Positions 1-64,000 of a stretch of 64,000 nucleotides of DNA are shown here, piece after piece. The DNA is from Halichondria panicea. Taxonomy: Eukaryota; Porifera; Demospongiae; Suberitida; Halichondriidae. The position numbers and the translations under genes were made by a program. Each line of letters opens with the position of its first letter. Within the stretch, counting starts at the first letter, position 1. The notes beneath the pieces were generated by a model. It made no database searches, was not told where the DNA came from, and saw only the letters and a program-made list of their open reading frames with translations. The stretch is taken from contig NC_087391.1 of assembly GCF_963675165.1 (NCBI RefSeq), positions 2,499,001 to 2,563,000 on the forward strand, read 5' to 3'.

Positions 1-5
1 CGTTT

Positions 6-367
6 ATGAAGATGGTAGCACTCCCAACTGGAAAGCAAAAGTGTATACATGGCCCAGCTGTAAATGTACCATCAAAAGTAGACACTGTGTGCGATATCCT
101 TCCAAGGTTACCTTCAGAGTGTCAGCTAGTTCCACTAAAACTAAAGCGTAAATTGTCCTACAAAGGACATTATCTGTACGACTATGTATCCCCAGAGAGA
201 TTGAGTTATGGCTGAAAGCTAACAATTCATTGTATGCACACATTAACATTTGTGATGATTGGGTGACAAATGCAATAGCAGATGACCAAGCGCTGGTGAT
301 TAAAATGCTTCACAATCCAGTCAAACAGCCAAGAGAGAAGATCAAGAGGAAAATTAAACATGTCTGA
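6..367 (+). pseudogene. Helitron-associated DUF6570-like fragment
   Basis: The first frame carries CIHGPAVNVP, then LPRLPSECQLVPLKLKRKL and YKGHYLYDYV. After about position 190 the similarity continues one frame over (WLKANNSLYAHINICDDW) and stops at 367. This order (CIHGP block, LPR block, KLKRKL, WLK..N.LY) is what I recall of the DUF6570 region found upstream of the helicase in animal Helitrons. It lacks a start, has a frameshift between 185 and 197, and no Rep or helicase domain follows in the window, so it is a dead or truncated piece. The left edge of the window cuts it. The family assignment rests on motif memory, not on a search. Confidence 0.5.
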
Positions 368-399
368 CGATAAACTGCTGGGTATCAGAAATCTCTACG

Positions 400-876
400 T
401 TGAACAAGTCCCTGAAGATATATATGGAAGAGGAAGATTCATTACTGAACCAAGCTGTCACAGCTCTCAACCCGCCACCAGCCGGCACAGCAGCTCTCAA
501 CCCACCAACAGCCACAGCAGATCTCAACCCGCCATCCGAACCAGCTACAACAACTCTCAACCCACCATCCGCACCAGCCACAACAACTCTCAACCCACCT
601 CTCATCCCCCCTTTTTCTCCACCAGGGGCACCCTTCAGAAATTTACCTCTCCTACCTATACCAGGTCGATTTCATCCGATGGACTATCCTCCATATCCAT
701 ATCCTCCTCACATTCAGTATAACGGCGCTCTCCTCCCTCTCCCACCTTTCTATGGCCATGGCTCGTTATACTCAATTCGATGTGAGTTCACTGATGCTTG
801 TCTAGCTGTCAGGACATGGACAACAGGGCCACGACGTGCCAATACAGAGGACCAGGACAAACACCCCGTACTCTAG
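400..876 (+). CDS. Proline-rich reading frame of unknown function
   Basis: This 158-codon frame contains five imperfect repeats ending in LNPP (ALNPP, ALNPP, DLNPP, TLNPP, TLNPP, residues about 22-70), followed by a proline and tyrosine-rich stretch (PMDYPPYPYPPH). The alternative frame from 360 reads the same repeat as Ser/Gln-rich, so openness alone may reflect the tandem repeat. It lies just downstream of the Helitron-like fragment and could be part of that element or a low-complexity shadow. No domain, signal peptide or membrane segment is visible, and I do not recognise it. Confidence 0.2.
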   Translation: MNKSLKIYMEEEDSLLNQAVTALNPPPAGTAALNPPTATADLNPPSEPATTTLNPPSAPATTTLNPPLIPPFSPPGAPFRNLPLLPIPGRFHPMDYPPYPYPPHIQYNGALLPLPPFYGHGSLYSIRCEFTDACLAVRTWTTGPRRANTEDQDKHPVL

Positions 877-1263
877 AAGAACCCCTATCCCTGCAACCAC
901 AACACCGTTGCTAGATACGCCCACACCGTCGAGATCCGGAGGCCTTGTCCTCAACCTCAAGCATGTCCAGCGGTTGACGATCATACAACATAAAGACTGA
1001 ACAATTGCATGCTAGCTGTTGCGAACTAGATTTGTTGATTATTTATTGTTCACGATTATTATTATCTTGCCAAAAATAATTATTATTGAAGTGTTGTAAA
1101 GATCATTTATATCATTACACATGTTCAGAGCTAGTTGGGCGTGCCCCCCCCCTGGCCAGAGCTTCATGGTGAAGATCGTTCAGTATCTCAAATTGCTCCA
1201 GCCAGGTGAAGATCGTTCAGTGTAGAAAGTTACAACAGTATAGTCCCCATTCATACCTTTACA
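877..1263. other. AT-rich intergenic stretch
   Basis: No reading frame or repeat is supported here. A near-duplicate phrase (GGTGAAGATCGTTCAGT, at about 1170 and 1205) occurs twice within 40 bp just upstream of the F-box-like gene. Confidence 0.4.
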
Positions 1264-2053
1264 ATGGCTACACTGTCCAATCTACCTCTACTCATACACA
1301 TCATTATCGCACGCTATCTATCTCTAAAACACCAAATAATATACGCTAAACTTTCACAGGTAATGCATGATGCTGTGGAGTACGTTTTCTCGCATGTGTA
1401 TACACTTGATTTCACCTCTATTCTAGGACCACTACCAATGAACCCTGAACGACCAAGAATAATGCCCCTCGATTGTTCGATGTTCCTAGACATTATGGCG
1501 AAGCATGTTCGTGCCAAGACGATCGTCAGCTTCCAACTTCCACTGGAATTTCCATACAATGATACTGAATTGATCAATCTTCTGGCACGCACGTGGAAGG
1601 AAAATTTCAAGCATGGAGTAGGACATCCCAATGGTCAATTGGAAAATATCTTTTTTGCCCACTCCTTATATTGCGGAACATCTGATAAATGGGAGTCATT
1701 AGTGCTTAGAGAACTGTTACAACCGTACCTGTACGAAACACCCGACGGAACGTACGCATGTGACTACAATCCAGCAGCTGACAACTTCAACAAAGTGCCC
1801 GGATGGTCAACAGTTGATATCAAGACACCAAAGGAATCACGTATCAAGCCCTGGTTATGTGTACGCCCCAGATATTCCTGATTTCGAATTTGATGAAGGC
1901 ATCATTGGATTTTACCTCTGTCAAAATTGCAATGAAGGAGAAAAATTTCATACTTGCCCTTACTCTGCTCCAAAGAGATTAGGCTTGATCTTAGCATTGA
2001 TCCCGACAATGAACAGTAGCTTTTTCACACAGTGTTTCTCTCTGATGTCATAG
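1264..2053 (+). pseudogene. F-box-like gene, frameshifted or with unresolved intron
   Basis: A 205-codon frame opens with MATLSNLPLLIHIIIARYL, and residues 6-45 have the spacing of an F-box (LP..I...I..YL, then an alternating hydrophobic stretch to VEYVF). F-box proteins recruit substrates to SCF ubiquitin ligases, so that role would follow if the motif is real. Around 1850 the frame ends at CVRPRYS. The adjacent frame continues with a more protein-like tail (PDIPDFEFDEGIIGFYLCQNCN, including CQNC and a later CPY), ending at 2053. This implies a 1-nt frameshift or a tiny unrecognised intron. No leucine-rich or WD repeats are visible. The remainder of the protein is unrecognised. Confidence 0.35.
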
Positions 2054-2058
2054 TCCAC

Positions 2059-2165
2059 ACACACACACCCACATTTACTTACATGCATGTAATTATACCA
2101 CATATACACACAAACACGTATGTACCACACATGCATACTCACATGGACGCGTGCACACACACTAA
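2059..2165. repeat. CA-rich microsatellite
   Basis: Irregular ACACAC runs with ACATGCATG interruptions follow the stop of the F-box-like frame. Apparent minus-strand Cys/Val-rich frames over it are shadows of the repeat. Confidence 0.7.
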
Positions 2166-2169
2166 ACAT

Positions 2170-3155
2170 GCGAGCACAATGTGCTCTATTATCACTTAAA
2201 CACATTATTTTCAAATTGTTACTGTGTTTAATGTTCATTCAATTGCTAACACCTATTTTGTCAATTTGAAATCATAATTAACACTCTAATACTTTTGAGC
2301 GAGAGGCACTAAAAGAAAAGAAAATGATAAATTTGTATGATTGTTGGTCATGAAGTAAAATTATGCACTTCCGCTTATAATTCATTGAAAACAAAATCTT
2401 CTTCTTTGTTGTTTCCTAGATCCTTGAGGTCCATGGTATATAAAGTAGCCACAAAACTACCATAATTATACAATTGAACAGATGCAAGTCAGATTATTTT
2501 ATACACTTTTTCCTCTTCTATACTTCCTCTTCTTTACTTCCTCTTCTATACTATTAATCCACAAAACCCATGACTAGAACCTCTTTCATCGAACATTGAA
2601 CAACTGTAGCAGCTAGAGACAGACACACCAACTTGCTTGCACATACGGAGGCATAATTACGCTCATCCAGGTGGTTAAATTTACAAAAAGTTGTTATAAT
2701 TGGGAGTTATAGTCTGGGGAAAAAAAGTGGAGATAACCCCCCCCCCCCCCAACGCATCTTTGCGCAATCGAGTTGCACACTCTCGCGACCAAGTATGTAT
2801 GTATGTGCCTTGGCCAAAAATTCATGATGCATAAGAAGGCAGAGATGTGCCCACAGTGTCAGCGGTGCTTGGTACTAACCACCTCGTGGGCCTAGTATAC
2901 ATTACACAAAAGAGGTAAATTTCTGTGCTGAAATGAGATTGAGGGCTGAAAATAGCCACCACTTTGAAAAGTCTGTGCACATCACTAGAACGGTACGTTA
3001 CACATGTACACTACATGACTATAAATATCTCAGCAAGATGGTGGGTGGGGGGAATGGATGTACCACCCAATCATCAATGTTGGAATGTTTCACAACTGTG
3101 CACTAAATGTCATGCTACCTATAATACAGGAGGCGGCTCCAATTGCTTGGTAACT
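2170..3155. other. Non-coding AT-rich DNA
   Basis: I see no supported gene here. The stretch holds CTTCCTCTTCTATACT repeats (2511-2550), a run of ten C at 2739-2750 and GTAT repeats near 2793. Confidence 0.4.
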
Positions 3156-4622
3156 GGGCATGCTCGCTATTTATTTCCTCGTCTTTTACACTTAAGAAGG
3201 CTATAATTATAATTTACTCTTGCACACAAACTTCTTGAGCTTGTATCTCAAAGAGTACATGTATAGCTCCAAGGCTCCACTAATAATTTTTTTATTTATT
3301 GATTACACGCCTCAGTTATTAAGGGATTACATAATACTTCAAACCTTCATAATAGTGATTATGGTAGCACATTAATAGCTTGAAAGATTAGTGCCCTCCG
3401 ATTAATTCTTTTCAGGCACACAGGGAACAGATTGAGCTCAAAGATGCTGCTGTCCAGATTGACATAACATAAACTATAAACAGAAGAAAGATGCTTAGGG
3501 TTAATACGTACAGCTCAAATGTTGCATATAACCAAACAAATGTGCCATGTGTAATTCACCTGCAAAAGAATCCACTGCTGTAGGGCATGCTCGTTATTTA
3601 TTTCCTTGTCTTTTACACTTAAGAAGGCTATAATTATAATTTACTCTTGCACACAAACTTCTTGAGCTTGTAAGAGTAGTATCTCAAAGAGTACATGTAT
3701 AGCTCCAAGGCTCCACTAATCGATAGCCTCAGTTATTAAGGGATTACATAATACTTCAAACCTTCTTATGGTAGCACATTAATAGCTTGAGAGATTAGTG
3801 CCCTCCGATTAATTCTTTTGATGCACACAGGGAACAGATTAAGCTGAAAGATGCTACTGTCCAGATTGACATAACATAAACTATAAACAGAAGAAAGATG
3901 TTTAGGGTTAATACGTACAGCTAGTGCACCTAAACTGTCGCATAACCAAACAAATGTGCTATGTGTAAATTCACCTGCAAAAGAATCCACTGCTGTAGGG
4001 CATGCTCGCTATTTATTTCCTCGTCTTAAGAAAGGCTATAATTATAATTTAATCCAGCTTGCACAAAAACTTCTTGAGTTTGTAAGACTCAAAGAGTACA
4101 TGTATAGCTCCAAGGCTACTAATCGATAGCCTCAGTTATTAAGGGATTACATAATACCAAGGGCGTATAAAAGAAGAGAGGGCATGCAACTCCACTATCA
4201 GTACACGTAGCTAGCAGAATTCAAACGTGGGCAGAGGAATGTGTGCATTTGCATGAAGTGCTAAAAATAGAAGTTTCTATTTTAGCATTTCACGCACTGT
4301 CATCTGCCCACGTTTGAACTCTGCTCATATAGGAGTTGCATGCCCTCTCTTCTTTTATACGCCCTTGATAATACTTCAAACCTTCTTATGGTAGCACATT
4401 AATAGCTTGAGAGATTAGTGCCCTCCGATTAATTCCTTTGATGCAGACACACAGGAAACAGATTGAGCTCAAAGATGCTGCTGTCCAGATTGACATAACA
4501 TAAACTATAAACAGAAGAAAGATGCTTAGGGTTAATACGTACAGCTAGTGCACCTCAAATGTCGCATAACCAAACAAATGTGCTATGTACAATTCACCTG
4601 CAAAAGAATCCACTGCTGTAGG
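3156..4622. repeat. Three tandem copies of a ~0.42 kb unit
   Basis: Copies begin at 3156, 3583 and 3998 with GGGCATGCTCG(C/T)TATTT and end with CCACTGCTGTAG. The spacing is 427 and 415 bp. The third unit is 625 bp because a 210-bp palindromic element plus its 7-bp target duplication interrupts it. Units differ by small indels and substitutions, so the duplication is not recent. No coding potential is conserved among the copies. Confidence 0.85.
4158..4367. mobile_element. Palindromic foldback MITE, 7-bp target duplication
   Basis: Comparison with the uninterrupted second tandem unit defines this insertion exactly. ATAATAC at 4151-4157 is repeated at 4368-4374, and the DNA between begins CAAGGGCGTATAAAAG and ends with its reverse complement. 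The outermost 36 bp of both ends match perfectly. Homology then continues imperfectly to the centre (GAAGTTTC), so the whole 210 bp can fold as one hairpin. No gene is inside. A 7-bp duplication does not by itself fix the superfamily. Confidence 0.9.
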
Positions 4623-7560
4623 ATCACTAAAGATCTTGATTGACGTGCTGCAGTCAGCCCTGTAGGATGAGCATAATTAGTATAATTAATTATGGCTAAG
4701 AGGGGTAGCCGAGTGCTATCAGTGATTGTTATGAGTGCCTTATTGCACAAGTGGTCATACTATTGATTGTTAATCGTTTGTTTGATGCAGTTTCTAGGAC
4801 ATTTTTAGCTGCAGTTTCAGTAAAAAAAAGTAGCCGCGGGCATTATTCAAACATGCGGTCGTGAATGTAGTAATTTGGACGACGTGCAATTACTGCCTTG
4901 ATGACGTGCAATTACTGATACGCGATTAATCACTGTACGAATCACAGTGAATAATAGGACAACATGCGATTATAGATATAATTATAGTACTGTAAAATTT
5001 GCAAACATAATTATGCGAACTTGGCGAGCTAGTGTTCATCACGTTCGCAAAACCTACTTTACCTAAGTTTCACATGCAGGTACATTTATTTGCAAATTCA
5101 CATTTCGCAAGTGGTTTTATCCACTTATCTGCTGCTAGTACACATATTTTGCGATTTTACTACTGTACTAGATCTAGTATCAATTGCAGAAGTAACAGAA
5201 ATTAATATACAATTGATGTAACTATGTAATTGATGTAACCAGCATCAGCATCATTTTGTGGCCCTAAAGGAACGCCTAACGTTATAAACGTTGCTGTAAC
5301 TATTAAAACGCTTGTTAGAGATATCAAGGCAATATCAAATTATTTTACCATGCTAGCAGACAGTTTGAAATTTCCTTGACCACTCTTACATTCTCAAGAC
5401 CTTTTGAGAATGACCTTTTGCTTTAATACACAAAAGAGACCTTCAGGAAAAACAGCTAGAAGAGTTAAAGTCTTTAAACCAACTCTTTTTGACAAGAGTT
5501 GGTTTATTAAATCCAATAGACTTGAAAGCACAATTCTCACCATGAATCAAGTCATGAGATCCAATCATCCATCTTACAGCTTTAATATATACTTCATACC
5601 TTCATGACTTCTAATACACCTCATGGCATGCGGTCAATACTGCGCATGTGCGAAGATGTGCCTGAGTATGCTGGTTTCCTGGCCAAGGTCATCACTTTTA
5701 ATGATCATCTTGTCCTGGGTTCTTGACCTTTGCTTGGATTACAGCTACCGTTTCTGTTGTTCTTGACCGTTTATTTGCCTGCTTGGAAAGCTTGCTATAC
5801 CTAGTTCTATCAGTGCACAGTGCAGCAAACCAGTACATCCAAATTTATACCCTAGCTACAGAAGGCTAATTTTCCATATCTTGTGGTTTCAAAGAATGCA
5901 ATCAAAAAAGGTTGCAATTAAATCTGAGATATCTTCTCTCAAGCTTGTTCGTCTGGGGCGCGATATTTTCTGCTATGATTATGAAGCTAGTGGTGAACCG
6001 CGTGATGTTTTGATTAGTGACCTTTGGCGTACCTCCTCTGAGTTGTACATGTAAAAGTGCAAAGTAATGCACTTGTCAATACTACCATGGACCCACTTCA
6101 TGGTTTCAATAGCGAGAAGATAACAAATTATTGAAGTATATTTACTATATAAATATTGACAGCTCGTATTAACTATTTCACAAGGCCGAGATGTCACGAC
6201 ACAGATTGACAATTAACACGTGCTCTTCTCATTTACTTTGGATACGAGTTTGGGTACCAAAAGAACCGTGCACTGCGTCCCGGCAACAGCGTCTCTATTT
6301 GTAGCCCGAAGTTTTTGGGCTGAGTCCCATACACGTAGACGTAGATGTAGAATGCTACATCTACGTCACTAACTGTGTGTTAACCATTACACCTACTATC
6401 ATAAAATACGGTCTGAGAGTGACGTGATATGACATACGTGGCTTACGTGGGAGTTTCGATTCTGAGTCTGGAAGGCACTGGGAGTGCTGCAAACAGTTCG
6501 CTCATACTTTCATTGACTATTGTTCTAGTGAAATCATCATGCATAGCATGAGGCTAGCCTCTTCACGATCGTACTTCTCGTACTTAAGCCTGTGGGTTAA
6601 GCTCCCACGTTTACACAGCTCACTGACATTTTAGTGCAATTTTGGGCGGACACGTGATTCCGATGTCCGATATCGTCGGAGTGCTATGCACCGACGTTAC
6701 GGCCAGTGTTAATGTCTCAACCACGAATATTTTGCCCCCCGAAAATTACCAAACGGTTATCACCCAAAATAGACTGTTATTTTCCTCTGGATCCGCCGAG
6801 TCGGCCAGCACAAACCACAAGTTCTGAGGTGCTTACTACCCTGGATGCTGGTGCTAAACAGAAGAAGTTCGAAATTGATCTGTAAGGAAAATTTATCTTT
6901 TGTGAAAATGGCACCATTTGTGAGTACAAAAACGATCAGGCTTAGATTTTTCACCATTCAAGTTGATGTAGTACGAATGTGGTCTTCTGGTAAAGATGAT
7001 TTGTTTGAGTGCCATGTGGGCATTGCTGACAGAGTTGGCTGTGGCTACGTTCAAGAGTAGGGTGGTGTGCCATCTAGACTCTTTATTTTCATCAATTGAC
7101 GAGATGTTGCTACGTGTGAACTATCCAAAAAGTGTGACGACCCACAAGGTTGCAGCAGATCGATATAGTGCCTTCGTAGCTAATATGACGGAAGACCCAA
7201 CTGTTAAATCAGCAGACAAGCAGGACCGAGAGACGGAAGATGACTATGAAGACTCCCCACTAAAGACCGAGATAGCATGAAACCTGAACCACTACAAGTG
7301 AGAGCCACGCGAGATGGGCTGGTTGAGTATCATTCAATTGGATTGGTACAAACCCAATGTTCCATCTAATATACCAGGGCTTTCGTAGTTGTTTATTTTT
7401 CTTTGTGAACAGTCTACCTCGCTTTCAGTGTGGCAAACAAATCCTTGACTTTGGGGACTGGGTAGCGATCTAGACCGAGCCTTATGCCAGCTTTCATCCG
7501 AGCTACCAGTGGGGTGGCCCAGTGTCACTGGTTCTAGGGTTCCTGTAAGGTGTGGTAGCG
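4623..7560. other. Mostly non-coding, with weak exon-like scraps
   Basis: No complete gene is supported. Between about 6640 and 7280 there are short open stretches (for example one ending in ETEDDYEDSPLKTEIA at 7280) and a donor-like GTAAGG at 6882, but frames do not join into anything I recognise. 6340-6370 holds a small inverted repeat, ACGTAGATGTAG facing CTACATCTACGT. Confidence 0.3.
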
Positions 7561-7599
7561 AGGTGTGGCTCCAGGCTCCACTTTGATTCGTGCTTTCCT

Positions 7600-8290
7600 T
7601 CCTAACGTTCCCGAGTCACTTGAGGACTTTAGAGGGTCAGAAACAGTGAAAAAAAGTGTTCATGGCCCCCACGGTAACGTTTTTAGGAGTCATTCTTGGG
7701 TTATTACGGGAAGCTTGCCTTTACCGACTACTGCGACCCTGGAAATGGACTGCACAAGCTTTCTGCGAATCCAAGAAACTGGTGCAGGGGACACAAGAAA
7801 GAAGGGATCAAGAAGCGTCGCTCATTCGAACTCATAACCGACTCTGCCTTGAGAAGCACGATCCACCTCGTCCGCACGGTGGTCTCTCTGTTGTCATGCA
7901 AATGCCGATGCTACTCCTTCACCAGAGCAGATTCGACCCAGTGTTCTTAAAACACGGTTGGCCTACGACTATGGAGAAGAACTGCAGAAACAAGGAACTC
8001 TCTCTATACGACCTCTGGGGTGCCCGAGTGGTAGTACCGAGTACCTTACAAGAAGCTGTCATATGCAGGAATGAACGACAACATCGAGACAACCGTTCGG
8101 TCATGTGCCAAATGCCAAGCAGCACCCGCCCCTTGGGCTCGGCTACACTTAGTAAACAGACGAATGTATTTGGTGCTGATCGACACCGTACTCCCACGAG
8201 GAACTGTTTCCGGCTACCGGAGACTATTGTTACCGACAATGGGACTTGCTTCGTCCTCCGCTCACTACCACCCCGCGGCTAGCCGAACGA
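7600..8290 (+). pseudogene. Ty3-type pol relic (RNase H to integrase)
   Basis: Short plus-strand blocks appear in correct pol order although frames shift between them. They are a pre-RNase H connection (LYRLLRPWKWT, AFCESKKLVQ, about 7700-7790), a linker block (LWGARVVVP, about 8010), an integrase zinc-finger remnant (VRSCAKCQAAP, about 8095), and the second catalytic Asp block of a DDE integrase (ETIVTDNGTCF, about 8220). No LTR pair can be assigned. Several stops and frameshifts make it non-functional. Its sequence is closer to the K02A2.6-like Ty3 lineage than to elements 1 and 2 here, but that is a judgement by eye. Confidence 0.6.
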
Positions 8291-8760
8291 GCAGGTAGCC
8301 AAGTGGCACCACAGACTACCACTGGTCGGTCAAGACTAGGACGTCGAGAATCAGCAACTTCGATGCTGGTCAATGCAGAACCATCACAGTGATGCCAGTG
8401 AATCACTCCACCACCCCCCTCTGGTCGAAGGTGTAAGAACATGTGTAACCGAATGAACTATGAACTGAACTCTGAACTGAGTATTATTGATATTTATTAA
8501 GTTCTAACAGTTGCAGTTGATCAACTTGGACACGTAACTAAAATATTCATGATGGCAGCATATGTACCAGCGATTTACCAAAGCTAGATCACAGAGGAAC
8601 TAGAGTCACATATTTCGATTATATAAACATTGGAGTTCTGAACAAGTGATCAAATAGCCTTATTATTTATGATAAGCATAAAGAGCTAACTCTCCCAAGT
8701 TGATCAAAGACACAAGAAAGACGTCCTCTAATTAAGGAGCACCAGTCGAGATCGAAAACA

Positions 8761-9681
8761 ATGCCAGTCATCCAGTGCCCAATAGAGGATTGTGAGTACG
8801 AGGCACCTGATGTAGAGTCAGTGGTCGCTGCTGCACTAATAACAGCCCACGCAACAAGCACGTCGTCCGCAGGCACAACCGAGGACTGGCAATACTTAGC
8901 GGCCAGACTGAGGGGAACTGACAAAGTCATCCAATTGTTGGAAAGTTGCGATGACCAGCTCCGCAAAGATCTCACCAGGAATGCTGGAGGCACTCTCACA
9001 GGGAAAACAAAGGAGAACACGATGGTAGCCAGAGTGGCAACATGCCAATACGTGTATTTGGAGCTAGGCTAAGAGGCAGTGCACAAACTGCTAGACTACA
9101 TGCTGCGGCGACAAGAACCAGGACATGACGTTGGAGCAAGTCTTGACATCCAAGGAGGCGGGTAAGAGATCGGCCACAATCAACGGACGCGATGACCAGC
9201 AGCTCATATCGGAAGCAGAAGAAACCATCTCCCCTTGCCACACCCCCCAAGAACCAAGAAGCCTGCACATACTGTGGCACTAAGGGCCATGGAAAAAACT
9301 CGCCAACTAGAGTCAGGCGAACCCTGCCACATGCACATGCACTCACTGTGGGCACGATCAACCGACCATGAAGACAATATCTCTGACACATTATGCGGGT
9401 TGACATCAACGGGCACCACCGGAATCATCACGTTGGACCACCACATCTTCGACCCATCCACAGACAAATGGTACAGGCGGCCATCCAACGCTAGCATCGA
9501 ACGTGAAGACTATAACGATATGTGCGCCACCACAACACACCTTCATCACTGTCTAGCAGGATTGAACATTGTGAAAAAACTTGGCCTATCCACAGTGGAC
9601 CTATTACCTGTTACCCGAGTGACCGTAATATACCAATCCTGGGGGCCACGATGTCGTCAACATCACCAAGCACACCGATAA
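8761..9681 (+). pseudogene. Element 1 gag remnant
   Basis: The first frame (ATG at 8761) encodes CPIEDCEYEAPDVE, a C-x4-C N-terminal motif shared with element 2, followed by TEDWQYLAAR and DKVIQLLESCDDQLRKDL. Relative to element 2, about 100 codons in the middle and the CCHC region are eroded. THLHHCLAGLNIVKKLGLST near 9540-9600 corresponds to the protease active-site region of element 2, where the ADTGCQ motif has been lost. At least four frameshifts separate these blocks. Confidence 0.65.
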
Positions 9682-9719
9682 TCGCAGAGAGGCTTGTACA
9701 GATCTCCCAAGTCAGTTCT

Positions 9720-12109
9720 CATTGGTCGAGACTCTATTGGCGCCCCTCAACAGGAATGTCATGCCCCCCGTACCCTGCCACAGGGCGAAGCTCCAACAGT
9801 ACTTGCTTGATTCCTACCAATCTAGCACCTTCAACACCTGCAAGCACCAAACACTCCCACTTATGGAAGGCCCCCCCACAAGCCACCCCCACTTCCCACC
9901 ACACCCCCATACCAGTCCCGCTAGAAGAAGTCAAGGCTGGTTTGGACAGAGACGTGAGGCTTGGCGTCCTGGAACAGGGTGCACCAGTCACATGGTGCCA
10001 TCGCATGGTAATTTGTGTCAAAAAGACAGGATCAATTTCCAGACCAGGGAAACACAGTCCCCCTTCCATCAGGCACGATCAGTCCCATGCTTGGAATGGT
10101 TACCATAGCGTACCCGGCCGCTATAGATACTGCACTGCTGTTATATAGCTTCAGGAGATGGATATACGAGAAGATATGATGAGATCACGTCCTCCATTCC
10201 CAACAAAACAAAGTGATACACTTCTATGATCTGACACAAGTTTCTTCCAAGCATCCGCTCAAAACAACGTTGAATTTGCTGGCTTTGAGATTACCCTCAA
10301 TATCCAACTTCCCTACTCCCAAAAACCTCACCGACGTCCGGTCCTGGTTTGGCCTAGTTAACCAAGTGTCATACACATTCAGCATGGCGGAAGCCATGTT
10401 GCCCTTTCGAGAGCTACTCAAACCAAGCAATCAATTGTACTGGCTTCATTCAGCAAGCATTCGAAAAATCAAAACTCACTATCACAGAAGAAATCAACCA
10501 CGGTGTCAGAATCTTCGATAAAACCAAAGCCTCGCAACAGATTGGCTCTCGATGGAAAATCACCCTAGTCGGCAGCCGCTTCACCCACCCTGCTGAATCC
10601 AGATATGCTCCTGTGGAAGGTGAAGCCTTAGCTGCCCTTGACAAAGCACGCCTAGGTTGCAAATCCTTGACCATCGCAGTAGATCATAGACCACTGCTCA
10701 AGATTTTTGGCGACATCCAACACACGTTTAAGGAATCTTAAAGAGAAGACCTTGCGTTACTCCTTCAACATGGTCCACATCCCAGGTGTCAAAAACAAAG
10801 TAATTGGTCATCTTCTATGGTTGGATGGAGTTGGTCGATAGTGCAGACACCAAAGATTAGTTGGGTAGGTATCTTCAGCGGTGGTGTGGAGGTGTCGCTT
10901 ACGTCATTCTGGATGCAATGGATGTCGTCCGGGAGGATCAGTTTACCTGGCTGGTGATCGCCGGTAGGGTACCTCATCCCTACATTCCGGGATCAAGTCC
11001 AAACTGCTACCGACAGCATGCTCTCCAATATAGAAGATGGTATCCCCGACTCCAAACACTTATTACCATCACCCATTCGAGAGTATCACCCATTCAAGAA
11101 GCATCTATACTGCATTAAAGACCAAATTATTGTGCCACCTTCTCTGAGCCTTACACGCTGCTCACCAGGGCACATCTACCATGATATCGAAAGCTGAAAC
11201 ATCCATCTTTTGGCCCGGTATCACCAATGACATACAATCAACCAGAGCAAATTGCTCACATTGTAACAAGATGGCCCCATCCCAAGCAGACCTACCACCC
11301 ATCCCCCCAATCCTCCATGCATATGTGCTGACTACTTCAACTACCAAGGCCTCGTCATCGTTGATCGCTACTCTAATTGGCCTGTTGGTGCAACCGGTTT
11401 AATCAACATTCTCAGACGTACCTTCGCGACCTACGGCATCCCAGACGAGCTCTCATCATTGTCGCCCATAATACTCAACAATTCTTAACGACCTGGGGAA
11501 TCCACCATCGTCTCAGCTCCGTACTGTAGAGCAGAAATCGGTGTCAGACTATCAAGCGATTGATCACTGGAAATGTCGCATTCCAGCAAGCCATCCTCCA
11601 ATATAGGAATACACCAGACCTGCCACAAAACTGCCTTCGGCAGACCGATTAGAGACCTCATCTCCTGGCAAATATCATCCTCACCCCACATGGAAGGACA
11701 CGCTACACCAAAGAGAAGTGGACACCGACACATGACACACCAGGAAAAATGGACCTACGCATCGGTGACACTGTAAGGATACAAAACCAGGTTGGACAAC
11801 ACCCTACCAAATGGGATCGCACTGGCACAGTCATCAAGGTACGCCAGTATCACTGATATCTTGTTTGTGTGGATGGCCACTCTCCGCAACAGGAAATTCC
11901 TCCGCCCTTCCCCGCTACCAAGATCTATACTGGCTCCTGCCACACCTCCACTACCTACACTACCTATCCCAATCCAGGTTCCACCCACACCGCTTGACGA
12001 GCCACCATCACCAGCAACCATCCTGCCACCTACTCCTGATTCAGTCCCCACTTCCCCCCCTCTGAGAAAATCGACCCGCATAAGCCGACCACCTGACCTG
12101 CTTTACTGA
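9720..12109 (+). pseudogene. Element 1 pol remnant with internal inversion
   Basis: Recognisable blocks in order are: RT (TWCHRMVICVKKTG near 9990; HAWNGYHSVPGRYRYCTA near 10090, with a deletion); LTDVRSWFGLVNQVSY (10330); RNase H (WKITLVGSRF, DHRPLLKIFGDI, 10550-10710); an integrase zinc finger (FWPGITNDIQSTRANCSHC, 11210-11260); and a basic C-terminal block (GDTVRIQNQ, 11770). Segment 10799-10977 is inverted: its homology to the element 2 linker reads on the minus strand (PTGDHQPG, IPTQLIFGVCT). The Pro-rich tail with KSTRISRP closes at 12109. It is not functional. Confidence 0.65.
10799..10977 (-). other. ~178-bp micro-inversion inside element 1 pol
   Basis: Plus-strand pol homology runs to HIPGVKNK at about 10798 and resumes at about 10985. 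The intervening piece matches the corresponding part of element 2 (RHPTGDQ to DQLHSKE) only when read on the minus strand from 10977 to about 10800. The right junction contains the palindrome GGTACC (10968-10973). Confidence 0.65.
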
Positions 12110-12323
12110 TGGACTCGGACTCCGACTTTAACCTTGTGGTCTTCCCCCATTAAGGGAGATAGAGAACATTGACTTACAAACTACTAGTTAGTTAATCACA
12201 TATTTAATGATGATCATTTCCCTTCATTTCCCTATTTAATCAGTTGTGCCTATCATTGATTCTTTCACATATCTTATAAAAAAAAAGTTCTGAACAAGTG
12301 GGTTATATCCCTTATTATTTACT

Positions 12324-12417
12324 TGTTAGAATACTATGGTATGAAATGTTCTAGATTATGTTATGTTGTTCTAATTAAGTGTAATTTCTAGTTTTACACT
12401 TACACTTGACTTACCCA
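12324..12417 (+). repeat. Copia left LTR
   Basis: It runs from TGTTAGAATAC to TTACCCA and contains GAAATGTTCTAGA and a TTTTACACTTACAC block. Both features recur in shortened form in the right LTR from 14762. Confidence 0.65.
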
Positions 12418-12431
12418 GGTTATGGGCCCAG
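12418..12431 (+). other. Primer-binding site for half initiator tRNA-Met
   Basis: GGTTATGGGCCCAG is the reverse complement of the anticodon stem-loop of eukaryotic initiator tRNA-Met (CTGGGCCCATAACC, with the CAT anticodon inside). Drosophila copia primes from exactly such a cleaved half tRNA rather than from the tRNA 3' end. It lies immediately after the left LTR, as required. Confidence 0.75.
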
Positions 12432-12779
12432 GAGCTATTTGTTGTTAGTTACATGTTGTTAGTTACATCGTGAATGGCACTGAACTCGCAGGTAAGTTTG
12501 CAATTATTGTCCAAACTAGTTAGAACTGCAACGTAATCTGTATGCCCTTAGGTGATTCCGTACATGTTCATGTGACTGAAGTATTTGATGCTGATAGACG
12601 ATCCAGAAGATCGACTTGTCACGAACTTGTTACGGAGCGCAAGCTGAAGGAATCTAATGACAGAGCCATGCTGCCAGTCATAAATTCAGCTACAATTGTG
12701 GAGTCAAACTGCTAATGCAGCTCAAGTGGACGATAATGTGATACTATGTGCACAGTGCACAGACCAATAGACTCAGGTG

Positions 12780-14790
12780 CTACCAGCCAAGAATCTTGAG
12801 ACACCATTAAAAGTCAAACTGGTATGAGTCGTGGTGTTAAACAGTAAATTACCCAGCCAGACCTGCAAGTTGCAAAATGTCCCAACAGAAAATCGAAAAA
12901 CTGTGAGATTCGGAAAAGCCAATTGTCAGATTTTGTTCAACAAAAGGCTTGTTGCTGTTGCAACCGAATCGAAGTCGAAGAGTCGAACTGGCATCGAAAG
13001 TATGGACAAGAAGCTAGCCAAAAGAGATCAGCTTCTGCCAAGCATGCGTTGATGGAAAACATCACAAGAGCCATTTTCCAAAGACTGGAGGTTAAGTATG
13101 ACATTGTAACTACTATAATAATTATACAAACGAATAATAATTATGTAGCTATAATTTTTAATAATCGACAACAATTCATTGAAAGCGTGAATTTTTAGTA
13201 CATTTGAACTTGATTTTTAGCCAAACTAAGACATGTGCATCAATAAAACTTTGTAGACCCGCCCTTACTCTACGCAATAAAATTTAGTACAACAGAAATC
13301 TGGTTCAAAAAAAATCAAAGATTCAACTGTTTGCAACCAGAGCATACACAAGGTCAGAAGTAAGTGGACCCAGTAACACTACTACACAAAAAATAAACAC
13401 AGCAATTCTTTTCAAACAGCAGATCAACTGACACAAACTTATTAAAAGAGTCATTTTCAGCTCCACAAATCAGCTCTAACTGGAACAATCATTTCTACAT
13501 AGAACGAGAGAAAATAATTTTCAGTCGTGATGTGGTAACAACTCAAAACGAGCAAGAAACATGGACTCGATTGCTCAATTGCTCAAGTGAAGGAGATGAT
13601 AGCTCCCATGAAGTTATTAGACGATCATCAAGACAAAGAAGAGAGCCTGATTACTATGGCCGAGCAAGGTATCTCTGAAGATCCTACCACCCTAGAGGAA
13701 CTCGATCAGACAAAACTAAATGGGTGAATGCAATGGAGAAGGAGATGGAGTGTGGGATCTAGTGAAACTTCCCAAAGACAGAAAAACTGTTGGCTCTAAG
13801 TGGGTATTTAAAACTAAGAAAGGTGCTAAGACACAAGGCCAGTTTAGTAGCACAACAACGATACGGTCAAGATTACGATGAAATGTTTTCGCCGGTAGTC
13901 CGATTTGAATCTCAGAGAACTGTTGTAGCAATTTGAACAAATAGATGCTTCTTAAATGGAGAACTGCAAGAGGAAGTGTATATGGCTCAGCCGGAGGGGT
14001 GCAGTAGACGGATTTGGTGTGCAGATTGAAGAAAAGCCTCTATGGAATGCTGGAATTCTGCAAGCCACTGGAGATCCCTGTATCTATATGGGAGAGATGT
14101 TCCTGATTGCTCTTCTAGACCCAAGAGCGAATGACTAAAGTCTCTGTCACGCCAGAAAGACATGGGAGCTTTGCATTTCCAGACCACAGGAAATGTTTGG
14201 ATGGTCGTACACTGAGAACATTTTGAAGCGATACGGTATGCAAGATTGCAAGTACAAAGTTGGTTAAAGCAAAAGATGAGGACACTTTTGTAGATCAAGC
14301 ACAGTAATCAGTCAGCTGTGGGAAGCCTGTCCGCTGCTGATAATGTGGCTAAGTTTTGTGCAAAGCCAACAAAGCATTGCTGGAACTCAGATGTATGGTC
14401 TCCGCAAGCACCGATAAGGATTGCTGACTGGGGTGGTGACCTGGATGATCGCAAGTCTACCTCTGGGTACGTGTTCCAAATTGGAGAAGTAAGAAACAGG
14501 CGGAGTACTGCTCAAGAATCTGTCTGGTTGCATACCGATATAAAGAAAGAACCACTGAGTCATCTTTGAAGACAACCATGCAGTCTGCTATAATTTATAA
14601 GTATAGCAAGAAATCCTCAGTCCATGGTCGATCTGGAATCACATACCATTATATCCGAGAAGAAGGTGGAAATGGAAAGGTATTAGAATATTGTCGAACG
14701 AACGATGCTCGACTGAAATTGAGACTCACGGCCGGAGTGGCACCAATAATTGAACATCCAGTGTTAGAATACTCGTATAGAATGTTCTAG
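12780..14790 (+). pseudogene. Copia pol remnant
   Basis: In order: gag-pre-integrase type sequence (KTVRFGKANCQI, KRLVAVATESKS, 12890-12970); a pre-RT linker (RRSSRQRREPDYYG, 13620); RT start (WVNAMEKEME, then WDLVKLPKDRKTVGSKWVFK, 13720-13810); DYDEMFSPVVRFESQRTVVA (13870-13930); FCAKPTK near 14360; RNase H (DLDDRKSTSGYVFQIG, 14440-14490); and the terminal YHYIRE block (14650). The YVDD region and the integrase core are deleted. Frames change at nearly every block, so the gene is dead. Confidence 0.75.
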
Positions 14791-14840
14791 TTTTACTCTT
14801 ACATGCAATCTCTAATGTGATTAAGCTTATTACTCTGCAA

Positions 14841-15959
14841 CAGAACTGACTTCCATGCATGGCACGGCTCTATACACACGGATACTATATCCTGCCCGGC
14901 AGGGATCGCTGTCCTATAACGCCGGAACTAATAAACTACATCTCACCGTAGACACTATAAATTACATGGATATGAAACGCCTCCGTAAACGGCTGGGATG
15001 ATAATTGCCTCGGATGAAATAAAAATGGCTACTGAAAAAGTGTGTCTCTAGTTGTTTCAGCTCTGAGAGCGTCTCAGATGACTTTTGAAAATTTCTGACT
15101 GACCTTGTTAAAGCCGAGGTATCATTTCAGCTTTCGCTGCGAGACAATCCTCCTCCTAGCAAAACTCTCTGGAATCTTGTAATTTCTATGATCTCACATT
15201 CCCAACATTCTGCAAAACCAGTGGTGTCTTCTGTTGCGAGAACTCCAGCTACTACACGTCAAGTTCCAAGCCGTTCCTTAACCAAATTCATAGCATATGC
15301 GCTTTATGTAATGTATTGCTTTGCTAGGAGCTTTCTCATTTTGACTAAATTTTGTGAGTTGACTGAAACGTCTGTACGGTGTTAGGGTAATTCCGTATCA
15401 ATTCATCAAGCGAGAGTCTACTGTGGATCATACTTTTTCTGAAAGTGTGCACTACGTCGACAACACGTCTTTATGTGTTCGAAATATTATTGTGCACGCT
15501 AGATGTGTTAAATGATTACGCACTCCAGTCGCATTCACGGGCAGGACTAGGTCTTGATAGATTATGGTCGCGTTAGTTTTGCATAACTGGCAAAAAATGG
15601 CTAAAGGCAAAAAAGATAACACAGGGAAAACTAGCCACTTTGGCAGTAGCAGAAATTTACCGTTTAGTCATTCGGGGTCACGGGCATTCGTCAATACCGT
15701 TGTCCGTCTGCACCGTATCGGGAACCACTTAGACAGAGCTGCACAACGGTTACCGTGTGGCTGACCGTACCGTTCTAAAGAGACTACAGATACGACTCAC
15801 TGTTTATTGTTATTACATCATCATGATTGTTTTGTTTCTATTTATTGACCATCAGCACAATAAAAGCACACACAAAGTGGCTAGACAGTTCAAGTTCAGA
15901 AGCCAGTGACCTGAGAAAGCAAACAATAACGATATTATATTTTGATACACATGTACATG
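14841..15959. other. No gene recognised
   Basis: The stretch contains one 67-codon frame (15564-15764) without credible homology and otherwise AT-rich DNA. I see no LTR or inverted-repeat boundary. Confidence 0.35.
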
Positions 15960-17250
15960 TAGCCTATCTAGTTTCTTGAACGTACGTGGTAGTGATATTG
16001 TGGTCTTGGCTGTCATAATTATCTGTATGCAGAGAAACAATTACAAATGCACAGCTAATTACCACTCAGTGATTTTCCCATAGATATCTACACCGGCGTG
16101 TGAATAAAGTCGGAGTTGTGTGCAGACTTAATTACCAGCTTTGTGATTTGTGCAAATGAGAGTATCATTTGTATGTAGAACTTCACCATGCAAATACGAG
16201 AGAGCATGTCATTTGTATGTAGAACTTCACTATGCAAATGATTTTAGCACTAAATAAAAAGAGCTGGAGGTTTTGGCACTGATCACCCCCATAGTATTGT
16301 CTGTAGCCAGGGGGCTCTGTATGTACATGTATTTGACATTTAGGTTCTACATACAAATGATAGTACTCTCATTTGCATCTGGTGAAGTTCGACATACAAA
16401 TGATACTCTCGCATTTGCATAGTGAATTTGTGCCTTTTCAGTTATCTTTTAAAACTCCGTTATTGGACACGCCCACTTATGTGACCAAAAAGGATTGCCA
16501 CATGAGCCAACACGTAGTTATAACAATAATGTTAAATGTTCATGTTGAGAGTTGTCTTAGGGGCATGCGTGAAGAATGTCACGCTCCCACAATGTTAACG
16601 TCCTATCAACATGTACTACTTCTGTTGCTATATAGCCTCGAGCTGAAGTATATAATCACCCACACATTACGTAGTTAGTGGTTTGTTCTAATTGTATTCC
16701 AACCTTCCCTTTTTCATCCGAGCCCTTCCTTAGATGAAAAAGGGAGTGGCTTCAAGTCAATGCAAATATATATATGAGGAGTGTCATTGTAAAACTAACA
16801 AAGCTTATCATTTGCCATGCAGCGTTATTTGTATGTAGAACTTCTCATTAAATTGTATGTAGAACTGTATGTAGAACTTCACCATGCAAATAAGAGTGTA
16901 TGTAGAACTTCACCACGCAAATAATTTTAGTACTAAATAAAAAGAACTGGACCCACCCCCCATACAAAACATCTCTACAGGTTATACATCAGAGATCAGG
17001 CCAAGCACCAGACATCTATTTACAGGGCCTTGTAGATAAGTGATCTGAGAAGTTAGACAACAATCTATATCTGACCTGGTTCTTAGTGGGTTGTCCTGGC
17101 TGTCAAAATTATCTGTATGCAAGTATAACTTTATAAGTATTATACAAATGCATAGCGACACTTACCACTCAATGATTTCCCACAGTGAACCTACTTGCTT
17201 GTAATAATCTGTGAGTCAGAATGTGAATCAAAACTCTGAAGTTGTATACA
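15960..17250. repeat. Interspersed foldback repeat family
   Basis: The motif ATTTGTATGTAGAACTTCAC followed by ATGCAAAT recurs at about 16168, 16210, 16829 and 16870-16912, and in reverse complement at about 16340-16430. The 16143-16250 and 16338-16430 arms therefore face each other. Flanking blocks are also duplicated: GGCTGTCA(T/A)AATTATCTGTATGCA with ACCACTCA(G/A)TGATTT occurs at 16005-16075 and again at 17098-17190. The layout suggests an old non-autonomous foldback element duplicated about 1.1 kb apart. Confidence 0.6.
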
Positions 17251-17279
17251 AACTTAAAAGATACGAATACTGCTTACAC

Positions 17280-17462
17280 ACTTGTCAACCAACCCCCTAC
17301 CGGGGATAGGTGAGGATTAGACTAATTACATTATCTAATCCCCCTATGTTTGGGCACGTTATTTGGTCTAATCCCCTGATAGCCAGTGGGGGATTAGACA
17401 AGTCCCGTAGGCAATTTTAAGTCTAATCTTCCCCGTAGGAGGGGAGCATTAGTTTGACAAGT
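17280..17462. mobile_element. Short inverted-repeat element
   Basis: The ends are ACTTGTCAACCAACCCCC and the diverged reverse complement ending TTTGACAAGT. Inside, GATTAGAC occurs four times in alternating orientation. Flanks GCTTACAC and GCATTACAC may be a target duplication with one indel. There is no coding capacity, and the superfamily is unknown. Confidence 0.55.
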
Positions 17463-17554
17463 GCATTACACATGCAGTACATTTTGACAACTAAGTCTCG
17501 CAACAAATAGATACGGAGCCCCCTACCTAAATACGACACATCTTGACAACCAAG

Positions 17555-17720
17555 TGTATTGACTGTACTGTTCTAGTTAGTTAATTAGTTTTGTGGTTTA
17601 TTGTATTTCCTGTTTGTCCTGCTTTGTATGTTAGTATAATAATATTCTTTTGTACTAGTTCAATTCTGTGCTGTATGATTCTTTATGACTTATTGTTACA
17701 TTGATATACCCGTTATTACA
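17555..17720 (+). repeat. Element 3 left LTR (166 bp)
   Basis: TGTATTGACTG to GTTATTACA. It lacks about 29 bp of TTGTTTCCTGTCTAC-type sequence present in the right LTR. Confidence 0.9.
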
Positions 17721-17733
17721 TTTGGCGACGAGG

Positions 17734-18340
17734 ATGGCTGCAAAGATAGGATCTTTGGATGAACTTGAACCTGCTAGCGAAAGTGTTTCGAACTATGTGG
17801 AGCGAGTAGAAATGTACTTTGAGGTCAATGATATTGCAGCCGCTAAGCAAGTGTCTACGTTGCCGTGGGTAAGAAGACCTATGGGAATTGGTGTCAACAT
17901 GTCACTCGAGAAGGCAGCCTGTAACATTGGAGCGTTTTAACTTTCATCGTCGGTGTCAACAGCAAGGAGAGACAGTGGTAGATTTTGCAGCTGATTTAAA
18001 ACGGCTTAGTGCGAAGTGTGAATTTGGAGCTTACCTGGACGAGGCGTTGCGGGACCCTTTGGTTTGTGGCCTAGGAAGTGAAGCAACGCTTTTAACCGAA
18101 ACAGGACTGACTTATGCACGAGCGTTAGAGGTTGCATTAAGTAACGAGACTGCAAATGCAAGAGCAAGACAGCCTGGAAGTGCCTCAGTAAAGTTTGTGC
18201 AGAAAAGTAAAGAAGAAGGTCACCAGGAAGCCTGTTTCTGCTGTGGGAAAGCTAACCACACACGAGCCAAGTTTCGTGGTTACACAGATAGGAAACTACC
18301 CTTTATCACGAAAGGTCACATCAAGATTGTAAAAGATGAT
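17734..18340 (+). pseudogene. Element 3 gag, frameshifted
   Basis: The ATG at 17734 gives MAAKIGSLDELEP, SNYVERVEMYFEVND and a capsid-like start, closing at 17940. The adjacent frame continues with FHRRCQQQGETVVDFAADLKRL, CEFGAYLDEALRDPLVCGL and the linker to the nucleocapsid. The zinc knuckle reads CFCCGKANHTRAKF, so the last Cys of CCHC is replaced by Phe. A deletion near 17870-17890 with the frameshift also removes part of the capsid. Alignment to the intact gag of element 4 (55075 onwards) shows the same domain order. Confidence 0.75.
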
Positions 18341-18514
18341 TCAGAGTACGAGTACGAGTCGGAAGATGGAATAGCCACTATTATGCAAGTAGGCCCAGGG
18401 CCTCTGAAACTCGACGTAAGCCTGGACGACAAACCTCTGTGTATGGACGGGTGCCTCTGTATCATTAGTGTCGAACATAACATTGTTTGAAAATCGGAAC
18501 TTACAGATTTAACA

Positions 18515-19439
18515 TTGCGAACGTACTCTGGTGAACTGTTGAACGTTCTTGGAGAGGTTGAAGTGTTGGTGGTCTATAAAGATCAAATGAAATCACTACC
18601 GTTGGTCGTAGTTGATGGTGAGGGGCCCAGCCTATTTGGAAGAGATTGGTTGGCCCATTTCAAGTTGAACTGGCATGAGATAAAGTCGATTCGAAACGAA
18701 GAACTGTCGGACATTCTTACGCGAGCAAACGATGTTTTCCAGCGTGAACTGGGAGAGCTAAAAGGGTGTAAGGCATGTGGACCTGAAAGCTACACCCCGA
18801 TTCTGTAAGGCAAGACCTGTGCCATACGCAATGCGAGAGAAAGTTGACCAAGAACTAGATCGATTAGTTGAAGAAGGGGTACTGGAGCCTGTAGAACATG
18901 CGGAGTGGGCAGCCCCTATTGTGTCGGTTTGGAAACCTGACAAGAAGTCTGTTAGAATATGCGGGGATTTCAAGCAAACTGCCTCCAAACTTGATAGATA
19001 TCCCATTCCAAAAGTTGAAGACCTGTTTGCGATGCTGAAAGGTGGCAAGGTGTTTTCGAAATTGGATCTGCGTCAAGCATACCAACAAATGAAACTGGAC
19101 GAGAAGTCAAAGCAGGTCGTGAATACACTGTTCCGGTATACTCGATTGCCCTTTGGCATTGCGTCAGCCCCCAGGATATTTCAAAGAGTCATGGAATCGA
19201 TTGTGAAAGATATCCCCGGAGTGGTAGTCTACTTAGACGATATCCTCATTACCGCAGAAACAAAGGAGGAGCACCTAGAGAGGTTGGAGAAAGTCCTCAG
19301 CAAAATACAAGAATCCGGCCTTCGTCTGAAAAAGGGGAAATGTGTGTTTATGGCATCGTCTGTGGAGTTGCAGAAGGATTACACCCTCTACCGGAGAAGG
19401 TCAGAGCAATCCAGGACGCCCCTGAACCAACAAATGTGA
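18515..19439 (+). pseudogene. Element 3 protease-RT region
   Basis: The first frame (18515-18808) carries the post-protease block (LRTYSGELL, GPSLFGRDWLAHFKLNW). The protease DTG itself is lost just upstream (about 18440-18490). The second frame (18777-19439) is a nearly complete RT: RFCKARPVPYAMREK, VRICGDFKQTASKLDRYPIP, SKLDLRQAYQQMKLD, RYTRLPFGIASAP and the catalytic YLDD (about 19230). The block LRLKKGKCVF follows. The frame then breaks at 19370-19440 before the connection domain. Close in sequence to element 4 but clearly a separate family member. Confidence 0.8.
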
Positions 19440-20264
19440 GTGAACTTAAATCGTTCTTAGGATTGTTATCCTACTACTCTAAATTCTTGCCTGTATGGTT
19501 TACTAAAGCGTAGCCAGTGTTGGTACTGGGGTGAAGACGAAGCTAAACAGTTGCCTCCCAAGTTTTGGTACATTATGACCCCTCATTGAAGTTGCATTTA
19601 GCATGTGACGCCTCTGACTATGGCATCGGGGCAGTCACAAGTTGTCTAATGGGCCCATTGCCTTTATGTCAAGGACCCTAAATGATGCCGAAAAAAGTAC
19701 TCTCAGATTGAGAAAGAGGCTTTGGCATGTATGACAGGGGTGACTCGTTTTCATTCGTATCTTTATGGTAGACAGTTTACACTGCAAACTGATCACAAGC
19801 CCTGACTTTGTTTAATGAAGACCATTTGATACCTAAGCAAGCATCTAGAGCGTTGGGCATGGAAACTAGCCGCCACTATCGCATTTCGGAAATCCAAACA
19901 GCATGCAAATGCAGATGCCCTCAGCAGGTTACCATTAAAAGAAATGCCGTATCAGACTTGCCGGAAATTGTTCTCATGATGAATGATTTAAATGATTCCA
20001 TATTTCTGATTTGACGAAACGAGACCCTGTGTTATCACGAGTTTACAAATTCACGCAGGAAGGCTGGCCAGGTACATGTGATGATAAACAACTTAAACCA
20101 TTTGAACACAGAAAGTCTGAATTCTCTACACAAGATGGATGTTTAATCTGGGGCACACGGGTTGTAATACCCCCCCCCCCCAATGCAGAAACCTATTTTG
20201 GCCGAATTGACACCCTGATGTAAACAGGATGAAAGCTCTGCCCCGAAACATCGTGTGGTGGCCA

Positions 20265-20442
20265 CGACTTCCAACCATTTTGAATGTGCATCAATTACGA
20301 TAAGAAACCCTAACATTGGGCCTGCAAAATCTATATGAATGCGAGACCACGGCCAACTCCAGGGTGGTGTACTCCGTTGTGATTGACACATTGAGCATTG
20401 TTCAACTCTGTCTTGGTGTGAGGACAAGGCCTCACAGGACAT
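20265..20442 (-). other. ~178-bp inverted piece of element 3 integrase
   Basis: Read on the minus strand from 20442, this piece gives CSMCQSQRSTP, WSRIHIDFAGP (first catalytic Asp) and FLIVIDAHSKWLEV. These are exactly the integrase residues missing between the plus-strand blocks MKALPRNIVWWPRL and LRTLFSQFGIPE. At the left junction both strands read integrase through the palindrome TGGCCA (about 20252-20257). Confidence 0.8.
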
Positions 20443-20660
20443 TGCTAATCATGTGGTAAACCACAAGTACTATAGTGAACATTCTAGAACAGCATGTGTT
20501 TTGTTAGTAGAACATTCTAGAACATTTTAGATCATGTGTTTTGTGAGTAGAACATTCTAGAAACAGGTCTTAGTATTTAAGTGTTTGAGTTTTGTATTTG
20601 TTGAGTGCCTTCGAACTGACTGTGAAAACTGTTATCTCAAGTACTCTAAATCCCCGATCC
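20443..20660 (+). promoter_or_regulatory. LTR- or promoter-like insertion with three heat-shock elements
   Basis: Non-integrase DNA between integrase blocks. It holds three copies of GAACATTCTAGAA (20477-20489, 20510-20522, 20550-20562), each a perfect GAAnnTTCnnGAA heat-shock factor consensus, inside a 33-40 bp repeat (CATGTGTTTTGTTAGTA). Downstream, TATTTAAGTG resembles a TATA region. It may be a solo LTR fragment. Its ends are not defined. Confidence 0.45.
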
Positions 20661-21403
20661 CTCACACTTGGATATCCCGATCCAAACCGGTACATGTTCA
20701 GCATGTACTACCATTCAAGCGTTACGAACACTGTTTTCGCAATTTGGTATTCCCGAGTCTATTGTTTCGGACAATGGTCCCCAATTTGTGGCGCACGAAT
20801 TTGAATTTTGTAAGAGGAACGGGATTAAACACATTAGAGTGACACCTTATCATCCCTCCTCCAATGGTCTGGCTGTTCGAATTTTCAAAGAGGGCATTGC
20901 AAAACAATCACAAGGCACGTTGAGTGATCGATTAGGCTGAATGTTGTTCGAATATCGCAGAACTCCCCAGACAACAACCGGTGTGTCACCAGCTGAGTTA
21001 ATGTTCGGACGACCACTGCGATCGAGACTTTCCTTGTTGCATCATTGTTTAGAGGCGAAGGTACTCGATAAACAAATGAAGCAGAAACAGAATCACGATG
21101 TAACGGCAAACTGTTTGCAGAGGCGACGAAAGGTTTGGATAGCCGGTTTAATTTTGGAAAAGACTGGACCAGTGTCGTTCAGAGTCGAAAGCCTGGTAGA
21201 TAGTGGGTTGTTGAGGTGCCATGTCGATCAACGTTTTCCCGAGAATGATGTAGAATCTGAAGCTGTAATTCCTCAGCCTATTGACAACTCAACCGACGAT
21301 CAAAATCAGCAAGATCAACCACCTGTGGCTGATGTTAGTGTGAGGCGTTCAACTCGCATTAGACACCCAGATACTCTTAAGTAAAATTTTAAGGAAGGAG
21401 GAG

Positions 21404-21598
21404 TGTAGTGACTGTACTGTTCTAGTTAGTTAATTAGTTTTGTGGTTTATTGTATTTCCTGTTTGTACTTGTTTCCTGTCTACTTGTTTCCTGTCTTTGT
21501 ATGTTCTCTGTGTTAGTATATATTCTTTTGTACTAGTTCAATTCTGTGCTGTATGATTCTTTATGACTTATTGTTACATTGATATACCCGTTATTACA
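21404..21598 (+). repeat. Element 3 right LTR (195 bp)
   Basis: TGTAGTGACTG to GTTATTACA, matching the left LTR except for small differences and an additional CTTGTTTCCTGTCTA-type repeat. Confidence 0.9.
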
Positions 21599-21604
21599 CC
21601 AAGG

Positions 21605-21775
21605 CTCACATAAACTGCACAACAGAGTACACACACACGCACGCACGCACACACACACACGCACACAAGCCCCGACGAAACATTTTGACAGACACTGCAC
21701 AACAGAGTACACACACACACACACAAGCCCCCCCTGCCTAAAGACAACAACATAGGACCAAAATACAAACTGACA
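21605..21775. repeat. Two CA/CG microsatellites
   Basis: TGCACAACAGAGTACACACAC occurs twice (about 21616 and 21696), each time followed by (AC)n and ACAAGCCCC, a local duplication of about 80 bp. Cys/Val-rich minus frames here are repeat artefacts. Confidence 0.7.
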
Positions 21776-22249
21776 AACATTTAATAGCCCCATTGCAACA
21801 AAAGTACAGTACAGTACAGGCAATCAACCTAAACCCCGCCTGAGGCTATCCAGCAAAGCTAGCTAGCTGGAGACAGATGTCAGCTGGAGACAGATGTCAC
21901 CTGCCAACTACTAACCGCGATTCTTCTACGCATGCGTAGATATAAATGTTTCCGGATTTACCGTGCAGATGCGTCACAGTGTCCACACAGCACCATTTAT
22001 TCTATTCAGGCTATACCAACGGGTACCGTTTTTCTATACCAACGGATACCGTTTTATTGAATAACCGTTCAGCTCCGTTCTAATGACCGTTCTCAACACA
22101 TCAACGGATTTCCAGTTTTACCGTCTTGCTGGATAGTTTTCCGTGTAATACTGCAAAATTTCCCATTGTGCATGTATGGGCATGCGTTAGACCTCGTGGT
22201 CTTTCACAGGTGAAGATTCCGAAAACCAGTACTAACCTGGCTGACGAAC
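21776..22249. other. No gene; short local duplications
   Basis: CAGCTGGAGACAGATGTCA is tandemly repeated near 21867-21900. TATACCAACGG(G/A)TACCGTTTT is repeated at about 22013 and 22036. Otherwise unassigned. Confidence 0.35.
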
Positions 22250-23050
22250 ATGTCTAACTCTCAGTCTAGGTGTGGTACATCTTTTCGTGTTATAACTATA
22301 GTACAGAATTCTACTTGTCATCAGCCTCCTGGTGCTCAAAAGGTATTTAATAAGTTAGTGTATACTCACAGTATAAAGTATAGAATGATATATAATATGT
22401 TGTTCTCCCTGTTTTACAGATAACAGCACCTGTTTATCAGTACAAGGTTAAAGTCTTGACTTCTCAAGAAAGCAATAACAAGACAACTACATGATTTCAA
22501 AGGAAAATTTGGAAGTGTTTCTCAATTAAAAACACAAATTGATACTAAACTCGGAGATGAGTTACCCAACAGTTCGAAGGTGTGGCTTGTTTCAGCCAAA
22601 GATCTCAAGGTTATGTACGAAAAAGTTAACAGTTCTTGTGAGATATTTTTGTGGGTGCAAACATGTGAAGACAGTGATATAAATCCAGAACCTAGTAGAA
22701 AGAAAGGGGATAAACTTGAGGACAAGCTACGAATCGTCCTACAATACACCACAATTAAAATTGTGGGCGCGAATGATTCAGTGTGGTACCCATGATGACT
22801 ACAAAGACCCTCCACATGTGCCAATGATTACGCTTGAAAAAGGACTCTCTTGCTGAAACCTTTGCTGGAGCTGCTGAAGCAATTGCTAAAGCGTAAGCAA
22901 TTGCCAAAGCGTCCTCAAAATTGTCCGGCCGCTTCGAGTTCAAGACCTGATTTGGGAAGAATTGTAGGAGTTTCACCTGGAAAATGCAGATCAAAGAATT
23001 TACAACAAGCTTTTCGAGGACAACATTATCTCGGCCTCTCAACTTAACAA
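22250..23050 (+). pseudogene. Broken spliced gene of an uncharacterised invertebrate family
   Basis: Exon 1 starts at ATG 22250 (MSNSQSRCGTSF) and ends at a GT near 22343. A ~78-bp intron ends at CAG 22420. Exon 2 gives ITAPVYQYKVKVLTSQ, then a stop after NNKTTT. In the other frames the protein continues as HDFKGKFGSVSQLKTQI, KVWLVSAKDLKVMYEKVN, then HDDYKDPPHVPMIT near 22795 and EDNIISASQLNKK near 23020. The phrase around DDPP.VPM and the C-terminal coiled segment remind me of a multicopy cnidarian/sponge family of unknown role, possibly with a ubiquitin-like fold at the N terminus. At least three frameshifts and stops make it a pseudogene. Confidence 0.45.
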
Positions 23051-23094
23051 AAAGCTATTGTTTTTGATGCTCTACGTAACCTTATACTTAATTA

Positions 23095-23780
23095 ATACTC
23101 CTAGTTCCCCAGTTCTCTGGTTCTCTGGCACTCTCTTAGCTTCTCTGGTTCTCTGGTACTCTAGTGTCACAAAAACTCTAGTTCCCCAGTTCTCTGGTTC
23201 TCTCCAGTGTCACAAGTTCCCCAGTTCTCTGGTTCCTCTGGTACTCTTAGCGTCTCAAGATGGTAAGCTCTCCTAGTTCCCCAGTTCTCTGGTTCTCTGG
23301 TACTCTAGTGTCACAAAGACGGTAAGCTCTACTAGATCTAGTTCCCCAGTTCTCGGGTTCTCTGGTACTCTAGTGTCACAAAGATGGTAAGCTCTCCTAG
23401 TTCCCCAGTTCTCTGGTACTCTTAGCGTCTCAAGATGGTAAGCTCTCCTAGTTCCCCAGTTCTCTGGTTCTCTGGTACTCTAGTGTCACAAGCTCTACTA
23501 GATCTACTTCCCCAGTTCTCTGGTTCTCTGGTACTCTAGTGTCACAAAGATGGTAAGCTCTCCTAGTTCCCCAGTTCTCTGGTTCTTCTCAAGATGGTAA
23601 GCTCTCTGGTTCTCTAGTGTCTCTTAAAAGATGGTAAGCTCTCCTAGTTCCACAGTTCTCTGGTACTCTAGTGTCTCTCCTAGTTCCCTATTTCTCTGGC
23701 TCTCCAGTGTCTCTCAAAAAGCTCTTCTAGATCCCCAGTTCTCTGGTTCTCTAGTGTCTCTCATAGTTACACAGTGTCTC
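23095..23780. repeat. Minisatellite, ~58-bp unit with splice-like motifs
   Basis: The unit is built on TAGTTCCCCAGTTCTCTGG, GGTACTCTAGTGTCACAA and AGATGGTAAGCTCTC, repeated about a dozen times with truncated variants. Internally the CTCTGG pieces repeat again. Most units contain a donor-like ATG/GTAAGC and an acceptor-like pyrimidine tract ending CTCTAG. Confidence 0.85.
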
Positions 23781-24033
23781 CTCAACAATAATTATGGTAA
23801 GCTTTTCTATATATAGTAGATTACGTTCCCGAGTCTGATAGAGATAGCTTTAGATAGTTACTCTTCATATAATAATTATTGTGTTAATACTCCAAGTGCA
23901 CAACATCAAAATGGTATTAGCTAACTATAGTACAAAAAGAACAAACAAATGAATCTAAATCAGACCTCTCAGTAACATTCGCACAAGTCATGTGTAACCG
24001 CATTCGGAACATTCAATCCAGTCGACTGCAGTG

Positions 24034-25909
24034 TTAGTACTGTCTTCTGTTTCTCGAAAACACATGCCGCAGACGTTCACTGATAATTGTGAGATTTGCA
24101 CTCGTCCATTTTAATTGCTGTAGGTTTTGAGGTCGTTTTGAGGTCGTTTGATATGCGTTTCCTCTTTGTAGAATGGAACCTGGGTTGACATGGACTGTTT
24201 GTATTTGGTGCAATTCTTTTGCTGGTATTAGCTGTTGAACATTCATGCTGTTCATTACACCAACAGCGCTAGTGAGGTGTGATATTCCAGCTTGAAATGT
24301 TTCTTCATCACAGCCATCATCATCTAAAAACTGTTGAAGTTTATTTACAAGTCCTCTGTACTTAGTTTTGATGATCGTGTACACAGCATCTGCTCGTTGC
24401 AAAAAGCTTGTGAGTTCACCCACTTCAGTAATGAGATAGGTGGTAGTTGCTGTTGCACTTTTCATTTGGCAATGCACCGCATAGTCCACACAGGAACAAG
24501 TGTACGTGTGTACGCAGATTCCACACGAGGAACAGCGAAGCCTACAATTACATTCTTTGTCACTTAGCCGTAATGTGCACTTCGAGATTCCGAAGACACT
24601 TTCCACATTGCCTTCACTCTGCATTTTCACGGCAGACCGATGCGTCCGATTTAAATTTTGTATCCGATGCTCCCTTTTCGATCTTTGTCATCCTTTCAAA
24701 CACTTTGTCACGGGCAATTCGTAGCAATACAGAGAGCAGTTGATCCAGTCTACGATTATGTTTACCTTGAAGGTATACTACCTTAAGTAAGCGATGAAAA
24801 ACTTCAATTGACATGTTGGTGTTCGCCAGCAGTATGCTCACTGTTCAGATCGCGCTGAATAATACGTTTGAAAGTATTTGCCAAAAATCTCTGTATCTGA
24901 GTCAGAAAGCATCCAAGTAATAGCCTGTTGCATCGAAATTCTCTAACATTTAGTGATTGAAGTATAGTCCGCAGACAACAATACACATTTGCTTTCTTTT
25001 CACTGTTTGTTATGGCTGGAAGTTTTGCTCTCCATGCCTTATATCGACATGCCAGGCACATAGCAACTTCCTTGGCTGTGCTCCAAAAACTTGTTTCCAT
25101 GACGAAAAATACTGTTCAGCATCGTCCGTCATGAAATATTTTGTTTGAATTGGTCCAGTTCTTGCGAGCAATGATCTTAGAAATGCTTTCAGTACAGTAC
25201 CATCTTCTTTATTGCTCAACAGCCAACCCACAGGAATTCCTTCACCAAAATCGTCCAACACAAGTACCGTGACTAGTTTAAAGTCATAATGATTTGTTCC
25301 ATGCGTTGCATCCAGCTTATCTCCAAAAGCTTTCATTGTTTGAATCCCCAAGAGGAAGTCATTCTTCGCTAAAGATGTGTTGGTAGCACATTCTTGGCCC
25401 TGGGGTTTGAAAATAGTGACAGGGTCATATTCATGTTCTTGCAATTTCACAACTCTGTTGGTCATCTTTGTGTTTTTGAACACCCTCAATATTAAATTGT
25501 CGCTTAATATTAAATTGTCGCTTAATATTGACAACGTCTTGCCTGTTGATGATATGGAGCCGCGTAACAGACCCTTTCACATGTCTCGAATATTGTCGAA
25601 AATCTTCTCGATAGCCACTCCCTCTTGTAGTTGCCGGGCTATAAGCATTCGTGAGTCATCAGGAATTGGAAGATGACCCAAAGTGATGGTATGGTTATGA
25701 GTAGTGCAAAATTTCACTGTTACGTCGCCAGACAATACATCTTGCACAACTTTCATGTTTGCTGTGCAACAAAAACCGATTTTGCTTGTACCTTGCTCTT
25801 CTTTTACCTTCGTCCCACCACGATTACAATAATAGTACCATCTACGACTGGATTGTGATGATTGCATCGAGCACTGTTGAGTCAAGCTCAGTACTCTTTT
25901 TCCAATCAA
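24034..25909 (-). pseudogene. MULE-type transposase with SWIM-like zinc motif
   Basis: Read from 25909 downward. N-terminal block: RRWYYYCNRGG, CTANMKVVQD, HNHTITLGHLPIPDD. MULE DDE core (25534-25010): DATHGTNHYDFKLVTVLVLD (first Asp), GEGIPVGWLLSNKED, then KYFMTDDAEQYFSSWKQVFG (second Asp) and LLCAWHVD. Next EVFHRLLKVVYLQGKHNRR and a CxCx(n)CxH-like region (CSCVDYAVHC) resembling SWIM. MULE transposases cut and paste Mutator-like elements with 8-10 bp duplications. Five frame changes, a stop-broken start and no detectable terminal repeats mean this copy is dead. The mobile origin of the 9-bp-duplicating MITE at 30755 would fit a relative of this enzyme. Confidence 0.75.
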
Positions 25910-26255
25910 GAAACTGGTTTAGCGACGAAAATGTCTGAGTGGAAATGTTGCATTCGATGTTGTGACTCTCAGCTCTATGCTTAATCAACAGATCAAGATT
26001 ACGAAATCTATAGAAAAAATTGAAGAGTAAAAATAATTATGACTGTCATTGTGGTTGATTGTACATCCTGATTAGACTAAAAGTAAATAATAATTATTAT
26101 ATAGTCTAAGATATAACCACCAAATACAATAGGGAAGTAGATCTAATATCAACCTCGACTATTATGGTTTAATAATTAATACTGCTTTGTTATGTAGATC
26201 TATAATTATTATAATTATTATTGTGACTAGATGTATAAGTTAACTATAAGTATAT
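25910..26255. other. AT-rich spacer
   Basis: ATAATTATTAT low-complexity runs lie between the MULE relic and element 2. The first ~70 bp may be the upstream end of the MULE frame (FSSLNQFLDWKK on the minus strand). Confidence 0.4.
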
Positions 26256-26389
26256 TAGAGAACATTGACTTTATAGATAGGTAGTATTTACCTTATTTAA
26301 TCAGTGGTACTAATCATTGATTTACGTGAATATCTAATTCTGACTGAGTTTACAATACGTGAGCAAATAGGATTACTCCTTATTATTTA
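26256..26389 (+). repeat. Element 2 left LTR (134 bp)
   Basis: TAGAGAACATTGAC to CTTATTATTTA, identical to 31424-31557. It does not carry the usual TG...CA ends. Boundaries are set by the repeat and the flanking TATAT. Confidence 0.85.
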
Positions 26390-26503
26390 TGATTAGTACA
26401 ACTCACTAAATCAAGAGGAACGATCTTCCTACTATCCCTGAAGCAAGAAGCTGTTACAAAAGGCCAAGAAGAACTATACCCAAACAGAGAGCACCACCAC
26501 GTG

Positions 26504-27834
26504 GTCCCCTGGTTAAATGCCCAATAGAAGGCTGTGAGTATGAGACCCCTGATGTGGAACCAATAATTGCAGCTGCACTCATCACAACCCACTCAACCAG
26601 CCACCGGGCACCTGATAGACCAACACAGGCAGCAAGAGTCGAACAGGTGAAAAGGCCATGTATTTCATCAGCTGGCACGACCGAGGACTGGCACTACTTC
26701 AAGTCGAGATGGAATGACTATGCACGAGCGACTAGGTTGGAAGGCACTGACAAGGTCATCCAACTACTGGAGTGTTGTGATGACCAGCTTCGCAAGGACC
26801 TCACCAGAAATGCAGGAGGCTCCCTCACCAGAATGACAGAAGATGAAGTATTTGCAGCCATGAAGAAGCTAGCAGTAAGAGAGGAGAACACTATGATAGC
26901 GAGGGTAACCCTCCATAACATGAGGCAAGATCGAGACGAACCCATACGGGCCTACGGGGCCAGATTGAGAGGACAAGCCAGTATTTGTAAGTTCACACAC
27001 AAATGTACTGGATGTGACGCTGACGTAGAAGCTGTACTCAGAGACGTGCTCTGCAGAGGCCTAGAAGACACGGATATCCAAATGGACTTGTTGGGAGACA
27101 GCAACCAAGAGATGACGTCAGAGCAGATCCTCAAATTCATCGAGGCAAAGGAAGCAGGCAAACGATCGGCATCCCGCCTGCTACTACCACAAGCCACTGA
27201 TGCAGTGGCGGGCAGTTCATACAGAAAGCAGAAAAGACCGCCAATCAAGGAACCACTGCCAAAACACCAGGATACCTGCACATACTGTGGGACCAAGGGG
27301 CACGGGAGAAACCCCCCAACAAGGATCAGGCAAACCGAATGCCCAGCCTATGGCACCAAGTGCAACCACTGTGACAAAGATCACCACTTCGAAAAGGTGT
27401 GTAGAGTCAAGAACGGCACAAAGACGACCGAACACGGAGATGCAATTTTCGATACACTATGTGGGCTGTCCTCAACGGACAACTCTAACTCTACGCCCCT
27501 GGACCACCACATCTTCAATCAGTTCACCAAGGGGTGGTTACGGAGACAATCCAAGCCACAACCATTTGTTAGGCTACAGATGAGCGTTGAAAGAGAGGAC
27601 TACAACCACTTTGGGTTCACCCTCAAAAATCCAAGACAGCAATCGTTTGTCAGCGCCCTGGCCGACACGGGCTGCCAAAGCTGCTTGGCAGGACTCAAAA
27701 TTGTGAAGAAACTGGGACTATCCACAAAGGATCTCATTCCCGTCGCTCTCAAGATGCATGCAGCAGACAACCATGATATACGCATCCTCGGTGCCACCAT
27801 ACTCAGACTATCAGGGACTATCAGGGACCAATGA
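26504..27834 (+). CDS. Element 2 gag-protease frame
   Basis: One open frame of over 430 codons. No Met precedes the conserved CPIEGCEYETPDVEP block, so the original start is lost or upstream. The first in-frame Met is at 26554. Visible parts: an N-terminal Cys/His motif; the capsid-like region (TEDWHYFKSRWNDYARA, DKVIQLLECCDDQLRKDL, EENTMIARVTLHNMRQD); a zinc region starting CTYCGTKGHG and continuing CNHCDKDHHFEKVC; then protease ALADTGCQSCLAGL with the catalytic D-T-G (about 27663-27671). The frame ends near 27834 because of a tandem CTATCAGGGA duplication. Gag packages the RNA and the protease matures the polyprotein. Confidence 0.8.
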
Positions 27835-28990
27835 CAAAGGATCGACCAGGCAGATGGTGTATGTGACCAGCAACACAGACAAGCTATTCCTCAGCAGGGA
27901 AGCTTGCACAGACCTAGGGATAATCTCCAACAAATTCCCAGCCATTGACAGCGTCGGACACCCCAATGTGTGCCACTATCACGCCTCAACCACAAGACTG
28001 CCAAGACTGCCAATGCCCCAAACGGACCCAACCACCCCCTATCCCCACTGCCTTGCCACACCCTGCAACAGCAACCAATCGGGATAAACTCGAAAAATAC
28101 CTCCTCGATCGCTACAAGTCCAGCACCTTTAATGTCTGCGAACATCAAACACTTCCCCTCATGGAAGGCCTGCCAATGAGGCTAATGATAGACCCACATG
28201 CCACCCCAACTGCCCATCATTCACCAATACCAGTACCCCTCCACTGGCAGGATGAAGTTAAAGCTGGCCTAGACAGAGACGTGAGATTGGGAGTCGTACC
28301 AATTGGAGACCCGATAACATGGTGCCATCGTATGGTCATCTGTGCCAAGAAAACTGGAAAACCTCGAAGGACCATTGACTTCCAAGCCCTCAACCTCCAC
28401 GCCACCAGGGAAACACATCATACCCAGTCGCCATTCCATCAAGCACGGTCAGTTCCCCAAGGGAAGAAAAAAACCGTCTTTGACGCATGGAATGGCTACC
28501 ACAGTGTACCTTTTCACCCTGAAGACAAACACTACACCACGTTTATCACCCCATGGGGTCGTTACAGGTACTGTACAGCACCACAAGGATACATCGCTTC
28601 CGGCGACGGTTACACCAGGAGATACGATGAAATCACCTCACTTGTCCCCAATAAAACGAAGTGTGTGGACGATACCCGGCAGACAATATCGAAGAAAGCT
28701 TTTTCCAAGCATGCAATTGGCTGGACGTCTGTGGCAAACATGGTATCCCAGACAAATTCCGATTCGCCCAAGACGAAGTAGAATTCGCAGGATTTGAGAT
28801 AACGAATGACACGGTGAAGCCATGCAAAAAGTACGTCAGAGCCATCTCAGAGTTTCCCATCCCACAAAACCTAACGGACGTAAGATCTTGGTTCGGGTTA
28901 GTGATCGTACGCATTCAGCATGACTGTCTCCCCTTCAGAGACCTACTCAAAGCCAACAACAAATTCCAGTGGGACGATACACTCCAACAG
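27835..28990 (+). pseudogene. Element 2 reverse transcriptase, frameshifted
   Basis: Blocks across three frames: the N-terminal linker (LEKYLLDRYKSSTFNVC, HQTLPLMEG, 28085-28170); RT fingers and palm (TWCHRMVICAKKTGKPRRTIDFQALN, split here as TWCHRMVICAKKTG and PRRTIDFQALN); FDAWNGYHSVPFHPEDKHYTTF; WGRYRYCTAPQGY; and CVDDT in place of the usual YxDD (about 28661). The thumb and connection continue in the next frame (EVEFAGFEITNDTVKPCKKYV, LTDVRSWFGLV). Small deletions after CVDDT and around 28905 (after SWFGLV) break the reading frame. Confidence 0.75.
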
Positions 28991-29979
28991 GCGTGACAAT
29001 CATCGTAGAGATCCACAACGGGGTGACCATATTTGACAAAACTAAACCAACATGTCTTGCTACCGATTGGTCAAAAAATGGCATTGGCTACTGGTTGTTC
29101 CAAAAACACTGTTCCTGCCCCTCAAACGACCTCTTCTGCTGCACAACCGGTTGGAAGATAACCCTAGTGGGCAGCAGATTCACGCACGCAGCCGAATCCA
29201 GATATGACCCAATTGAAGGTGAAGCACTGGCAGTCGCAGATGCCCTTGACAAATCACGACACTTCGTCCTGGGCTGCAACAACCTAACCATTGCCGTAGA
29301 CCACAGACCACTATTGAAGATATTCGGAGACAGGTCCCTAGACCAAATCAGTAACACCAGATTGAGAAATCTCAAAGAAAAGACCCTGCGATATCGGTTC
29401 AAAATGGCTCACATCCCTGGCGTCAAAAACAGGGCCCCAGATACACTCTCAAGACACCCCACAGGAGACCAAAATCCACCCAAAATGGTCCTTCACGATG
29501 ACATTCACGGCATACAAGATGGCACCACTGCCCCTACCCTGCACATCCCAACACAACTAATGGCTGGCATATGCACAGAGGACCAGCTGCACTCCAAAGA
29601 GGTGGAAAACGAACTTCAAGAATCCTTCATATCCTCCCTACACTTGACACACACAGTCAACTGGGAAAAAGTCCAAATCGCTACATCCTCCGACGAACAC
29701 ATGCTGCTCCTCCTCTCTATCATAGAAGATGGCATCCCTGAACAAAGACACCAACTACCAGCTGAAATCAGAGAATACCACCAATTCAGAAAACACCTCT
29801 ACAGTACAGACGGTGTCGTCATCTACAAGGATAGAATTGTCATCCCACCTTCACTCAGACCAGTGTGTCTGTCTGCCTTACATGCAGCCCATCAGGGGAC
29901 ATCAGCCATGACATCGAAGGCAGAAGCCTCAATCTTCTGGCCTGGAATCACAAGCGACATTCAAGCCACCAGGCAATAG
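28969..29979 (+). CDS. Element 2 RNase H and integrase N-terminus
   Basis: An open 336-codon frame. RNase H shows CLATDWSKNGIGYWLFQK (catalytic Asp), YDPIEGEALAVADALDK (Glu) and NNLTIAVDHRPLLKIFGD (Asp), followed by the tether HIPGVKNRAPDTLSRHPTGD. The integrase zinc-finger region begins at LHAAHQGTSAMTSKAEASIFWPG, but the frame ends at ATRQ with the CxxC half lost (compare element 1, CSHC). As part of pol this would digest template RNA and integrate cDNA; here it is cut from RT by frameshifts. Confidence 0.8.
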   Translation: MGRYTPTGVTIIVEIHNGVTIFDKTKPTCLATDWSKNGIGYWLFQKHCSCPSNDLFCCTTGWKITLVGSRFTHAAESRYDPIEGEALAVADALDKSRHFVLGCNNLTIAVDHRPLLKIFGDRSLDQISNTRLRNLKEKTLRYRFKMAHIPGVKNRAPDTLSRHPTGDQNPPKMVLHDDIHGIQDGTTAPTLHIPTQLMAGICTEDQLHSKEVENELQESFISSLHLTHTVNWEKVQIATSSDEHMLLLLSIIEDGIPEQRHQLPAEIREYHQFRKHLYSTDGVVIYKDRIVIPPSLRPVCLSALHAAHQGTSAMTSKAEASIFWPGITSDIQATRQ

Positions 29980-29980
29980 G

Positions 29981-30757
29981 ATGGCCCCATCACAAGCGGC
30001 ATTACGACCAACGTCACCAATGCTTTCAGTCTACCCCTTCCAATGCATATGTGCAGACTACTTCCATTACCAAGGCTGCAATTACATTGTAATTATCGAT
30101 CAATACTCCAACTGGCCCATTGTGGAAAGGGCCAAGGATGGAGCCACAGGACTCATCAACGTCCTACGACACACGTTCGCCACATATGGCATACCAGACG
30201 AACTCTCTTCTGATGGCGGACCGGAATTCATTGCCCACACCACCAGGCAATTCCTGCACACCTGGGGAGTCCACCACCGCCTGAGCTCCGTCGCATACCC
30301 ACACAGTAACTGTAGAGCTGAAGTAGGAGTCAAAACCATCAAGAGGCTAATCACTGGTAATGTTGGAAAAGATGGTGCGATCACTATTGATGCATTCCAG
30401 CAGGCCATACTTCAATACAGGAACACACCCGACCCCGCCACAAAGCTCTCCCCAGCCATGTGCATCTTTGGAAGGCCAACGAAGGATCTCATCCCAATCT
30501 TACCCGGAAAATATCGCCCACAATCCACTTGGAGGGATACTCTCAATCTTAGGGAAGAGGCCCTTAGAAAGCGGCATCTGATACAACAGGAAAAATGGAG
30601 CGAGCATACCAAACCCCTGACCCCATTACGTGTAGGAGACACCGTCAGGATCCAAAACCAAACAGGCCACCATCCAACCAAATGGGATCGTACTGGCATT
30701 GTCATAGAAGTGCGCCAATTCCACCAATACCTAATTCGCATTGATGGATCAGGCTAG
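29981..30757 (+). pseudogene. Element 2 integrase core, truncated by MITE
   Basis: The catalytic core has CADYFHYQGCNYIVIIDQYS (first Asp), then GIPDELSSDGGPEFIAH (second Asp) and AYPHSNCRAEVGVKT (Glu), with the D-D-35-E arrangement. The basic C-terminal block (VGDTVRIQNQTGHHPTKWDR) follows and the frame ends at GSG, where the MITE adds a stop. The same frame resumes after the MITE at 31081 and runs to 31452 (LRNRKFVRK, then a Pro-rich tail ending RRSTRVMKPRTW). Before the MITE arrived, this tail was continuous. Confidence 0.8.
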
Positions 30758-31071
30758 TTGGGCGGAGCCCGACCGTCCCTGACGGGAGGTCGGGTTGCAA
30801 GCCTATCTGGAATTTGTTCTGCGCATTATGTAGTACTGCTATGAATATTATTATTCTCAAGTGGGTGTTAACCGACTTGATGACGTGTAAACCACAGGAT
30901 GGCACAGCAATACTGCATGCGGTTTTGCAACTAGATACAAGCGGAAGTGTAACCAAGCCACGTGAAAAATGCTGCAATCTGATAGGGCGCCACTATAGTG
31001 GCGCTAGAACAAATCCCAGATAGGCTTGCAACCCGACCTCCCGTCAGGGACGGTCGGGCTCCGCCCAACTA
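30755..31071. mobile_element. MITE with ~58-bp TIRs and 9-bp duplication (MULE-like)
   Basis: It begins TAGTTGGGCGGAGCCCGACC and ends with the reverse complement. The outer ~58 bp match perfectly, with homology extending further. GGATCAGGC flanks both sides (30746-30754 and 31072-31080), a 9-bp target duplication typical of Mutator-like elements. Each terminal repeat contains its own hairpin (CCCGACC pairing with GGTCGGG, 30768-30794). No protein is encoded, and a 69-codon frame inside is not conserved-looking. Confidence 0.92.
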
Positions 31072-31423
31072 GGATCAGGCCTCAGGAACAGAAAGTTCGT
31101 GCGGAAAATAACACCGGTTCATCAGCCAGCAATTCAACGCTCCATCCTAGATGACCTCGCCCATGTACCTTTCAGCACTACCACACCACCCACTCAACCC
31201 CCTTCTCCATCATCAGACAAGACTCCGCCTGGGACAGCAGAGGACCGTGTCACACCAGCGGATCCCAACCCACCTGCAGATCCCACTCCACCACCTGCAG
31301 CTGAACCCCCTCCACCACTCAGCCCCATTCCACTCCCCGCCCCTTTAAGACGATCCACGAGAGTGATGAAACCTCGTACATGGAAAGCCTTTAAGTCCCC
31401 CTGGTTAAAGTCTTGGGAGGAGA

Positions 31424-31557
31424 TAGAGAACATTGACTTTATAGATAGGTAGTATTTACCTTATTTAATCAGTGGTACTAATCATTGATTTACGTGAATA
31501 TCTAATTCTGACTGAGTTTACAATACGTGAGCAAATAGGATTACTCCTTATTATTTA
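31424..31557 (+). repeat. Element 2 right LTR (134 bp)
   Basis: No difference from the left LTR is found over 134 bp. The gag-pol tail frame reads into it (IENIDFIDR stop). Confidence 0.9.
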
Positions 31558-31591
31558 TATATGACGTATAAATCTATAATAATTGTTATGG

Positions 31592-31609
31592 TTAGGGTTA
31601 GGGTTAGGG
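31592..31609 (+). repeat. Interstitial (TTAGGG)3
   Basis: Three perfect metazoan telomere units within GGTTAGGG...GTTTA, about 30 bp beyond the end of element 2. Confidence 0.85.
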
Positions 31610-33505
31610 TTTACAGTGTAAAAGTTTATTGCAGCACTAGTCTGCACCGTACCCGCACCCAGACCCATGAATGTGTTACATTGTACCATACCAAGAGTAG
31701 CTTGATTGTGCTTACTCTGTCATACATAATTATACAGATTCTGTGGTTAGGAGAAAATAATGTTGATAGCGTACAGAAATGTCATGCTACATAACTTAAC
31801 ATGATAACCGTTTCTTTCCCATGACTCTACAGTTGCTATAGATCGGTATCATGCATGCACATACAATCTTGTGATTAACCGTAACCAATTAATATACAGA
31901 CGTGCTCAGCGAGTATGGCAGTCTAAATGGCAGTCAATCTGGAAGTCGCTACAGGACTGTGATTGTGAGAAGTACAATCATAATAATCAAGGATGTCCAG
32001 TGAGAAATACTCTCTCTTAGATGGTGTCATGTAAAATACAGAGGAGAGCAACTTTGCAGTGTAAAGATTAAACTGCAAGATTGTGGTGGTCACTGATGTC
32101 CTTGGAGGGGATGAACAGTAAGTATTGTATTACACGATTTTATTGATAAATGGTTTGTGGTACTACAATTGTGGCTGTTGGCACACTGAGATGGTATATG
32201 ACATCATGTATTGCTATTATTATGGTTTTTAACACTGGTTTTGTGGTTCATGCGCAATGCTTTTTCACGATGAAAGATGTAAAGAGTACTACAGCATTCG
32301 TCCAGGCTCTCAATGAATCCATGGAGTCTGGTTCTCTCATGTGCCAACTGTATAGTGCTGAGCTTAGCAAGCTGTTGATGAACATGACAAACAGCTTTTG
32401 CAGAGAACAGCTACGCCAAGAGATTCCAAAAGTACAGTACATCAAGAAAGCAGCTTTTTGTCTGAGAAAACAGCCTGATTCTGATATATGGGTCTTGAAC
32501 GACAAGATTCAGCTGACCGGATCTGGGATTAAGGTGGCTCAAGAAGAATCTCAATTCATTTGGCTGGAATCGGAAACAGGAAACTGCCTCCAGCAAGTGA
32601 TGCCGCCCTTGTTCCAGAGAAGATGACCGCCCAAAACGCACTAGACAACACTCTTGTGTGCCTCAAGCAGGCTGTTAACAACAACTATGTGCCTGCATTC
32701 ATGTTGATTGCTAGTGCAGGATTGGCCATGCACTATGAGACATCACTGTATGGAATGTGTCCCGCTGTGGGACCAAAGAATACTGGCAAAAGTACAGCTG
32801 CTAAATCTGCTCTCGCCCTGTTAGGCACTCCACAGTTTTTTGTGAGGGATTTTACGGCCACACAGACGTCAGCACTCAACAGCAGAAAAACATTTCCCTC
32901 AATTACATTGGAAAGGTGAAATCCATGATTGACAACTCATTCAATGCTGGTGCAAGATGCACTCACTACCGTTGCAAGGTCTGTGGGAATAGTCACCATC
33001 AACACGGATAGACTGCGAGCTCACTGCAGTAATTTCAAGTGAGTTTATACTTGTATTGTAATAGAGTATGAAACTTACTGTACAGGGGCAGATCCAGGAA
33101 AAATGAAACGGGGGGGCTAGTAGAAAGGGGCGAAGCCCCGTACGAAATTTTTTGCTTTTTACAATTTGCTCACAATTTGACCTTTGAACTTTCATATGAA
33201 TACTGAATACGAAAAAGTTAATACAAAAAACTCAACAAAGGATTGTATACTGTAGATGATACATGTACATTCATGTACTCTTGGTACATTAAAATTAATG
33301 ACAATGACTACCGAGAGTGAGAGGAGGTAAGGCTGCTTCCTTGCAACTAGCTGAAACAGTCTGAGATCTGCTCCATCCATGTTGCAGCTCAGCAGCATGC
33401 ACAATAGCCTCCTTCACAAGGCCTAGGAAGAGAGGCCTGGGATAGACAAGGAGCTGACTCAGCAACAGCAATAGTTGACCTATGCACTTTAAATTAGTAT
33501 GTAAG

Positions 33506-35522
33506 CAGGGTTTCATACAGGATTTTTTGCTAGGGGGGGGAAACCTGCCGACCTTTGGTCGGCAGTTTTCGGTCGGCACAACGTAGGGGGATCCGGGGGC
33601 ATCCTCCCCTGGGAAAATTTGAAAAAACGGTGCTCTGTGGTGCATTCTGGTAGATTTTAGTGGGCATTTGCTGGTGTTTACTACTCAGAGTCTCTCACCT
33701 GTAAAAACCACTTTACACCTACACAGACACCTAATTTACATGTACACTTAGACCTTGAACTCACCATGTGCTAGCTGACTGAACAGAACCAGATGGATAT
33801 TAGAGGCTTTTTCTCAAGGAAAAGACATGGTGAAAGTAGTTCTGACTATCCAGCTACTACTGATTCAGAAGATCAAACTGCAAGTGAGCCTGAAGTCACT
33901 CCCAGCAGAAAAAAGGCCTGTCTTTCTCAAGCTGAAAAGAAGAAGGCATATAAGGCTAGTCTATCGTATAGAAAGGATTAGGAAAAGGAGTTCCTGTGGG
34001 TAACATGTGAAAACCCAGAAAATGGAATGTTTTGTGTGGTTTGTAAAGAGTGGGGCAAACCTCCTGTTTCAGCTAGAGGGGCATGGACAACAAGGGGGAT
34101 AACTGATTGGAACCATGCTAAGGATCAGTTAAAGAAGCATGCAGGATCCCAGTGGCACAAAGATGCTTTGTTTACCAGTACGCTTGCAAGACAAGCTGAG
34201 GGGAACAGTAGAAAGAAGAATAGAGCAGTGCTTTTGAAGCTGCTTCGATCTGTGTACTTTCTAGCTAAAAATCGCATCCCTCACACCACTGTGTTTCCTA
34301 ATTTGATCGATTTGCAAGTCAAAAACGGCGACGATTTGCTTGAATGGCACTTGAAGGAAAATGCCAAAAATGCTCAGTACACATCAAAGTTTGGTGTTGG
34401 CATACTTCTTGATGCCATTGACACGTGGCTTGAAAAGAAGCTACTTTTGTGCCTCAAGGACAGTCTCGATCCTAGCAGATGAATGCCAGGACACTGCATC
34501 TCAGGAAGAGCTTTCCATTTGCTTTCGAATGATAGTGAAGGGGCGCCCTGAAGAGCATTTTCTGACAGTTGTACACGTTAGGGCTACAGATGCCCAGGCA
34601 ATTACAGATGCTCTTACCATGTACATGCAAGACAAGGCACTTGACTATCGAAAACTAGTTGGTCAAGGGTACGATGGAGCAGCTACTTTTTCTGGGGTGA
34701 ACTCAGGAGTGCAAAGGAGAATGAGAGTTCATACTCCTCACGCTCTTTTCATACATTGTTCCTGCATACTCCTCACGCTCTTTTCATACATTGTTCCTGC
34801 CATAGACTACAACTAGCCTCTATTCAAGTTAAGCGAATGTTTGGCACAATGACAAGTTTGTGGAAACTATTTCACTACTCCCCAAAAAAAGCTGAAAGAC
34901 TGAAGCATGTTCAGTCTGTGCTGAGCTTACCTGAACTCAAAATCGTCAAGCCAAGCGATACACGTTGGCTCTCTCACAAAAGGTGTATTCGAGCCATCGT
35001 TAAAGAATTGTCAGCACTGATAGTCACTCTGAATTATATCTATGATGAATGTGGAGATGCTGAAGCATACGGCCTGTGTTTGGCACTGAGCTTTCTAAGG
35101 AAATTCAAGCACTGCGCACAAGAACAGAGGAAGTCCCTACCTTGCTTGAAATCTGAAATGGAATCCCAAAGTGGCTACAAAGATTTATTCCCAGAGACTT
35201 TAACTTTAAAGACTTTAAAAATTGACATCTTGCTTTCTCTCCCAGTTGGCACAGCTTCTGTTGAGCGCTCTTTTAGTCAAATGAAACTGATTAAGACCAG
35301 ACTTAGAAGCAGATTGAATGACTCTAATTTGGCTCGGCTCATGAGAATTGCTATTGAGGGACCACAACTAGAAGATGTTAATTTTTGTGAAATTCTGGAC
35401 ATTTTTAAAGAAAAGAATCATAGAATTCAATTTTAGTTTATTGTGTAAACTAATGATTTTATTACATCATAAGTTGGGGAATTGTCAGGGGGGGAAATCC
35501 CGGGGTTCTGTATGAAACCCTG
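33506..35522 (+). mobile_element. Inner hAT element, nested, 5-bp duplication
   Basis: Perfect 15-bp TIRs (CAGGGTTTCATACAG at 33506-33520 and its reverse complement at 35508-35522). GTAAG flanks both sides (33501-33505 and 35523-35527). It carries a degraded transposase and a perfect subterminal hairpin (TGCCGACCTTTGGTCGGCA, about 33547). It inserted into the outer element and so is younger. Confidence 0.85.
33793..35436 (+). pseudogene. hAT transposase (ZMYM/zf-TTF type), defective
   Basis: Starts MDIRGFFSRKRHGES at 33793. Stop at 33981 after SLSYRKD. Continues with a TTF/BED-like zinc finger (FCVVCKEWGKPP, HAGSQWHKDA), then NRIPHTTVFPNLIDLQ. A frameshift near 34470 leads to SILADECQDTAS (catalytic Asp region) and LVGQGYDGAATFSG. 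A 35-bp tandem duplication (34731-34800, HTPHALFIHCSC twice) breaks the frame again before KIVKPSDTRWLSH. A large deletion precedes the hAT C-terminal dimerisation motif LPVGTASVERSFSQMK, and the frame ends at 35436. It is shorter than full-length hAT transposases because of the deletion. Inactive. Confidence 0.85.
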
Positions 35523-36661
35523 GTAAGTCTAGCTAGCTATTAGCCTAGATCCTTTATACTCTTAGTATAGTAGACCTGGCTGTTGTCTAGCATCAGTGAG
35601 TCTACATGCAGATGCATAAGTAACAAGGTTGGCGGCAAAATTGTTGTAACCTCAGACTAGCAATACATAGGTAGTTTTTTCAAAAGGGGGGGGCTTCAGC
35701 CCCTCAAAACCACCCCCTGGATCCGCCCCTGCTGTACGCTTACATACTATGCAGGGAGAGCAGCTTCATCCCCTTTGAACCAGCTACCATAGCTTCAGAA
35801 GCACTCAAGGGGTCTGATGATGCTGTGTCTCTGTTCATTTCCTTGGGAAAGAAATTTGAAACTATACGACTGTATCCAGAGGTAGAAGCAGAAACAGAAT
35901 TGGCGGATCAAGTATTAACCGAGACGGGGGTGTGGACAAGAAACTGTCAGATGTGTTTGCTGAGGAGCGAATACGCAAGACGTACACCATTCTGCTCTCC
36001 TTTACACTCATGGTACGTTACTGTGCATGCATGCACATAACAGGCACACAATCGATGGTTATGTCTCTGATTTGCAAAGTTACACATTGACATTTCAGCT
36101 TGCAGATATGACTAAAAAGGGGCCTAGCATGCTGAGATTTGGGAGTATTTCTCCAAAAAAGTAGTCCCCGTGATAAGAAAATTGCAATTGGAGAATGTTT
36201 CCGCAGGACGGTGAGATAGTGGAACCTCTTCAAAGTCTCAACTCCATCCTTGAGAGACCAAATCGAGATGGCGTCACTCTCTCTGAAAAAGGTATGTAAA
36301 TTTCACTTGGTTTGAAGTATATATTTTTATTTACAGATACTACAGCTCATAAATCCGTTTGTGTCAAACTGCAATAAAACAGAGATGTTTGTTGCGATCA
36401 ATGTCAACGGTTTGCAACGCCAATCAATCTTATGCAACCGTTCAAGCATGGAATTGATTTTGGAGCAGAATAAGTGTGGCGCTACTCGCTATTTTCTCAA
36501 GGAGGATGCCCCCCTCTGACCTCTGGAAAAGCAATACCAAAGAAGTTTATGAAAAGTACCTTGAGCCATGGCCTCTCGATCTCTGTCTGCTAGCGACAGG
36601 CCAGGGAAGCAATGGAAGTCCTTGGGTGTCTTGTCCGTCGGGAGTCCATCTACTTCCAGTA

Positions 36662-36800
36662 TTGCCCGTGCAAAAAAAAGTGCGACATTGCGCGGTTTTA
36701 CTGCGCTCGCGCGACATTACGCGAATATACGCGATGTGACGCAATATTACGCAATACGTGCGTTAGGCGCAAAATCGCGTAATTGCACGGTGCGCGTAAT
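36662..36800. repeat. Left subterminal CpG-rich zone
   Basis: Dense GCG/CGC words (GCGACATT, GCGCGACATTACGCGAA, ACGCGATGTGACGC, TTACGCAATACG) in an AT-rich surrounding. They may be binding sites for the element's own DNA-binding protein, as subterminal repeats are in plant CACTA elements. Confidence 0.5.
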
Positions 36801-36901
36801 CTCACAGTCAAGTTCCAGGAATCAAGTCCAAGCGATATATTCCATGAAATAATCATTTGTATACTGTTCATAAAAATCATTACTGTTAGTGGATAAAAAA
36901 A

Positions 36902-39900
36902 TTAGTCTCCAAACACAGTATTTGGGATTAAAATAATATACTTTTCAGTAGATAGGATGTCTACACACACACATTTGCATAATATGTTCAAAACAGGTAT
37001 TACTTCAACTCCAGGACCAAATGACACAGGCACGATCACTTTGTCTAAAGCTTCGATTGCACCGTTTAATTTCTCATGCATAAGAGCATTTGGAATAGCT
37101 TTTGTTACGACAGCAAGTAGGAAAGAATTGTCCAGCAAAATGAAGTAGTCAATTTGGCCCAAAGCTACGGAACCACCAGTAGAGAGAAACTTAACGGTGT
37201 AGCTGTTTCTCTTCTTTACTCTATGGTACTTTTTGCTGTAATACAGGCAATTTTGAAGAGAGAGTCGATAAAACACGTTAATGCGAGAGTTTCTTCTGAC
37301 TTCCGGACAAACTGCTTGAAGTGTTGGGGATGGCAGCATTAACGTATTACCACCAACAACTGCTGTGGGTAGCCCAGTGTAAGTGGGGTGGCAGGCTTGT
37401 CTGTGGGGATTAGTTATTATAAGCTGTGCACAGGACTTCTTATCGATAACACTTACTTTTTGCGATCAAATAAAACCTCTAGTAAGGCTTTCATTTGGGG
37501 GCATTCACTTGATATTGCTAAACTTGGCAGTGATTGCATCATCGCAAAAGAAAATATAGCCTAGCAAAAGAACATCGGTTGATTGTTGGAACAGCACATA
37601 AGTAATACACTATATACCTGCTGGGTCATGTCCCTTGTTCCATGAAAGAAGGACTTTAATTGCCCATTCATGGACTCAAAATGAAAGCATGAGTATACCC
37701 ACAATGGGCCCCAGTTCCTGACACACTCAGTGAAATGAGAAAGCATGTGAAAGTTCATAGTACACTTCTTTTTTCCTATAAAAAGGAAGAGCTAATTAAG
37801 TCTCCATCCATATAATGTTTGAGTAACTTACCATACAAGGCTGACATCTGCATGTAAAATTGAGTAAGAAAGCCTTCGGCCAGGTCAATATGTCTACTGG
37901 TTATCATCTCTGATGATAAGAAATGGGCAGCCGCAACCAAAAGGTAGAAGTGATTCATGAATGTAGCAGGTAGGACTCCACACAACACTGGTACAGCAAA
38001 GTACAAAAGCCATGCCTTCAGTTGAGAGCCTAAAGGTGGAAAGTGTTTATCAAACAATTGTGGTCAAATTAGTGGTAGGTCAAGACTGTACCTTTCCAGT
38101 GTTTGAATTCGTGCAAGGTATGAGGCACCCGGGAAATAATGTCTGGCACTTTAATGCCTAGAAGCCTCTTGTTGCAAAATTCAATCTGTGCCACGAAATT
38201 TAAAGTAAAAACTTAGGCAACGTATTAGTTGTACCTTGTCACCAATGTAGAATGGTTTCCCTTTATTTCCCTTCTCAAACCAGTACTTCAGCATGCTTAG
38301 GACAACCCCTAAATAGAGGCAGTGTAGATCATCAATGACAATGCCAGCTCCAAGGTTAAAGGGTGGGTGCCTATAAAGCGCACAATATCCTTTAACTCCT
38401 TTTTCCTGTTGAAAAAGAAAGTACCTACATAGCATGTGTGAGTGGTACGTGTGCACTTATGGCACTCTTCGTTTGGACAGCCTCTTCTGCGTTGGAGAGT
38501 AAAGACTCGTGTGTTCGTTTGGTAACAGATGCTTCATAGGGCCAAAAACGATGCATGGGATTGGATGGCTCAGTTTCACCTTTTTGCTCACAATAGCAGC
38601 AACCATGTGCACCATTGAATTGCTTCATTTGCAGCACACAAGCCCTTGCAGGCAAGTCCACAGAACACTGTAAGATAATTCCTCTGGCAAGTTTGACCCC
38701 ATCAGGTGTCGATACATGTACGCCTACAAAGGGACATGCAATGGCTATAAAGTGTACACACCAGCATTCACATTTGCAATGGACTTATGGCCACACTTTA
38801 TAAGGTCAGGACAAGACATTACAGAAGGGTGAACACCAACCTTGAAGGCACAGTTGATTGACATCATTAACAAGAGGCTTGAGTAGGGTGGTCATGGTGG
38901 GATTCTCGGCAGAATACCAAATAGAGTGCAGAATCATATTTCTCTTACTGTATCTGCATAAATTAATGAATAGGTAAACAACACTGCAACACTACAAATT
39001 ATTTCTAACCTTAGGTTCTTGGGAAGTTCATTGATAACCAACCACACAGGCCATATAGAGACGTTACTGGACTTGTAGAGGCTTACTCCATCAGTGTTTA
39101 ATACAAATGAAATGTGATTAGGCTCCGATAAAAATTTGGAATGCCTTTTGTACTCGTGGCCATCATGTACGTCACGGATCTTATCGCTACTTGTGTGTTC
39201 AAGTAGTGTTTTCTGCTCCTTAAGAGCGCTCCACAAAATAGGATCTGTAATTAAGATCAATTAATTTTAAAGCATATATATAATTATGTACTTACCTTCC
39301 ATTACTTTTCGCACTTGTGAAGCTAGGGGTATGCTCACAAACTCTTTAATACAACTGCCTGCTGTAATACACCGGTCATGCTCGCATGGCTCAGATCCAT
39401 TCTCCAAAAAATCCAGGCACACGCTACAGTAATAGTTGGACGTTGCTTTAACACTGGAAAAATGTTCAGCAAAGCACTTCTTCAGCCGGTACACAGACAA
39501 ACTGAGTCTGTTTTTTTCCGGTAAGTGTGCTGCAAAAAGCAGTAAGAGTTCATTGAATGCCTTTCCTGAGAGTCCATGACGTATAGCATATTGAAACAAT
39601 GCGAGATTGCTTTCCATGGTAGTTATTGTAGCTCCTTCATAGAGAGGTTCCTTGCTAGTACTTAGAGCTTGTCCACCTCCAGTAGTACCAGGTATATCAT
39701 AACCAACATCGACAAGCGTACTAGAATCAAAGCTATCTTGGTAACTGGTGGTCAAAAATGATTCTCTTAATTCTGACACTTCAGGTGCAGTAGAAGAGTC
39801 ACTCTCGGTCTCGTTATCCTCGTTGAAAGTGGTGTTACCCTCAGACTCTAAGTCAGTGTCGTCCGTGCTGAAAAAATCTAGATCCAGGCTAACAGTTGGA

Positions 39901-40007
39901 GATGTACTTGATTCTACGATACCATACTCCATGGCATGAGTACTTTCAATGCTGCTGAGCTCAACAGAGTCAAAAAGAGGGGAGCTGCACTCAAACGCCA
40001 TATACAT
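36902..40007 (-). CDS. CACTA/EnSpm-like (Transposase_21) protein, 852 aa, 10 exons
   Basis: Exons on the minus strand: 40007-39296, 39244-39010, 38953-38841, 38723-38449, 38405-38235, 38185-38092, 38029-37832, 37775-37618, 37560-37457, 37400-36902. All nine introns are GT-AG, 43-117 bp, mostly 49-62. Exon lengths sum to 2,559 nt, exactly 853 codons with stop, and no junction makes a stop. Visible motifs: acidic Ser/Thr-rich N-terminus; CSVCLDF...CEHDRC zinc-like motif (about 194-213); NTDGVSLYKSSNVSIWPVW (about 286-304); CCYCEQKGE; VIDDLHCLYLGVV (about 470); NFHMLSHF; FESMNGQLKSFFHGTRD (about 632). The DGVSLYKSS, DxLHxxxLG and MNGxL..HGTR blocks are those of animal Transposase_21 proteins. 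It would bind element ends and catalyse transposition in the nucleus. The 43-bp intron after exon 4 (GTACCA donor) is the least certain junction. Catalytic acids are not assigned. Confidence 0.8.
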
Positions 40008-40168
40008 AGCTAGCTAAAACTTCTTTGCATGTACTTCCCGTCCCGGCCACACCCAAGTAGGCCTAAATTCAAGTCACGTGGCACAACACGTGGCATGGCA
40101 CTTTGCATCTAACTAGCTAGCTAGCTACACATACACAGCTCTGATCTGTTGTCATTTAAAGTCTAGCT
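40008..40168. promoter_or_regulatory. Shared divergent promoter with two CACGTG boxes
   Basis: Only 161 bp separate the two start codons. It contains CACGTG at 40075-40080 and again at 40087-40092, centres 12 bp apart (about one helical turn), within a GTGGCA-containing repeat. Further in are CTAGCTAGCTAGCTA and no obvious TATA box. CACGTG is the core site of bHLH-zip factors of the Myc/Max/USF/MITF type. Confidence 0.55.
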
Positions 40169-42965
40169 ATGTCTGTCCGTGACCTGTGCAGAAAAACTGG
40201 TAAGCAAACAAATATATGCTGTACATGGCTTGCTTCGTAGCTAGAATTACTGACCTATGTCGGTCGTATGAAATTCTTGTGTTATCACAATAATATTTTA
40301 ATAATTATTGTAGAAGCATTTTTCCTTGTTGACTGGGTGGGCGAAGACACTCACAGTGTTGTACCATCCAAAGACATCGATGAATGTGCTGATGTTGGTG
40401 AACAAGTGAAGGTCAGGGTGGGACCAAAGCACTATGATGCCATTGTACTTGGAAGAGGTAACTTGAGTACCAGCCCCTTTCAAGAGGAAGATGTCTATTA
40501 TATTGACCATAATTATATGTAGGTACGAAAGTGGAGATGGAGCAGCTAATGGAGGAGAGGGAGATTACATCTGAAGTTGAGGACGGTGATGTTGACCTAC
40601 CTGACTTGCCTGACCTACCTGACCTACCTGACCGCAGTGACTCACCACAGTCACTGACCATGCCTAGCCCCAAGAAAAAGCAAAAAAAGCTCCTAAAGCA
40701 CCCAAAACAAGTACTCCTAGACGTAAGAAGCCCCAGAAAATAAAAAAGAAAACTCCAATGGAGGACTGGAAGGTGGGACTAATTGCTTTACTGTGTAGGT
40801 AATTAACTTTGTATTATCTGATTCAACAGGTAGCAAAGACTGTTGCTTCAAAGGCCAAGAGTGCACAGAAATCAGCAAGGGAAGAGGTGCAACTGAGTCC
40901 TACAGTTTCTGATGAGGCTACAGCTCTCAAGGTACAGTATTTTTGATCTGTACAGGGTGTTCCCCTTCCAAGCAAACAGGGTGCTGTAGTCTTCCAATAG
41001 TAACCTCATCAAAGGGAATTAACTTGTCCAAAAGGGCGCCAGCATCCTATTTCTTACATAATAATCTTTGTCTATATTTATTCAGGATATTTTTATTTCA
41101 GTTTTAAGGGAAATTTTAGATAATTTTGTGCATGCGCGAGGCCTGTGTAGGAGGCTAATGGGCAACATGATAGTCCAATTTTTGGTGCATTTGACACCCC
41201 ATGCACCCTAATTATTGTGTTCTTATAGAGTCAATTCGAGAAAGAAGGATTGATTGTGCTACCTGCAACACCCACACAAACTATCACATCCACCCAACCA
41301 GTCGCTACTCAGATCCAGCCATCAACCACTACTCCCTTCCAGCCATCAACCACTACTCCCTTCCAGCCATCAACCGCTACTCCATTCCAGCCATCAACAC
41401 TTGCTCAGTTCCAGCCATCAGCACTTGCTCAGTTCCAGTCATCACCTGTATTTAACACTCCACCTGGGCACATTCCAATTGGCGCAGTCTACGGGAATTA
41501 CAATTCTCCTAACCACCCTTCCTCGGAAGTAAGTTGCATTTTGTCTTCTCCTCTGTGTGTGCGTGCGTGTGTGTGTGTGCGTGTGCGTGTGTGTGTGTGT
41601 GTGTGAGGCATGCTCAAACCGCAGACCACTAATTAAGTTATCCTACATTGCAGACATCCTGGAGTGGTGGGATGAATTTGTACAGACATTCCTCTTTTAC
41701 TGGTGAAGATGCTATGGAATTGGGGAGGAGTTCAACACCTAGTTCCTCTTCAGGAGATTATCAGGTAGAAGATAGGCCCTGGCAAATTATGCTATTTTTG
41801 CCCCTATTACAAATTCAGCCTTGTTGAAACAACCCATTATGCCCCACATTGAAGAATCTTTTTTCAACAATATTAGTATTATACAAAAAATTGTATAGTA
41901 ACATAACTGAAGATTCAACGTAATCTTCTAGTGATGCTTGTTGTTGAGATGTAAAGGAGGCACTTAAAAGAGAAAAAACACGTTCAGTAGCGGCAGAGGA
42001 GGGTTTTATATATGTACCCTATTATGCCAGCTTATTGACCTAACCTACGAATGTGTTTTTGTGTTTTTGATTGCAGAATCTTTGGGGTGAGATACGTAAA
42101 CTAAGAAATCAGATGGACCAAGTGAGATCAGTGCTAAAGCTAAAGAAGAAGTTGAAGGTACCATACTGCATTCAAGCGTTACTGAACCCATTCTGTGTGC
42201 TATGACTACCAGAAAAACAGTGTGTACAGCTCCTTGTTGAAGCAAAACTAGAGTCTAAGTAACATGTCTTAGCACTTATATCAAGACAGTGCGTCTTAAT
42301 TATTGTCCAGTGTTTTCCCCAAATAAGTGTGAAAGCTAGGGTAAGGGGTGAGTGTGGTTTTATGGCTACTTATAAATAGAGTTTGGGGTCCATATACTGA
42401 AAGGACCTTATATGTATGCAGGCTAAAACATCCAGTGAGTCTGCTTGTTATCCTCCTACTCCCACAGACTCACCCCTAGAGATGGACACAAGTGGCACTA
42501 AAGGTAAAAGTTTCTAATGTCAGGTTTGCAATATTAATTGTTTTACTATTTTCGTAGCAGGATGTTGGCTCGGTGAGAGAGGCACTGGCCAGAGCACATT
42601 CATAGAGAGCCTTTACCAGGAGGATATAGCTAGAGCAGAAAACGATGGAACCACCCCAGCTAAACTAGCAGTAAACCTCCTCTGTGCTCTGTTTAGCCAG
42701 GAGGACATCTCTACTGGTAATTGTACCCAGCCTCGCAAACCTGGTATTATGCTGCTTGATCAAAAGAAAATGTGTGGAATAAGATGTGAGTTCAATGTGA
42801 TGATAATAATAATGTTATTGCTCTTACTGTAAACTTATACTTTCAGATCATGTGAACTACCGATTTCCATGCGCAAAGCAGGACGAACCAAGGAGATGGA
42901 ATAATTTGCTTACCAAGAATTTAAATGCAAAATGTCGATCCAAAAGACTTCCCCAGGACTCTTGA
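40169..42965 (+). CDS. BEN-domain protein, ~481 aa, 10 exons, one A-run frameshift
   Basis: Exons: 40169-40199, 40314-40457, 40523-40772, 40830-40931, 41229-41528, 41654-41764, 42077-42157, 42422-42503, 42561-42785, 42847-42965; all introns GT-AG. The protein opens MSVRDLCRKT, EAFFLVDWVGEDTHSVVPSK and a small domain ending AIVLGRG (BRCT- or tudor-like position, function unknown). Then an LPDLPDLPD acidic repeat, a Lys-rich NLS-like stretch (TPRRKKPQKIKKK), a repeated TPFQPST/AQFQPSA Gln-Pro region, a short coiled coil (WGEIRKLRNQMDQVRSVLKL) and a C-terminal BEN domain (TPAKLAVNLLCALFSQEDI, GIMLLDQKKMCGI, WNNLLTKNLNAKCRSKR). BEN domains bind DNA. Total exon length is 1 nt short of a full frame; the break is in an A7 run near 40680. 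Confidence 0.7.
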
Positions 42966-43059
42966 AGCATTGACATGATCACTTTTGTGCATGCTCATTG
43001 TTGTGTAATGCATTCTCATTGTTGTGTAATGCATGCATGGGTATAGGCGGTACCATACA

Positions 43060-43206
43060 TATGTGCTTGCCGCTTTTGTGAGTATGCGCATGCGCGATGC
43101 AGCGCGCTATTGTTCGTATACGTACGCGCTATGCAGCGGGACGATAACGTGTGCTTGCGGTAGCGCGCGCAATCTTAAGAGCGAGATGGTGCGCATATAC
43201 GGGCAA
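43060..43206. repeat. Right subterminal CpG-rich zone
   Basis: GCGCATGCGCGATGCAGCGC, TACGTACGCGCTATGCAGCG, GCGGTAGCGCGCGCAATC and GGTGCGCATATACGGGCAA. GCGC(.)ATGCAGCG is repeated twice. Like the left zone it ends in ...ACGGGCAA reading outward. Confidence 0.5.
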
Positions 43207-44245
43207 TAACGAGAGAAAGGGCATTCCTTTTCGCACGGGTGGAGATGAAACCAAGAAAGGTTTGTGTTCACCCTATATGCCTTTTGCAAGGACATATTCT
43301 AGTACGAATCGTAAAAATGTGATAAGATTTCTACTCTGTGTAGTGTGTACGATACTGGCAGACACTTATCTCTGTAGTTATAGGAGGATGTGCCAAACAA
43401 GAGAATTTATGAAAGCTGGTGTGAAGAATGAAAGCTGGTGTGAAGGCTGAGCAAGTCAGGGCCACCGAAAGACAATCCAAACAAGAAGTAACTAAGCTCT
43501 TCAATAATGCCACTCCTGCAAAGCACAAGATGAAAATAAAGGCTTCCACTGAGTGGAAACATAAATTCTCTTGTTTGGCCTATCGCGGGCAGATACATAT
43601 TCCTACTACAGATGTGGAAAAAGATGATCTTTTGCAAGCAGGGCTAGGTGAAAAAGAGATTTCTTTCCATGACATGAATGCCAGTGCCGAGGAATTTCGA
43701 GATATTATCTGTGGAGAGTTCCCTCAATTGAAGAAAGCGGGAGGTTTTCAACGATGTAAATGCAGGTGGAAATACTGTCTATTTTTGCTCACGGTGCCCT
43801 GGAAACTTGAAACAGAGAGTAGGCAATGCGAAGACTTACATTCGTCCCCTTCAGAAAGATATGGACCTTAGTGTCGGGTATGCTTATCTGTTTTTTTGTC
43901 GATAAAAGCTGTTTCCCACAATGTAACGTATGCCGGACTAATTGTTTAGTCAACCTAATCACCCTTGTTAAATCATTTGTATTGTGCTGACCGTGTGCTA
44001 TTTCGTAATTGATAGCCTGAGGAGGAGTGTCTCACTTGTGGTACGTATTTGCCACTCATGGAGCTAGAAAATCAGTGTGAAAAAGCTTAGAGTGATTCCA
44101 AGAAGTTTTTGTTATGGTATATACGTATAAATATTATATATAAAGCAGCCCAAGAATGAGGACAAGGCAAAATGGTGTGTATGTGCATGTATTTGCTTGT
44201 TCGTTGTCTAACAAGCTGTATCTATAATTATGTACAACAAATCAT

Positions 44246-44345
44246 GTGTGTAGTGACCTCCCTGAAGTGCATTTTGTGAGTCGTACAACCCATGAGAAAA
44301 GTCCATCACCTGACCTCCCTGAAGTACATTTTGTAAGTCGTACAA
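44246..44345 (+). repeat. Two ~60-bp tandem copies in a HECT-gene intron
   Basis: GACCTCCCTGAAGT(G/A)CATTTTGT(G/A)AGTCGTACAAC occurs at about 44251 and 44310, with the donor-like GTAAGT only in the second. Confidence 0.7.
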
Positions 44346-44828
44346 CTTTTGGGTGCTGCTTACTCAGTGTGCTTACTCAATGTGTTTACTTTAGGGCAAT
44401 CACTATGATGTGGAGGAGGCTACCCATGCAACAAATCTTAACTGCTTCTGATTATACGTTATACGTGTTGTAGCATGAGTAAGTGTGTCTACTCACAGTG
44501 CTTCTCCACTATTGGGAAAAATTTTCTCGTGGAAAGTCCAGAAAAATGATCCTCTTTGTCTTGACATTCGGCGGGAATTTGTGGTTTGTGATGCGATACG
44601 TGAAGCAAAAAAAAGAAATTCTCTGAGTGGAAGTAAGTTAGACAAGTGTCTGTTGTTAGGCTCAAGGATGTGCTACTTCCACAGGTGACGTTTGTTGGGG
44701 AAGGAGCAGTAAACAGTGGTGGCCCACGAAGAGAGTTTTTTCGCTTGTTGGCGTCAGAAGCTTCAAACACGCTCTTCATTGGAAATGTTACAGCAAAGTT
44801 TTTTGTAATGAATGCTCAAGCTCTTCAG

Positions 44829-46700
44829 GTTAGTACGTTGACATGCATTCTCTGTAATGTGAACACCCTTTCACTGACTGTGACGTTTTATGCCACAATG
44901 TCGAATAATTTGTCTGTAACTTGTGAGTCAATCTCTAGCAATCACAATTTTGGGTATTCCTCTTCTCTGTTCTCTATTTTCTGACTGCTTTATCGTTACT
45001 TACCAGATCAAGATAGTTAATGCTCATTTCTAGCATTTCAAGAAGACATTCCTTGGTGTTTTCTCTTGTGCTATCTTCTTCAATGCAATAAAACTTTACT
45101 GCTTCCAGAGTAGCTTCACAAACACAGCCATGTAAGGTACGCATTGAATAAGGTAATAGGGCCTCTAGTCATGTGATACATCACATAGTTATGTGACTTT
45201 ATATTTCTATCGGAAATCCATTATCAAAAATGGCCGAAAATCAACTGTAAAAATTGAGATTAAAAATCGATTTTCAAAATCGATGATGCACACGCAATTA
45301 CATTCTGCCTGAATTTTTTTGCAAACGGCGTTCCATATACCTCAACATGTACTATAAACAACAGTGCATACACTCCTGGCTGCCGCTGGTACTAATCAAA
45401 GTTTCATTCAGCATTAGACTTTGAACTTTTGGCATCGATCCTTTTTAACAACAATCATCCTCGATCATTACCCACTCCTGCACTTTCCCTGCGACTCAAC
45501 TCTGCATGCAACTATCTTCAATCCACGATGCAACAAAATTATCATAATGTGTGTATCAATTAAAATGTTATATAGCTCCACCGAGGCAGGCATTCATTAT
45601 TTTTGTAGCATTATTACCGAGCAGTTAAACAAAGACTGCAAAGCTCTTAGTACATGTGATATAACAAGGGAGGAGATGCTCTCTGCTGCCTTTTCCTGCA
45701 GCTTTAGGTGAAGTTGACTCGACAACAGACCATTGAAATTTACTCCAAAGGGGCCAAAACCCAAAGAAGGCAAAGCTACGTCTGCTGCTGCCAGCAATAA
45801 AAAAAAAAGTACAGGTAAATGATTGTGGTCTTGATTAGATTGTCTTTCATAATTTTTTTTACACAACTAGGAAAATGCAGCTAAACTTCAAAAATATTAG
45901 GCACGGTCACTTGTATGCAAGCTATTTTAAGTTAATGTACGCCCCAAGACACTAAGAGAGCGAAAGTGAAGCCTAATCCAACCATAGATAGAGTAGAAGG
46001 GGATTGGCAATGGAAGTGGTTCACGTGATGCTTTTACATTGAAGACCTGTACCAAGTGCAAAACCATCCGTGTTTCGCCTAATGTGTAGTGAAGGCAAAA
46101 ATCAGCTTTCTATAACCCCCAAGTAATGTTTAGGAGAGTGTTTTTCAAACTAGACTTTCCTCTAGCACACTTCGCCTGTATTAATTTGACGTTTTGATCA
46201 TTTATATACTATTATCATTGTTTTGTGATGAATTAATTTATTATTATTATTATGTTTTTAATCATTGTACCTTGAACAATCACAGCTAGATGCCAGCAGA
46301 TATTTCCCCCGATGATAAGTAATAATTCTATCCACCCCACCATACACTAACTCCAAGAAGGACATCCTTATAATTTGTTCACCAGAAATAGCCTTCAATT
46401 TCGCGCCAAACTACCGCCAAACTACCTGGCTATTTGCCACATGACTTCCGGTGCCACGCCCACTCATTTATGAATCTAATTAGCGAGGTGCCGTATACTC
46501 CACCTGATCCATGCTGACATATAAACTGTGAAAGTGTTGTGTAAACTGTGGATAATGAATAATGATGATTATGCTGCGCTTTTTATAGAATTGCATGTTA
46601 CCTCAGCTCAGGAGTTGTTTTGTTCCACTGAACACTGCACTAGCACTAGCTCTCTGCACTGTAAATAGCTAGTGAGTTAACTATCATTATGTTGTCTACA
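44829..46700. other. No supported gene
   Basis: A possible HECT continuation (HFKKTFLGVFS, about 45035) is too short to trust. Otherwise AT-rich DNA with GATTTTCAAAATCGAT-type self-complementary words (45255-45290). Confidence 0.3.
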
Positions 46701-46719
46701 ACTGTAAAGCATCGATTGC

Positions 46720-48016
46720 TTGACAACGGCTCGAGCACCCTTCAGTGGCTGGAAATTACTCCTTCGATGTGTACTCAAAGCTGTTGATGCTGTTAGGATC
46801 GTTGTGTCGAGTACCTTGGTGTACCAGGTAGATGTCCTTTTTCCTGTATTACGAAATGTGGAGAGATTAAAGGGTAAAATGTTTCTGCTAGCTATACCAT
46901 TCCTATATCATCATTAATAGGCTTAATCGATCCACATCTAAACATGTCCAAAGTTATTGGATTGATTAATAGAAGCTCAAATTTCCAGCTTTGCCCTGGC
47001 CTTCTTCATGATTGGTATGAGAGAAAGTGTGACACGGCAGGGTTTCGTCAAAAAGACATCAGAAGTTTTGAAATTCCTTGCAAACGATACGAGTGTAATA
47101 CATGCCTTCTATGGCACAAGCCTTTCACACCATCTACATAATGTGTGTTCTGAGTGCAAAAAAAAAGCAAAACGGCTTGTACAAAATTATGAGTATGCTG
47201 TTACTGTTACTCCTAAACAGAAAGATGCATGGTAGGTGAGACTCCTCATCAAATTACCCAGTTTCAAATTTATCTCCTGCAAGTCAAATGGAAAGAATGA
47301 AGCGTTTAAAGAAGGATCTGGATATAAACAACTTCATCAGCAACACTTTCTTTGACCTTCTTGGAGATCTTTTTGGACATGATATTTATAATTTCTTTTG
47401 CAGTACAGTTGAGTCATGTTGCATGTGGTGAGAGTAGTATCAACATTGTTATTGTAACACCTTGTATCTCAAGTGGTTGTGGTTACAGTATAGAGATTTG
47501 TGACGTAGGAGTGGAGGAATGCTTTTTGTGCACAGTCTATTGGAGTTGCGTACTCTTCCTAATGAACTCTTGGTATTAGTGAGGAAACATTAAAAGGACT
47601 ACGCATTACTGGTGAGTGACGTGCATGTTGGACAACTACCGTATCACTAGAATGTTTACGAAATTTGCGAGAGTTAGTCAATTTGCTACAATAAAATCTA
47701 AATACGGTACTACATGTATCACTGATACTGTATGTATACATGTTTATTGCCATGTTTACCATGATTTCCCAGTCAAATCATTTGTCGAAATGACCAAGTT
47801 TCTCCTATGTCAGCCAAACTCAAATGACCTCTTCCTGTCTTCCTGCTTAGTCAAGAGGACACCGTCCCGGGAACCCCAATTTCAAGGAGTGTACACAGAA
47901 TGCTGTGGCCATTAGAGTCTTTGAACCTAGATCGCGTAAAGCGGCTTCTAGGTAATGAAGATCATATATTAAGTAAAGATGATGAAGTACCTTTGCCAAA
48001 ACGTAAGCGGCACTAA
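46720..48016 (+). other. Unassigned exon-like blocks
   Basis: Short open stretches with splice-like borders: SKVIGLINRSSNFQLCPG (46945), EVLKFLANDTSVIHAFYG and CSECKKKAKRLVQNYEYAV (47060-47230), RMKRLKKDLDINNF (47295). A last block after a strong pyrimidine tract (acceptor TTAG at 47849) gives either NPNFKECTQNAVAIRVFEP (stop 47951) or ending LPKRKRH (stop 48016). The frames do not assemble into one protein. Probably one decayed multi-exon gene of unknown family. Confidence 0.3.
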
Positions 48017-48139
48017 CAGAATTTTTATATCGCTCACAAAGTTCTATATTTTTTTATATAACTTATACTAATTCTGATATGACATGTATATATATAATAA
48101 TTGTTGTATGACAATGTCACAATCAAATCTTCAATCTAT

Positions 48140-48770
48140 GGGACTAGTTGTTTCCTTAGTTCAACGCTCTTCTTTGTAGATCGTTTTTCTAGTCTCTTGA
48201 ACTGCTCCATCCACATGGCAGCAATACACATACAATTTAACTATTTCAGCTAATAGCCAAGCAACATCTTCTTCCTTTTCTATGCATTGACATAGCAGTG
48301 TCCAGTGGAACTGAACACTGTCGCTGTCCACTATCTTAGGTCTTTTGAGGTCTTTTTGAGCATATGACTTGTAAGTAGCACTCGCGTTTGCTTCTCAATG
48401 TCCACAAATAGGGTAAATGCCTGGTTATTCAAAGGAAATAAACCCTAACCTTAACCTTAACCTTGGCCATCCATTCCTTTGTGTACTCCAGAACATCACT
48501 GTCATTGTCACTCACTACGACCATATCCCCAAGACATTCAAATAAATGCTGGTATTTCTGGTATTTCTTCCCAAAGATGGTTGGTTGGCATATGACAGAG
48601 CTTATAAGAAATGGAGCAATAATTATAGGAAACAGAAGTCAAAAGGCACCTGATTAAGAGTTACAGAGCAGTAGTCTGAGTAGACCAGCAGCTTTCCATT
48701 GACAAGAATTGTAATCTGTTGCAGGATGTAAAATTAACATCCGGTCATTGCATGGGCGAAAGGGGTCTAT
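48140..48770 (-). other. Minus-strand exon remnants of an unknown gene
   Basis: Reading down from 48730: ITILVNGKLLVYSDYCSVTLNQ followed by a GTGCC donor-like site (48648). Then TIFGKKYQKYQHLFECLGDM and NDSDVLEYTKEWMAK (48590-48465). Finally FHWTLLCQCIEKEEDVAWLL (48310-48250) and, in another frame, AAMWMEQFKRLEKRS ending KQLVP stop (48140). The last block resembles C-termini of a multicopy invertebrate family I cannot name. The TTAAGG repeat at 48443-48467 follows the second block directly. Confidence 0.3.
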
Positions 48771-50590
48771 GCGGCGTTGCGGCACTTGATTCTTCAGTCT
48801 AACGGCTTGGAGGTTCGGAGTGATTTGAAGAGATTTGACAAGGGTCAAACTATCATCAACTATCAACTAACGAGCTCAATGGCCTCTGCACCACCTCTGG
48901 TTACGCCGCCGGCGGCACCACCACCAAGACTGCCAAAGACCCAACTGCACTACGGGTACAGTGAGTTTTGCATGATCACGGGAGCCACCAGGTGTTGATG
49001 GTTTAGATGGTAGGCCAGGGATTTATGGCGTGGATGGTAGGCCAGGGGTAGATGGCGTGGATGGTAGGCCAGGGATAGATGGCGTGGATGGGGTGCATGG
49101 AGTGAACGGTTTGACGGGAAGAACTGGGATAGATGGTATGAATGGGTCGAGTGGGATGAATGGATTGCCAGGGGTGGATGGTGCGAATGGAACTGATGGG
49201 GTGAATGGACAACGTGGAGAGAGAGGAGAGAGAGGACCAGAATGATACAATCATTAATGGCACAAAATGTAAGTAAGTTGAATTGTATGTCCTGAAAGTT
49301 CCTAGAGAAATTCCTTACAAATAAATAAATTTTATTGTGTTTACAATCATTGATTATTTTTTCACCGTGTCCTTTTCTTGCAGAGAGCACTAACAAAAGT
49401 AGTAACTCTACTGGCGGGACTACTCCCTCAACCTCTACCACCCACCATTGAGGAGGCTTTGTTACAAGTATCTTCTGAGGTGGAGAAACAGAGGGTACTG
49501 ACCACAGCCATTGCTACAGAGAAACAGGAACAGCAAACCACTACCACGGTTAGTGCTATGGAGGAGACGACGCCCATTGTCGTCACCACCCTGAGTGGCC
49601 CTGAGATCACTGTCGTCACCACCACTGTCGTAACCACCCTGAGTGGCTCCGAACCCATTCTCGTAACCACCCTGAGTGGCTCTTGGCCCACTGTTGTCAC
49701 CACCCCGAGTGGCTCTGCTCATGAGTCCAACACTGGACCTTCGGCTGGACCGTCTGCTAGGCCATTCCGTAAAAGAAAGCGATCACAGGAAACTGTGAAC
49801 ATATTTTGTGCATCTTATAATTTTTTCTCATCTCTTTCCCCTTCATACTTGCAGGAAAACTTCGATACGCATGAACTTGAGGACAGGGGGAGGGGGAATA
49901 ATTGCATTGAGTTACTTGAGGGCAGGCGGGCCATATATGGATGTTTGAATAATTCATACTTACATAGGAGGGACATTTTCACTTTAAGTTTAAATATACA
50001 AACTGGATTTTCGATGTTGTTTGGCCGGCATATGGATTGTTCTGTATCTTAGGAATTCTTGCCTATAAAAATTATTTTGTAGTTACGGTGTAAAGGTTCT
50101 TGTATATAAATATGAGTGTTAGTGGGGATGGTTGCTTGGATTATAAATTGACTTAATTCTTTTGGTGACTCTGGTGAATTCTAGTTACTGCTGTATGTGA
50201 TGTAACGGCTTCTTCTTGCCTATAATTATAAATTAAGTGGAGTTGATTTCTCTCGCTGATTCTGTATGGCGTTAAAAAAAGGCAGACCATGTGCTACCCT
50301 TTTTAGTTTGAATTATTATAAAGTCATTCTAATGTATATATAGAGGCTGTAAGAAACAACCAAGTACAATTACAAGACTTTAAGCGATGGTAATCCATGT
50401 AACTCTGAAGCAGTCAGCAAGAGTAATTTTTGAGTATGGCAACTGTTGAAGTAAATGGAAACGGCAGTAGCAAAATACCCAAGCCGAATTTTCAGGATCT
50501 TTGATCACTCGTGTGGTCATACGGCATATGCTCCTGATGAAGTGGTTGTATCCAGGCTTGGCTTGTAAGAATCCCGGAGGCTTGCGATGA
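48770..50590 (+). CDS. Collagen-like gene, copy 1
   Basis: Blocks in order: a coiled-coil-like lead (HLILQSNGLEVRSDLKRF, 48780); MASAPPLVTPPAAPPPRLPK (48881); a Gly-X-Y region of about 27 triplets (GVDGLDGRPG to GERGERGPE, about 48985-49244) without interruption; and, after an intron ending CTTGCAG (49381), RALTKVVTLLAGLLPQPLPP, IEEALLQVSSEVEKQRVL, then VVTTLSGSEP-type 12-residue repeats and a basic RPFRKRKRSQET. The triplet block reads as a collagen helix with Asp/Val-rich positions. The Lys/Arg cluster looks like a nuclear signal, which is odd next to a collagen-type repeat, so the exons may be used in different frames or genes. A second copy lies at 61262-64000. Function unknown. Confidence 0.5.
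48984..49244 (+). repeat. Gly-X-Y triplet block, copy 1
   Basis: The frame PPGVDGLDGRPG...GERGERGPE stop consists of uninterrupted Gly-X-Y triplets built from a 9-bp GATGG(T/C) type minisatellite (GATGGTAGGCCAGGG repeated four times). X-Y is often V-D, R-P or I-D; GERGERG closes it. Pro-rich minus-strand frames are shadows. Confidence 0.75.
49381..49797 (+). repeat. VVTT(L/P)SGSxP repeat exon, copy 1
   Basis: About six 36-bp repeats encode variants of TVVTTLSGSEP, ending in a Ser/Gly/Pro stretch and RPFRKRKRSQE. It begins at a CTTGCAG acceptor. Copy 2 has more repeats. Confidence 0.65.
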
Positions 50591-50715
50591 GAGACACCAT
50601 GCACATGGGTTCAAGGCACTAGCCTTAACCTTTCCTCACTAGACTGATGACGGGACACCGAAAGGAGCGTTAAGATTTTGGAAGAGCGTGGCATTAATAC
50701 AGGCTCATTGCTGAT

Positions 50716-51087
50716 ATGAAAGTAATACTGAGTTGCCTAAAAGATTTTCACGATGCTTTGCACAATCTTGTAGAAAATAACGAACATGTGGTATTTTTAC
50801 TCCCAAAACAGAATTCCATTGTGAACTCAATGGAATTGAGAGTGTGGGGTAAAGCAAAGTGCTACACTCATCGTGATTATCAGTTCGGCAAACAGTATCA
50901 GAAGTTTTGTACTCAATATCTAGCGAAACAATTTCAAGAAGGTCCAGCAACTATAATGTTTAATGTTCTCTTATTTGAAAGGAAACCAGCCTGGAAAAGA
51001 AATGGAGAAGGAAGTGACGAAATTGCGAAAAGAATACAAATCGTACCGTTAACTTTAACGATCACAATCAAAGAACAATTAGCCTAA
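50716..51087 (+). CDS. Uncharacterised 123-residue frame
   Basis: The frame MKVILSCLKDFHDALHNLVE to TLTITIKEQLA is well balanced in composition and has a plausible alternation of charged and hydrophobic residues (VVFLLPKQNS, FCTQYLAKQFQEG, TIMFNVLLFERKPAW). I do not recognise a domain. There is no signal peptide or membrane helix. It lies between the end of the collagen-like copy and a LINE relic. It may be a real small gene, a last exon, or chance. Confidence 0.3.
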   Translation: MKVILSCLKDFHDALHNLVENNEHVVFLLPKQNSIVNSMELRVWGKAKCYTHRDYQFGKQYQKFCTQYLAKQFQEGPATIMFNVLLFERKPAWKRNGEGSDEIAKRIQIVPLTLTITIKEQLA

Positions 51088-51369
51088 AAGCACCTATAGT
51101 TTATACACCTATAGTTTTGTATTCAAATGTATTACTTTTTTTGTGTTAATTGAGTTTTAACGAATTTCATTATTGAACTGATGTGATGATGTGAACTGAA
51201 CTGATGAAAAAAAAATACTATGCATTACATGTTAGCAAGATTGGTTAACATCTTCGCTGTCGATATAGATAGCCATAATAATATTATTAGTCGTGTGTGC
51301 ATGGATGCACGTTGTTGTTATGGTTAATTACATGTAACTTTCATGTTCAGGGTACATGTATATATATAG

Positions 51370-51900
51370 ATGACATAACAACCTATATTAACAAATCATC
51401 TGTTTTCATCTTTGCTGATCATACAAAACTAATTTAAAGAGTGAGCTCACAAGAGGACTTAACAGACCTACAAACGGACCTTGACAATCTAATGTCTTAG
51501 TGTGAAAGTGGAATCTCTCTTTAAACACAAATAAGTGTATCAGTATGCATATACATTTGGGCCAAAAAATCATTCGCATACCTACTCTTTAGGTAACACA
51601 CCACATGTAGCTATGTAGATCTAGACTGTCCGACTAACCACTTGAAATAGCTAGTAAACCCTGATACTTCAAGGACGAAATCTTTGGCTAGTACGGTATG
51701 GTGAAAGTTAATTATAAATTTTGTCTACAGAATCGTATAAATACTTAGGCATCACGGTCCAAAAATCTCTCTCGTGGTCATCACACGTAAACACGATATG
51801 TAAGAAGGCCTTCACCTCATTAGAAAAGCAATCCAGTGTGCCTCAATCAAAATATTGGTCGCATGTGTGCAAATAGAAGCCTCTATTCCTGTGTGTACGT
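51370..51900 (+). pseudogene. LINE (non-LTR) reverse transcriptase fragment
   Basis: SSVFIFADHTKLI (51400) corresponds to the catalytic F-A-D-D block of non-LTR RTs with the second Asp changed to His. It is followed by EDLTDLQTDLDNLMS, and then YKYLGITVQKSLSWSSHV and ICKKAF (about 51735-51810), the conserved thumb phrase of Jockey/CR1/L2-type elements. Stops lie between the blocks. No 5' ORF, endonuclease or tail repeat is present. Confidence 0.75.
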
Positions 51901-52239
51901 ACAGGTATCTCCTCAGACGGGAAGAAAGGAAGAGTACTTAGTTGAGGTAATTATAAGTGTTGAAAGCCTAGCTTGTAAGTTAAATAATGTATAGGATTTG
52001 GATCAAGATCAACTCAACGATTCCGGGATATTTGATTCAAGTTTCTGTGTAAGTTTGGGAGGACCCACCACCGGCCAGTGATACTGTGAAGCAACGGCCA
52101 AATGTAAGCTTTGCACATAATTATTGCAACAAACACTACTACTCAGCCAGGATTCGGACAACCAACCAATATATAAAACGTCACCCATAATTTATTTACC
52201 GCTATAATTATGGTATAATAAATATATATATGTGTTGTG

Positions 52240-52629
52240 CATGCATGCATGCAACACAAACATGCAGGCCAGACATATTGAGAGCTACGGAGTATATCTG
52301 ACACAATGCCAGCTCGATGAGGCTCTGGACCAGAGCTGCAGCTCACCCACTCGACTCATGCGTAACTTAATCTCATGCTTCTTCCCTCCGACGCTGCTTG
52401 CTAAATCCTCATGCTTTGGAACGAGACGCTTTCCGAAGCTCAATGAAGAGTTCAGTAAGTTATAGCTATTATATATAATTATAACACCATAAGAAATCTG
52501 TATGATAAACTCATGTCATACGCGTACAGGGTTTGTGCAGAAGAAATACCCAGCAGTGGGAAGGTCAACTCTTGTAAATGCTGTCAATGACACCCTCAAA
52601 TCTACTGGCCTGATACGTGTTCTGTGAAC
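52240..52629 (+). pseudogene. BEN-domain fragment, two exons
   Basis: Exon A after a possible acceptor (CATGCAG, 52267) reads HIESYGVYLTQCQLDEALDQ, SPTRLMRNLISCFFPPTLLA and SSCFGTRRFPKLNEEF to a GTAAGT donor (52455). The intron ends CGTACAG (52530). Exon B joins in frame as R-FVQKKYPAVGRSTLVNAVND and stops at 52629 after GLIRVL. The pattern (R.MRNL...FP..LA.S...G, then KYP......LV.A.ND) is a BEN domain, distinct in sequence from the BEN protein at 40169. No upstream exons are recognised, so it is a fragment or the last part of a gene. Confidence 0.6.
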
Positions 52630-53865
52630 ATTTTGTCAAATCCAACCACTCGTTACCTAAATATACATATGTACAGTTTCCGTTGAGTAATGGACTTCCC
52701 TCAAATCAGCTGGTTGGTCATGTCAACATGCTTCAGGTAAGTATCATGTGTATATTTATTTCATCCAGCCACTCGTTACCTATGTACAGGTTCCATTGAG
52801 TATTGTGACACTGCTTGCTCATAGAAATTCCTATGATATAAGTGAATATATTCAAACTTGATAGCTTCAAACGATTTGTGCAGGACAAGTGAAGTTAAAA
52901 TAATCATAATGATGAAGAGTAATTATTTCATTGAACCATCGTTTCACAGAATTTACTGGCTGTTTTATAGCGGCGAGTTCCACATGAAGCTTTGAAATTG
53001 GTTTGTATGTCTTTTGAAACGGTGTATATTCAATCAGTATACCACCACTATCCAACTCCCTCTTCTTTACATCGACTATTTTCTTAACTATAGCCAGCGT
53101 AATCTGAATCATGGCCGTTGACAAAGACGATCATTACAGACACACGGTCGCATTCTTGTTGCAAATGCCGATATCCTCTCTCTAGTTGCCATCAATTTCT
53201 TGGTAGTCTCTGTAAACAACCAGGTGTTCTGGATAGGAATATGTTCATGGATGGGTCCATGGTTGGGTCACTTCTGACCAAGTAGGATTTCTTATTCTTG
53301 CCCTCCAACTTATAATTATAATCATTTTTCAAGCAACCAAGCAAATATAATAATACAGAGTATAATTAATATGTCTTGGACAAAAACTTTGAGAAACATC
53401 TCATACGTACGTACCTACCTAGTACCTAGCTCAACTAGAGCACTAAAGTGCAAACCCTCGGCTGGTGACATGATTATAAAGAAACCAGAAGACTGATATA
53501 ATGCAGTGCATATAGTGATGTTGTTATCATCATCATGCATGACTTGCACAGCAACTCAGGAGCAATAAAACTAAACCAGACTGGAGGCATGCTGAAACAT
53601 TTGAGAACAGGTAGTAGTACTATAAATATATGCACTGTGGATTAGGATCACAGCAAAGAAGCATGGAGTCTCAGAGAAGTATGGCTCCAGGTCCTGCATG
53701 GATCCCAGTCAGCTAAAGCAAGCTTTCTGGTTTAGTGACCCTGTTCCAATATTGTTCCTGGTATATACAGCTTTCTACTTTAGTGACCCTGTTCCATTGT
53801 TTCTGGACCTGGTACAGGATCACTTCAGTTATAAGTAACGCATGTGCAAGTTCTGTTCAAGCTAC
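52630..53865. other. No supported gene
   Basis: AT-rich. CACTCGTTACCTA with a CAGTTTCC or CAGGTTCC phrase and TTGAGTA recurs at about 52647 and 52773, a diverged local duplication. A minus frame at 52867-53124 has no recognised domain. Confidence 0.35.
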
Positions 53866-54130
53866 ATTTTGCTCGCTTTTATTAGACAATGAAGCTTTAA
53901 CACCGAAAGCTGCCACTATTAGAAGTACTGACTTGTTGTGTGGAGGCTACCCATGCTGTAAACGCAGTGCTAGAGCATCCAGGTAAGCAGACCCAGTCAC
54001 AAGCTTCTTAGCTTTTGCTCGTTTTTATTTGACAACGAAGGTTTAACATGAAATTCTGCCACTATTAAAATTAATAACTTGTTGTATGAAGGCTATCCAT
54101 GCTGTAAACGCAGTGCCATGGCATGCAGGT
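53866..54130 (+). repeat. Tandem duplication of ~140 bp
   Basis: TTTTGCTCG(C/T)TTTTATT, CTGCCACTATTA and GGCTA(C/T)CCATGCTGTAAACGCAGTGC each occur twice, at about 53869-53985 and 54013-54128, each followed by a donor-like CAGGT(A/G)AG. Confidence 0.7.
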
Positions 54131-54254
54131 GAGTAGACTCACACATTACAAACAAACAAACAAACAGACCAACGGACTACTATACCCGTGGCCGCCCACG
54201 CGCGCCTCGGGTAACTAGTGTTCAAGCTGGTGCTGTGTAAGCGTTCTCTCGTCC

Positions 54255-54345
54255 GGGGAATCTCAAGATTCATTTCCGTATTCATAAGGGAGAGAAGCCG
54301 TACACTGCAATAAATCCTTTTCCAACTCTTCAGACCAGAGCCTCC
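54255..54345 (+). pseudogene. C2H2 zinc-finger linker fragment
   Basis: The frame contains IHFRIHKGEKPYTA, matching the end of a C2H2 finger and its linker (H-x3-H-x-G-E-K-P-Y). The next finger's Cys pair is absent (AINPFPTLQT). Only this scrap is visible. Confidence 0.4.
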
Positions 54346-54811
54346 AAGTAGAGACACACAGCTCCCTGGCTGAGACGAAAGGGGGCATGGTCAGAAGCCA
54401 CATGATGACACACCCACTTCCGGTGCTCATCTTTCGCGCTTATAACACACGCCCATTTGTATTTCGCGGACCACATGTAAATTTCGCACCACTACACTGA
54501 TAAATTCATGTAGTATGTCTCTCATTAATGTTGGTACAGCAGCTTTTGGCTCACCAAGTCAAATATTAGTGTATCTAAGAAGTCTTGGTTTGCTCGCAGA
54601 CGACATGGATTGTGCTCGGTAAGACAGTATAACTCTAGAAAACATTATTACAACACAAATCATTATAGTTGTGGTGATGACATGGAAGAGAGATGTGAAA
54701 GATTGGTTGCCTGCAAGGCACGTAAGACTAGCAAAACTGTAATTCCCCTTCGGACTTGGATCCTCCTGATTCACCTCTGGGCCTACCAACTTCCAGTGTG
54801 TACAGGTGAAC

Positions 54812-55035
54812 TGTAGTATCCACCGGAACTATCTAGAAGTAGCTGTAATGTATCTGTAATGATCTAGAACAATCTAGCTAGAATTGGAACTGTACTTTGT
54901 ACTTAGTGGAAAGTTCTAGAAGTTACTTTAGCTTTGTATATATAAGAAGGTTCTGTACTGTGCTCGGTGTGTTCTATTCTACCCCAAGAATATTTATCTA
55001 TGTCAAAGTGAAGACAATAATTAATAGATACAACA
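54812..55035 (+). repeat. Element 4 left LTR (224 bp)
   Basis: Contains several TCTAGAA-type words (ATCTAGAAG, GATCTAGAACAATCTAGC, AGTTCTAGAAG) and a TATATATAAGAAGG TATA region about 100 bp before its end. Confidence 0.95.
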
Positions 55036-55074
55036 ATTGGCGACAAGGATTAACTCAGAAGACAAGAAGAAGCT

Positions 55075-58000
55075 ATGGCTACCCAGCATGGCGCTTTTGG
55101 AGAATTCTGTCCAGACAAAGAAGACTGGATATCCTACACTGAAAGACTAGAGCAGTATTTTCAGGCGAATGATGTCGACGCTGCAGAGAAGCAGAGGGCT
55201 ATATTACTGAGTGTATGTGGAGCATCAACGTATCAACTGATCAGAGACTTAGTGGCTCCAGAACGGCCAAGCACCAAGACTTTCCAAGAGGTAGTACAAC
55301 TCGTGAAAGAACACCACCAGCCTCCACCATCGTTTATCGTGCAGCGATACAATTTTAATATGCGAAGCCAGAAAGAAGGAGAGACAATTTCAGCATTCAT
55401 GGCCAGCCTGAGAAGACTCTCTGAGCACTGCAAATACGAAGCTATTCTGGATGACATGCTTAGAGATAGACTCGTTTGTGGAGTCAGAGATAGGAGGATT
55501 CAACAGCGTTTACTCTCAGAAACAAATCTCACCCTTCAAAAAGCTATGGAATTAGCATTAGCGGCAGAGGCAGCAACTCGCAACTCTCAAGAACTCCAAG
55601 CAAGCAAGACACAGAACACTGAAGCTCTACACAAAGTCCAGCACTCTAAAACAAGTCAAAAGGAAAGCAAGAGCAAAACGTTTGGACCTTGCTACCGCTG
55701 TGGAGGAAACCATGCCCAAAGGGATTGTCGATTCCGAGAAGCTGAGTGTCGTGAATGCAAGAAGAAAGGACACATCGCTCGAGTATGTCGCTCTAAGACA
55801 AAAAGGAAGTCAACTCATAGAGTCAGTCAGGAACAAAGTGAGTCAGAAGGAACTGAAGATGAAATTCTACTCCTACATTGTACAAGAACGAACACTACTG
55901 AGCCGATCACTGTTACCGTGAAAGCAAATCAAGCTGACCTTGAAATGGAAGTGGACACCGGAGCTTCAGCTTCCATCATCAGTGAAGCTACTTACAAGAA
56001 ACTCTGGCGAGGTCGTTTACCTCCACTGAAGAATACAAATGTCAAGTTACGTACTTACTCAGGAGAAATCATCAAGGTACAGGGAACCACGACGATTGAA
56101 GTGGTTTACGAGAGTCAAAAGGAGCAGCTTCCTCTTCTAGTAGTCGTTGGAAATGGTCCAAGTCTACTTGGAAAAGACTGGATGAAAAAGATCCGCCTAA
56201 ACTGGAACAAGTTAGTGCACAAAGTGGAAGAGGAACACACACTGAAAGCTGTTATTGCGAAACATCCCAATGTTTTCAAGGAAGGACTTGGACTAGTCAA
56301 AAGTTATTCAGCAAGGATTCATGTTGACCCTGCCTCATCACCGAGATTCTGCAAGGCAAGGCCTGTAGCCTATGCTCTGAGGGTAAAGGTCAATGCCGAA
56401 CTAGACCGACTTCAGAATGAAGGCGTCATCGAGCCTGTAGAGTTTTCTGAATGGGCTGCACCCATTGTTTCTGTGATCAAGCCCAATGGATCTCTTCGTA
56501 TATGCGGCGACTACAAAGTGACAGTCAACTCTGCATCGAAGCTAGACAAGTACCCATTACCCAGGATTGAAGATCTATTCTCTCAGCTGGAAGGAGGTAA
56601 AACATACTCTAAACTCGACTTATCTAACGCTTTTCAGCAAGTCTCACTTGATACCGAGTCCAAGAAGTTCACAACTATCAACACGAGCAAAGGTCTTTTC
56701 CAGTATACTCGACTTCCGTTCGGTATTTCTTCAGCACCTTCCATATTCCAGAGAGTTATGGATGGAGTCTTGAGCGGTCTCGATGGAGTAGCAGCTTACA
56801 TTGATGACATTGTTGTCACCGGAAAAACAGAACAAGAGCATCTGCAAAACCTGGACAAGGTACTCACACGATTGGAACGAGCAGATCTCCGACTCAACCC
56901 TGCCAAATCAGCCTTTATGCTACCAAGTATTCAGTATTTGGGTCACGTCATCTCAGCTAAAGGCATACAACCTAGCCAAGAGAAGGTTCGAGCTCTACTT
57001 GAAGCACCAGCTCCCAACAATCTCCAACAATTGAGATCTTTCCTGGGCGCTATCAGTTATTATCGAAAGTTCTTATCCAATCTGTCCAGTAAGCTGGCAC
57101 CACTGAACAAGCTCCTGCAGAAGGAAGTGAAGTGGACATGGGGAAAAGAACAGGAGTTAGCATTCAAGGAAGCTAAGCAGCAACTGACGTCTACGAATGT
57201 ACTCACACACTACAACCCCGAAAAGACCCTGTTGCTATCATGTGACGCCTCACCTTATGGGTTAGGAGCAGTTATTTCACACAGACTGGATGACGGAAGT
57301 GAGAAGCCAATAGCTTTTGCCAGCAGATCATTGGCACCGGCTGAAAGAAAATATGCCCAATTGGACAAAGAAGCACTCTCAATTGTATTTGGAGTAAAGA
57401 AGTTCCAGCAGTATCTACAAGGTCGAAAATTCATCATTCTCTCTGATCACAAACCACTGCAACACCTACTCAGTGAAAACAAGCCGATACCGGTGTTGGC
57501 ATCTGCCAGGATTAAGAGATGGGCTCTGATTCTCAGTGCGTACGATTACAAGATCGAATACCGACCAGGACAACAACATGGCAACGCAGATGTCCTAAGC
57601 CGCCTACCTCTTCCAGAGACAGTGAAAGAAGCGAGTCTGCCAGGAGAAACAGTTCTTTTAATGGAAACTCTTCATAGTGCACCAGTCGATTCCAAGAAAA
57701 TCCGCTTCTGGACAGACCACGATCCAGTAATGTCTAAAGTCAGAAGATTAGTGTTGTCAGGATGGAAATTCTCAGATGACGAGAAGTTGCAACCCTACCA
57801 AAAATGTCACAAGGAATTAAGTGTACAGGATTCTTGTGTGCTGCGGGGAGAAAGAGTTGTTGTTCCAGAAGAAGGCAGAAACAAGACCTTAGAAATTCTA
57901 CACGATGGACATCCAGGAATAACAAAGATGAAGCTACTAGCAAGAAGTGTCGTTTGGTGGCCAGGAATCGATTCGGATATCGAAAACAAGGTAAAAACGT

Positions 58001-59013
58001 GCGAGATGTGTGCACTTCACCAAAAGTCTCCTCCAATTGCCCCTTTACATCCTTGGGAATGGCCAAAGACGCCATGGACAAGACTACACATCGACTACGC
58101 TGGACCATTTATCGGGAAAATGTTTCTCGTAATTGTGGATGCTTACTCAAAATGGTTAGAAGTTATGCCTGTGTCGTCTGCCAACTCCACTCAGACAGTT
58201 ACAGCACTTAGGCAAGTGTTCTCTACCCACGGGATACCCGAAGTCATAGTGTCTGATAATGGCACTCCATTTACAAGTTTCGAGTTCAAGACATTTACCA
58301 AGAGCAATGGAATTCGTCACTTAACATCTGCACCATACCATCCATCAACCAATGGTCTTGCAGAAAGAGCAGTCCAGACTTTCAAGAGAGCAATGAAGAA
58401 AAGTGGATCTGGAGAGTTAAGTACCAAACTAGCTCGTTTTTTGTTTCATTATCGAACAACGCCTCATTCTACAACTGGCCAGACTCCAGCAGAACTACTC
58501 ATGGGACGTTCCCTCCGAACATGCTTGGACTTGTTAAGGCCAAACATCAGAGCTAAGGTAGAAAACAAACAGCTCTCGCAGAAGTCATCTCATGACGTCA
58601 GAGTGAAAGAACGCTCATTCTTCCCACAAGACAAAGTGTATGTTAGAGAAGCAGGTACCAATTCACCATGGACGCCTGGAGTGATTGTATCGAAACAAGG
58701 AAATCTTACGTACGGAGTGAGACTAGAAGACGAACGACTAGTTAGGAGACATGTGGATCATGTTCGAAGTCGCTCTTCATCCTCCGATGAACCGCAGCAA
58801 ACTGAAGAAGAAATGCCCGATGAGATAGACATACCCTCATCACCAGCTCAGCCAGAAGAATCACAAAACCAAGAAGAACCAGCTCAACCAGAAGATTCAC
58901 AAGAAGAAGAGCAACTTCAAGCTCAAGAGCCTCTCAGACGATCTACTAGAGGTCATAGACAACCGGAACGTTACGGATATTCAATTCCCACCACAGATGA
59001 ACCTTCAATCTAA
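55075..59013 (+). CDS. Element 4 gag-pol polyprotein, 1312 aa
   Basis: The start ATG at 55075 is the first in the transcript after the primer site. Domains: capsid-like gag (about 1-190); two CCHC knuckles (C206 C209 H214 C219 and C225 C228 H233 C238); protease with D294-T-G; RT with FCKARPVAYALR, LRICGDYK and catalytic YIDD (575-578); RNase H with CDASPYGLG (D724); integrase zinc finger (HDGHPG near 943, C976, C979); integrase core D1007 (LHIDYAG), D1061 (VSDNGTPF) and E1097 (GLAERAV), the D-D-35-E signature; then a Pro/Glu/Gln-rich tail ending with RRSTRGHRQPERYGY. No chromodomain. No gag-pol frameshift is needed, so product ratios must be set some other way. Element 3 shares the same domain order. 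Confidence 0.95.
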   Translation: MATQHGAFGEFCPDKEDWISYTERLEQYFQANDVDAAEKQRAILLSVCGASTYQLIRDLVAPERPSTKTFQEVVQLVKEHHQPPPSFIVQRYNFNMRSQKEGETISAFMASLRRLSEHCKYEAILDDMLRDRLVCGVRDRRIQQRLLSETNLTLQKAMELALAAEAATRNSQELQASKTQNTEALHKVQHSKTSQKESKSKTFGPCYRCGGNHAQRDCRFREAECRECKKKGHIARVCRSKTKRKSTHRVSQEQSESEGTEDEILLLHCTRTNTTEPITVTVKANQADLEMEVDTGASASIISEATYKKLWRGRLPPLKNTNVKLRTYSGEIIKVQGTTTIEVVYESQKEQLPLLVVVGNGPSLLGKDWMKKIRLNWNKLVHKVEEEHTLKAVIAKHPNVFKEGLGLVKSYSARIHVDPASSPRFCKARPVAYALRVKVNAELDRLQNEGVIEPVEFSEWAAPIVSVIKPNGSLRICGDYKVTVNSASKLDKYPLPRIEDLFSQLEGGKTYSKLDLSNAFQQVSLDTESKKFTTINTSKGLFQYTRLPFGISSAPSIFQRVMDGVLSGLDGVAAYIDDIVVTGKTEQEHLQNLDKVLTRLERADLRLNPAKSAFMLPSIQYLGHVISAKGIQPSQEKVRALLEAPAPNNLQQLRSFLGAISYYRKFLSNLSSKLAPLNKLLQKEVKWTWGKEQELAFKEAKQQLTSTNVLTHYNPEKTLLLSCDASPYGLGAVISHRLDDGSEKPIAFASRSLAPAERKYAQLDKEALSIVFGVKKFQQYLQGRKFIILSDHKPLQHLLSENKPIPVLASARIKRWALILSAYDYKIEYRPGQQHGNADVLSRLPLPETVKEASLPGETVLLMETLHSAPVDSKKIRFWTDHDPVMSKVRRLVLSGWKFSDDEKLQPYQKCHKELSVQDSCVLRGERVVVPEEGRNKTLEILHDGHPGITKMKLLARSVVWWPGIDSDIENKVKTCEMCALHQKSPPIAPLHPWEWPKTPWTRLHIDYAGPFIGKMFLVIVDAYSKWLEVMPVSSANSTQTVTALRQVFSTHGIPEVIVSDNGTPFTSFEFKTFTKSNGIRHLTSAPYHPSTNGLAERAVQTFKRAMKKSGSGELSTKLARFLFHYRTTPHSTTGQTPAELLMGRSLRTCLDLLRPNIRAKVENKQLSQKSSHDVRVKERSFFPQDKVYVREAGTNSPWTPGVIVSKQGNLTYGVRLEDERLVRRHVDHVRSRSSSSDEPQQTEEEMPDEIDIPSSPAQPEESQNQEEPAQPEDSQEEEQLQAQEPLRRSTRGHRQPERYGYSIPTTDEPSI

Positions 59014-59024
59014 GGGTGGAGGAA

Positions 59025-59248
59025 TGTAGTATCCACCGGAACTATCTAGAAGTAGCTGTAATGTATCTGTAATGATCTAGAACAATCTAGCTAGAATTGG
59101 AACTGTACTTTGTACTTAGTGGAAAGTTCTAGAAGTTACTTTAGCTTTGTATATATAAGAAGGTTCTGTACTGTGCTCGGTGTGTTCTATTCTACCCCAA
59201 GAATATTTATCTATGTCAAAGTGAAGACAATAATTAATAGATACAACA
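59025..59248 (+). repeat. Element 4 right LTR (224 bp)
   Basis: No difference from the left LTR was found over 224 bp on direct comparison. Confidence 0.95.
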
Positions 59249-59509
59249 TGAACATGCTTCAGTGGCTGCGGAAGGTATGCAGCATGAAGCTGGTAAATAC
59301 CAGCATCATTCTCGGTGGAAGTGGTGTAGTAGTCCAGATAGATGAATCACTGTTTCATGAAATACTCTCATAATACACATTAATTAATACATTAACATAC
59401 CTTTGCTGGCTATATGGAAATAGTTCAAGACCGACGGGCAGTCGCACTCCTCCCAATAATCACAACAATTTATTCGGACCAGTGGAGTGCCTATAGCAGA
59501 TTCTGGAGC

Positions 59510-60380
59510 TGGATTTTCAAGATGACCAAGTGTGGCCTCAAACATGTTGATCGGACGTGAAGATGCTATCAGGGCCTTCCGTTCACTGACTTTATACTAA
59601 CTCATCAACCTGGCAGTATGGTTACAAAAATGATCTCAAATAGATTCTGTTTCAAGATGACCAAGTGGCCTCAAACATGTTGATCGGACTTGCTTCTTCT
59701 TCCGTTCACTGCACTAATATTGCATATGTACTTCATATGGTAACTCGTCTACATACAAAGATAACCAGTTACGCACAGACATTAACTGTGTCATTGTAAA
59801 TTTCCAATAATAATTAGAGTTTAAATACAATTAAAGTAATAATCGCTGTGCACTTTATTATTATTATTTTGTGCATAACTATATATTTTATGTGACGTCA
59901 TTCACATCCTAGAACCACTTTATATTGTGACGCATAAGCCAGAGACTGAGATTCATTGTTAGTCATACTCAGTTACCAGTTCCCGTGTCATGGTCTCTGA
60001 ATGTGTACTATACTTGTCCTTTGTGAGGCCTATATGTTACTGTTATAATAATTCTGATTGGAGTACAAAGGTACGTAGCTACAGACAAGAATTTTTTTCT
60101 CCACTTGGGGTGTGTTTTCATTAAGGTCAACACGTGTGGCCTCAAACATGTTCATTGAACGGACGTGAAGATGCTAGCTTCTCTCATTAGGGGCTTCCAT
60201 TCACTGCACTAATAATAAAAAAAGTGATCACATGTACTTTATATAATTTATGTCAACTTGTCTTGTGGTACAACCTGTACCTGGCAGCAATTAAGAATGT
60301 AGAGGGAGAAAACGCTTCCATTCACTGCAATAATAAAGTGATAACATGTTACTTTATATAATTTATGTCAAGTCATTGAC
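59510..60380. repeat. Diverged repeats in non-coding DNA
   Basis: TGGCCTCAAACATGTT(G/C)AT with GACCAAG or GTCAAC in front occurs at about 59533, 59668 and 60139. CTTCC(A/G)TTCACTGCA(C)TAAT occurs at about 59698, 60187 and 60318, the last two followed by TTTATATAATTTATGTCAA. Together they suggest three decayed copies of a ~150-200 bp unit. No gene is supported. Confidence 0.6.
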
Positions 60381-60859
60381 ATTGCAGATTTCAAGGAATC
60401 AAAATCAGAACAAAAACCCAACCCAGTTTGGATAAAAAAAACCCTTGTACACGTTACGTGAATCGGACCGTCAACTGGTCATGTCTGAATCAAAATGGCT
60501 TGACAATAACATCATTAGCCCAACAATTTCCAGGCATTGGCGGTCTGCAACCGATCACGCTTGAGCAGACCAAAGGGTTCCAACCACACGCGGAAAATTT
60601 TGTCAAACCTAGGGTGCCGTCGTATTCGTGTACGACACCATGTATCAAAGTCTACCCTCATCTACAGTGGACACAATTGCAAGGCTAGCATTTTGCCAGT
60701 CTTCCATAGGACTACATTGCCACGTCGGATTCCGTCACCACCATCAGTTTGTCATGTGATAGAAGTGTGTCGGAACGCGAGTTAAGATGTCTTCTGATTA
60801 TGACATAGAGTAATCCCCTGCAACCCGTACATGAAAATATTACCCTTCCCAAACAGTGG

Positions 60860-61380
60860 GTGAAACAATTTGTGGCTCCCTTCACCAAGCTACAGCTATG
60901 CAAATTGAATTGCACACCTTCATCATCAAATCAACCATTGGCAGTAACACATTGCCTGATATTCTGCCAGATTTCACCTATCGCTAGATTGGATGATTAT
61001 GCCTCGGTGACCTTCAAGGGACGTGTATTTTCTCAAACGGTTCGTGCAATAAAACGTGAACTTTCTGGTAAGTGTGCTGTGTGCAAGAAATATCGAAGCA
61101 CCCTTCGAGTTATATCAAATCGACACAATTCTAGATCTATCAAGAGTTTGAGTGATAGTAGTAGCGACACAAATTTCATCGCTACTACTAACAAAAAAGG
61201 CTAACCTCAAGAAAAGAGCACACACTGCTGAAAAAGAAGTTAAAAAACTGCAGGTAAAGAATGCGGCGCTGCAGCACTTGAATCTTCAGTCTAACGGCTT
61301 GGAGGTTCGGAGTGATTTGAAGAGATTCGACAAGGGTCAAACTATCATCAGACTATCATCAACTATCAACTAACGAGCTC
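60860..61380 (+). other. Cys-motif and coiled-coil exons upstream of collagen-like copy 2
   Basis: The frame 60860-61204 ends with GKCAVCKKYRSTLRVISNRH and SLSDSSSDTNFIATT. The next frame (61152-61373) gives KKRAHTAEKEVKKLQVKNAA, a short coiled coil, then LNLQSNGLEVRSDLKRFDKG. The CxxCxxYR-TL phrase followed by a coiled coil recalls N-terminal parts of a multicopy invertebrate family with a cysteine finger, but the frame join is not resolved. Copy 1 (48780) retains only the last part. Confidence 0.35.
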
Positions 61381-64000
61381 AATGGCCTCTGCACCACCTC
61401 TGGTTACGCCGCCGGCAGCACCACCACCAAGACTGCCAAAGACCCAACTGCACTACGGGTCCACCAACAATCCAGTGAGTTTTGCATGATAGATGTTCTG
61501 TTCACCCGGTTCGGGAAGAGGAGTTGGGCCACAGACTTGTGCCCACAATGCTATCTGCAGCCGAGTGGTCCGGTCACCGTAAGTTTAAATGCAGTATTAC
61601 TCTATAGCTGCAGCCGAATATGCTCCTGAAATTATCACGGCTGCACAATTATTTTTTTAAGCTCATTTCCACCCCACAGAGTTTTGATGGAAGGGGGATG
61701 CTCATTTTGGTGCCGGGGACCACTCTATGCTCGAGGATACACGCTACATCGAACATCGCAGTTTGATCATCGTAAGTAATAAGCTACTATAATTATGCAA
61801 ACTTAAACTTACATACATGCTTACAGATTGATATTCATGGATTTTCCCGGGAAAATTTTTCTTTGTGAAATTTTGTCGCCTATAATATATAAATATGTAG
61901 CTTGGACAGCATAATTCATTAGAAGTTTATATTGCTCTATTTCTTATTACAAGACACCGGCGTTTCCAGTCCAACAGTGCTATTTCTTGACCACCAACTG
62001 GCCTTTTCCCAGTGGCAAAGGGCAGACCCCCACCATTATTGCACGGGAGCCACCAGGTGTTGATGGTTTAGATGGTAGGCCAGGGATTGACGGCGTGGAT
62101 GGTAGGCCAGGGGTATATGTAGGCCAGGGGTAGATGGCGTGGATGGTAGGCCAGGGATAGATGTAGGCCAGGGGTAGATGTAGGCCAGGGATAGATGGCG
62201 TGCATGGAGTGAACCACCAGCTGCAGAGAAAACCTTCACTGACGGGAAGAACTGGGATGGATGGGTCGAGTGGGATGAATGGATTGCCAGAGGTGGATGG
62301 TGCGAATGGAACTGATGGGGTGAATGGACAACGTGGAGAGAGAGGAGAGGACCAGGATTTGACAACAGAATGATACAATCATTAATGGCACAAAATGTAA
62401 GTTGAATACATCGTAAGTTGAATATATGCATGCATGCATGTGTATGTCCTGAAAGTTCCTTACAGTAAGGAGAAATTAATGTGTTTACAATCATTGATTA
62501 TTTTTTCACCGTGTCCTTTTCTTGCAGAGAGCACTAACGAAAGTAGTAACTCTACTGGCAGGACTACTCCCTCAACCTCTACCACCCACCATTGAGGAGG
62601 CTTTGTTACAAGTATCTTCTGAGGTGGAGAAACAGAGGGTACTGACCACGGCCATTGCTACAGAGGAACAGGAACAGGAAACCACTACCACGGTTAGTGC
62701 TATGGAGGCCGAAACTCCTACCACAGAGGAAGGAAAGATGACGCCCATTGTCGTCACCACCCTGAGTGCCCCTGAGATCACTGTCGTCACCCCCCTGAGT
62801 GGCCCTGAGCTTACTGTCGTCACCACCTCGAGTGGCTCCAAACCCACTGTCGTAACCACCCCGAGTGGCTCTGAACCCATTCTCGTAACCACCCTGAGTG
62901 GCTCTTGGCCCACTGTTGTCACCACCCCGAGTGGCTCTGATCATGAGTCCAACACTGGACCTTCGGCTGGACCGTTTGCTAGGCCATTCCGTAAAAGAAA
63001 GCGATCACAGGAAACTGTGAATTTATAGGCCATACATGCACTTCATATTTTGTACATCTTATAATTTTTTCTTGTGTAAATTTCATCTCTTTCCCCTTCA
63101 TACTTGCAGGAAAACTTTCGATGCGCATAAACTTGAGGACGGGGGAATAATTGCAGTGAGTTACTTGAGGGCAGGCGGGCCATATATGGATGTTTGAATA
63201 ATTCATACTTACATAGGAGGGACCTTTTCTTTTAAGTTTAAATATACTTCGATGTTGTTTGGCCGGCATATGGATTGTTCTGTATCTTGGGAATTCTTGC
63301 CTATAAAAATGATGCGCATAAACTTGAGGACGGGGGAATAATTGCAGTGAGTTACTTGCTTACATAGGAGGGACCTTTTCCATGATAATCATCTGACAAG
63401 TGAACTAATGTATAAATACTATGGCCGGCATATGGATTGTTCTGTGTCTTGGGAATTCTTGCCTATAAAAATTATTTTGTAGTTACGTTGTTATGCGGTG
63501 TAAAGGTTCTTCCTGTGTATAAATATGAGTGTTAGTGGGGGTGGTTGCTTGGTCTTTATTTTGTATTGGGCTGTTATCTTCCACTGACATTTGTGGTGTC
63601 AGTCATAATCTTAAAGAAATAGACGCGGAGAGCATCGAAATATTCCTATTAACACTCGATGAACTTAATTCTTTTGGTGACTCCGGTGAATTCTAGTTAC
63701 TGCTGTATATGATGTAACGGCTTCTTCAAGTGGAGTTGATTTCTCTCGCTGATTCTGTATGGCATTAAAAAAAGGCAGACCATGTGCTACCCTTTTTAGT
63801 TTGAGTTATTATAAAGTCATTCTAATGTATATATAGAGGCTGTAAGAAACAACCAAGTACAATTACAAGATTTTAAGCGATGGTAATCCAACTCTGAAGC
63901 AGTCAGCAAGAGTAATTTTTGAGTATGGCAACTGTTGAAGTAAATGGAAACGGCAGTAGCAAAATACCCAAGCCGAATTTTGATCACTCGTGTGGTCATA
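61262..64000 (+). pseudogene. Collagen-like gene, copy 2, partly degenerate, cut by window edge
   Basis: Same order as copy 1. It has MASAPPLVTPPAAPPPRLPK (61382) and then ~550 bp absent from copy 1 (61492-62040), containing possible extra exons (VREEELGHRLVPTMLSAAEW; MEGGCSFWCRGPLYARGYTL) with GTAAGT donors. The Gly-X-Y block (62060-62372) is disrupted by TAGATG slippage stops and an insertion (NHQLQRKPS). The VVTT(L/P)SGS repeat exon (62528-63028) stays open with about nine repeats and the same RPFRKRKRSQE. A ~190-bp internal duplication (GATGCGCATAAACTTGAGG at 63119 and 63311) follows. Homology to copy 1 continues to the window end. Confidence 0.6.
62528..63028 (+). CDS. VVTT(L/P)SGSxP repeat exon, copy 2
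   Basis: Opens at a CTTGCAG acceptor with RALTKVVTLLAGLLPQPLPP, as in copy 1. It then has EEQEQETTTT, an insertion PTTEEGKMTP not present in copy 1, and a longer run of 12-residue repeats (TVVTTLSAPEI, TVVTPLSGPEL, TVVTTSSGSKP, TVVTTPSGSEP and so on). It ends RPFRKRKRSQETVNL with a stop at 63028. Preservation of frame through copy-number change fits 36-bp unit expansion. Confidence 0.55.
   Translation, partial: RALTKVVTLLAGLLPQPLPPTIEEALLQVSSEVEKQRVLTTAIATEEQEQETTTTVSAMEAETPTTEEGKMTPIVVTTLSAPEITVVTPLSGPELTVVTTSSGSKPTVVTTPSGSEPILVTTLSGSWPTVVTTPSGSDHESNTGPSAGPFARPFRKRKRSQETVNL

Follow-up and report, generated by a model that had tools for sequence, protein, structure and literature searches.

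A CACTA-superfamily transposon of the animal TRC type in the sponge Halichondria panicea carries a divergent BEN-domain gene

Introduction

Two multi-exon genes that diverge from a 161-bp gap in the genome of Halichondria panicea (131 Mb) raise the question of whether they belong to one transposon and, if so, of what kind it is and what its second gene might contribute. The locus lies in C15:2499001-2563000, a stretch of 64,000 nucleotides referred to here as the window. The original prediction, made from the letters of the window, paired a Transposase_21 enzyme head-to-head with a BEN-domain protein that would recognise CpG-rich ends in the manner of TNPA. Plant En/Spm elements have subterminal repeats. 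In animals, passages of the paper describing the TRC (CACTA) elements report CCC ends, 2-bp direct repeats and a second protein (PMC1636069), and for SmTRC1 they record such repeats at 7 of the 14 copies and further proteins that come from alternative splicing and have no detectable relatives. These features of animal CACTA elements were already known and a BEN partner was not found described: in agreement with the original prediction, no animal CACTA-like element with such a partner appeared among the matches listed for the literature on BEN domains plus transposons, a scope with Repbase reports outside it.

Results

The window insertion has defined ends, target duplications and empty sites

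Bounded ends, terminal inverted repeats, a target duplication, empty sites and a second copy mark the window insertion as a DNA transposon of the cut-and-paste kind; it belongs to the CACTA/EnSpm superfamily and, within it, to the animal TRC type. A bounded insertion had been proposed at 36662-43206; the ends, the TG duplication and the empty sites bear out the insertion but place it at 36665-43239 (6575 bp), as read from the alignment boundary with the second copy and from two empty sites (Table 1). The second copy, L026 on C1, begins its match to the window at 36665 and ends it at 43239, has the same ends and both genes, lies in different flanks and is 96% alike over the main block. It is flanked on both sides by AA and the window copy by TG. 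Genome searches using the left 240 bp and the right 240 bp as queries recovered the window copy and L026 and no other copies of these family 1 ends. When the window flanks were joined with one TG they matched two paralogous places on C1 at 75% over query positions 42-294 of 300, and at both places the DNA is continuous across the junction with a single TG, ruling out a host-gene origin of the insertion. A 2-bp duplication was found in 6 of 6 insertions with both ends readable, counting the related families described below (window TG, L026 AA, L051 TG, L052 TT, L053 GT and L056 TC, where the TG of L051 sits within a TG-rich tract).

In RefSeq the BEN part is annotated like any other gene, as LOC135348995, and this annotation would fit two host genes that are neighbours by chance and form no transposon unit. 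The precise empty sites, the target duplication and the second copies with other flanks refute this reading and we give it practically no credence. Nor is the BEN gene a host gene held in synteny: it sits between the transposon ends, inside the unit that moved. The locus is an animal transposon of the CACTA superfamily with two genes, as had been predicted.

Table 1. Features of the window copy of the family 1 transposon (positions within the window)
Feature	Position	Strand	Basis
Whole transposon, family 1, window copy	36665..43239	.	L026 alignment boundary and two empty sites
Left copy of the 2-bp target duplication, TG	36663..36664	.	End comparison, empty sites
Right copy of the 2-bp target duplication, TG	43240..43241	.	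End comparison, empty sites
Left terminal inverted repeat CCCGTGCAAAAA, 11/12 identical to other end	36665..36676	+	
Right terminal inverted repeat CCCGTGCGAAAA (read on minus strand)	43228..43239	-	
CpG-rich subterminal zone, 22 CpG and 7 CGCG in 160 bp	36665..36824	.	
CpG-rich subterminal zone, 22 CpG and 5 CGCG in 160 bp	43080..43239	.	
Transposase gene, 10 exons, 852 aa	36902..40007	-	GT-AG splice model with one open frame, Pfam, conserved catalytic residues
Transposase exons	40007-39296, 39244-39010, 38953-38841, 38723-38449, 38405-38235, 38185-38092, 38029-37832, 37775-37618, 37560-37457, 37400-36902	-	
Divergent intergenic region, 161 bp (putative shared promoter)	40008..40168	.	
BEN-protein gene, 10 exons	40169..42965	+	Splice model; L026 open frame of 500 aa; RefSeq LOC135348995
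BEN-gene exons	40169-40199, 40314-40457, 40523-40772, 40830-40931, 41229-41528, 41654-41764, 42077-42157, 42422-42503, 42561-42785, 42847-42965	+	
N-terminal module of the BEN protein (FFLVDWVGEDTHSVVPS...VKVRVGPKHYDAIVLGRG), common to the family 3 partner	40169..40560	+	blastp 8e-5
A-run (7 A), BEN frame break; 8 A in L026	40682..40688	+	
BEN domain, across exons 9 and 10	42561..42965	+	PF10523 1.5e-6; three-row profile to BANP 2.8e-4

The two genes encode a Transposase_21 enzyme and a BEN-domain protein

The minus-strand gene proved to be the predicted Transposase_21 enzyme, its 852-codon open frame matching Pfam Transposase_21 at 9.9e-12 (above the cut-off) and DUF1258 at 5.9e-13. The transposase was aligned within a set of 37 sequences (32 similarity-search matches and five from the H. 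panicea genome), and the catalytic residues of the window protein were read as D289, D376, C395, C398, H609, H613 and E633. Both D and the C2C were kept in 37 of 37 aligned transposases, and H3H and E in all 34 rows reaching that far. A search of viral and prokaryote contigs for the window transposase found nothing. In L026, transposase exon 1 shows a gap of 13 bases and a gain of 2, which together do not make whole codons.

The plus-strand gene carries the predicted BEN domain, and both this 10-exon gene and its head-to-head placement were confirmed, but it is not open as it stands because exon 3 runs out of frame at the A-run. The same gene in L026 has 8 A at the run and is open for 500 codons. 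The window sequence at the break reads A_AAA_AAG in reading phase, as in a programmed -1 frameshift motif; the 8 A and open frame of L026 led us to reject programmed frameshifting, and the loss of one base or a homopolymer assembly slip is the simpler account. RefSeq isoform X2 of LOC135348995 (P0033) corresponds to the window BEN gene from the end of exon 3 onward. Neither family 1 copy, as assembled, is open in both genes. Between the window copy and L026, dN/dS was 0.31 for the transposase (19 changes) and 0.35 for the BEN part (11 changes), in both cases too few changes to judge selection.

The element belongs with animal TRC elements

Comparison with described systems placed the element as follows. 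The CMCT clade, in the passages of its description, has the signature order D, D, C(2)C, H(3-4)H, E with short inverted repeats and 2-5 bp duplications (PMC12730594), and the window element shares D-D-C2C-H3H-E, an 11/12-bp terminal inverted repeat, a TG duplication and empty sites, placing it in this clade. Most of the clade ends in CA..TG, whereas the termini of the window element differ. It is not a CACTA element in the strict, plant sense, which according to the relevant passages has CACTA termini and a 3-bp duplication (PMC4158355), as its termini are CCCGTGC and its duplication is 2 bp. It resembles plant En/Spm with TNPA/TNPD, as passages of the TRC paper present that system (PMC1636069), in pairing a Transposase_21 transposase with a second element protein and differs in that its second gene is divergent, has its own exons and encodes a BEN domain.

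The closest likeness is to SmTRC1 and its animal TRC relatives, with which it shares Transposase_21, CCC in the ends of the inverted repeats, a 2-bp repeat and a further, non-transposase protein. The CCC core and 2-bp repeat are present in three H. panicea families and six insertions, and the second protein is there as the BEN gene inside the unit. It departs from SmTRC1 in having this as a separate head-to-head gene; the SmTRC1 passages name no BEN domain. PIF/Harbinger elements with a Myb/SANT partner (Nuwa) likewise combine, in the passages on them, a transposase with a separate DNA-binding partner gene (PMC12730594), but their transposase, partner domain and duplication are other ones and the window element is not a member.

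Two further families carry a head-to-head partner

The prediction of a head-to-head BEN gene extended beyond the window family. Family 2 is represented by L051 on C1 and L052 on C11, which are 5588 bp long and 99.91% alike in different flanks, with ends CCCTATTA. Its transposase has 32% identity to that of the window, and its divergent BEN gene has five exons and a clear Pfam BEN match (3.1e-6). Against the PF10523 cut-off of 23.2 bits, the family 1 partner scored 28.7 and the family 2 partner 27.7. Joining the L052 flanks with a single TT produced a frame of 193 aa that contains NHL repeats (Pfam 1.5e-26); the strongest repeat, at residues 81-107, spans the junction at residue 100. Joined with two TT, the reading leaves the NHL frame, yet remains open over 174 aa. 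L056, a family 2 derivative of 2.9 kb, has both ends, a TC duplication and the BEN exons without the transposase. Between L056 and family 2, BEN exon 5 (90 codons) gave a dS of 1.25, a dN of 0.077 and a dN/dS of 0.06; under the family 2 exon model L056 exon 2 is out of frame, and the ratio over that broken reading was 0.42.

Family 3 (L053) is 5761 bp long with a 12/12-bp inverted repeat CCCTTACAGAAA and a GT duplication. Its transposase is a single 864-codon frame 29% like the window transposase, and its three-exon partner lies head-to-head with it. The partner N-terminus matches that of the window partner at 30% over 76 residues (blastp E of 8e-5 among four sequences). Its C-terminus is BEN-like by eye only: it had no Pfam BEN match at E up to 1 and did not outscore its shuffles when compared with each of four BEN sequences, and a profile of the partner gave no match to the BEN alignment. 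The second family 3 copy, L070, has lost transposase residues 275-658 and retains the partner exons with internal stops. At C13 (L048 with L073), the transposase exons lack the catalytic core and again stand head-to-head with a partner, whose N-terminus resembles the N-terminal module by eye. The C13 partner C-terminus scored 6.3 SD over shuffles against the family 2 BEN domain and 0.4 to 2.4 against the other three BEN sequences, had no Pfam BEN match at E up to 1 and, as a query against PDB sequences, found no BEN chain. The family 3 and C13 C-termini scored 3.8 against each other, with 3 of 500 shuffles as high. The partners of family 3 and C13 thus look BEN-like below the PF10523 cut-off. 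By eye, the partners share one module order, of N-terminal module, basic linker, coiled-coil-like stretch and BEN or BEN-like C-terminus.

The nearest solved structures were sought among PDB sequences. A three-row BEN profile matched BANP (2.8e-4) and, weakly, BEND3 (0.077), and the family 2 BEN domain alone as query found no BEN chain there, so that only the three-row profile reached one. BANP and BEND3 bind CpG-containing sites. They share the BEN domain with the partner and are host proteins, not transposon genes; the partner is probably DNA-binding. Among 7992 candidates scored in the protein collection the BEN protein found only itself, and a three-row alignment query found four fragments with 55-100% likeness to the family 3 partner. 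A divergent BEN type is known, as a passage on DUF4806, citing Pan 2023, describes it as a BEN subtype (PMC11075544).

These families bear on whether the BEN gene could be a captured host gene or passenger without a role in the element. Many nuclear proteins of animals contain BEN domains, and the window BEN copy is out of frame, as is L056 in exon 2, both of which would suit a passenger. Set against this are the head-to-head partners across families whose transposases are only 29-32% alike, the low dN/dS of BEN exon 5 between L056 and family 2, and the partner sequence retained where the transposase core is deleted, and we therefore hold a passenger to be very unlikely.

The partner recurs within one clade whose transposases are scattered on the tree

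We counted transposase loci in a census that is a lower bound, covering 13 of the 26 Transposase_21 places in the genome from a list that misses intron-rich copies such as the window's own. The 24 loci represent 17 places, of which three belong to this clade, 12 to another clade, one (C13) is unclear and one had no match. The five clade loci with a catalytic core (window, L026, L051, L052 and L053) all have a divergent partner, with a Pfam BEN match in 4 of 5, and the partner is also there at both core-deleted loci (L070 and C13). Transposase copies without a partner were thus absent among the loci of this clade that the census covered, but L054, L055 and L057, which belong to another clade, have no recognisable BEN neighbour. 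No partner was seen alongside L054, and L055 and L057 each have two upstream ORFs with no Pfam BEN match. A hand-joined piece of L055 was compared with 15 loci by tblastn, and the result did not support treating these head-to-head ORFs as one family. The motif DWFQPF occurs in 7 of the 12 other-clade places. A search of the whole genome for the BEN family returned six matches (two in family 2, one in L056 and three at C3, C14 and C16); it missed the window BEN domain because an intron splits it.

A tree was built from 36 rows (P0032 left out), the outside rows coming from one similarity search; several rows and branches are long and some joins uncertain. The window transposase adjoins P0001 (100/99) and lies near the lancelet protein P0002 (89/95). 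Family 3 falls in a group of 20 (support 93/94) that includes proteins named from Mercenaria, Pecten, Saccostrea and Pinctada, and family 2 is unplaced. The transposases of the three partner-bearing families do not group together and are interspersed with those of other animals, and a single sponge lineage of BEN-bearing transposases is unsupported by the tree. This scatter implies either an ancient association of the partner with animal TRC elements or more than one uptake of it. Repeated acquisition by different animal TRC lineages, as opposed to one gain at the base, would accord with the ungrouped transposases and with BEN or BEN-like domains that are very unlike each other; the same orientation and, by eye, the same module order point instead to one origin, and we consider several acquisitions rather unlikely.

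The ends of each family have their own composition

The CpG-rich ends noted in the original prediction were confirmed: the terminal 160 bp on either side hold 13.8 CpG per 100 bp, compared with 1.6 in the interior of the element. When the whole 64 kb was scanned in 160-bp segments at steps of 20, 12 of 3192 segments had at least 16 CpG, every one at the element's two ends. CGCG occurs 12 times in the terminal 320 bp and once in the 6255 bp between. The 6- to 8-mers at these ends showed no excess, since between 57 and 124 of the 200 first-order Markov controls equalled their top counts, and the CGCG count was reached in 483 of 1000 such controls. TACGC showed a weak excess (reached in 29 of 1000 controls). 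The excess at the window ends is CpG itself.

The terminal 150-250 bp of families 2 and 3 have repeated short motifs of the AAGAATCA and CACACGTG types. Their top k-mer was reached in 0 to 13 of 200 first-order Markov controls (k 6 to 8, both lengths), and the top 8-mer over 250 bp in 1 of 200 for each family. Their ends are CpG-poor, and CpG-rich ends are peculiar to the window family. We therefore rejected CpG-rich ends as a general recognition target; with CpG-poor ends and other motifs in families 2 and 3, end recognition would need to co-evolve family by family.

Discussion

Possible roles of the BEN protein

We regard as probable an account in which the element is a TRC transposon whose transposase acts at the termini and whose BEN protein is TNPA-like, binding subterminal DNA, the shared promoter or both. 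The transposase, as the TNPD analogue, would cut and join the CCC termini. The BEN protein, as the TNPA analogue, would use its C-terminal BEN domain to bind the repeated subterminal DNA, may form multimers by way of the stretch that looks coiled-coil-like by eye, and would bring both ends together, control the shared divergent promoter, or both. Such a promoter would supply both proteins from one regulatory region. The BEN gene is on this basis a candidate for the helper protein of animal CACTA-type transposons.

The BEN protein could alternatively be an element-encoded regulator that works at the shared promoter or opposes silencing by the host and does not bind the ends, with a transposase that needs no helper. 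BEN factors are chromatin and transcription factors, the 161-bp divergent region holds both starts, and DNA methylation would probably target the CpG-dense family 1 ends. Maize TNPA itself regulates the Spm promoter, as background passages of the TRC paper note (PMC1636069). A regulatory role is, however, compatible with end binding too, and the family-specific subterminal repeats suggest some binding protein, so we find a regulator that does not bind the ends unlikely and retain the TNPA-like account. The 99.91% likeness of the family 2 pair points to recent movement, and a transposition assay would be worth trying.

A possible ancestral second gene of animal TRC elements

We propose tentatively, and with some doubt, that a BEN-type protein with the conserved N-terminal module was the ancestral second gene of animal TRC elements and the metazoan counterpart of TNPA, and that some of the BEN repertoire of animals, divergent types missed by sequence models among it, may derive from such elements or owe its spread to them. 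The 2006 description of TRC elements, in the passages concerned, reported further proteins without relatives and urged that a TNPA-like role in DNA binding be tested (PMC1636069). In H. panicea, a separate gene with a recognisable DNA-binding-type domain fills the place of that second protein, in the same orientation in diverged families. Such elements may be a source of animal BEN genes that annotation pipelines list as host genes, as with LOC135348995.

Tandem repeats and insertion site

Positions of the features described here (G000, the Halichondria panicea genome; L051 and L052, family 2 copies; L053 and L070, family 3 copies; L055 and L057, second-clade transposase loci; L074 and L075, counterparts of the window insertion site)
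Feature	Location	Strand
BEN exon 5 containing the tandem repeat, family 1	window 41229-41528	
Family 3 end repeat	L053 element ~135-630	
Family 3 end repeat	L070:6039-6220	
Insertion site counterpart L074	C1:17202501-17202900	
Insertion site counterpart L075	C1:9080641-9081040	
Further BEN matches, G000	C3:5165510, C14:2910290, C16:4013419	
Transposase	L055:3636-6014	minus
Upstream ORFs	L055:6625-8054	plus
Transposase	L057:4063-5181	plus
Upstream ORFs	L057:2282-3564	minus
Family 2 copies	L051:2869-8455, L052:2683-8265	
TG-rich array	L051:2300-2870, 8455-9600	

BEN exon 5 of family 1 contains a 24-bp tandem repeat with FQPSTTTP units (identified by eye), at which the two copies differ by 48 bp. 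Tandem units of ~82 bp were also observed within one end of family 3, in unequal numbers in its two copies. The window insertion site lies in multi-copy sequence, and several short stretches common to both C1 counterparts were absent from the window flanks.

Other BEN matches and divergent partners

One of the three further BEN matches was just above the cut-off and two were below. The second-clade transposases at L055 and L057, marked by the motif NVDWFQPF, also had divergent upstream ORFs; Pfam BEN did not match these ORFs, which possibly, though not necessarily as one family, represent another partner type.

Recent movement of family 2

One family 2 copy (L051) sits inside a long TG-rich simple repeat array, and the other (L052) interrupts an NHL-repeat coding stretch.

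Pairwise comparison of the two copies demonstrated 99.91% identity across 5588 bp, and as they lie on different contigs, we infer from these sequences that family 2 moved very recently.
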